Below, piece by piece: positions 1-35,425 of a stretch of DNA of 35,425 nucleotides. The stretch lies in assembly GCA_020072925.1 (NCBI GenBank), contig JAIQGA010000045.1, forward strand, positions 1 through 35,425, in the 5' to 3' direction. The position numbers and the translations under genes were made by a program. Position 1 is the first letter of the stretch. Each line of letters begins with the position of its first letter. The stretch comes from Terriglobia bacterium. GTDB lineage: Bacteria; Acidobacteriota; Terriglobia; UBA7540. The notes under the pieces were generated by a model, which did no database searches, was not told where the DNA came from, and saw only the letters and a program-made list of their open reading frames with translations.

Positions 1-411
1 TGGTTTTCCTCGGACCTCGGAGAAAAAGAAAAGTGTCGCTCCGAATTCGCTCGCTATAGCCAAAGCGAGTAGAACCACGGCCAGTTGAAAAGCCGAGAGG
101 TGGCGGTTCCACTCGACAATCGCTGCTGAAAAGGTCAGAACGAAACCAAGCAGGATCGTCATCCGCTTGCCAAACCGATTCAGCCCAACGTTTGGCTGGA
201 GAAGCCACAACGCACCGAGGGGCATTAGCCAAAGGTAAGTGTCAGTAGTTGAAACTTGCCACGCACGTCTGAATCGGAAGATCGATCCCGTCGCGATGTG
301 TGCAACAACGGTAATCGTGAAGACGTGGACGCTCGCGAAAAAGACCCAACCCACCCAAGGAAACCGAAGAAGCACGCCGGGCTGTGGCCGCAGGAAACCC
401 TTCCAATCCAT
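1..411 (-). CDS. Multi-pass membrane protein, partial (C-terminus beyond window)
   Basis: Reading the minus strand from an ATG at 409-411 gives 137 codons with no stop before the window edge, so the gene is open at its 3' end. A GGTGGAG ribosome-binding site lies about 7 bases upstream of the ATG. The product starts MDWKGFLRPQPG and then shows alternating hydrophobic stretches (around residues 18-38, 60-75, 87-101 and 108-130) separated by short basic or polar loops such as FRFRRAW and NRFGKR. That is the pattern of an integral membrane protein with about four helices so far. I do not recognise the family. The overlapping ORFs in other frames are basic or low-complexity and look like shadows. 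It lies just downstream of the adenosine-specific kinase gene on the same strand. Confidence 0.6.
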   Translation of the reverse strand, partial: MDWKGFLRPQPGVLLRFPWVGWVFFASVHVFTITVVAHIATGSIFRFRRAWQVSTTDTYLWLMPLGALWLLQPNVGLNRFGKRMTILLGFVLTFSAAIVEWNRHLSAFQLAVVLLALAIASEFGATLFFFSEVRGKP

Positions 412-461
412 AGATTATCTCCACCCTGTCGGGTTCCTCCCCCAGCCCTCCTCAATTTTCG

Positions 462-944
462 CTAAAGTTTGTACCCAATCTTCCTTAGAAACTCTTTGCG
501 GTACTTGATGTCGGCGTCGGTTTCGAGGCCTTTGGATTTCAAGCCGTCGATGACACCCAGGATGCCGCGGCCTTGTTCAGTCTCGGCGACGATGACTTCC
601 ACGGGGTTGGCGGTGGCGCAAAAGACGCGGCAAACTTCCGGAACGTTTTTGATGGTATTCAGAATGTTAACGGGAAAGCCGCCGTCCATAAAAATGATAA
701 AGCAGTGGCCGCAGCCGAGCGCCAGGGCGTTGTTCTGCGCCAACTCGATCAGGCGCGGGTCATTGCCCGCGTAGCGCACCAGCGCCGGCCCCGACGACTC
801 GCAGAAGCCGATCCCGAACTTCATGCCGGGCACGGTCTGGACGATGGCCTCGTAGAGGTCCTCGATGGTCTTGATGAAGTGCGCCTGCCCGAGGATGAAA
901 TTCATGTCGGCAGGTTTTTCGATGGTGACGGTCTTGAGGTCCAT
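462..944 (-). CDS. Adenosine-specific kinase family protein (PF04008-type)
   Basis: The protein of about 160 residues matches the small family annotated as adenosine-specific kinase (formerly DUF355). Visible family features are the N-terminal MDLKTVTIEKP strand, the NFILGQAHFIKTIEDLYEA segment, the FCESSGPALVR motif and the glycine/cysteine stretch ALGCGHCFIIFM, followed by the conserved NILNTIKNVPEVCRVFCATANP region. Family members are about 160 residues, so the gene looks complete. I chose the ATG at 944 because GGAG sits about 8 bases upstream. An in-frame GTG at 962 would add six residues. The cellular role of the family is poorly defined; adenosine or AMP binding is known from structural work. 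It is a soluble cytoplasmic protein with 50 bases between it and the next gene downstream. Confidence 0.88.
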   Translation of the reverse strand: MDLKTVTIEKPADMNFILGQAHFIKTIEDLYEAIVQTVPGMKFGIGFCESSGPALVRYAGNDPRLIELAQNNALALGCGHCFIIFMDGGFPVNILNTIKNVPEVCRVFCATANPVEVIVAETEQGRGILGVIDGLKSKGLETDADIKYRKEFLRKIGYKL

Positions 945-1026
945 GTGGAGGCTCCGCAGCACTTTATCGGCAGGATTTTAACGCGAACCGTGGCGGCGAG
1001 CCAGCGAATCTCGAGGGCTTCTGGCT

Positions 1027-1299
1027 CTAACCAATCCCCTGGAGGCGATGGGGACCCACGGCAAGGATGCGGTAGAAGGCCCCCTGTTGCTCGAAATGAA
1101 TGCGGTGGGTCGGGTCAACTCGCGCCCGGTAGATAACGTCGCTCCCCCTTCTGATTATCTCGATGCGTAAAGAGGGATGTTGTAGGTTCCTGCTGATGAA
1201 GCGAAAGGCCCGAATGAACTTACTCTTGAGATTCTTATTGTAGGAGTCCAGCTGATCCCATGTTTCGCTAGCTATCAGGATTGGGCGATCAGTCTCCAT
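1027..1299 (-). CDS. RelE/ParE-like putative toxin
   Basis: A 90-residue basic protein with the helix-helix-beta layout of the RelE/ParE superfamily. The helical part contains DQLDSYNKNLKSKFIRAFRFI and the family-like NLQHPSLRIEII, followed by strands with VIYRARVDPTHRIHFEQQ and RILAVGPHRL. This resembles the common pattern HPSL...WEARV...YRxxF of cytotoxic RNase-fold toxins. Its ATG (1297-1299) lies inside the end of the preceding gene, an 11-base overlap, and no clear ribosome-binding site of its own is visible. Translation is therefore probably coupled to the upstream partner. It could also be a solitary plasmid-stabilisation-type protein without toxicity. Toxicity is inferred from family and gene arrangement only. 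Confidence 0.6.
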   Translation of the reverse strand: METDRPILIASETWDQLDSYNKNLKSKFIRAFRFISRNLQHPSLRIEIIRRGSDVIYRARVDPTHRIHFEQQGAFYRILAVGPHRLQGIG

Positions 1300-1510
1300 T
1301 GCGCGCCGAACGAGACTTGCGATACTCGGCCCGACTTCGCCGAATCATTTCGCGAAGTCCCTTGGGCATTTCGCCGTCCTTGAGGTCGATCACCGGAACT
1401 ACGCCACGGGGATGACTGAGCTTTCGGCTTAACGGATGAAGCTTTCCGTTCGGCATCTTAACGGCTAGCCCCAACGCTGTGAGGTTGCGGACTGCTTCCG
1501 AGAACTTCAT
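1289..1510 (-). CDS. Small HicA-like or antitoxin-like protein, partner of the RelE/ParE-like gene
   Basis: A 73-residue basic protein that ends in a run of Arg and Ser residues. The layout, an N-terminal helix KFSEAVRNLTALGL, a strand with HPRGVVPVIDLKDGE and then MPKGLREMIRRS, loosely recalls the HicA double-stranded-RNA-binding fold (helix, HP..VxVP, GTLRxILKQ). The region where HicA has its catalytic Gly-Ser-His-His is GKLHPLSRKL here, so classical HicA activity is doubtful. It overlaps the downstream toxin-like gene by 11 bases, which supports a two-gene module with this gene first, the usual antitoxin position. No strong Shine-Dalgarno is visible before the ATG at 1510. The assignment is weak; it may be an antitoxin of an unnamed type. 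Confidence 0.4.
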   Translation of the reverse strand: MKFSEAVRNLTALGLAVKMPNGKLHPLSRKLSHPRGVVPVIDLKDGEMPKGLREMIRRSRAEYRKSRSARNGD

Positions 1511-1573
1511 AACAACATAGTACCATTCGCCCTGCTGTGCTGCAATCTCTCGTAGGTCAGCCGGGCGGTCCGT

Positions 1574-3376
<1,803 letters not shown>

Positions 3377-3730
3377 ATCAAGCTCATGCTTCCGGTTTTG
3401 GGTTGGTTCCGACCCAAGGGGAGACTCGCCGTGCGGTTGGAGCGGCAGGAACGAGCCCTCAGCGACCGCGAGGCTCTTTCCCAAACCCATAGAAATTTAT
3501 CATTCGCAGGCGTTGCAGGCAAGAGATTTTGCGCCACGTTTGACGGTCCAAAAGCGCGCAAGGGCCGCTCAACGCGTTCGGATCTTGTTTTCGTTCGGGC
3601 GAGGCCGTCCGGATGACGAGCTAAAAACTCAAGCGGTATTATAGAAACTTCATGCCTGCCATATGCAATATTAACGTACATAATGGGGCACAGATCCGGC
3701 TAATCTGGAATGAGGAGAGACGCGGGGAGC
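3377..3730. other. Intergenic region upstream of lepA
   Basis: This 354-base stretch lies between the lepA start and the galE stop, both on the minus strand. The open frames that cross it are extensions or shadows of lepA with no recognisable domain. Its galE-proximal part is locally AT-rich, unlike the surrounding coding DNA, and carries a promoter candidate directed toward lepA at 3638-3668. I see no clear terminator hairpin with a T-run for galE. Confidence 0.55.
3638..3668 (-). promoter_or_regulatory. Candidate sigma-70-type promoter for lepA
   Basis: On the minus strand a perfect TATAAT (3638-3643) is preceded by TTGCAT (3663-3668) with a 19-base spacer. The -35 box has four of six consensus bases and the spacing is on the long side. 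The site lies about 260 bases upstream of the lepA ATG, in the most AT-rich part of the gap, so a long leader would be implied. Confidence 0.4.
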
Positions 3731-4726
3731 TCACCGGGCTGACCGAGTACGGTGGTAGCCGTCGGGATGCTTCGTCTTCCACGTCCAGGCCGAGCGGATA
3801 ATCCCTCGCAGATCCGAATGACGCGGCTTCCAGCCGAGGTCGCGGCTGATTTTCGCCGGGCTCGCCACCAGCACCGCGGGATCTCCGGCTCGGCGCGGAC
3901 TGACTTCGACGCGAAGCGTTCGGCGCGTCACCTCTTCGACGCCCCGTACAACCTCTCTTACCGAAAACCCCTCACCGTGACCCACGTTGAAGACCGCGCC
4001 ACGAATTCTGGGAAGGGCTCGAAGCGCCAGGATGTGAGCGCGAGCGATGTCCCGAACATGCACGTAATCCCGCACGCAGGTGCCGTCCGGGGTTGGATAA
4101 TCATCGCCGTAAATATGAAAGGTCCTGTCCGAGTTTAGTGCCGCATCCAGCAGGCGGGGCACGAGATGCGTTTCCGGCCGGTGGTCCTCGCCCAGTGCGC
4201 CGACTGCGCCGGCGGCGTTGAAATAGCGGAGCGCCACCCAACGGAGCCCGTGGGCGTGTTGATACCATGCGAGCGCGCGTTCAATCACCAGCTTGGTCTC
4301 GCCATAGGGGTTGATGGGCGTCAGCGGGTGCTCTTCCGTGATCGGGACCTCTTTCGGCTCCCCATACACTGCCGCGCTGGACGAAAAGACGAGCTTTTGA
4401 ATGCCACACTCTACCAGAACGTCCAAAAGCGTGATTGTGCCGCTGACGTTGTTGCGATAGAAAAGGCCCGGGTTCCGCATGGATTCATCCACCAAGGCCT
4501 TGGCTGCAAAATGCATTACCGCTTCAATGCGGAATTTCCGGCACACACGCTTTACGGTCGCCGCATCAGCGATATCCCCCTCGATCAGTTTGACACGCTT
4601 GACGATCGCCGCTCGATGCCCCGCGCTGAAGTTGTCAAAGGCCACCACCGAGTGCCGGGCGTTGACAAGTTCCGAAGCGCAAACGCTCCCCACGTAACCC
4701 GCGGCACCTGTCACCAGGATGTTCAT
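3731..4726 (-). CDS. galE: UDP-glucose 4-epimerase
   Basis: An extended short-chain dehydrogenase of 331 residues that interconverts UDP-glucose and UDP-galactose with tightly bound NAD. The Rossmann motif GAAGYVGS spans about residues 7-14, the catalytic Ser lies in FSSSAAVYGEP (115-117), and the YxxxK pair is Tyr141/Lys145 in NPYGETK. RYFNAAGA and the C-terminal DGTCVRDYVHVRDIA block are typical of GalE. It lies downstream of ugd on the same strand with a gap of 111 bases. Together they supply UDP-galactose and UDP-glucuronate, which makes them a natural adjunct to the divergent exopolysaccharide operon. The start is an ATG with GAGAGG about 12 bases upstream. Confidence 0.95.
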   Translation of the reverse strand: MNILVTGAAGYVGSVCASELVNARHSVVAFDNFSAGHRAAIVKRVKLIEGDIADAATVKRVCRKFRIEAVMHFAAKALVDESMRNPGLFYRNNVSGTITLLDVLVECGIQKLVFSSSAAVYGEPKEVPITEEHPLTPINPYGETKLVIERALAWYQHAHGLRWVALRYFNAAGAVGALGEDHRPETHLVPRLLDAALNSDRTFHIYGDDYPTPDGTCVRDYVHVRDIARAHILALRALPRIRGAVFNVGHGEGFSVREVVRGVEEVTRRTLRVEVSPRRAGDPAVLVASPAKISRDLGWKPRHSDLRGIIRSAWTWKTKHPDGYHRTRSAR

Positions 4727-4837
4727 TTTCCGGTAAACCTCTCCCCGTTCTTAATGGTTTCCAACGTCGTTGTATCAGAATTCCGGGTCCATGCCACTTG
4801 AATTTCGCCTATGCGGCGCTGGGACTGGGCAGGAAGG

Positions 4838-6145
4838 CTATCGGCGTCCCACACCGAAATACCGGAAGCCCAGGCTCTTGACCATCTCGATGTCGTAAAC
4901 GTTCCGCGAATCCACCAGCACATCGCCACGCATGGCGCGCTTGACCTCGGCAAGATCGAGGTTTCTGAATTCGTTCCATTCCGTAGCGAGGACAACAGCG
5001 TCGGCAGCTTCCGCCGTCTCCAGCGGGCCGCGGCAAAAGCAGACTCGTTCGCTGTTGAGGACCGCCTGGGCTTCGGCGCACACCTCCGGGTCATATGCGC
5101 GCAATCGGCAGCCCTCCTTGAGCAAGGCCTGACAAATCACGATGGCCGTCGATTCCCTAATATCGTTGGTGTTCGGTTTGAAGGAAAGACCCCAAACGGC
5201 AATGGTTTTTCCTTCCAGCGCGCCAAGTCCCTGTCGCAACTTGTACAGGACGACCTGGTGCTGGCGGGCGTTCACCCTGAGCGCGGTATCCACCAGGGAA
5301 AGCTCGACGTTCGCCTGCCGCCCCATTTGGACCAGTGCGCGGCAATCCTTGGGGAAGCAAGACCCCCCGAACCCGGGCCCCGGGTGCAGAAACTTGGGGC
5401 CGATGCGACGGTCCATGCCCAGGGCTTTCGCCACGATGTGGACGTCGATATTCAGGGCGTCGCAGAGATTCGCGATTTCGTTGATGTAGGAGATCTTGAC
5501 CGCCAGAAATGAGTTCGCGGCGTACTTGATCAGCTCGGCGGTCTCCAGCGTCGTAAAGACAAAGGGCGTCTCGATCAGGTAAAGCGGGCGATAAATCTCT
5601 TTCAATATCCTGGCGCCGCGCTCGGTTTCCGTGCCAATGATGACGCGGTTCGGCCGCATGAAGTCCTCCAGAGCGGAACCCTCGCGCAGGAACTCCGGGT
5701 TGACCGCCACCTCGATGTCGGCCGCAGGACCCCGCTGGCTTCGGATCAGGGCCCCCAGTCGACGCGCCGTACCAACCGGCGCGGTGCTTTTCATCACGAT
5801 CAATTTGAAGCTGTCAAGGTTCTCGGCGATCTCCTTGCCCACCGACTCAATCTGCGAGAGGTCGGGATTACCGTCCGGGAGGCTGGGCGTCCCCACGGTG
5901 ATAAACACCACCTGCGCGTTCCGAACCGCACTACCCAAATCCCGCGTAAAGCGCAAACGCCCGCGCGCGACGTACCGCTTGACCAAGTCTTGCAGACCCG
6001 GTTCGAAAAAGGGCACCTGTCCGCTCTGGAGTTGGCGGACGCGGCCTTCGTCGATGTCGACGCATGTGACCTCCATGCCCAGGTCCGCAAACCCCGAGCC
6101 GGTCACTAAACCCACATACCCTGTTCCAACAATGGCAAGTTTCAA
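4838..6145 (-). CDS. ugd: UDP-glucose 6-dehydrogenase
   Basis: A 435-residue NAD-dependent dehydrogenase that oxidises UDP-glucose to UDP-glucuronate in two steps. The N-terminal dinucleotide motif GTGYVGLVTG begins near residue 7. The central helix has the family residues in AELIKYAANSFLAVKISYINE. The catalytic cysteine is Cys263 in GFGGSCFPKD, followed by the C-terminal UDP-binding domain with VWGLSFKPNTNDIRES. All expected catalytic motifs are intact and the length is normal. The start codon is TTG at 6143-6145; a GGAGG sequence about 10 bases upstream supports it. The gene reads away from the polysaccharide export genes and shares with them the 6146-6628 control region. Confidence 0.96.
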   Translation of the reverse strand: MKLAIVGTGYVGLVTGSGFADLGMEVTCVDIDEGRVRQLQSGQVPFFEPGLQDLVKRYVARGRLRFTRDLGSAVRNAQVVFITVGTPSLPDGNPDLSQIESVGKEIAENLDSFKLIVMKSTAPVGTARRLGALIRSQRGPAADIEVAVNPEFLREGSALEDFMRPNRVIIGTETERGARILKEIYRPLYLIETPFVFTTLETAELIKYAANSFLAVKISYINEIANLCDALNIDVHIVAKALGMDRRIGPKFLHPGPGFGGSCFPKDCRALVQMGRQANVELSLVDTALRVNARQHQVVLYKLRQGLGALEGKTIAVWGLSFKPNTNDIRESTAIVICQALLKEGCRLRAYDPEVCAEAQAVLNSERVCFCRGPLETAEAADAVVLATEWNEFRNLDLAEVKRAMRGDVLVDSRNVYDIEMVKSLGFRYFGVGRR

Positions 6146-6628
6146 AGTCCGATACCTCCATGAAGCGCTGACCCAAAACTCATCTCCTTCCGGTCGCGCC
6201 GCAACTTATGGCAACGTTTCCTACCGGGCGGCCGGTGGAAGATAAGGGGTTGTAAGCACATAATACACCGACAATGACTTTCCCAGCCCGTACAGCCTTC
6301 TGCCCTCGCTGTGTAACACCGATGCCGCGCTCCAGCGCGCTCCGGGTGCTTCATCAGTAGATATTCCGGATGGGACCGCAAGAAGCGCACCAGCTCGTCC
6401 GGGCCCACCGCCTACTTCACCGCGAGCGAAGGTTTCCTTGACAGCCTAAGCGACACGGAGGTAGACTCTGGCACCTGAGTCAGAAAGAGGAAGCGCTGCC
6501 GGCGCGGGGCATGACGCGTCGGAGTGTTGCGCCGACAAAGGGGTTTCCGGGCTAGCTCGTTCTCTTTATGTTCATCGTCAGCGGAGTGTCGCGGGGGGGC
6601 TTTCTGCTGGTTAAAACGCTAGAGGTAA
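6146..6628. other. Divergent control region between ugd and the polysaccharide operon
   Basis: A 483-base non-coding stretch lies between two divergent transcription units. It contains the ugd ribosome-binding site (GGAGG, minus strand, 6156-6160) and, toward the plus-strand operon, a TTGACA-18-TAGACT promoter candidate at 6438-6467. Short ORFs in it (for example 6142-6408 minus and 6568-6789 plus) show no recognisable domain. Immediately before the export gene AGAGG lies about 6 bases from the ATG. No obvious operator palindrome stands out. Confidence 0.55.
6438..6467 (+). promoter_or_regulatory. Candidate sigma-70-type promoter of the exopolysaccharide operon
   Basis: A perfect TTGACA (6438-6443) is followed after 18 bases by TAGACT (6462-6467), which keeps the key T, A and final T of the -10 box. 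It lies about 160 bases upstream of the first gene of the plus-strand operon and points the right way. No competing site of similar quality was found in the same gap. Confidence 0.5.
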
Positions 6629-7756
6629 ATGAAAACCAGAATGCCCAAAACGAGAACGGCAAAGTCAGGATTCTCTTTGCGGGGAGCGCACGTGGCTTCG
6701 AGTCCATCCCAGGCCCTGCGCGATATGGGCCCAGCATTGCTGGTTGCAGTGCTCCTGGTGGCCATCTCCCTTCGTGCACAGGATCCTAACCCGGTTCCCG
6801 AGGAACGGGCCAGCCGCCTCGATTTGCCCGCGTCGCCGTCGTCTAACCACCTTCCAAGCGCGAGCGACGTCATTATCAGCCCTGACGACATGCTGGATTT
6901 GTCGGTTCTGGATGTTCCGGAATTCTCCGGCCACTACCGCGTGAGTCCGACAGGATCCATCACGCTACCCCTACTTCAGAGCCCAATTCCCGCCGCAGGG
7001 CTCACACCCAACGAGCTCTCCCAGGCGATCAGCGAGAAACTGCGAGCGGGCGGTCTCGTGAACAACCCCCAAGTCACAATTTCGGTTAGGGAATCCCGTG
7101 TCCATTCGGTGGCGGTGACCGGCGCGGTGAAAAAGCCCCAGATTTATCCTCTATTCAGCTCGACCACCCTTCTCGACGTGCTGTCTCAGGCTGAGGGCTT
7201 AACGGAGGATGCGGGCCCCACTGCCGTGGTCACGCGCGGTCAGATTGCCCTGGCAAGGATCAAGAAAGAAGGGCAATGCGAGCGACCAGCGCACCCGGAG
7301 GTTTGCCCCGCTACGCTCAGTGTGGATCTCGGGAAGCTCCTGGAAAGTGGGGACCCGCAATCCAACGTCGTTCTCTATCCGGGTGATCGCGTGACCGTCC
7401 CCCGAGCGGGGATTATTTACGTTGTGGGGGCGGTGAACCGACCCGGTGGATTCCCACTCAAGAGTGACCAGAAAGAAATGACCGTCCTCAAGGCCCTTGC
7501 GCTTGCCCAGGACTTGAAGACCTCCGCCGTTCGAAATAAAGCCCTGATCATCCGGAGAGATTCTGCGCAGCCAGGAGGAAAGGAAGAAATTCCCGTCGAC
7601 TTGAAGAAGATTCTTTCCAGGCGAGCCCCTGACGTCCCGCTCGTACCTCATGACATCCTCTTTGTTCCGGATAGCTCCAGCAGGAAGGCGCTGATGCGTG
7701 GCGCGGAGGCTGCCGTCCAAATGGCCACGGGCGTTATCATCTGGCGCTTGCCTTAG
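6629..7756 (+). CDS. Polysaccharide export protein (Wza-like, Poly_export/SLBB)
   Basis: A 375-residue secreted or periplasmic protein. A basic N-terminus and a hydrophobic run (MGPALLVAVLLVAISLRAQ, about residues 33-51) form a Sec-type signal peptide with likely cleavage after LRA. No lipobox cysteine is visible, unlike E. coli Wza. The Poly_export domain starts at ISPDDMLDLSVLDVPEFSG and runs to VTISVRESR. SLBB-type beta-grasp repeats follow (VAVTGAVKKPQIYPLF and IYVVGAVNRPGGFPL). The family forms the outer-membrane channel for capsule or exopolysaccharide. It is the first gene of the operon and is followed after 34 bases by the tyrosine autokinase, its usual partner. The ATG at 6629 is supported by AGAGG just upstream. 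Confidence 0.9.
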   Translation: MKTRMPKTRTAKSGFSLRGAHVASSPSQALRDMGPALLVAVLLVAISLRAQDPNPVPEERASRLDLPASPSSNHLPSASDVIISPDDMLDLSVLDVPEFSGHYRVSPTGSITLPLLQSPIPAAGLTPNELSQAISEKLRAGGLVNNPQVTISVRESRVHSVAVTGAVKKPQIYPLFSSTTLLDVLSQAEGLTEDAGPTAVVTRGQIALARIKKEGQCERPAHPEVCPATLSVDLGKLLESGDPQSNVVLYPGDRVTVPRAGIIYVVGAVNRPGGFPLKSDQKEMTVLKALALAQDLKTSAVRNKALIIRRDSAQPGGKEEIPVDLKKILSRRAPDVPLVPHDILFVPDSSSRKALMRGAEAAVQMATGVIIWRLP

Positions 7757-7790
7757 TCTCAGGATCCCGGGAGAGACGGCTTAATACGAT

Positions 7791-10088
7791 ATGGACCGAG
7801 AAGAGAACCTGGTAGCTCCGGAACATCATTCAGCAGGGCCGCTGAACACGCCTCAGTACCCAATTGTCGACTTGAACGCGCTTGACCATACGTCGTTTGT
7901 CGAACTGGCCACTTTCTTCCGACTCATCTCCAAGCGTCGCGGGACCATCCTGACGACGGCGCTCATCCTCATGACCCTGGCTACGGTTTTCGCCTTCAAG
8001 ATGAAACCTGTGTACCAGGCGACCGCGCGGGTGGCCATTGAATCGGAGATGCCGCTGGTCCAATCGCTCAACGAGGTTTATCGAACTATACCGATTGAGG
8101 AGAACTTCCTGCAAACGCAAGTCAAGGTGCTTCAAAGTGAGAACCTGGCCTGGGAGGCAATTCAGCAACTTGGACTTGCCAATAATCCGGCCTTCGCGCC
8201 GAAGGGCAGTTGGGCCAAGCCGGGAGAAGCCGATTCTCGAATCGTTCGGGGCCAACTCCTGGGACTGTTTAGCAGTCATCTCGATGTCGAGCTCGCCCGC
8301 GATACGCACATGGTCTTAGTGAGCTTCGAAAGCACTGACCCATATCTGGCCGCTCGAGTTGCCAACACGCTCGTCAGTGACTACACGGAATACAACTTCC
8401 GTTCGCGGTATGAAGCCACGCGACAGGCCAGCGGCTGGATGGAGCAGCAACTTGATGAATTAAAGTCCAAGGTCGAAAACTCGCAGGAAGCGCTCGTGGC
8501 CTATGAAAGGGAGAACTCGATCGTCAATATCAACGACAAGCAGAACCTCCTCGAGCAGCGATTATCGGACCTAAGTAAAGACCTGACCAGCGCTCAGAAC
8601 GATCGCGCGCAAAGAGAATCCCTCTACCAGCAGGTGAAATCCAACCCGAACCAGGTCGCCTTACTGGCCCAGAACGACCTTTTGCAGAGACTCCAGGAGA
8701 AATACGCCGATATCCAGTCGACATACGTCGATGCCCAAAGCCAATACGGCCCCAACTTCCCCAAAGTGATAAGGCTGCGAAGCCAGGTAAATGAAATTCA
8801 GTCGATGATCGACCAGGAGCGGAAGCGCACAATCCAGCGGATCAGGAAGGACTACGAAGCAGCGGTCGGCAGAGAAAGAATCTTGACCGATCTGGTGGCT
8901 CGCGAAAAGGGCGACGTCGGGAGACTCAACCAACTCCTGATTCAGCATAACCTTCTCAAACGGGATTTTGAAACCAACCAGCAAATGTACGAGAGCCTGC
9001 TCCAGCGCTTGAAAGATGCAACCGTCTCGGCAGGGCTCCGGGCCAATAACGTTCGCCTGGTGGATACCGCGTTTCCTCCCGCGGAGGCAATCCGCCCGAG
9101 AAAAGTGCTGTATATTTCGGTTGGCTTGATCGCCGGCGTCTTCCTCGGCGTAGTGTTCGCCTTCATTGCAGAAGGTCTCGATTCCTCCATCAAGTCGGTC
9201 GAAGACATCGAGCAGCTCATCACGGCTCCCACCCTGGTGGTTATCCCCTCGGCGAAAGCGGTGGGCGTAGCACGCAAGTCCTGGCTGAGGGGCCCACGGA
9301 ACGGCAGTTCGGACGGGAACGGCAGGGTAGAGCTGGCGGTCCTGGAACGCCCGTCCTCCTCCCTTGCAGAGTCTTACCGAACCTTGCGGACTTCGATTCT
9401 GCTCTCCACCGCCTCGCAACCTCCCCAGGCGTTGTTGGTTACGAGCAGCCACCCGCAGGAAGGGAAAACGTGCACTTCGATCAACTTAGGCCTCGCGCTG
9501 GCGCAGCGGGGGAGCCGTGTACTGCTTATTGACGGCGACCTCCGTCGCCCTGGGATCAGCCGGTTGCTAAGTTCCCGGGATGGCAAGGGGTTGAGTGGTG
9601 TGCTCACGGGCGCGTATACCTTCCGAGAGGCATTGCAGCAGCTTGAATCACTGCCTTCGTTGTGGATTCTGCCCGCCGGGCCGGCTCCTCCCAACCCTGC
9701 CGAGCTGCTTTCCTCCTCCAGCATGGAAGATTTGATGCGGGAAGCGAAAAAGGGCTTTGACCATGTCGTCGTAGATTCTCCTCCTTTGCTTATGGTGAGC
9801 GATGCCGTTATCCTCTCTAACCTTGTGGACGGAGTCGTCTTGGTGGCGGAAAGCGGGGTGACGAATCGCAGCGCGCTGGCCCGCGCCCACAAAATGCTCC
9901 AGATGGCAGGCGCCAAGGTCCTGGGGTCGGTCCTTAACAAGTTGGATGTCCGGCATAATGGCTATTACGGTTATTACTATCACTACGGATATTATAACCG
10001 CTACTATGGCGAGGACGGGAATAAACGCGATTCCGAGGTAAAGCCGTCCGGCTCAAATTCTTTGGAGAATCCTGTCGTCAAAGGGTGA
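7791..10088 (+). CDS. Polysaccharide chain-length regulator / tyrosine autokinase (Wzc-type BY-kinase)
   Basis: A 765-residue inner-membrane protein. The N-terminal Wzz domain has a first membrane helix at about residues 50-70. A long coiled-coil periplasmic region (roughly 200-420, rich in Gln, Glu and Arg) is followed by a second helix at about 440-464. The cytoplasmic BY-kinase domain has Walker A SSHPQEGKT (552-560), Walker A' LLIDGD (578-583) and Walker B VVVDSPP (659-665). The C-terminus has a dense tyrosine cluster (about 721-745, NGYYGYYYHYGYY), the usual autophosphorylation tail. The protein couples phosphorylation state to polymerisation and export with the Wza-like protein encoded just upstream. 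Kinase and transmembrane parts are fused in one chain, as in proteobacterial Wzc. All motifs look functional. Confidence 0.95.
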   Translation: MDREENLVAPEHHSAGPLNTPQYPIVDLNALDHTSFVELATFFRLISKRRGTILTTALILMTLATVFAFKMKPVYQATARVAIESEMPLVQSLNEVYRTIPIEENFLQTQVKVLQSENLAWEAIQQLGLANNPAFAPKGSWAKPGEADSRIVRGQLLGLFSSHLDVELARDTHMVLVSFESTDPYLAARVANTLVSDYTEYNFRSRYEATRQASGWMEQQLDELKSKVENSQEALVAYERENSIVNINDKQNLLEQRLSDLSKDLTSAQNDRAQRESLYQQVKSNPNQVALLAQNDLLQRLQEKYADIQSTYVDAQSQYGPNFPKVIRLRSQVNEIQSMIDQERKRTIQRIRKDYEAAVGRERILTDLVAREKGDVGRLNQLLIQHNLLKRDFETNQQMYESLLQRLKDATVSAGLRANNVRLVDTAFPPAEAIRPRKVLYISVGLIAGVFLGVVFAFIAEGLDSSIKSVEDIEQLITAPTLVVIPSAKAVGVARKSWLRGPRNGSSDGNGRVELAVLERPSSSLAESYRTLRTSILLSTASQPPQALLVTSSHPQEGKTCTSINLGLALAQRGSRVLLIDGDLRRPGISRLLSSRDGKGLSGVLTGAYTFREALQQLESLPSLWILPAGPAPPNPAELLSSSSMEDLMREAKKGFDHVVVDSPPLLMVSDAVILSNLVDGVVLVAESGVTNRSALARAHKMLQMAGAKVLGSVLNKLDVRHNGYYGYYYHYGYYNRYYGEDGNKRDSEVKPSGSNSLENPVVKG

Positions 10089-10179
10089 CTCTTCCTCGTC
10101 CCCTTTGGAGCTTTGGGCTGCCTGATCCTGGGGTTGGTGGGGTGGGAGAAATCAGCTTTAATCCTGGTCGGTGCGATGG

Positions 10180-11535
10180 ATGAGTCGCGGGTTGTTTGCT
10201 TCCGGTGATTTCGATATTTCGCTCCCTTCGCGCTTCTGGAAGGGTGCATTTCTGCTTGCACTCGGCATCCACGGCCTTCTCCTGGCTTACAGCACGATGC
10301 GGATTTCCCTTTCCGCGACGCTTGCCGACTCGATGTCGGTTGCCGACCTGCGGGAGGCGCTCAGGCTGGATCGTATGAATCCGGAAGCTCACCGGCGCCT
10401 CGGTCTGGTTTACCCCTATTCTTATTCTTTCGACAACCTCGAGCGCGGAGAGGCTGTTCGACAGCTTCGCCGGGCGGTTGAGCTCAGGCCACGGAACGCC
10501 TGGTATTGGGCGGAGCTCGCGTCCGCTTGTGAGGACGCCGGTGACCGCGCCTGCGCAGATAATGCCGTTGAACGCGCCTTGAGCCTGAGCCCGATGGCTC
10601 CCCGCCTGCATTGGCTTGCTGCCAACTATTACCTGCGCACGGACCGAACGGATGTTGCCCTGTCCCAATTTCGACGCTTGCTGGAATTGAGTCCCCAATA
10701 TTCCCAGTCGACGTTCCGGGTTTGCCTTCGCGTGGCTCCAGACCCTTGGGTTGTCTACGAGAAAGTCTTGTCTCCCACCAACGCCCCCCAGCTAGCGCTC
10801 GCCTATGTCAATTACCTCGGCCAGCAGGGTCACCTCGATGACGCTTACCGGATCTGGGGCCGGATCTCAACCGGGCCTTTTCGCGTCGATTTTGCCCAAG
10901 CCCAGCCCTTTCTCGAAAACCTGATCGCGCAGGGACGCGTCCAGGATGCGCGAAGTGTCTGGGAGGATCTCCTCCGGCTAGGTGTGGTTCGGAGATCTTC
11001 AGGTGGAGATCAGACCAATGCTCTCTTCAACGGCAGTTTCGAGAGCAATCTCTTGAACGGTGGATTCGACTGGCGCCTTAATCCTTCCCCCTACGTCGCC
11101 GTGGATTTTCCAGATCGCTCAGCGTACCAGGGTGCCCGCTGCTTGCAGGTTAGTTTCTCGGTCAGCAGGAACGAGGAATTCGAGCCCCTCTATCAACTTG
11201 TTCCGGTGGTTCCAGGCGAGTCGTACCTCCTGACGGCGTTCGTCCGGTCCGACAATGTCACGTCGGACAGTGGCCCGCGCCTGCGTGTCGTCGATGCCTA
11301 TCATCCCGAGCGAATCGTGGCTGTAACGGAGGTCACGCGTGGAACCAGTGGTTGGCACCCCGTTCATACGGAGTTCCTGGTGGGCCCCCAGACCCAGTTA
11401 GTTCGCGTCTCTGTCTGGCGGGCGCGGAGCCGGAGCTTCCCCAGCGAAATCAGCGGTACGTTCTGGATGGATGCCGTCACGCTGAAGCCCGTGACTCTCC
11501 CAATGACCAACAACCCGCAAGAGAGGAGACACTGA
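10180..11535 (+). CDS. Membrane-anchored TPR protein with C-terminal carbohydrate-binding-like domain
   Basis: About 451 residues. A membrane helix near the N-terminus (FLLALGIHGLLLAYS) is followed by tetratricopeptide-like repeats: LREALRLDRMNPEAHRRLG, AVRQLRRAVELRPRNAWYWAEL, ADNAVERALSLSPMAPRLHWLA and VALSQFRRLLELSPQYSQS. The last third, from NALFNGSFESNLLNGGFDWRL to GTFWMDAVTLKPV, has the N-G-S-F-E start and beta-sandwich spacing of CBM4/9-like or discoidin-like modules. The topology suggests a periplasmic scaffold that touches the glycan. I chose the ATG at 10180 over the GTG at 10171; neither has a strong ribosome-binding site. It sits between the autokinase and two Wzy-like genes, so a role in polymerisation or export is likely but not shown. 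Confidence 0.7.
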   Translation: MSRGLFASGDFDISLPSRFWKGAFLLALGIHGLLLAYSTMRISLSATLADSMSVADLREALRLDRMNPEAHRRLGLVYPYSYSFDNLERGEAVRQLRRAVELRPRNAWYWAELASACEDAGDRACADNAVERALSLSPMAPRLHWLAANYYLRTDRTDVALSQFRRLLELSPQYSQSTFRVCLRVAPDPWVVYEKVLSPTNAPQLALAYVNYLGQQGHLDDAYRIWGRISTGPFRVDFAQAQPFLENLIAQGRVQDARSVWEDLLRLGVVRRSSGGDQTNALFNGSFESNLLNGGFDWRLNPSPYVAVDFPDRSAYQGARCLQVSFSVSRNEEFEPLYQLVPVVPGESYLLTAFVRSDNVTSDSGPRLRVVDAYHPERIVAVTEVTRGTSGWHPVHTEFLVGPQTQLVRVSVWRARSRSFPSEISGTFWMDAVTLKPVTLPMTNNPQERRH

Positions 11536-11537
11536 TT

Positions 11538-12878
11538 GTGCCACCTCCACCGCCAGCTTTCGTAGTGGGTTCGAGTAACGCGAAAATGGCAAACAAAGCA
11601 AACGGCGCCGGATCCCGCACGCTGGATGCCGCGCGCGTTCTTTTGGCAGCAACCTTGTTGGCTGCCCCTTTTCCTTTCGGTTCCGTACAACCCTGGGCCT
11701 GGGGGATCTTGACCCTTTGCGCCGTCGCAACGTTATTTTTGTGGGGAATCGGGTTGAGTCAGCAGGGCCGCCTGCGCATCTTCTGGTCGCCCGTTTACTT
11801 GCCGGTGGCGCTGTTTCTTCTTCTTGGAGTAGGGCAGTACGTTGGACACTGGACTGCCGATCCTTACTCCGCTCGGGAAAGCCTCATTAAACTGGTCACG
11901 GGTTTCCTCTTTTTCTTTCTTACCGGTCAACTCCTGGCCATGTCCTCTCGGAAGACATGGCGTGCACTGGGAATTACGGTTGCCGTCTATTGTTTCTTGA
12001 TGGCAGTATTCGGCATCGTGCAGTTCTTCTCCAGCCAGGGGCAGATGTACTGGTCGGTGAAGATGCCCTGGAACCTCTATTTTGGCCCCTATGTGAACCA
12101 CAACCATTACGCAGGGCTCATGGAAATGCTGATTCCGATCGCCGCCGCTTACGCGCTCCTTCGCCCTCCCTCGGACCCGCTGCGAGGGTGCCTGGTTTTT
12201 GTCGTGATTGTCGCGATTGCCTCGATATTGCTTTCAGGATCTCGCGGCGGGATGGCTTCACTGATTTTGGAAGCTTTGCTGCTGCTCACGGTCGTCCTCC
12301 GACACTTTCCAGGGCGCCGGTTGCTTACCTACGCTCTTGGCGGGGCTGCCGCGCTTGCCGCAGCCTGCGTGTTCTTTCTCTGGATGGCCCCGGAACAGAT
12401 CCTGGTGCGTCAGGCGGCGCTTGTCGATCCCCACCTCCTGCGGGAAGACATAAGTTTTACAGGGCGGGTGAGGCTCAACATCGACTCCTTCCACATCTTT
12501 CGCGATCATCCGTGGGCGGGAACCGGGCTGGGGAGCTTTGAGTCTGTTTATCCCGCTTATCAAAGCGCTCCGAGCGATTTGAACATGGACCATGCCCACA
12601 ACGATTATGCCGAAGCCCTGGTGGAGACCGGAATCGCAGGTGGGGGGCTTATTGCGGCTGCCATTGTGATGTTCATTTTCTTTGCTTTTCGAAACCTGAC
12701 ACAGCGGCTCCGTGACGAATTTGGCTGGCTGCAAGTTGGCGCCTCGCTTGGAGTTTGTGCTTTGCTCTTACATAGTTGTGTTGACTTCAACTTGCACATT
12801 CCCGCCAATGCGGTTTGGCTTGCTGCCTCAGGTGGCATAGCGCTGTGTAACGTCTCAGGCTTCAGCTTGGCGCGCTAG
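11538..12878 (+). CDS. O-antigen ligase / polysaccharide polymerase family protein (Wzy-like), first copy
   Basis: About 446 residues with roughly ten to twelve hydrophobic helices and a large periplasmic loop. Wzy_C-family marks are NHNHYAGLMEMLIPIAAAYAL, the LSGSRGGMASL segment and the loop with WAGTGLGSFESVYPAYQ and DHAHNDYAEALVETGIAGG. These match the O-antigen ligase domain, where the Arg and His of the loop act on lipid-linked glycan. The frame is open further upstream to 11352, but that part overlaps the previous gene. The GTG at 11538 follows GAGAGGAG by about 11 bases and begins a Pro-rich lead, so I start there. It polymerises repeat units or transfers a finished chain. Confidence 0.88.
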   Translation: MPPPPPAFVVGSSNAKMANKANGAGSRTLDAARVLLAATLLAAPFPFGSVQPWAWGILTLCAVATLFLWGIGLSQQGRLRIFWSPVYLPVALFLLLGVGQYVGHWTADPYSARESLIKLVTGFLFFFLTGQLLAMSSRKTWRALGITVAVYCFLMAVFGIVQFFSSQGQMYWSVKMPWNLYFGPYVNHNHYAGLMEMLIPIAAAYALLRPPSDPLRGCLVFVVIVAIASILLSGSRGGMASLILEALLLLTVVLRHFPGRRLLTYALGGAAALAAACVFFLWMAPEQILVRQAALVDPHLLREDISFTGRVRLNIDSFHIFRDHPWAGTGLGSFESVYPAYQSAPSDLNMDHAHNDYAEALVETGIAGGGLIAAAIVMFIFFAFRNLTQRLRDEFGWLQVGASLGVCALLLHSCVDFNLHIPANAVWLAASGGIALCNVSGFSLAR

Positions 12879-12905
12879 GCGAGAAGCGATGAGCGGTGAA
12901 CAAGT

Positions 12906-14339
12906 ATGGGGTCAAGGACAGCAGCTTTCGCAGAGATTCCGCAAAGCCCGGCCCGCACTTCCAACGGCCGCAAGGGCTTCAAGAGCCCTATTATTTGCGG
13001 GGCCATCGGTGTCGTTGTTTTCCTTGTGCCGTTTCGTACCGTGCTCATTCAGTTTTCTCAAAAGGCCTTGGGGACGGAATTCTGGGGCAATTACGCAAAA
13101 GAGTGCCTGCTTATTGCCATTCTGTTTTGGACGACGTTGAGGGTCCTGCTTTACCCTCAACTCAGAGAGGTGGCGCGCCGCCACCTACTTGTTGGGGGAC
13201 TTCTCCCCTTCCACCTCTTCTACATGTACATTGTCCTCAGGTTTCTCTATGGCTTGACCGTAGAATGGCGCCTCGCGGGCCTGGGCCTGGCCGTCTACGC
13301 GGCATACGCAGTTCTGTTTCTAGCCGTCCTTCTCAACGGGCTTTCACTTTCCGAGATGACAACTCTAACCTCAGCCCTGCTAATGTCTGTGCCCTTGACT
13401 GGGGCAGCCGCGCTCTTTGAAGTTGTTACGGGCTATGAATTCGGGCCCTTCGAGCCGGCCTTCAACCCCGCCAGTAGTGCCGCCGTGGTCATCTATAGGC
13501 GGATATCTTCTCTGACCGGGAGCTCGATCCACCTCGGTCTCTATCTGGCCATGCTCCTGCCCCTCCCGGTCAGTTTGCTGCTCGACCGGGGCCCGCGCCG
13601 GTCACTGGTCCAGGTGCTATCCATTATGTTTGGCCTTTTTGGATTGGCAGTCGCTTATTCGCGAGGAGCATGGGTGTTATTTATCCTGGCGATTGCAGTT
13701 CTGGGGACTCTCAAGCGCAGCGCCAAACTGCTTGTTGGAGCCGGAGCATTATTGCTGGGGGCAGTCGCCCTAATCATTGCCCTGAATCACTTCGCGCCAC
13801 AGGGAATGTACGCCCAGCGCTTTGCCACCATCATGAATTGGAACCGGGACCTGGCAAACGTCGCGCGCCTTGAAACATGGTCAGCAGATATGCAGATTGC
13901 GCAAAAAAACCTTCTGTTGGGGTACGGACTCGCCACGACCGGAAATGCCCCATTGAAATTCGGCTTGCCGAGCATCACCAACACCGAGAACTCTTACCTC
14001 AAGCTCCTTGTCGAAGGCGGGATACCGGCCTTGGCTCTGTTTCTTTGGATGTTTCTTAGCTTTTGGATCATGGGCTATCGGGCGCGCAAATATCTTTCAG
14101 GGAATGCTCGCAGTGTCGCGGAAGGGATTCTGGCGGCCCTGGCCGGGACGGCGGCAGAAATGTGGGTTTATGGAACACTTGAAACCCAGATTGGGAGCTG
14201 CATCTTGTGGTTCTATTTTGCGTACCTGTTTGTTGCCTATGTCACGACTCGTCGGAATCTGGCAAACCAACACTTGACCCAGCGAGACCAGGCAAATTCC
14301 CTCTACGCGCCTGGTAACGCGTTGTCCCGAAACCCATGA
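12906..14339 (+). CDS. O-antigen ligase / polysaccharide polymerase family protein (Wzy-like), second copy
   Basis: A 477-residue polytopic membrane protein with about eleven hydrophobic helices. The family signature is AVAYSRGAWVLFIL and, in the periplasmic loop, NLLLGYGLATTGNAPL followed by NTENSYLKLLVEGGIPALALFLW, the counterpart of the HNxxxxxxxExG block. It is not a close copy of the preceding polymerase: shared motifs are at comparable positions, while the rest differs. The stop overlaps the start of the flippase gene (ATGA, 14336-14339), so the two are translationally coupled. One of the tandem pair may act as polymerase and the other as ligase or as a second-linkage polymerase; sequence alone cannot tell which. 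Confidence 0.85.
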   Translation: MGSRTAAFAEIPQSPARTSNGRKGFKSPIICGAIGVVVFLVPFRTVLIQFSQKALGTEFWGNYAKECLLIAILFWTTLRVLLYPQLREVARRHLLVGGLLPFHLFYMYIVLRFLYGLTVEWRLAGLGLAVYAAYAVLFLAVLLNGLSLSEMTTLTSALLMSVPLTGAAALFEVVTGYEFGPFEPAFNPASSAAVVIYRRISSLTGSSIHLGLYLAMLLPLPVSLLLDRGPRRSLVQVLSIMFGLFGLAVAYSRGAWVLFILAIAVLGTLKRSAKLLVGAGALLLGAVALIIALNHFAPQGMYAQRFATIMNWNRDLANVARLETWSADMQIAQKNLLLGYGLATTGNAPLKFGLPSITNTENSYLKLLVEGGIPALALFLWMFLSFWIMGYRARKYLSGNARSVAEGILAALAGTAAEMWVYGTLETQIGSCILWFYFAYLFVAYVTTRRNLANQHLTQRDQANSLYAPGNALSRNP

Positions 14340-15991
14340 CCCCCAAGGCGCCAAGCGAATCCAAGGATCCTGCTTCTGCCGTCGTGGATCGTCCGGCGGC
14401 AGACCTCATCTCCGGCTATTCATTGAGGCTCGAGAGGATTGGGAAGCTCGGGATCCTGATGGCGGTGCTGACCGTCCTGGGTCAATTGACAGGCTTGGTG
14501 CGCGAGGCCGCGATTGCCTTCTTCCTGGGAGCGACGGGGCGCACCGACACATTTATCGCCGCTTACCAGCCGATTGAGGTTCTCACCAGCGCCATTTTAT
14601 TGTCCATGTCCTTCGGGGTTCTCCCCTTAATCCTGGAGTATCGACGAGATTTCGGTCCGGCGGTCGCCGTACAAATGACGCGACGACTTCAGTACGGGAC
14701 CGCAGCCAGTTTCGTGGGCGTCTGCGTCCTGCTGTATCTTGGAGGCGTGTGGATATTGCACCAAAGCGATCCCCACCTGGGACCTCTTCAGGTTCATCAG
14801 GCGCTCCGTCTGTGGCACAGGATGGTGCCCGCCGTTGCACTAGCCAGCTTAACGGCCTTTTTTAGCGCTGAACTTATTGCCGCCGAACGGTTCGTGTACC
14901 CAGGATTGAACTCCTTCTTGCTGAACAGCTCTATTGTGCTTTGTGGGGTAATCGGCTGGAAGGTTTTCGGTGTCGAGGCATTTGCCTTGGGCGTAATCAT
15001 GGGCTTCCTGATGCAACTGTTGGTCCAGGCCCTGGCAACGAGCTCCGAGCGGCGGCGAGCTGACCTGAAACCGGAACGTCAGATACCCCGAGTTTGGAGA
15101 GATGGGTTGCGGTTTGTTGCGCCCGTCTTCGTGGTGTTTTCTTTAAGCTGTATGAGTGCCATCGTACCCCGAAGAGTCGCCTCTGCCTTAGGAGAAGGGC
15201 AGATGTCAATTCTCGCCTATGGGACCCGCGCGGTGACGGCCGTGTATCTTTTGGGCAGCTTCGCAATTTCGTACCCTTACTCCTCCTTCCTTGCTCGGGC
15301 GGTTGCGTCTGGTGAAGCCGAACAGGCGCGGAGCTTGTTCCGTTCTCTGGTTCGTGCTGCGTTCCTTTTTTCTCTCCCCGCCATAGCCGCCTTAGCTCTC
15401 TTAAGGGCGCCTCTGGTCCGCATCCTTTTTCAGCGGGGGGCTTTCACCTCTGACGCCTCGGCGGCCGTCACCTCGATCCTGCCCTATCTTTCGCCGTTAA
15501 TCCTGGGCGCTCTGGTCTCGGACGTAATCGGCCGGTGTTTGATTGCCACAAAGCGCATCTTCTCTGCCTGCATTCTGTATAGTATCTTGGTGGCGCTTTC
15601 TTGGATTCTTTCGGAGGTGTGCCAGTCCTTCTGGGGATTGAAGGGGACCGCCGCCGGTTGGGCTCTGGCCAGTTGCCTCAGCGGTCTATTGTTCCTGGTC
15701 GGCTTGGCGAGACAAATGGGAGGACGCGCTTTTCGAGGCATTACCTCATCCATTGGAAGGATTCTCTTAGCTGGCTTGCTGTCTTGCGCCGTCATGGCCG
15801 TTTCATCAAGATTGTTTCTAGCCTGGCGCCCCCGCGCATTGGCCTCGGACATCCTGGAGATCGTTGTCACTTTAGCGGCAGGCGGGCTGGCGTTCATTGG
15901 GTTGGGGCTCCGTTTGGGCATCCCCGAGCTCGTCTCAATGATCGGCAGCTTTAGGGGGAAATTGGGGACATATGAACCCCCCTCGGTCTGA
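14336..15991 (+). CDS. MurJ/Wzx-family lipid-linked oligosaccharide flippase
   Basis: A 551-residue protein of the MOP exporter superfamily with about 14 hydrophobic helices. The N-terminal block GQLTGLVREAAIAFFLGATGRTDTFIAAYQ is characteristic of the MurJ/MviN type. Mid-protein features are SMSFGVLPLI, FVVFSLSCMSAIVPRRVAS and FQRGAFTSDASAAV, the last a MurJ-like signature before helix 9 or 10. Its place among polymerase, epimerase and glycosyltransferase genes indicates flipping of the undecaprenyl-linked repeat unit rather than housekeeping lipid II transport. Start and upstream stop overlap by 4 bases. The gene ends inside the first 20 bases of the 2-epimerase gene. Confidence 0.88.
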   Translation: MTPKAPSESKDPASAVVDRPAADLISGYSLRLERIGKLGILMAVLTVLGQLTGLVREAAIAFFLGATGRTDTFIAAYQPIEVLTSAILLSMSFGVLPLILEYRRDFGPAVAVQMTRRLQYGTAASFVGVCVLLYLGGVWILHQSDPHLGPLQVHQALRLWHRMVPAVALASLTAFFSAELIAAERFVYPGLNSFLLNSSIVLCGVIGWKVFGVEAFALGVIMGFLMQLLVQALATSSERRRADLKPERQIPRVWRDGLRFVAPVFVVFSLSCMSAIVPRRVASALGEGQMSILAYGTRAVTAVYLLGSFAISYPYSSFLARAVASGEAEQARSLFRSLVRAAFLFSLPAIAALALLRAPLVRILFQRGAFTSDASAAVTSILPYLSPLILGALVSDVIGRCLIATKRIFSACILYSILVALSWILSEVCQSFWGLKGTAAGWALASCLSGLLFLVGLARQMGGRAFRGITSSIGRILLAGLLSCAVMAVSSRLFLAWRPRALASDILEIVVTLAAGGLAFIGLGLRLGIPELVSMIGSFRGKLGTYEPPSV

Positions 15992-17258
15992 AACTGCCCG
16001 CAACTCCTTTCGCCAGGGCGAAAGGGTTTCAGAGGAACGGGTCGCGAAACAGGATTCGCAGGAGGAGCCTTGTTCGCCGTGGCCACCCCCTCGCGCGGCC
16101 GGATCGCCCTCTAAAAGCAGCGGGATCAGCCCTCCGAAAGTGGCGGTGGTCTTCGGAACCCGACCCGAGGCCATAAAACTCGCCCCTGTGATTCGCGAGC
16201 TTAAGGCCCGAAATGGCTGCTTCCGGACGGCCGTGTGTATTACGTCACAGCATAATGAACTCTTGCAGCAGGCCTTGTCCATTCTTGAACTCACCGTTGA
16301 CTATGACTTGCAGATCATGCGGGAGAATCAGAGCCTGTACCAGGTGATGACCGCGGCGATGTCTAAGCTCGAAGCGATGATGCGCGAGGTTGAGCCTGAG
16401 GCCGTGATTGTCCAGGGCGACACTTCCACGGCCTTCGCGGCTGCCCTGGCGAGCTACTACATCAAGGTCCCCGTCTGTCACGTGGAAGCCGGGCTGCGAA
16501 CCTACGACAAGTACGCCCCATTCCCGGAGGAAATCAACCGCCGTCTCATTGCCTGCATAGCAGAATTGAACTTCGCCCCAACTCCCAAAGCGCGTGAGAA
16601 CCTGCTCCGGGAGGGCATCCCCTCAGACAAGATAGCAGTTGTGGGCAACACGGTGATTGATAACTTGCTCTGGATGGTGGAGAAGATTAAGGCCTCCGAA
16701 TTCAATGCTCCCGGAATCCCCTCTCTCTCTCCTCAGGAGAAACTGATTTTGGTCACCAGCCATCGACGAGAGAACTTTGGACCTGGGTTTGAGGGCATCT
16801 GTCTGGCCCTTCGTGATATTGTGCAGAAGCACCCGGAAGTAGTGGTCGTGTTTTCGGTACATCCTAACCCTAACGTCTATTTGCCGGCGCACCGCTTAAT
16901 CGGCAACCTGCCTCGAGTCCACCTCATTAAGCCTCTGGATTACCGGAGCTTCGTCGCCGCTATGATGAAATCGTATTTGATCCTTACGGACTCTGGTGGG
17001 GTGCAAGAGGAGGCTCCTGTGCTGGGGAAACCCACCCTGGTGCTTCGGCAAGTGACCGAAAGGCCCGAGGCGGTGGAACTTGGGAGGGCCAAAGTCGTGG
17101 GCACGCAACAACAGGAAATCGTCCGAGAAGTGGTTCGTCTTCTGGAGGACTCGGATGCTTACCGCGAAATGAGCTCACCTTGTAGCCCGTTCGGAGACGG
17201 TAAGGCCTCGAAGCGCATCGTCGATCGATTGGAGAAACTCGTCGGTCGCGGCCGTTAA
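15972..17258 (+). CDS. wecB: UDP-N-acetylglucosamine 2-epimerase (non-hydrolysing)
   Basis: A 428-residue GT-B-fold enzyme that converts UDP-GlcNAc to UDP-ManNAc. Family motifs are GTRPEAIKLAPVI (from residue 62), the QGDTSTAFA and HVEAGLRTYD blocks, SHRRENFG (263-270), DSGGVQEEAPVLGKPTLVLR (from 340) and TERPEAVELG, which has Val for the usual Thr before it. The protein carries an unusual N-terminal extension of about 55 residues rich in Pro, Ser and Glu, predicted disordered. GGGGA lies just upstream of the ATG at 15972 and no later ATG precedes the fold, so the extension may be genuine. It overlaps the flippase gene by 20 bases. The product would feed ManNAc or derived sugars into the repeat unit. 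Confidence 0.93.
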   Translation: MNPPRSETARNSFRQGERVSEERVAKQDSQEEPCSPWPPPRAAGSPSKSSGISPPKVAVVFGTRPEAIKLAPVIRELKARNGCFRTAVCITSQHNELLQQALSILELTVDYDLQIMRENQSLYQVMTAAMSKLEAMMREVEPEAVIVQGDTSTAFAAALASYYIKVPVCHVEAGLRTYDKYAPFPEEINRRLIACIAELNFAPTPKARENLLREGIPSDKIAVVGNTVIDNLLWMVEKIKASEFNAPGIPSLSPQEKLILVTSHRRENFGPGFEGICLALRDIVQKHPEVVVVFSVHPNPNVYLPAHRLIGNLPRVHLIKPLDYRSFVAAMMKSYLILTDSGGVQEEAPVLGKPTLVLRQVTERPEAVELGRAKVVGTQQQEIVREVVRLLEDSDAYREMSSPCSPFGDGKASKRIVDRLEKLVGRGR

Positions 17259-17536
17259 CGGCAAGAAGTTCGGTAGGCAAATCCTCAGAGGGTTGACCGG
17301 GCCGTTGCGCGTGTATGAGTATACGTTTTGAGCTCGCCCTACACGGTTGTGGGGTTCGCGTGGGAAGCAGGACGTTCCCGCGCGCTGCTTACGAAGGATT
17401 GCGGCGCCGGGTTGTTCTGACTTTGACGGCGATGGTGGTGGTTCTGATCTCCCGGATGCCGACGGGTAGATAGGTACACCGAGCCGACGCCGTGGTGCAT
17501 GCCACCGTCTCATCTCTGGACTGGAGGCATGTTCAC
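17259..17536. other. Intergenic gap inside the operon
   Basis: A 278-base stretch separates the 2-epimerase and methyltransferase genes, one of the larger breaks in an otherwise tight gene string. It contains TTGACC (17293-17298) and nearby TATGAG/TATACG sequences, but the spacing is poor for a standard promoter. The in-frame upstream extension of the methyltransferase (from GTG 17492) shows no conserved features. A weak internal promoter is possible. I see no hairpin with a T-run. Confidence 0.35.
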
Positions 17537-18550
17537 ATGGGGTCGGGGGGCTTTGGTCAAAGGAGTGCCGCCTTGGGGACTGCCGAGGAAGTGAAGATTG
17601 GGGACAGGGGAAAATTCTCAGCATGGGTTTGTTGCCCCCTTTGTAGCTGTGAAGACTCCGCCCCAGCCTTCACGCGGGCCGACAATGGAACTGTGGTTCA
17701 GTGCAAAAAATGTGCTCTCCTTTACCTTAATCCGAGATCCCCCGAGTTCTCAATTGCCTCTCTTTACGACAGGAGCTACTTCGACGAGGGGGGACACGGG
17801 TCAGGATACAGGGACTACATTAGGCAGCAGGCAATCGAGATGAAACGGGGGGACCACCCCGCGCAGCTTGCACTGCAACTCCTGGAGCAACGCATCTCGC
17901 CGCGCGGAAGGACGCTATTGGACGTAGGGTGCGGAGGTGGAGATCTCCTCAACCTTGCTCGTAGGCACGGATTTGGCGTTTCCGGCGTTGACGTTTCAGC
18001 TTATGTGGCTGCCCAGGCGCGTGAGCGATTCAACCTGGACGTGTTTGCGGGCGGTCTGGAAGACGCGAAGTTCGATGCCAACTCTTTCGATGTGGTTACT
18101 GCTCTCGAGGTGCTGGAGCACCTGACCCGGCCGGTTCAGTGGCTGCGCGAGGTTTACCGCATTCTCAAGCCATGCGGCCTGCTACTGCTGACAACTCCCA
18201 ACGCCCACTGTGCCGCGAAATACGGCGAAAAATGGCTCGGGTTCACCGCGAGTTTCGAACACTTGACCTTTTTTGATCTCCGAACCGTTACGCTCGCGGC
18301 GGAAATGGCAGGGCTTCGCACAACTGCAGTGTGGACGCGTGGAAATGGTCTTTCATCTGCCTCATCCGTGGTCGGGAGAGTAGTGGGCAACGCGAAAAGG
18401 ATTCTGAAGCGGGCCCTCTTGTCCTTCCCGTCATTGTTTGCCCTGTTGCAGGCAAGACGGCGACCGATTGGTGTTACGCCCTTCGAAAGAGATCCGTTTG
18501 GGCACGACTTGTGGGTACTCCTGGAAAAAGTGGATGCGGGAAAATTCTAG
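17537..18550 (+). CDS. Class I SAM-dependent methyltransferase with N-terminal zinc ribbon
   Basis: 337 residues from an ATG preceded by GGAGG at 9 bases. An upstream GTG (17492) would add 15 residues without support. The N-terminus has a CPLC...CKKC zinc ribbon (Cys33, Cys36, Cys56, Cys59) followed by LYLNPRSPEFSIASLYDRSYF, a layout seen in sugar and glycan methyltransferases. The SAM-binding motif I is LLDVGCGGGDLL (about 127-137), motif II/III SFDVVTALEVLEHLTRP and motif IV-like ILKPCGLLLLTTPN. A His in FEHLTFFDLRTV matches the Methyltransf_23-type C-terminus. The likely role is methylation of a sugar or terminal residue of the repeat unit in the cytoplasm; the substrate is unknown. Confidence 0.85.
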   Translation: MGSGGFGQRSAALGTAEEVKIGDRGKFSAWVCCPLCSCEDSAPAFTRADNGTVVQCKKCALLYLNPRSPEFSIASLYDRSYFDEGGHGSGYRDYIRQQAIEMKRGDHPAQLALQLLEQRISPRGRTLLDVGCGGGDLLNLARRHGFGVSGVDVSAYVAAQARERFNLDVFAGGLEDAKFDANSFDVVTALEVLEHLTRPVQWLREVYRILKPCGLLLLTTPNAHCAAKYGEKWLGFTASFEHLTFFDLRTVTLAAEMAGLRTTAVWTRGNGLSSASSVVGRVVGNAKRILKRALLSFPSLFALLQARRRPIGVTPFERDPFGHDLWVLLEKVDAGKF

Positions 18551-18616
18551 GATCCACTCTCGTCACTTTCCCCCTCCCAGGTGCGGCATTTCGATAGTCT
18601 GAGGCTCGTACGCGTT

Positions 18617-19828
18617 ATGGTTGATCCCGTTAACATGCTTTACTTAGGTGCGGGCGAATCCAACGATATCCTCCAGAGGCCTCAACAACTGGCACGACGT
18701 CTCGCGCGATTTTATCGGCTGATTTATGTTGAACCCGTGGGGCTCCGGAGCATTCGACTCTCCGATTTCTGGAGACTGGGTCTGCGCTTGAAATCAGTGT
18801 TCCATCGGAAAAATGCCGTGGGGGCGATGGGATTCGAGACCGTGAGTTTTCTGTACATTCCGCTTTCAGCCCCCAAAATGTTGTGCAACGTGAATGAGAG
18901 AATGCTCTTGTTCCAGGCTCGACGAAGACTCCCGTTTTTGAGGTCCCGCGACTACGTTCTGTGGATAGGGTCTCCCAATCACTTAGCTCGGGCTTTACTC
19001 AGGGAAAACAGGCCGCTCGTATCGGTTTACGATTGCATGGATGATCTGGGGGCGATTCACAAAGACGACGATGCAAAGAGAATAGTCGAAGCTGAGCAAG
19101 AGGTGGTCGATTCGGTCGATATTATCTTCGCATCTTCTGAACGGCTGCACGAGAGGATGGCCCGAAGAAACCCGAACACCCACCTGATCCAAAACGCGGT
19201 AGACCTTGCGTGGTTCAACCTAACGAACGAGTCCGACAGCTTTCCAACACCGCCCTTCCCGTCAGACAGGCCGGTGGTGGGCTACTACGGCACCCTGGGC
19301 CATTGGGTCGACTTTGAACTGATTGACTACGTGGCGAGGCTTCAACCCGATTGGAGCATCGTACTTGTAGGTCCCGCGAAAGTGCCAAAGGGCGCAATGC
19401 CGCGAAGAAAGAACGTCTTCTGGATTGGACCGCAGCCGCACGAGCGATTGGCACAGTACGCGAGAAAGTTCAACGCGGCCATGCTCCCCTTCCTGGTTAA
19501 TGACCTGACGGCGTCAGTAGACCCCGTGAAGCTTTACGAGTACCTCGCGCTTGGCAAGAGCGTCGTGTCTACGGATTTGCCCGAAGTCCGCAAATTCCGC
19601 AGCCTTGTTCGAGTGGCGAAGGACTACGACGACTTCTTGACATGCCTGAAGGAAGAGGTTATTCGACCGTATGACCCGACTATGGCAAGACGCCGATTCG
19701 AATTCGTGCAGGAGCACTCCTGGGATCGGCGAGTCGAAGAGATCATGAGGGTGCTCGATAGTTCCAAAAGACGGTCAGACAACCAGGAGTGTCACGCCTC
19801 AGGTCGAAATGGACTGTCCTCGCCCTAG
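18617..19828 (+). CDS. GT-B glycosyltransferase (TuaH/GT4-like)
   Basis: About 403 residues. The N-terminal half begins MLYLGAGESNDILQRPQQLARRLA and includes SVYDCMDDLG, typical of the TuaH-like glycosyltransferases that start with a DxxxQRPxQLA motif. The C-terminal donor domain has PVVGYYGTLGHWVDFELID, IVLVGP, VFWIGPQPHERLAQYARKFNAAMLPF and VDPVKLYEYLALGKSVVSTDLPEV, matching the GT4 nucleotide-sugar site. The start is uncertain: GTG 18581, ATG 18617 and ATG 18635 are in frame. I chose 18617 because of GAGG about 12 bases upstream. It is cytoplasmic or membrane-associated, and adds one sugar to the lipid-linked unit. Confidence 0.82.
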   Translation: MVDPVNMLYLGAGESNDILQRPQQLARRLARFYRLIYVEPVGLRSIRLSDFWRLGLRLKSVFHRKNAVGAMGFETVSFLYIPLSAPKMLCNVNERMLLFQARRRLPFLRSRDYVLWIGSPNHLARALLRENRPLVSVYDCMDDLGAIHKDDDAKRIVEAEQEVVDSVDIIFASSERLHERMARRNPNTHLIQNAVDLAWFNLTNESDSFPTPPFPSDRPVVGYYGTLGHWVDFELIDYVARLQPDWSIVLVGPAKVPKGAMPRRKNVFWIGPQPHERLAQYARKFNAAMLPFLVNDLTASVDPVKLYEYLALGKSVVSTDLPEVRKFRSLVRVAKDYDDFLTCLKEEVIRPYDPTMARRRFEFVQEHSWDRRVEEIMRVLDSSKRRSDNQECHASGRNGLSSP

Positions 19829-19879
19829 CAAAGGCAATACAATGCTGCCAACGCGAGCGTAAAGACGGGGCCCGTACTA

Positions 19880-20824
19880 ATGGAGAATGATGCGCTGTCG
19901 GGCGGACAGACTGTGGTGGCCGGGTCGGACCATCTCAAGCTGATCGTGTGTATTGCTGCCCACAACGTCTCGGGCCTGCTGCGGGAGTGTCTCCGGTCAG
20001 TATTTGCGTCGCAGACCTCCTTCCCATTCCGGGTGGTTGTCAACGACGATGGATCAAATGACGACACCCACTCCATGGTCGCTCACGAATTCCCGTCGGT
20101 TCACCTCATGCGGAATGAGAAACCCTTGGGGTTTGCGAAGGCCAACAACCAGATGCTTCGACGGTATCTGGGTCGCGCTGACTTCTATCTCCTGCTCAAT
20201 GATGACACAGTGGTAAAACCGGACGCGCTGGAAGAATTGGTGAGTTTTGCCGAATCCCATCCCCAGGCGGGCATCGTGGGGGGAAAGCTCGTCAAACGCG
20301 ATGGCACCCTGGACTGGCCTTGCAAACGGTCATTTCAGACGCCCTCGGTCTTTTTCTACCGAGCGTTGGGCTTGGACAGGTTGTTTCCCAGGAGCAAACG
20401 ATTCGGCCGTTATCATCTGACTTACCTCGACCCGGACCGCAGCCACGAGGTGGACTCGGTATGTGGCGCGCTCCTCATGATGCGGCACGAGACGCTGGAA
20501 CAGGTGGGCTTACTTGATGAAGCTCTGTTTATGTATAGCGAAGACATGGACTGGTGCTATCGCACCAAGCATGCTGGTTGGACGGTCTACTATTATCCGA
20601 AGGCGGTTGTGATCCACCATAAGAGTGCAAGCAGCAAAAAACGCAATTATCGAATGATTTATTGGTGGTATCACTCGACCTGGATGGTTTACCGGAAGTC
20701 GATGTCTGCGCGGTACAACCCGCTCGCCAACGCGCTTGTCTTTCTGGGTGTGTACTTCATGCTTGGGGTGTCGCTCCTGGCCAACTTTCTCCGCCCCGCG
20801 AAGGCATTGCCCAGCAGGAGATAG
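19880..20824 (+). CDS. GT2-family glycosyltransferase, rhamnosyltransferase-like
   Basis: A 314-residue GT-A enzyme. The nucleotide-binding start is LIVCIAAHNVSGLLRECLRSV, then VVVNDDGSNDDT. The metal-binding DxD equivalent is NDDT with Asp108 and Asp109. DSVCGALLMMRHETLEQVGLLDEALFMYSEDMDWCYR is the acceptor-side hallmark of the WbbL/RfbN-like GT2 group. The C-terminus carries a hydrophobic helix (ANALVFLGVYFMLGVSLLANFL) that would anchor it to the inner membrane. Only 3 bases separate it from the phosphoglycosyl transferase gene, so the two are co-translated in sequence. The exact sugar is unknown; rhamnose is a family-based suggestion. Confidence 0.87.
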   Translation: MENDALSGGQTVVAGSDHLKLIVCIAAHNVSGLLRECLRSVFASQTSFPFRVVVNDDGSNDDTHSMVAHEFPSVHLMRNEKPLGFAKANNQMLRRYLGRADFYLLLNDDTVVKPDALEELVSFAESHPQAGIVGGKLVKRDGTLDWPCKRSFQTPSVFFYRALGLDRLFPRSKRFGRYHLTYLDPDRSHEVDSVCGALLMMRHETLEQVGLLDEALFMYSEDMDWCYRTKHAGWTVYYYPKAVVIHHKSASSKKRNYRMIYWWYHSTWMVYRKSMSARYNPLANALVFLGVYFMLGVSLLANFLRPAKALPSRR

Positions 20825-20827
20825 AGA

Positions 20828-21472
20828 ATGGCGGAGGTGACTCGCCCGAAGATCGAGAGGGCTCACCCGGCCTGGCGTGCAATCAAACGGCTGCTCGACG
20901 CAGTGACAGCGGCTTTTCTGCTGCTGGTGCTTTCCCCCCTTTTCGTGCTGCTGGCAATCCTTATTAAGCTCAGCTCGCCCGGGTGCGTATTCTATCGCTG
21001 GAAAGTCGTAGGAAAAGGGGGACGATACTTCACGAGCTACAAGTTCCGAACCATGTTCGAGAATGCTGACGCGCTCAAAGAGGACCTGCTCAGCCGAAAC
21101 GAAATGAAAGGACCGATGTTTAAGATTAGGAACGACCCGCGAATTACCTCGGCGGGCCGTTGGCTCAGAAGATATAGCCTCGATGAGCTGCCGCAACTTT
21201 GGAGTGTGCTCAAGGGCGACATGAGCCTGGTAGGGCCTCGGCCGCCCCTGCAGACTGAATTTGAGCGATTCACTGAATGGCAGAAGAGAAAGATTCAGGT
21301 CAAACCCGGTATTACTTGTCTATGGCAGATCAGGGGCCGCAACCGCATCGACGACTTCGATGATTGGGTCAGACTCGACATCGAGTACATCGAACACTGG
21401 AGTTTATGGCTGGACTTCAAGATCCTGATCAAAACTATTCCCGCGGTTCTCACCGCGCGAGGAGCTTCCTGA
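20828..21472 (+). CDS. Short-form phosphoglycosyl transferase (bacterial sugar transferase), catalytically intact
   Basis: A 214-residue monotopic enzyme that moves a sugar phosphate from a nucleotide sugar to undecaprenyl phosphate, the first step of repeat-unit assembly. After the re-entrant hydrophobic helix (AAFLLLVLSPLFVLLAILI) come KFRTM (72-76), NDPRITSAGRWLRRYSL, the catalytic dyad Asp119-Glu120 in LDELPQLW, SLVGPRP and KPGITCLWQI. All are intact and the length is that of the catalytic domain alone (PglC/WbaP C-terminal size). AGGAG precedes the ATG by about 8 bases. It is the more credible initiator of the two phosphoglycosyl transferases in this locus. Confidence 0.93.
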   Translation: MAEVTRPKIERAHPAWRAIKRLLDAVTAAFLLLVLSPLFVLLAILIKLSSPGCVFYRWKVVGKGGRYFTSYKFRTMFENADALKEDLLSRNEMKGPMFKIRNDPRITSAGRWLRRYSLDELPQLWSVLKGDMSLVGPRPPLQTEFERFTEWQKRKIQVKPGITCLWQIRGRNRIDDFDDWVRLDIEYIEHWSLWLDFKILIKTIPAVLTARGAS

Positions 21473-21482
21473 GGGGGTGGAG

Positions 21483-22601
21483 ATGCGTGCACTGGTTACG
21501 GGCGGGGCCGGGTTTATTGGCTCCCACTTGGTTGACCGGCTGCTTCGAGACGGCCTGCAGGTGAGGATCCTCGATTCGCTTCAATCGCGCGTGCACCCAC
21601 ACGGCCTTCCGGCATGGTGTCCTGCGCAAGCGGAGTTTGTGCGCGGAGACGTCACGGACAAGGTCACCGTCGAGCAGGCGCTCCAGGGAGTCGATATCGT
21701 CTTCCACGAGGCGGCTTACCAGGATTACATGACCGACTTCAGCCAGTTTGCCCAGGTGAATGTCACCGGCATTTCTCTGGTTTACGAATCAATTGTCCGC
21801 CACAAGCTTCCGGTCAAGAAGGTGATCGTGGCTTCCTCGCAAGCAGTCTATGGCGAAGGCCAGTTTGAGTGCGCCCAACACGGTTTCTTTATGCCGCGCC
21901 CCAGATCCCGCGAGCAACTGCAGAGGGGAGAATGGGAAGTCAAGTGTCCTCAATGTCAGCGCGTTTCAAAGCCGTTGCAGCTTGAAGAAGATCATCCGAA
22001 CCCGTTTAACCAGTATGCGGTTTCCAAATATGGCGGGGAGCGAATGGCCTTAGGACTTGGCTGGATCTACCAGATTCCTACGGTGGCGCTGCGATATTCC
22101 ATCACCCAGGGGCCGCGCCAGTCGCTCTACAACCACTACTCGGGAATATGCCGCATCTTCACCAGCCGGTTGCGCGAGGGGAAACCACCGATTATCTACG
22201 AAGACGGACTGCAGACGCGGGACTTTGTGCACGTGTCCGACGTGGTCGAGGCGAACATGTTGGTTCTGACCGACGCGCGAGCCGACTACCAAGCTTTCAA
22301 CGTGGGTAGCGGAAACCCCGTGACGGTTCAGAGCTACGCGGAGCGCCTCGGTCAGGCGATCAATCCCCGCATCGTACCCGAGGTCACGGGCGAGTATCGC
22401 GTTGGCGACAATCGCCACAGCGTTTCAAGCGTTGATAGGCTGAAAGCTCTGGGCTGGAAACCCCAAAAGACATTGGACGCCATTGTGGTTGATTTTTTGG
22501 GCTGGGTAGATTCCCTGGGAGGCGCGCCCGCGGAGGCTTTTCAGGCCGAACAAGTCATGCGGGACAGCGGCGTAGTCCAGCGGGTGAATCCAAATCGATA
22601 G
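21483..22601 (+). CDS. NAD-dependent sugar epimerase with zinc-ribbon insertion (dTDP-L-rhamnose 4-epimerase-like)
   Basis: 372 residues of the extended SDR family. GGAGFIGSHL (from residue 8) is the NAD motif, SSQAVYGEG the Ser region, and Tyr178/Lys182 in NQYAVSKY the catalytic pair. Between the Ser and Tyr blocks there is a long insertion (about 126-168) with Cys130, His133 and CPQC (155-158), which looks like a small zinc site. This insertion, with the pattern REQLQRGEWEVKCPQC, occurs in WbiB-like dTDP-L-rhamnose 4-epimerases and relatives. The ATG at 21483 is preceded by GAGGGGGTGGAG; a GTG two codons earlier is less likely. It probably makes a nucleotide sugar for the glycosyltransferases, but the exact substrate cannot be read from sequence. 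Confidence 0.8.
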   Translation: MRALVTGGAGFIGSHLVDRLLRDGLQVRILDSLQSRVHPHGLPAWCPAQAEFVRGDVTDKVTVEQALQGVDIVFHEAAYQDYMTDFSQFAQVNVTGISLVYESIVRHKLPVKKVIVASSQAVYGEGQFECAQHGFFMPRPRSREQLQRGEWEVKCPQCQRVSKPLQLEEDHPNPFNQYAVSKYGGERMALGLGWIYQIPTVALRYSITQGPRQSLYNHYSGICRIFTSRLREGKPPIIYEDGLQTRDFVHVSDVVEANMLVLTDARADYQAFNVGSGNPVTVQSYAERLGQAINPRIVPEVTGEYRVGDNRHSVSSVDRLKALGWKPQKTLDAIVVDFLGWVDSLGGAPAEAFQAEQVMRDSGVVQRVNPNR

Positions 22602-22856
22602 CAGTCAGGAGCTCAGACAGTCGCACTCCCTCGCGCTGTGGGCACGACAGGAAAGTGACTCGCGCTTCCAACCTTTCCTAATATGGTGTCGGAAGTGTAC
22701 AATGTCGGCCACGGACAAGGATATGCGGTTCGTGAAGTGGGCGGGGCCTGAAAGCAGCGACATCCGCAAGGGTACGGAGATCGGGTGCGCTAAGTCTGTC
22801 ATCGCTGATAGGTTGGTTGGCTATTTTTCTCGACGTTCTGTAAGGGGCAGAGTCCA
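22602..22856. other. Intergenic gap before the long phosphoglycosyl transferase
   Basis: This 255-base gap is the second clear break in the operon. It carries TACAAT (22698-22703) with only a weak TTTCCT 18 bases before it, so an internal promoter is possible but poor. The short overlapping ORF at 22702-22941 has no domain. AAGGGG precedes the GTG start of the next gene. Confidence 0.3.
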
Positions 22857-24284
22857 GTGGGCAGGAGCTTCCTCAAGTACGGGCTGCTCCTCGGTGACCT
22901 CGTACTCATTGTTGCCGGGTTCCGAGTCGTTTATTGGCTGAGGTTTGCGCTCCTGGGGTTCGTGGCAGTGGAGGCAAGAACGACTTTCGCCAGCTATTGG
23001 CCAATCATCGTGTTGGCGCTGGGCACCTGGATCCTGCTGTTTCTGACCCTTCACTTGGATTCCTTCTCTATCCTTGGGTGGGATTTCCCACTAGCTGTGT
23101 CGCGACTCCTGACAGGCTTGGCGACTCTCACCATTGCCTTGCTCGCCGGCTCCTACGTAGCGAAGGCTTACTATTCGCGCCTGGCATTGATCTTCTTTCC
23201 GCCTGTGCTTGGGGTATTCCTTGTCGGCAACCGTCTTGCCTATCAGGCCCTCGTCAAGCGGCTGAAACAATACGGGGTGGGCCTCCGGAGGGTGGCGATT
23301 GTCGGGCAATCGGACCTGGCCCGGGAACTCGGGCGGCGGGTCCTTGAGCACAAAGAGCTCAACTATGAGCTGGTCGGCTATATTTTTCCTTCCCTGAATC
23401 GCAACCATGCACAAGAGCAAGCGGCGAACCTGGAAACTGGCACTTCCGAGGAAATGGCGCGCGCCTTGGCGGGCCGGAAGATTGACGAGCTGATTTTCAC
23501 GACGCCGATCCGTCGTGACACCGGGGTGTTGGAGTTTGTCGCGTACTGCCAAAAGCAGGGCATCCAAGTCAAGCTGATTCCCGAATACTATGATCTGCAC
23601 ACCCGTCAGATTGAGAGCTTCAGCATAGACGGGATCCCGATTTTTGAGTTGCGAGAGACTTCTTTTGATCATTTTACCCGATTGTTGAAAGCCATTACGG
23701 ACTATCCGATTGCCGTAGCCCTTTTCATACTCTTCTCTCCTCTGATAGTGGCGATCGGCGTCGCGCTGGGCGTGCTGGGGATGGATCGGATCATCGGGCG
23801 CGAACGGCGTGTGGGGCTCCGCGGGCGTCCTTTCCTCATGTATCGCTTCAATGTGAGGGCGGCCGAGACGTCGCAACCCGCCACCGCTCGTGGCACGAAG
23901 GCGCGCTTCTGCCGTTTCCTGCACCGCTACAGCCTTTCCGAGCTGCCCCAATTGTGGAATGTGCTGAAGGGCGATATGAGCATTGTGGGGCCGCGGCCGG
24001 AGACTCCGGAACGGGTCCGACACTATTCCGAATGGCACATGCGGAGGCTGCAAGTCAAGCCCGGCATCACGGGACTGGCACAGGTCAGAGGGCTGAGAGG
24101 CCTCGACTCTTCAGACGAGAAAACCAAACAAGACCTGGAATACGTTGCCACTTTCTCGCCCGTTCTGGACCTGATCCTGATCGTCGCAACCTTTGGCACC
24201 TTGCTTCGGCGTGGCAAGAGCCGGCTTCCCGCTTCCGATAATACTTCCCTGCCTCCGCTGCGGGAGGGCTTCACGCGGATTTAA
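22857..24284 (+). CDS. Long-form phosphoglycosyl transferase-like protein with altered catalytic motifs
   Basis: A 475-residue protein with the WcaJ/Cps2E layout. Four N-terminal membrane helices lie at about 8-30, 47-65, 85-103 and 109-127. A Rossmann-like CoA_binding_3 domain follows (RRVAIVGQSDLARELGRRV). The catalytic domain starts after the helix VALFILFSPLIVAIGVALGVL. Its last part is well conserved: LPQLWNVLKGDMSIVGPRPE and KPGITGLAQVRG. Upstream of that, the usual KFRTM is RFNVR (330-334), the DPRxTxxG block is missing, and the catalytic Asp of the Asp-Glu dyad is Ser361 (LSELPQ). The family attaches the first sugar phosphate to undecaprenyl phosphate; this member may be inactive or changed. 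The start is GTG with AAGGGG upstream. Confidence 0.85.
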   Translation: MGRSFLKYGLLLGDLVLIVAGFRVVYWLRFALLGFVAVEARTTFASYWPIIVLALGTWILLFLTLHLDSFSILGWDFPLAVSRLLTGLATLTIALLAGSYVAKAYYSRLALIFFPPVLGVFLVGNRLAYQALVKRLKQYGVGLRRVAIVGQSDLARELGRRVLEHKELNYELVGYIFPSLNRNHAQEQAANLETGTSEEMARALAGRKIDELIFTTPIRRDTGVLEFVAYCQKQGIQVKLIPEYYDLHTRQIESFSIDGIPIFELRETSFDHFTRLLKAITDYPIAVALFILFSPLIVAIGVALGVLGMDRIIGRERRVGLRGRPFLMYRFNVRAAETSQPATARGTKARFCRFLHRYSLSELPQLWNVLKGDMSIVGPRPETPERVRHYSEWHMRRLQVKPGITGLAQVRGLRGLDSSDEKTKQDLEYVATFSPVLDLILIVATFGTLLRRGKSRLPASDNTSLPPLREGFTRI

Positions 24285-24318
24285 CCTGGGGCCAGACGGC
24301 AAGTTAGGATCGCGCAAT

Positions 24319-25346
24319 ATGCTGATTGTTCGGACACCCGTTCGGATCAGTTTTGCTGGGGGCGGCACCGACTTCCCCTCTTATTACGAGCGCTTCGGCG
24401 GCTTGGTGCTTTCGACCGCCATCGACAAATACTTTTACACCGTGCTCACGGAACGCGAGGATCGGCAAACGCAGATTATCTCCTCGGACCTGAAGACGCT
24501 GGAGACTTGCGAACAAATCAGCCGAATGGAATTTCAAGGGCTCGATCTCGAAATTCCCTTCGCCGTGTTGAAATACTTTCAGTGCGATGTGGGAGTGAAT
24601 CTCTTTCTGGCTTCGGAAGTGCCCCCAGGCACTGGGCTGGGGTCCTCGGCCGCAGTCTGCGTCAATGCCCTCAAAACGCTCTCCGTCTTTTTGGGACGCG
24701 ACCTTTCGGACCGGGCATTGGCGGAAACCGCCTTGCCGTGGCATTAGGCGGCTTGAACATCCTCAAATTTCATTCTCAGGGGGTCAGCGTCGAGGCCTTG
24801 CACCTGCCGGAAGAGCTGCTATTGGACCTCGAACAGAATCTGATGCTTTTCTTTACCGGGAGTTCGCGCAACTCCGCCGAAATCCTGGAAGGGCAGGATC
24901 GGTCCATCGAGCATGGAGAAAATGGCGTGTTAGAGGCGTTGACATCCCTCAAGGGGCTGGTCCCCCTGATGCGCGACGCCTTGCGCGCCGGCGATCTGGA
25001 CAGCTTCGGACGCCTGCTGGACAAGAGTTGGGCCATCAAGAAGCGAGTCTCGAGCAAGATTTCGACGTCGCAGATCGATCGCATCTACGAGGTCGCCAAA
25101 CAGTGCGGAGCTCTTGGAGGCAAGATCACTGGTGCTGGAGGCGGAGGATTCCTTCTCCTTTATTGCGAGCGAGAGAAACAGCCTCGCCTCCGCGAAGTCC
25201 TGAAGGAGTTCGGGCTGAAAGAAATGATTTTCCACTTCGATATGGCAGGGACCCGGGTTGTCTATAATGACCCGTTCTTCGATTCGGACACGCGGGGGGG
25301 AATCCGCTGGGTATTGTCCACAACGCTGGACGGGCTCAAGGCTTGA
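24319..25346 (+). pseudogene. HddA-like GHMP sugar kinase, frameshifted by an internal deletion
   Basis: Two frames together encode one GHMP kinase of the D-glycero-D-manno-heptose-7-phosphate kinase type. The first part (24319-24747) starts MLIVRTPVRISFAGGGTDFPSYY and reaches the ATP-binding PPGTGLGSSAAVCVN motif, then LAETAL and a TAG. The second part, in another frame from about 24736 to 25346, resumes at VALGGLNILKFH and ends with the GHMP C-terminal motif ALGGKITGAGGGGFLLLY. Family members have about 18-22 residues between these points, including GKQDQ with the catalytic Asp. That segment is absent, and the frame change implies a loss of 3n+1 bases. AGGA precedes the ATG by about 9 bases. 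The gene is followed by HddC- and GmhB-like genes. Confidence 0.85.
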
Positions 25347-25474
25347 GCCAGAAAAGCAAAAGCCTGGCGGACGGCACCTTCGGTACCGCAGCGCGGCGAA
25401 ATGACGCCGGCCCCTTCCTGGCGGGGCTTATCGGCTCCGTCGTGCCAGGCGGCAGCGTCGAATAAAGGGAATGA

Positions 25475-26263
25475 GTGTTGTCAAAGCAGATTGACAAAGC
25501 TTTCTTGCTGGCTGCAGGTCTTGGGACCCGGCTCAGGCCCCTCACGGATCGAATCCCAAAGTGCCTGGTGCCGATTTGTGGCAAACCGTTACTCTCAATC
25601 TGGCTTGAAATTTGCCGATCCCTGGGCGTGAGGGAAGTTCTCATCAACACCCATCATCTTGCGGATCAGGTCAGGACCTGGGCTCGGACTCAGGACACGA
25701 CCGTTAGCATCACCTTGGTTCACGAAGACACCCTGCTCGGCAGCGCTGGGACCGTCACGGCTAATCGGAATTTTGTGCAGAGTCCGCAGGATTTCTACGT
25801 CTTCTATGCGGACAACCTGGTTCATGCAAACCTTCACGCTTTGACCTTGGCGCACTCTCAACATCGCGGTGTTGTCACCCTCGGACTCTTTCGAACGACG
25901 TCTCCTCGCGCGTGTGGCATTGGGGCACTTGATAGTTCTGGACGGGTGACCAGTTTCGAGGAGAAGCCCGTGACCCCAAAGTCTGACTTGGCCAATGCCG
26001 GAATGTTCGTGGCCCGTCAGGAAATCTTCGATTTCCTCACTCCCGAGCGATTTGCGGATTTCGGCAAGGACGTTCTCCCCAGTCTGGTGGGCAAGATGCG
26101 GGGCGTGATTTTGGAGGGTTACATCCGCGATGTTGGCACACCTGACAACTATCAACGGGCGCTGGAGGAATGGCCCGCGATCTGCCGGAATGCGGAGCGC
26201 GGCTCAGTCAATAAAGGGTATGCTCCTTATTTGGGAACGCGAGCCCACGATATTGAGCGGTGA
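25475..26263 (+). CDS. HddC-like sugar nucleotidyltransferase
   Basis: A 262-residue nucleotidyltransferase of the GT-A-like NTP_transferase family. The nucleotide loop is FLLAAGLGTRLRPLTDRIPKCLVPICGKPL (from residue 10), which holds the signature GxGTRLxPLT and the Lys of PKCLVP. VHEDTLLGSAGTV, FYVFYADNLV (metal-binding Asp in YADN) and SFEEKP follow, then YIRDVGTPDNYQRA at the end. It would join GMP or another nucleotide to a sugar 1-phosphate. With the HddA- and GmhB-like neighbours, GDP-D-glycero-D-manno-heptose is the likely product; a mannose-1-phosphate guanylyltransferase remains possible. The start is GTG at 25475 with AAGGGA about 5 bases upstream. Confidence 0.82.
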   Translation: MLSKQIDKAFLLAAGLGTRLRPLTDRIPKCLVPICGKPLLSIWLEICRSLGVREVLINTHHLADQVRTWARTQDTTVSITLVHEDTLLGSAGTVTANRNFVQSPQDFYVFYADNLVHANLHALTLAHSQHRGVVTLGLFRTTSPRACGIGALDSSGRVTSFEEKPVTPKSDLANAGMFVARQEIFDFLTPERFADFGKDVLPSLVGKMRGVILEGYIRDVGTPDNYQRALEEWPAICRNAERGSVNKGYAPYLGTRAHDIER

Positions 26264-26332
26264 GCGTTCGGGAGGAACGCCACCTCCCTATGGGGAAGTA
26301 TCATCTAAGGATCAGACGGAGTCTGACGCGCC

Positions 26333-26923
26333 GTGAAATACGTTTTGCTCGATCGGGACGGAGTCATCAACCAAAGAATCCAGGGCGGCTACGTGACCGC
26401 CTGGGAACAGTTTGTGTTCGCTCCAGGAGCCCTCGAAGGGTTGCGACTCCTGGCGCTGGGTGGCTTCTCCGCGGTCGTCGTATCTAACCAGGCCTGCGTC
26501 GGGAAAGGGCTCATAACTTCCTCTGACCTTGATGAGATCACTCGCAAGTTTCTCAAGAGGGTCGAAGAGCAGGGGGGTCGCATTGAGGCCGTGTATTACT
26601 GCCCCCACCGAAAGGACGAGGACTGCAAGTGCAGAAAGCCGGAACCCGGCTTGCTCCTCGAGGCACAGCGCAGGCACCAATTCAGCTTTGCCAGCACATT
26701 TCTGATCGGCGATTCCGAGACCGACTTGCTGGCCGCCCACGCCGTTGGTTCTCCTGCGCTGCTGATTGCGGCCAGTAACTCGGTCCTTCTTGGGGACGTT
26801 GCTTGGCGGCCTCGCGCGACCCTCCCTAACCTCCTGGCCGCTGCACAATTCATCATGGATATTCCCGGGGGGGAGTTGGAGAGAATTCAAAACCCTCCAG
26901 TTAGCATCGGGCGGCAGAGTTAG
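26333..26923 (+). CDS. gmhB: D-glycero-D-manno-heptose 1,7-bisphosphate phosphatase-like HAD protein (GmhB family)
   Basis: A 196-residue HAD-IIIA phosphatase. The nucleophile motif is DRDGVIN with Asp7 and Asp9, motif II is VVVSNQACVGKG, and the zinc loop is Cys90, His92, Cys98 and Cys100 in CPHRKDEDCKCRKPEPG. GDSETDLLAA carries the metal-binding Asp127 and Asp131. This is the standard GmhB layout. The family removes the C7 phosphate from heptose 1,7-bisphosphate, the step between the kinase and the nucleotidyltransferase encoded just upstream. No sedoheptulose-7-phosphate isomerase (GmhA) is encoded in this window, so the pathway is incomplete here. The start codon is GTG. Only 3 bases separate its stop from the next ATG. 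Confidence 0.88.
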   Translation: MKYVLLDRDGVINQRIQGGYVTAWEQFVFAPGALEGLRLLALGGFSAVVVSNQACVGKGLITSSDLDEITRKFLKRVEEQGGRIEAVYYCPHRKDEDCKCRKPEPGLLLEAQRRHQFSFASTFLIGDSETDLLAAHAVGSPALLIAASNSVLLGDVAWRPRATLPNLLAAAQFIMDIPGGELERIQNPPVSIGRQS

Positions 26924-26926
26924 GGG

Positions 26927-28048
26927 ATGCGTATTGCGATCAATGCACTAGCATCTCGAGGCACCCTTAGTGGAGCCGCGCGGTATATTCGAAGTCTTGT
27001 TACATCGCTTGCGAAAGTGGACGCGAAGAACGAATACGTTCTGTACGTTTCCCAAGACGACGTGCCGCTTTTCGCCCGACTGGGACCAAATTTCCAACCT
27101 GTCCCGACCGTCGCCATTCGGCCTCTCCGGCTCCTGTGGGAACAAACGGAATTGCCTTGGGACTTGAAGCGGCGAAGGGTCGACGTCTTTCATGGGCCCA
27201 CGTTCATCGCTCCACTCGTCAAAACCTGCCGCCAGGTGGTGACGATCCACGACATGACTTTCTTCTTGCTTCCCCAGTGTCATCTCTTCACCAAGAGGCA
27301 CTATTTCCAGCGCTTGATCCCCCGGTGCGTCGGGCGCGCGAATCAAGTGATCGCGGTCTCTGAAAGCACGAAAAGAGACATCGTCAGAATTCTCGGTTCG
27401 CAGTGCAGCAAGAAGATCAAGGTGATCTACCACGGGAAAGACGAACGTTTTCGCCCGGACAGAGCTGGGGCGGCCTCGTGCGGCTTGCGGACGAAGTACG
27501 GCCTCTTGGGCAGGGTCATCTTATTCGTTGGCTTGATCGAACCACGAAAGAACCTGGAGAGATTGATCCGAGCTTATGCGAAGCTCAAGAGTCTTCACCA
27601 GGACTCCTGCCTGGTCCTTGCTGGCAGCCAGGGCTGGGGATACGAAGCGGTCCTCCGAGCGGTTTCGGAATCCGGTGTCAAGGACCGAGTCTTCTTCCCC
27701 GGCTTCATTCCTGATCGGGAGTTGCCGAGTTTATATAATTTGGCTGACGTTTTTGTCTATCCCTCCCTCTACGAAGGGTTTGGTCTTCCGGTTTTAGAAG
27801 CGATGTCCTGCGGCACGCCTGTCGTCGCATCGCGCGTTTCATCGATGCCCGAGATTGCCGGGGACGCCGCTCTCCTTGTCGATCCGCATGATGTAGATAG
27901 TATCGCGCAGGCGTTAGAGCGAGTCCTCGTGGATCGAACGCTGAGAGAACGCATGGCTGAGGGAGGAATCAGGCGCAGCCAGCCATTTACATGGGAAAGG
28001 ACAGCCCGGGAAACACTGGCCGCGTACGAGGAAGCGGCGGGCAAATAA
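26927..28048 (+). CDS. GT4-family glycosyltransferase
   Basis: A 373-residue GT-B enzyme. The N-terminal half has RIAINALASRGTLSGAARYIRSL, a glycine-rich acceptor-side loop, DVFHGPTF and VVTIHDMTFFL. The C-terminal half has LFVGLIEPRKNLERLIRAYAKL and the donor-binding block YPSLYEGFGLPVLEAMSCGTPVVAS, with the E-x7-E motif at about 283-291. These are textbook GT4 retaining features. It starts immediately after the GmhB-like gene and may therefore transfer the heptose that cassette makes or another sugar such as mannose; the donor cannot be proved. It is a cytoplasmic or peripheral membrane protein. Confidence 0.93.
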   Translation: MRIAINALASRGTLSGAARYIRSLVTSLAKVDAKNEYVLYVSQDDVPLFARLGPNFQPVPTVAIRPLRLLWEQTELPWDLKRRRVDVFHGPTFIAPLVKTCRQVVTIHDMTFFLLPQCHLFTKRHYFQRLIPRCVGRANQVIAVSESTKRDIVRILGSQCSKKIKVIYHGKDERFRPDRAGAASCGLRTKYGLLGRVILFVGLIEPRKNLERLIRAYAKLKSLHQDSCLVLAGSQGWGYEAVLRAVSESGVKDRVFFPGFIPDRELPSLYNLADVFVYPSLYEGFGLPVLEAMSCGTPVVASRVSSMPEIAGDAALLVDPHDVDSIAQALERVLVDRTLRERMAEGGIRRSQPFTWERTARETLAAYEEAAGK

Positions 28049-28203
28049 GAAAGTCAGGCTGACCGGCACTTCGGACGGCCCTGCCCCGACTTCGATCGGA
28101 TGTGTGCTAACATAATCGACGCTCACATGGAGCCGTCGCAGCAGTCCTGAAATAAAGAGGCGAATCCGCTGGGAGAATCGATCTCCGGACCTTACGTAGC
28201 GTC

Positions 28204-29154
28204 ATGGATGGTGAAGCCCGCAAACAAGACTTGCCCCTGAGTTCGATCGTCATATGCACGCGTGACAGACCGATACACTTGGAGGACTGCCTTGCGGCGG
28301 TGAGCCGTCAGGACTACCCGCACTTCTTCGTTCTGGTTGTCGATAATGCGTCGCGCGCTGATCGCGCGCGGGAGATTGCCGCTCGGTGGGGAGCGCGCTA
28401 TGTCGTCGAGCCCACTCCCGGTTTGAGTCGGGCGCGTAACCGAGGCGCCGTCGCATGCGATTCCGAGGTCGTTGCTTACCTCGACGATGACTCGCTCCCC
28501 GAGCCGGACTGGCTGTCGAACCTCATCGAGGGCTTCCAGGATCCTTCGGTTATGGTGGTTACGGGACGTGTGTGCGCGCCGGACACGAAGGGGGAAGATG
28601 CCGTCCATCGCTGGCTCATCCGCCACTATGAGTTCGGCGGTGGATCGCCGGTTGTGGTTGATTCCAACACTCCGGGTTGGTTCGAACGGGTGAATTTCGA
28701 AGGCGTCGGAATAGGCGCCAACATGGCCTTCCGGAGGCGCGCGTTCGAAGAGTGGGAAGGGTTCGACACCCGGCTGGGTAGCGGTACGCCCTTGAACGGC
28801 GCAGAAGAGCTTCATGCCTTTACCTCGCTGGTCGCTCGGGGGCATAAACTTGCCTATGCCCCGCGTGCGGTGGTGCGGCACCCGTGTCGGGCCACCAAGC
28901 AGGATCTCAGGGCACGCTATTTGGCGGACTTGAGAGCCGGCGTCGGTTACGCAACACTCTTGTTCTTCGAAGAGCCTCGTTACCGCAGGGCCGTTCTGGC
29001 CTTCAAGCTGAGGTCCCTGATCCGCAGGGTACGGAACTCGAAAGGTGAAGCCCGATGGCGGGAGGAGGGCGCCGGCGATTATGCGCGGACGCTGTCGGCA
29101 CGGCTCTCCGGCCCCTGGCTGTATCTTAGGTCGCGGTTAAAGGGCTTCTCGTAG
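28204..29154 (+). CDS. GT2-family glycosyltransferase
   Basis: A 316-residue GT-A enzyme and the last gene of the polysaccharide locus. The start SSIVICTRDRPIHLEDCLAAVSRQDYP and VLVVDNASRA define the nucleotide-binding part. The metal site is YLDDDSLPEPDWL with Asp94-Asp96. GVGIGANMAFRRRAFEEWEGFDTRLGSGT and GAEELHAFTSLVARGHKLAYAPRAVVRH are the acceptor-side motifs shared with succinoglycan-type GT2 enzymes. It lacks strong membrane helices. A gap of 155 bases separates it from the GT4 gene, longer than most gaps here, so it may have some independent expression. The sugar is unknown. Confidence 0.88.
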   Translation: MDGEARKQDLPLSSIVICTRDRPIHLEDCLAAVSRQDYPHFFVLVVDNASRADRAREIAARWGARYVVEPTPGLSRARNRGAVACDSEVVAYLDDDSLPEPDWLSNLIEGFQDPSVMVVTGRVCAPDTKGEDAVHRWLIRHYEFGGGSPVVVDSNTPGWFERVNFEGVGIGANMAFRRRAFEEWEGFDTRLGSGTPLNGAEELHAFTSLVARGHKLAYAPRAVVRHPCRATKQDLRARYLADLRAGVGYATLLFFEEPRYRRAVLAFKLRSLIRRVRNSKGEARWREEGAGDYARTLSARLSGPWLYLRSRLKGFS

Positions 29155-29194
29155 GGGAACAGCGTACCAAGGCTATTCCATTAGCAGGTATCCT

Positions 29195-29223
29195 TTGAAA
29201 ATCTAACAAAAGCGAGCTATTCT
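29195..29223 (+). promoter_or_regulatory. Candidate sigma-70-type promoter for the TPR-GAF-GGDEF-like gene
   Basis: TTGAAA (29195-29200) and TATTCT (29218-29223) are separated by exactly 17 bases, the optimal spacing. The site falls in an AT-rich 131-base gap after the last glycosyltransferase gene and about 60 bases before the next ATG. This suggests that the polysaccharide operon ends here and a new unit begins. Confidence 0.6.
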
Positions 29224-29285
29224 GTGAAACTTGCAGGCGTATTGGGCTAAAGTCAGGCAGAGCGGAGGAGTGACTTCACGCCGCC

Positions 29286-31844
29286 ATGGCAGACCTTGAT
29301 AAGCTCTTTGAGAAAGCCGAAAAGTATCTTCACAAGCAAAAATTCGAATCCGCCCTCGAAACCTACCAGGAAATCTATAAATACTCTCCCCAGGATGAGG
29401 AGGTGCTCCTCAACCTGGGCGATCTTAACTTGAAGTTGAATCGCACCGCGGACGGGTTGCGGTTCCAGTCTTTATTGGTGGATTTCTACTCCCGGCGCAA
29501 CGACGTCGCGAAGGCTGTGGCAACGTGCCGTAAGATGGTGAAGGTCACGCCTCAAGATGCGGCGCTACTGGTGAAGTTGGCGAACCTCCTCGAGAGATCC
29601 CAGAAGAACAGCGAAGCGCTGGAGGCTTTCCGCGAAGCCTTGGCCCTGTATCGCAAGGCCAGAGCCACGGACCAAGCTATTGACTGCCTCCAGCACCTCG
29701 TGAAGTTGGACGCGAGCAACCTGGAGGCGCACGTCGAACTGGGTGACTTGGCCAACAAATCGGACCAGCCGAATATTGCCACGCCCGCCTACCTTCGCGC
29801 GGCGGCCCTGGCGCGCGAGGCTGGCGATGAGGGTCGCTGGGCCGAACTGGCGGAGCGCGGACACCTTCTGGATCCTTCCGATGAGAGCGGCTGCATCGCC
29901 GCCGCAGAAGTCTATCTTAAGAAACAACGGGCCACCGAAGCCGTAGCGCTTCTCGAACCCCTCCTGCAGAGCAAGCCTGACGACAACACCGTCCTCGATC
30001 TCCTTGGCCGAAGTTATCTCGCGACCGGCGACTTCGAAAAAGCCGCGCCCGTGTGTTGGAAGCTCTACCAGACCCGGCCGGAAGCTCTGGATTTGCTCGT
30101 TGACCTGACGAAGGGGCTTCTGCACAAGGGCAGCACCGAGAGTGCTCTGAACCTGGTGGGCAAGCTGAAAGAGCGCCTCTTTCGCCAGAACAAACGAAAC
30201 GAATACCTGAAGATGCTCGAGCAAATCTACGAGTCCGACGAATCAAACCTGCAAGTCCTCGAGATGCTGAGCGGACTTTACAACGAAATGAACAAGGAGG
30301 ATGGGTTGCGTCGGTCGTTGACGCGGCTCTTCAACCTCTACCTCGGCGCCGAACAATATGACAAAGCCGCAGACACTCTGGAACGCATCATCGATGTGGA
30401 ACCTTACGGCGAAGGTCACTTTGACCGGTTGCTGAATCTGGAAGGCCACATCGACCCGATCTGGTATAGGAACATCCTATCGCGACTCCAGCCCTCCGCA
30501 AGCTTGCGGGCTTCGGTAGCCTCTGGCGGCGACAGCGGATCGGCTGCGCCCGGCAAGGCAAAAACCGAATCCTTGGAAGATCTCATCGTGGAAGGGGAGA
30601 TGTACTACCAGTACCAGCTCTCCTCGAAACTTTCCGAAACGCTGGAGAAGATCAACCGTCTGTACCCGGGGGTCGAGGATCGGAGCCCGCGCCTGCGCGA
30701 GTTGTACGATCTGACGGGGTTTACCCCGAAGGCCGCCCCAGGCACCACGACTCCCGAGCCTTCCCCCCCGCCGCCCCCCAAGGCTGAGCCCGTGCGCGCG
30801 GCTGTTGGACCTTCGCCCGAGTCCCTGGAAGACTTGCGGAAGATCGCCGAGATCACCGCCAGTATTTATCGCGAGTCGACCGCGCAGGGCGTATTGCAGG
30901 TGGCCGTAAATCAGATTGGCCGGGCGCTGAGTGTCAGCCGTTGCTGGGGAGCTTGGGGCGGTGCGGATCGCCCTCCCGTCCTCAGCGCGGAATACTGCTC
31001 GCCCGCGGCTTCCGCCTCGGATGCCGCCGCGGCCATCAAGCTTTACGCTGCGCTGATGCGTCAGGCGGTTACCAATCCCGATGGCTGGGCGCTGGACGAT
31101 GCGGCACGCGCGCCCGTCCTCGTGCCCGTCCGGGCGGAAGTTCAAATCCTGGGGATCAACTCGCTCCTCGCGGTCCCGCTGTTGGATCGGGATGAAGCCG
31201 CCGGCCTGTTGGTGCTGGAGCATTGCGAGGCGCCACACCATTGGAACCCGAGTGAAAGCTTGCCGCTGAAAGCCCTCGCGACCCAGGTGGTGATCGCTGT
31301 CAACAACACCAAGCTTCGCCGCTTGGTGCGCTCGCTGGCCGGAACGGATCCCGAGACCGGCCTGTTGCCGCGCAGTTCCTACCTGGACTGCCTGCTGGCG
31401 GAGGCGCAACGCTCGCACGACCAATCCCAGCCCCTCTCCGTTTGCCTCTTTGAGCCGGAAAATCCCACCAGCCTCGTCAAGCTGCTTGGCGACACGGGAG
31501 TCCAGCGATATATCCAGCAGTTGAGCAAAGCCCTGCTCTCTGCCTTACGCCAGAACGATATCGCCATCCGCTACAGCCCTTTGTCGGTGGCGGTGGTGTT
31601 CCCGGACACGGCTTTGCCACAGGGAGGGCTGGCCGTTGAAAAAGTGCGCCGGGCCATTTCCGAGGTCAAGGCGGACGGGGCGAGCGCGCCCAACATCTGC
31701 GCCGTGGTTTGCGACGTCCCGCTCGGCCCTCACTTCGACGCCGTGGATGGCGTCACGGAGGTCATCAACCGGTTGGAATCCGCGCTCGATCAGGCGCGCA
31801 AAGAAGGCGGCCAGCGTGTGTTGCTTTCGAAGTTCGCGGATTGA
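29286..31844 (+). CDS. TPR - GAF - degenerate GGDEF multidomain protein
   Basis: An 852-residue soluble protein. The N-terminal half is a series of tetratricopeptide-like repeats (about 1-400, for example ALETYQEIYKYSPQDEEVLLNLGDL and AIDCLQHLVKLDASNLEAHVELGDL). A Pro-rich linker follows (about 482-505). Residues of about 530-685 form a GAF-like sensory domain ending LKALATQVVIAVNNTKLRRLV. The C-terminal part has the GGDEF-domain opening GTDPETGLLPRSSYLDCLLAEAQR, but the signature site is SPLSV (764-768) instead of GGDEF, in RYSPLSVAVVFPDT. Cyclic-di-GMP synthesis is therefore not expected; a binding or dimerisation role is possible. GGAGGAG lies about 15 bases from the ATG. It sits alone under its own promoter candidate. 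Confidence 0.8.
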   Translation: MADLDKLFEKAEKYLHKQKFESALETYQEIYKYSPQDEEVLLNLGDLNLKLNRTADGLRFQSLLVDFYSRRNDVAKAVATCRKMVKVTPQDAALLVKLANLLERSQKNSEALEAFREALALYRKARATDQAIDCLQHLVKLDASNLEAHVELGDLANKSDQPNIATPAYLRAAALAREAGDEGRWAELAERGHLLDPSDESGCIAAAEVYLKKQRATEAVALLEPLLQSKPDDNTVLDLLGRSYLATGDFEKAAPVCWKLYQTRPEALDLLVDLTKGLLHKGSTESALNLVGKLKERLFRQNKRNEYLKMLEQIYESDESNLQVLEMLSGLYNEMNKEDGLRRSLTRLFNLYLGAEQYDKAADTLERIIDVEPYGEGHFDRLLNLEGHIDPIWYRNILSRLQPSASLRASVASGGDSGSAAPGKAKTESLEDLIVEGEMYYQYQLSSKLSETLEKINRLYPGVEDRSPRLRELYDLTGFTPKAAPGTTTPEPSPPPPPKAEPVRAAVGPSPESLEDLRKIAEITASIYRESTAQGVLQVAVNQIGRALSVSRCWGAWGGADRPPVLSAEYCSPAASASDAAAAIKLYAALMRQAVTNPDGWALDDAARAPVLVPVRAEVQILGINSLLAVPLLDRDEAAGLLVLEHCEAPHHWNPSESLPLKALATQVVIAVNNTKLRRLVRSLAGTDPETGLLPRSSYLDCLLAEAQRSHDQSQPLSVCLFEPENPTSLVKLLGDTGVQRYIQQLSKALLSALRQNDIAIRYSPLSVAVVFPDTALPQGGLAVEKVRRAISEVKADGASAPNICAVVCDVPLGPHFDAVDGVTEVINRLESALDQARKEGGQRVLLSKFAD

Positions 31845-31928
31845 GCCTGCGCCGCGCGATGGACCCTGTTCTTTTCGCCCGCCCTTCCCACTATTCTCGA
31901 TGTGGATCCAGACTGAAGGAGCCGAAGC

Positions 31929-32816
31929 ATGGAAATACGTAAAGTGGGTGTGGTCGGTTGCGGCCTGATGGGTTCAGGCATTGCGCAGGTTTCTGCGATG
32001 TCCGGGTTTCCGACGGTGGTCCGGGAGGTCTCGCAGGAACTCCTCGACAAAGGCCTCGATCAGATTGAAAAATCTCTGGCAAAGTTTGTGGAGAAAGGGA
32101 AGCTCTCCGCGGAGCAAAAGGGCCAGGCTCTTAGTCGTCTCCAGCCCACGCTGCGCCTGGTGGATTTCGCCGAATGCGATCTGGTGATTGAGGCGATTAT
32201 CGAGAACCTCGATCTCAAGAAAGAGCTGTTCGCAGAGCTCGACAAAGTTGTAAAGCCGCAAGCCATCTTTGCCAGTAACACGTCGTCCCTTTGCATTACG
32301 GAAATGTTGAGCGTCACGCGCCGCGGCCCGCGCTTCCTGGGTTTACACTTCTTCAATCCCGTACCGCTGATGCAGCTCGTCGAGGTGGTTAAGACCGTGG
32401 TCACCGACCCTACGGTCGTTCAACTCGGCTTGGACTTTGCGCGCCAACTGGGAAAGATTCCAATCCTCACGAAGGACCGAGCCGGGTTCATCGTGAATCG
32501 CCTGCTGATACCCTACCTTCTCGACGCCGTGTGCGCCCTGGAGGACGGCTTCGGAAGCATCGAGGACATCGACCAGGGGATGAAGCTGGGTTGCAACCAT
32601 CCTATGGGCCCGCTGACCCTGCTGGATTTCGTGGGAATCGATACGACCTATTACATCGCCGAGATCCTTTTCAATGAGTATCGCGAGAAACGCTTCGCGC
32701 CGCCGACTCTCTTGAAAAGAATGGTGGTGGCGGGAATGTTCGGCCGCAAAACCGGCAAGGGGTTCTACGATTACTCGGACCCGAAGAATCCGAAACCGAA
32801 CAGGCTGCTGGAATAG
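31929..32816 (+). CDS. 3-hydroxybutyryl-CoA dehydrogenase
   Basis: A 295-residue NAD(P)-dependent enzyme that oxidises 3-hydroxyacyl-CoA to 3-oxoacyl-CoA or works in reverse. The Rossmann motif VVGCGLMGSGIAQ begins at residue 8. The catalytic His140 lies in GLHFFNPVPLMQLVEVV, paired with Glu152, and DRAGFIVNRLLIPYL is the conserved domain-junction motif. The C-terminal helical domain ends GRKTGKGFYDYSD. The length is that of stand-alone short-chain enzymes (Hbd/PaaH type), not the fused FadB. AAGGAG lies 9 bases before the ATG. It is followed after 62 bases by an enoyl-CoA hydratase, its metabolic neighbour. Confidence 0.94.
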   Translation: MEIRKVGVVGCGLMGSGIAQVSAMSGFPTVVREVSQELLDKGLDQIEKSLAKFVEKGKLSAEQKGQALSRLQPTLRLVDFAECDLVIEAIIENLDLKKELFAELDKVVKPQAIFASNTSSLCITEMLSVTRRGPRFLGLHFFNPVPLMQLVEVVKTVVTDPTVVQLGLDFARQLGKIPILTKDRAGFIVNRLLIPYLLDAVCALEDGFGSIEDIDQGMKLGCNHPMGPLTLLDFVGIDTTYYIAEILFNEYREKRFAPPTLLKRMVVAGMFGRKTGKGFYDYSDPKNPKPNRLLE

Positions 32817-32878
32817 GCTGCGTTCTGCCCAGCCGAGCTCCTCGCGCATCACCGAAATCTCTTTTATGGAGCACCCTC

Positions 32879-33661
32879 ATGGCATACGAAACCTTGCTTT
32901 TCGAGAAACGCCAAGGCCTAGCTTATGTCACAGTAAATCGCCCGGACAAACTTAACGCGCTCAATCGCCGCGTGATGGAGGAGTTGCTCAACTGTTTTCA
33001 GGCCATCCAGAAGGATGAGGAAATCAGGATCGTCATTCTGACCGGCGCGGGCGAAAAAGCATTTGTGGCCGGCGCGGATATCAACGAACTCGCCGTGCAG
33101 TCCCCGGTGGAAGGCAAGGAAACGTCGCAGCGCGGCCAGAGGGTTCTGGACCTCATCGAAAACCTTGGCAAGCCGGTGATTGCGGCGATCAACGGCTACG
33201 CGCTGGGGGGCGGATGTGAAATCGCCATGGCGTGCACTTTGCGCATTGCCGCTGAAAATGCGCGCCTCGGACAGCCGGAAGTCAAGCTGGGCATCATCCC
33301 GGGGTACGCGGGGACGCAGCGCCTGGCGCGTCTGGTCGGCAAAGGCCGGGGTCTCGAGATGATCTTGACCGGCGACCCCATCAGCGCCCAGGAGGCCTAC
33401 CGGATCGGGCTGGTCAATCAGGTCGTGCCGCAGGCGGAGTTGCTTGCTGCCGCAGAGAAACTCGCGCAGAAGATCATGGCCAACGCGCCGCTGGCCATCC
33501 GGTTCGCCCTCGAGGCCGTGAATCATGGCCTCGAGATGTCAGAAGCGGAAGGACAGTTCCTCGAAGCCACGCTCTTCGGGCTCTGTTGCACAACCGCCGA
33601 CATGAAGGAAGGCACCCGCGCTTTTCTCGAAAAACGTCCCGCGAAGTTTGTGGGAAAATAA
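32879..33661 (+). CDS. Enoyl-CoA hydratase (crotonase family)
   Basis: A 260-residue crotonase that hydrates 2-enoyl-CoA to 3-hydroxyacyl-CoA. The oxyanion-hole region is GAGEKAFVAGADINEL. Both catalytic glutamates are present: Glu114 in LGGGCEIAMAC and Glu134 in GQPEVKLGIIPGYAGTQRL. The C-terminal helices end with GTRAFLEKRPAKFVGK, typical of true hydratases. It works with the dehydrogenase encoded immediately upstream, in beta-oxidation or in a short-chain (crotonyl/butyryl) pathway. A GGAG lies about 10 bases before the ATG. No thiolase or acyl-CoA dehydrogenase gene is present in this window. Confidence 0.95.
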   Translation: MAYETLLFEKRQGLAYVTVNRPDKLNALNRRVMEELLNCFQAIQKDEEIRIVILTGAGEKAFVAGADINELAVQSPVEGKETSQRGQRVLDLIENLGKPVIAAINGYALGGGCEIAMACTLRIAAENARLGQPEVKLGIIPGYAGTQRLARLVGKGRGLEMILTGDPISAQEAYRIGLVNQVVPQAELLAAAEKLAQKIMANAPLAIRFALEAVNHGLEMSEAEGQFLEATLFGLCCTTADMKEGTRAFLEKRPAKFVGK

Positions 33662-33676
33662 AGTGTGCGGTGGCCC

Positions 33677-33750
33677 GTGACCAGTAACAAGCAATGAACT
33701 TTTGCTTTTCCTGCTTTCTTGCTCGTCACTTGTCACTCGTCACTTGTCAC
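33677..33750. repeat. Heptamer repeat with inverted arm upstream of nusB
   Basis: Positions 33723-33750 are two exact copies of a 14-base unit, each made of two heptamers of the form T(C/T)GTCAC, so four heptamers in a row. At 33677-33691 the same heptamer occurs twice in inverted, slightly diverged form (GTGACCA, GTAACAA). The two arms, about 30 bases apart, could pair as an imperfect hairpin. It ends about 12 bases before the nusB ATG. It looks like a dispersed non-coding repeat or a structured leader. Confidence 0.75.
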
Positions 33751-33762
33751 GGTCTTTAAGCC

Positions 33763-34185
33763 ATGGGCTCAAGAAGAAAATCCCGCGAGTGCGCCATGCA
33801 GATGCTCTATCAGTGGGAGCTGAGCGGAAGCACGCCCGAACAGGTCCGTACCTCTTTTCTCGCTGATAAGAAACTGGACACCGACGTGGAGCATTTCGCC
33901 TGCGAACTTTTCAACGGCGTGGTGAAGGAGATTGCCCGCCTCGATCTTCTGGTGCGCGAGCACGCGGAGAACTGGCGGCTGGAGCGCATGGCCGCGGTGG
34001 ATCGCAACATCCTCCGCGTGGCGCTTTACGAACTCCTCTGTCATCCCGAGACCCCTCCCCCGGCCGTCATTAACGAAGCTCTGGAAATCGCTCGGCGTTT
34101 CTCCGGCGAAGACTCTGTGGAGTTTGTGAACGGGGTCCTCGACGGCATTCGCAAATCCTTCGGCTCGACAAAATCCAATTCCTGA
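33763..34185 (+). CDS. nusB: Transcription antitermination factor NusB
   Basis: A 140-residue all-helical RNA-binding protein of usual length. SRRKSRECAMQMLYQWELSG is the Arg-rich N-terminal RNA-binding helix. LDLLVREHAENWRLERMAAVDRNILRVALYELL is the central family signature, and PPAVINEALEIARRFSGEDSVEFVNGVLDGI the C-terminal one. NusB binds boxA RNA with NusE (S10) during rRNA transcription antitermination. No ribH neighbour is present, unlike in many genomes; it follows the enoyl-CoA hydratase after 101 bases that contain the heptamer repeat. No clear Shine-Dalgarno is seen before the ATG. Confidence 0.95.
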   Translation: MGSRRKSRECAMQMLYQWELSGSTPEQVRTSFLADKKLDTDVEHFACELFNGVVKEIARLDLLVREHAENWRLERMAAVDRNILRVALYELLCHPETPPPAVINEALEIARRFSGEDSVEFVNGVLDGIRKSFGSTKSNS

Positions 34186-34220
34186 TCTGAATCCGCAGGG
34201 TCGCGCTGCCAACCTTGGGC

Positions 34221-34619
34221 TCACCAATTTTGAATCGGAGGATTTGTCTTGATCTCCACAAAATCGGGAAGACGGAATACGTAGGTCGGGTGATTCTCCG
34301 ACCGTGGCCCACCTTCCAGCTTATACACAAACACCACACGATGATGGAGGGGAAATTTGCTCGTCGCAGGAAAATCCCCAAATGTCCAGCGGCTTATATT
34401 CCTCTTGGCTTCCGACCGCAGCAAGCGATGGGCGCCGGACGTCTTGATCTCGCCTATATGGCCGTTGGCGAGGATCTCAATGTCCATCACTACCTTTCCT
34501 TGAAGCCGGGCCATCCTGGCTAGCGGGGGGTAGTCAGGGACTACAAAATTCCGCACGCAGGGGTGTTCCTGCGCTGCGAGGCTGCCGACGACAATGAAAA
34601 TGCAGAAAGCAGCCCTCAT
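34221..34619 (-). CDS. Secreted protein with a TonB C-terminal-like domain
   Basis: A 132-residue protein on the minus strand, convergent with nusB. The N-terminus MRAAFCIFIVVGSLAAQ is a signal peptide with likely cleavage at AAQ. The mature part starts VVPDYPPLARMARLQGKVVMDIEIL, the hallmark of the TonB_C fold (YPPLAR..RIQG.V), and continues through GEIKTSGAHRLLRSEAKRNISRWTF. The long Pro-rich spacer and the cytoplasmic anchor of classical TonB are missing. The protein is therefore a free periplasmic TonB-C domain rather than an energy transducer bound to ExbBD. Its function is unknown. Confidence 0.8.
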   Translation of the reverse strand: MRAAFCIFIVVGSLAAQEHPCVRNFVVPDYPPLARMARLQGKVVMDIEILANGHIGEIKTSGAHRLLRSEAKRNISRWTFGDFPATSKFPLHHRVVFVYKLEGGPRSENHPTYVFRLPDFVEIKTNPPIQNW

Positions 34620-34833
34620 AACCTTATCCGCACTCTTTGAGTTGATTCAGTAGCGCGCAGCCGCTGTCAGGGTTTTACTGACCGCGGGAAGTCGATGCCT
34701 CACCAAGCACGATATTGCTCCGACAAACGAACATAATCAATCTGAATCGGGCAATTCCGTACGGTAAGAGCGTCCAGCGTAGCCGCTAGCGCTGCTGTGT
34801 AAGCGCCGGGAAAACACAGGTCATAGACCGGGG

Positions 34834-35425
34834 CTACACGTCGAATTTCTGCGCGAACGCGATGCGCTTTTCGATGGAGGGATGACTGTGGAAGAGGAAT
34901 TCTATCCACGGGTGCGGTTGCCGCTCTGCAAGGTTCAGGGCGGCGAGTTTCTCCATGCTGGAAACGAACGCAGACCTCGAAGGAATCGCCTTGAGCGCGT
35001 AGGCATCCGCCTGGCGCTCCATGGCGCGCGACTGGGCGTTGACCGCCGGTAAAAGGAGAAGAGACAGAACTGTACTCACCAATGCAAGCAAAGGCAGGTT
35101 CGCAAAATCCGCAAGTCCGGCGAATCCAAAATAGTCACTCAGCCACTGCAAAGCGATGTTAGCAAGACAAAAGCCCAGAAATGTCGCCGCGGTCTGGATC
35201 GCGATGCCTTGCAGGATGTGACGATGCACATGGTGGCCGAACTCGTGCGCCAGGACCGCCTCAACCTCGTCTTCGTGGAAATCCGCGAGGAGCGTATCGG
35301 AGAGAATAATCCGTCGCGTGTTGCCCAGACCCACGAGCGCCGCGTTCGCCTTCTTGCTCTTCTCGCTCAGCCTCCACTCGAACACGCCCCGGACGCGTGT
35401 GCCCGCCCGGTTGGAGAGCGCGAGC
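34834..35425 (-). CDS. M48-family (Ste24/HtpX-like) membrane metalloprotease, partial at window edge
   Basis: The frame is open to the last base of the window, so the N-terminus is missing; 196 residues remain. The visible part begins LALSNRAGTRVRGVFEWRLSEKSKKANAALVGLGNTRRIILSDTLL, a Ste24p-type block. The zinc motif is HEFGHH (in VLAHEFGHHVHRH). Two hydrophobic helices follow, then MERQADAYAL, which holds the third zinc ligand Glu. The end FHSHPSIEKRIAFA is the M48 C-terminal signature. The start codon offered inside the window (GTG 35385) is internal, because upstream codons are clearly homologous. It is an inner-membrane protease, perhaps for protein quality control. Confidence 0.92.
   Translation of the reverse strand, partial: LALSNRAGTRVRGVFEWRLSEKSKKANAALVGLGNTRRIILSDTLLADFHEDEVEAVLAHEFGHHVHRHILQGIAIQTAATFLGFCLANIALQWLSDYFGFAGLADFANLPLLALVSTVLSLLLLPAVNAQSRAMERQADAYALKAIPSRSAFVSSMEKLAALNLAERQPHPWIEFLFHSHPSIEKRIAFAQKFDV

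Follow-up and report, generated by a model that had tools for sequence, protein, structure and literature searches.

The window (the whole 35,425-nucleotide stretch of Terriglobia bacterium DNA that was analysed) carries a gene for a large protein related to the phosphoglycosyl transferases (PGTs), here called LgPGT*, together with the following genes and positions.

20828..21472, + strand: short PGT, 214 aa, with KFRTM, DPRIT and LDELPQL intact and Asp119-Glu120 in place
21477..22601, + strand: NAD-dependent epimerase/dehydratase, between the two PGT genes
22857..24284, + strand: LgPGT*, large PGT-like protein with Ser-Glu replacing Asp-Glu; GTG start, 475 aa
23841..23852, + strand: YRFN (Arg330, Asn332) replacing YKFR; the Arg330 codon (23844-23846) is at the position of PglC Lys59
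23922..23924, + strand: His356, at the position of Arg88 of PglC, which binds undecaprenyl phosphate (UndP); variable across the clade
23937..23942, + strand: Ser361 (TCC, 23937-23939) and Glu362, the position of the catalytic Asp-Glu dyad, aligned to PglC Asp93-Glu94
24319..25346, + strand: HddA-like GHMP sugar kinase, directly downstream; frame broken by an internal deletion of ~52 bp
25475..26263, + strand: sugar-1-phosphate nucleotidyltransferase of the HddC/mannose-1-P guanylyltransferase type
26333..26923, + strand: HAD phosphatase of the GmhB type (146.9 bits, cut-off 178)

The LgPGT* reading frame contains FLHRYSLSELPQLWNVLKGDMSIVGPRPE, and RYSLSELPQLWNVLKGDMSIVGPRPE is present in its product. 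Its domain order is that of a large monotopic PGT (Lg-PGT), with a PF02397 domain (147.7 bits, cut-off 27) lying C-terminal to PF13727 (50 bits, cut-off 25) and a four-helix bundle, and the DX12P motif of the re-entrant helix is formed by Asp282 and Pro295 (Asp in 46/46 and Pro in 40/46 clade members). The NCBIfam model TIGR03025 (EPS_sugtrans) is narrowly missed at 288.6 against a cut-off of 295.55; three other clade members score 285.1, 273.1 and 219.8. An AlphaFold2 model of the window protein, built on a 57-row alignment (mean pLDDT 84.8, pTM 0.71), comprises four long N-terminal helices (3-32, 44-64, 77-102 and 108-138), a Rossmann-like domain (144-249), two strands (251-266), a re-entrant helix (272-306) and the PGT domain. 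The model matches WbaP (8t53) over its whole length (E 5.6e-16, Z 22.2) with an rmsd of 9.3 over 394 residues that is due to domain placement, and its catalytic domain matches PglC (8e37) with a Z of 20.4 and an rmsd of 3.1 over 178 residues at 35% identity. Because the model's alignment consists almost entirely of intact enzymes, little weight should be put on its geometry at the altered site.

Residues lost and kept at the active site

Canonical monotopic PGTs use an Asp-Glu dyad in a two-step reaction: the Asp attacks a UDP-sugar, a covalent phosphosugar-Asp intermediate is formed, and the phosphosugar is then transferred to UndP. The first-pass annotation had proposed that in LgPGT* the catalytic Asp is replaced by Ser, with Glu next to it, that KFRTM has become RFNVR, and that the DPRxTxxG block is missing while the downstream parts are retained. 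The codons at 23937-23942 read Ser-Glu, alignment to PglC (8g1n) agrees (Ser361 = Asp93, Glu362 = Glu94, Arg330 = Lys59, His356 = Arg88), and the altered and absent blocks are confirmed in the 475-aa product. Beyond what had been noticed, the equivalent of the UndP-binding Arg88 is also lost, so that both the Lys59 and the Arg88 of canonical enzymes are missing (Arg330 and His356).

The same pattern recurs in a comparison of 47 readable clade members with 99 ordinary Lg-PGTs. The nucleophile position is Thr in 34, Ser in 12 and Arg in one member of the clade, against Asp in 99/99 ordinary enzymes; the Lys59 position is Arg in 47/47 against Lys in 99/99; and the Arg88 position is a scatter of Val, Gln, Ala, Glu, Asp and His against Arg in 99/99. 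Arg61 (the Arg of KFR) has become Asn, Asp or His, Met63 is mostly Asp or Glu, and the loop with DPRxT is deleted in ~40/47 members. The Glu of the dyad (Glu94) is present in 47/47 and the GPRP arginine (Arg111/112) in 45/47, and the Thr of PGIT and the GxR arginine are also retained. On the clade tree, the Arg88 site has undergone 19 changes (79th percentile of sites), the Arg112 site one, and Glu94, the GxR arginine, Asp426, Tyr429 and Asp438 none. The clade has acquired a short signature of its own here, R-[LF]-[ND]-x-[DE], in which Arg330 is invariant and Asn332 and Asp/Glu334 are near-invariant.

The split between lost and kept residues becomes intelligible in light of their published roles: Arg88 and Arg145 guide UndP binding (PMC10519829), Met63 and Arg79 of a mobile loop are predicted to hold uracil (PMC12550135), and K59, R88 and R111 serve substrate orientation (PMC12802240). 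Judged by sequence, LgPGT* has lost the nucleophile, the contacts to uridine (Met63 and most of the mobile loop with Arg79) and one of those to UndP, and it retains the Mg/diphosphate side and the fold. We infer that LgPGT* would be unable to run the two-step reaction as described for PglC. The single Arg at the nucleophile position (LRELPQ) belongs to a member, L075, that groups within the clade and keeps its gene order. This variant implies that a hydroxyl nucleophile is not strictly needed, an implication that is itself weakened because L075 is a long branch; a strict need for the hydroxyl is thus made less probable rather than ruled out.

A class-wide lineage under purifying selection

A search of 41 related genomes returned close homologues, each carrying Ser or Thr and 33-52% identical along the whole protein in the first alignment, and a profile built from seven of these cleanly splits LgPGT* from ordinary Lg-PGTs (E < 1e-125 for every member found in the class sample). 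LgPGT* occurs in 11/39 genomes of the window's family, in 6/89 and 27/250 genomes of two other families, and in 22/399 sampled genomes of the class; in one list of matches most entries cover only the Rossmann part (141-249), and families missing there are uninformative. The variant is class-wide, not local. The 47 readable homologues come from three families of one class and from one named Acidobacteria MAG, YP3.bin101, whose locus L075 has LgPGT* at 3906-5375. Among 396 genomes sampled across the phylum, two further strong matches outside the class (L170 and L171) both have an intact Asp, and in a scan of other phyla for the Ser/Thr-Glu pattern, L075 alone lacked the Asp among the best 80 places, every other readable place having Asp. 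The window's genome carries a second LgPGT* (SISELPQL) at 5886-7307 of a 13-kb contig (L042, contig C209) that holds no short PGT.

In a tree of the N-terminal half, from which the catalytic domain was excluded, all 23 members used form one clade (SH-aLRT 100), and a second tree without the motif columns unites all 47. The clade tree calls for five or more changes at position 361, all of them between Ser, Thr and the one Arg and none back to Asp. Neither chance nor sequencing error can reasonably account for Ser or Thr at this place in 46 of the 47 readable homologues. Nine pairs give an omega of 0.08-0.20, with the catalytic half no different from the whole gene. LgPGT* is evidently a subfamily of large monotopic PGTs that is conserved and has a single origin, and the check set by the first-pass annotation, whether the variant recurs in related genomes as a conserved clade, came out positive. 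A sporadic single-genome mutation, the finding by which the first-pass annotation would have been refuted, was rejected on the strength of the 47 homologues in a single clade, and pseudogene status on that of the omega values and the full-length frames.

Neighboring genes and a putative heptose-type cassette

The short PGT of the same locus had been described as intact, and so it is, with YKFRTM, DPRIT and Asp119-Glu120 at 20828-21472. The variant clade usually stands beside such an enzyme: of the 37 LgPGT* loci with 5 kb of upstream sequence, 29 have a short PGT in that interval on the same strand, against 0/98 ordinary Lg-PGT loci (78 from many phyla and 20 of the same class, inspected over 6-8 kb), a difference for which Fisher's tests are extreme but their p-values not to be taken at face value, the loci being kin by descent. 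The linked short PGTs keep Asp-Glu and the KFR/KLR lysine in 31/31 cases. These short PGTs, for example those at 9897-10808 in L040 and at 20828-21472 in the window, fall into two separate clades, 19 with GPRM and 12 with GPRP, which take the same position beside LgPGT* in different genomes. It appears that LgPGT* and the kinase have remained a pair through one or more exchanges of the short PGT. Several LgPGT* loci have no short PGT within 9 kb and more. In L075, an intact short PGT lies upstream and the kinase downstream. At another locus (L155, genome G052), a 652-aa ORF with an intact C-terminal PGT domain (12898-14853, minus strand) stands ~2 kb upstream of LgPGT*, replacing the short PGT.

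The link to the downstream kinase is stricter still. An HddA-type GHMP kinase directly follows on the same strand in 46/46 LgPGT* loci whose sequence continues beyond LgPGT* (L043, a truncated copy, was excluded), against 2/99 control Lg-PGT loci, both of those matches being distant. In the window, the kinase (24319-25346) is frame-shifted: compared with related genes it is ~52 bp short, and the conserved RPVGKQDEYAAA stretch is among what is missing. The orthologues of other genomes are intact, as is the kinase of the second pair in the window's genome (L042, 7372-8448); the lesion may be real decay or an assembly error. Past the kinase, the usual order in LgPGT* loci is the nucleotidyltransferase and then the HAD phosphatase, and a GmhA-related SIS isomerase lies close upstream of LgPGT* in most loci of two other families. 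These neighbors suggest a resemblance to the GDP-heptose pathway. Every pathway match falls below its curated equivalog cut-off, so "heptose-type" is our reading of the set: an intact kinase orthologue (L037) scores 199.5 against 600 for HddA (NF049969), with GHMP kinase domains present; the isomerase of related loci scores 119.7 against 209.45 for GmhA (TIGR00441), with its SIS domain present; and the HddC match reaches 70.9 of 300 bits. A literature search on this gene set returned nothing relevant.

The epimerase/dehydratase between the two PGT genes is of a type found in 5/24 loci, with a GalE type in 10. These ten GalE relatives lie upstream of LgPGT*, in most cases in the interval that separates LgPGT* from the short PGT. 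The window also encodes a GalE at 3731-4726 on the minus strand (402.5 bits, above cut-off), and the flippase of its polysaccharide locus (14336-15991) is a MurJ match (PF03023, 107.7 bits).

Candidate roles and known systems

Selection on the gene, the lack of variation in the other half of the site and a gene order that stays fixed together argue that LgPGT* still does something. On balance we think that it is probably a repurposed Lg-PGT that has given up the canonical covalent chemistry and serves as a membrane-bound, ligand-binding part of a heptose-type cassette whose chains are started by an intact PGT. As such a membrane-anchored, non-initiating component, LgPGT* would bind a nucleotide, diphosphate-Mg or a sugar-nucleotide through its kept half-site and/or its cytoplasmic domain and would couple the making of the special sugar with the assembly of the chain, with UndP being loaded by the separate intact PGT. 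The first-pass view of LgPGT* as a non-catalytic or repurposed paralogue thus fits the clade and its purifying selection as far as repurposing goes; the absence of catalysis we infer from the residues. Three observations sit awkwardly with the preferred reading. The invariant half-site and the new R-[LF]-[ND]-x-[DE] signature exceed the needs of a pure scaffold; the 5 changes at position 361 are nearly all exchanges of Ser and Thr, with Asn, Gly and Ala never seen there, which may indicate that the hydroxyl is used; and the heptose reading is built on below-cut-off matches.

With about half of the active site invariant and position 361 restricted to Ser or Thr apart from the one Arg, an altered enzyme is possible, and this is the strongest rival, although we hold it to be rather unlikely. 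Here Ser/Thr361, or an in-line attack aided by Glu362, would transfer a sugar phosphate from the cassette's own NDP-sugar (GDP-heptose-like), perhaps to an acceptor other than UndP. The repeated Ser-Thr exchanges, the invariance or near-invariance of Glu94, Arg112, the Thr, the GxR arginine, the Asp and the Tyr, and the new Arg330, Asn332 and Asp/Glu334 all speak for an active site in use, the loss of uridine contacts fits a change of nucleobase, and the tight linkage with kinase and nucleotidyltransferase could supply the donor. A phospho-Ser/Thr ester is far stabler than an acyl phosphate, so rapid turnover by such an enzyme would need other help. Ser, Thr and Asp are also good helix N-cap residues, and Ser/Thr may persist at 361 for structure; N-capping would explain this state without catalysis, but Asn or Gly would then also be expected. 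There is precedent among membrane transferases for a Thr nucleophile that bears a phospho group, as in MCR-1 (PMC5216409). Against the altered enzyme stand the Arg of L075 (a long branch), the free drift of the position that binds UndP in PglC, and the separate intact PGT usually encoded alongside. Its most specific form, a monotopic PGT whose nucleophile has gone from Asp to Ser/Thr and whose donor has gone from a UDP-sugar to an NDP-heptose of its own operon, would constitute a second mechanism in the monotopic PGT fold, and we regard it as doubtful.

Alternatively, LgPGT* could be a partner dedicated to the short PGT, in regulation or in assembly, lending to a mixed complex the four-helix bundle and a UMP-sensing domain that short PGTs lack. 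The association in 29/37 loci against 0/98 controls favors this, as do Lg-PGT dimers with a nucleotide-sensing DUF (PMC10942596) and the EpsZ-EpsW precedent (PMC12802240), yet the partner has been exchanged between two clades of short PGT and is missing nearby from several loci. Given those two clades and the stricter kinase link, there are simpler readings than a partner tied to one short PGT, and we consider such a role improbable; the link with an intact short PGT, pointed out in the first-pass annotation, is real and conserved. Degeneration, sporadic mutation or assembly error, to which the broken kinase next door might point, is highly implausible for a change shared by 47 homologues of one clade with full-length frames and low omega.

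The Asp-Glu dyad defines the monotopic PGT superfamily, and PF02397 matches are routinely annotated as initiating transferases. Since LgPGT* forms a widespread, selected lineage without the nucleophile, that annotation is probably wrong for its members. LgPGT* also provides natural variation from which the nucleotide-, Mg- and UndP-binding parts of the site may be told apart, and it points either to a first pseudo-PGT serving in a sugar cassette or to a mechanism new to these enzymes. In the literature searched, which takes in few subscription journals, no PGT pseudoenzyme or inactive PGT paralogue is described.

The closest relatives of LgPGT* are the large monotopic PGTs (WbaP [8t53], WcaJ and EpsZ; TIGR03025 or PF02397 plus PF13727), with which it shares the domain order, four transmembrane helices, a Rossmann-like DUF ending in the two strands at 251-266, the DX12P re-entrant helix, GPRP, PGIT and the dyad Glu, and from which it differs in lacking the Asp nucleophile, Lys59, Met63, Arg88 and the DPRxTxxG loop. 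The small monotopic PGT PglC (8e37, 8g1n) has the same catalytic-domain fold; it differs from LgPGT* by these same catalytic residues and in having no N-terminal half. Control of PGTs by bound proteins or nucleotides has precedent in EpsZ, which is activated by bound EpsW (PMC12802240), and in the UMP-sensing DUF (PMC10942596), but the regulator there is a response regulator or the enzyme's own domain rather than a PGT homologue. The GDP-D-glycero-D-manno-heptose pathway of the Campylobacter capsule (GmhA, HddA, GmhB and HddC; PMC10680097) has the four activities suggested by the LgPGT* neighbors, whose below-cut-off matches leave the sugar putative; unlike the LgPGT* cassette, it has no PGT homologue.
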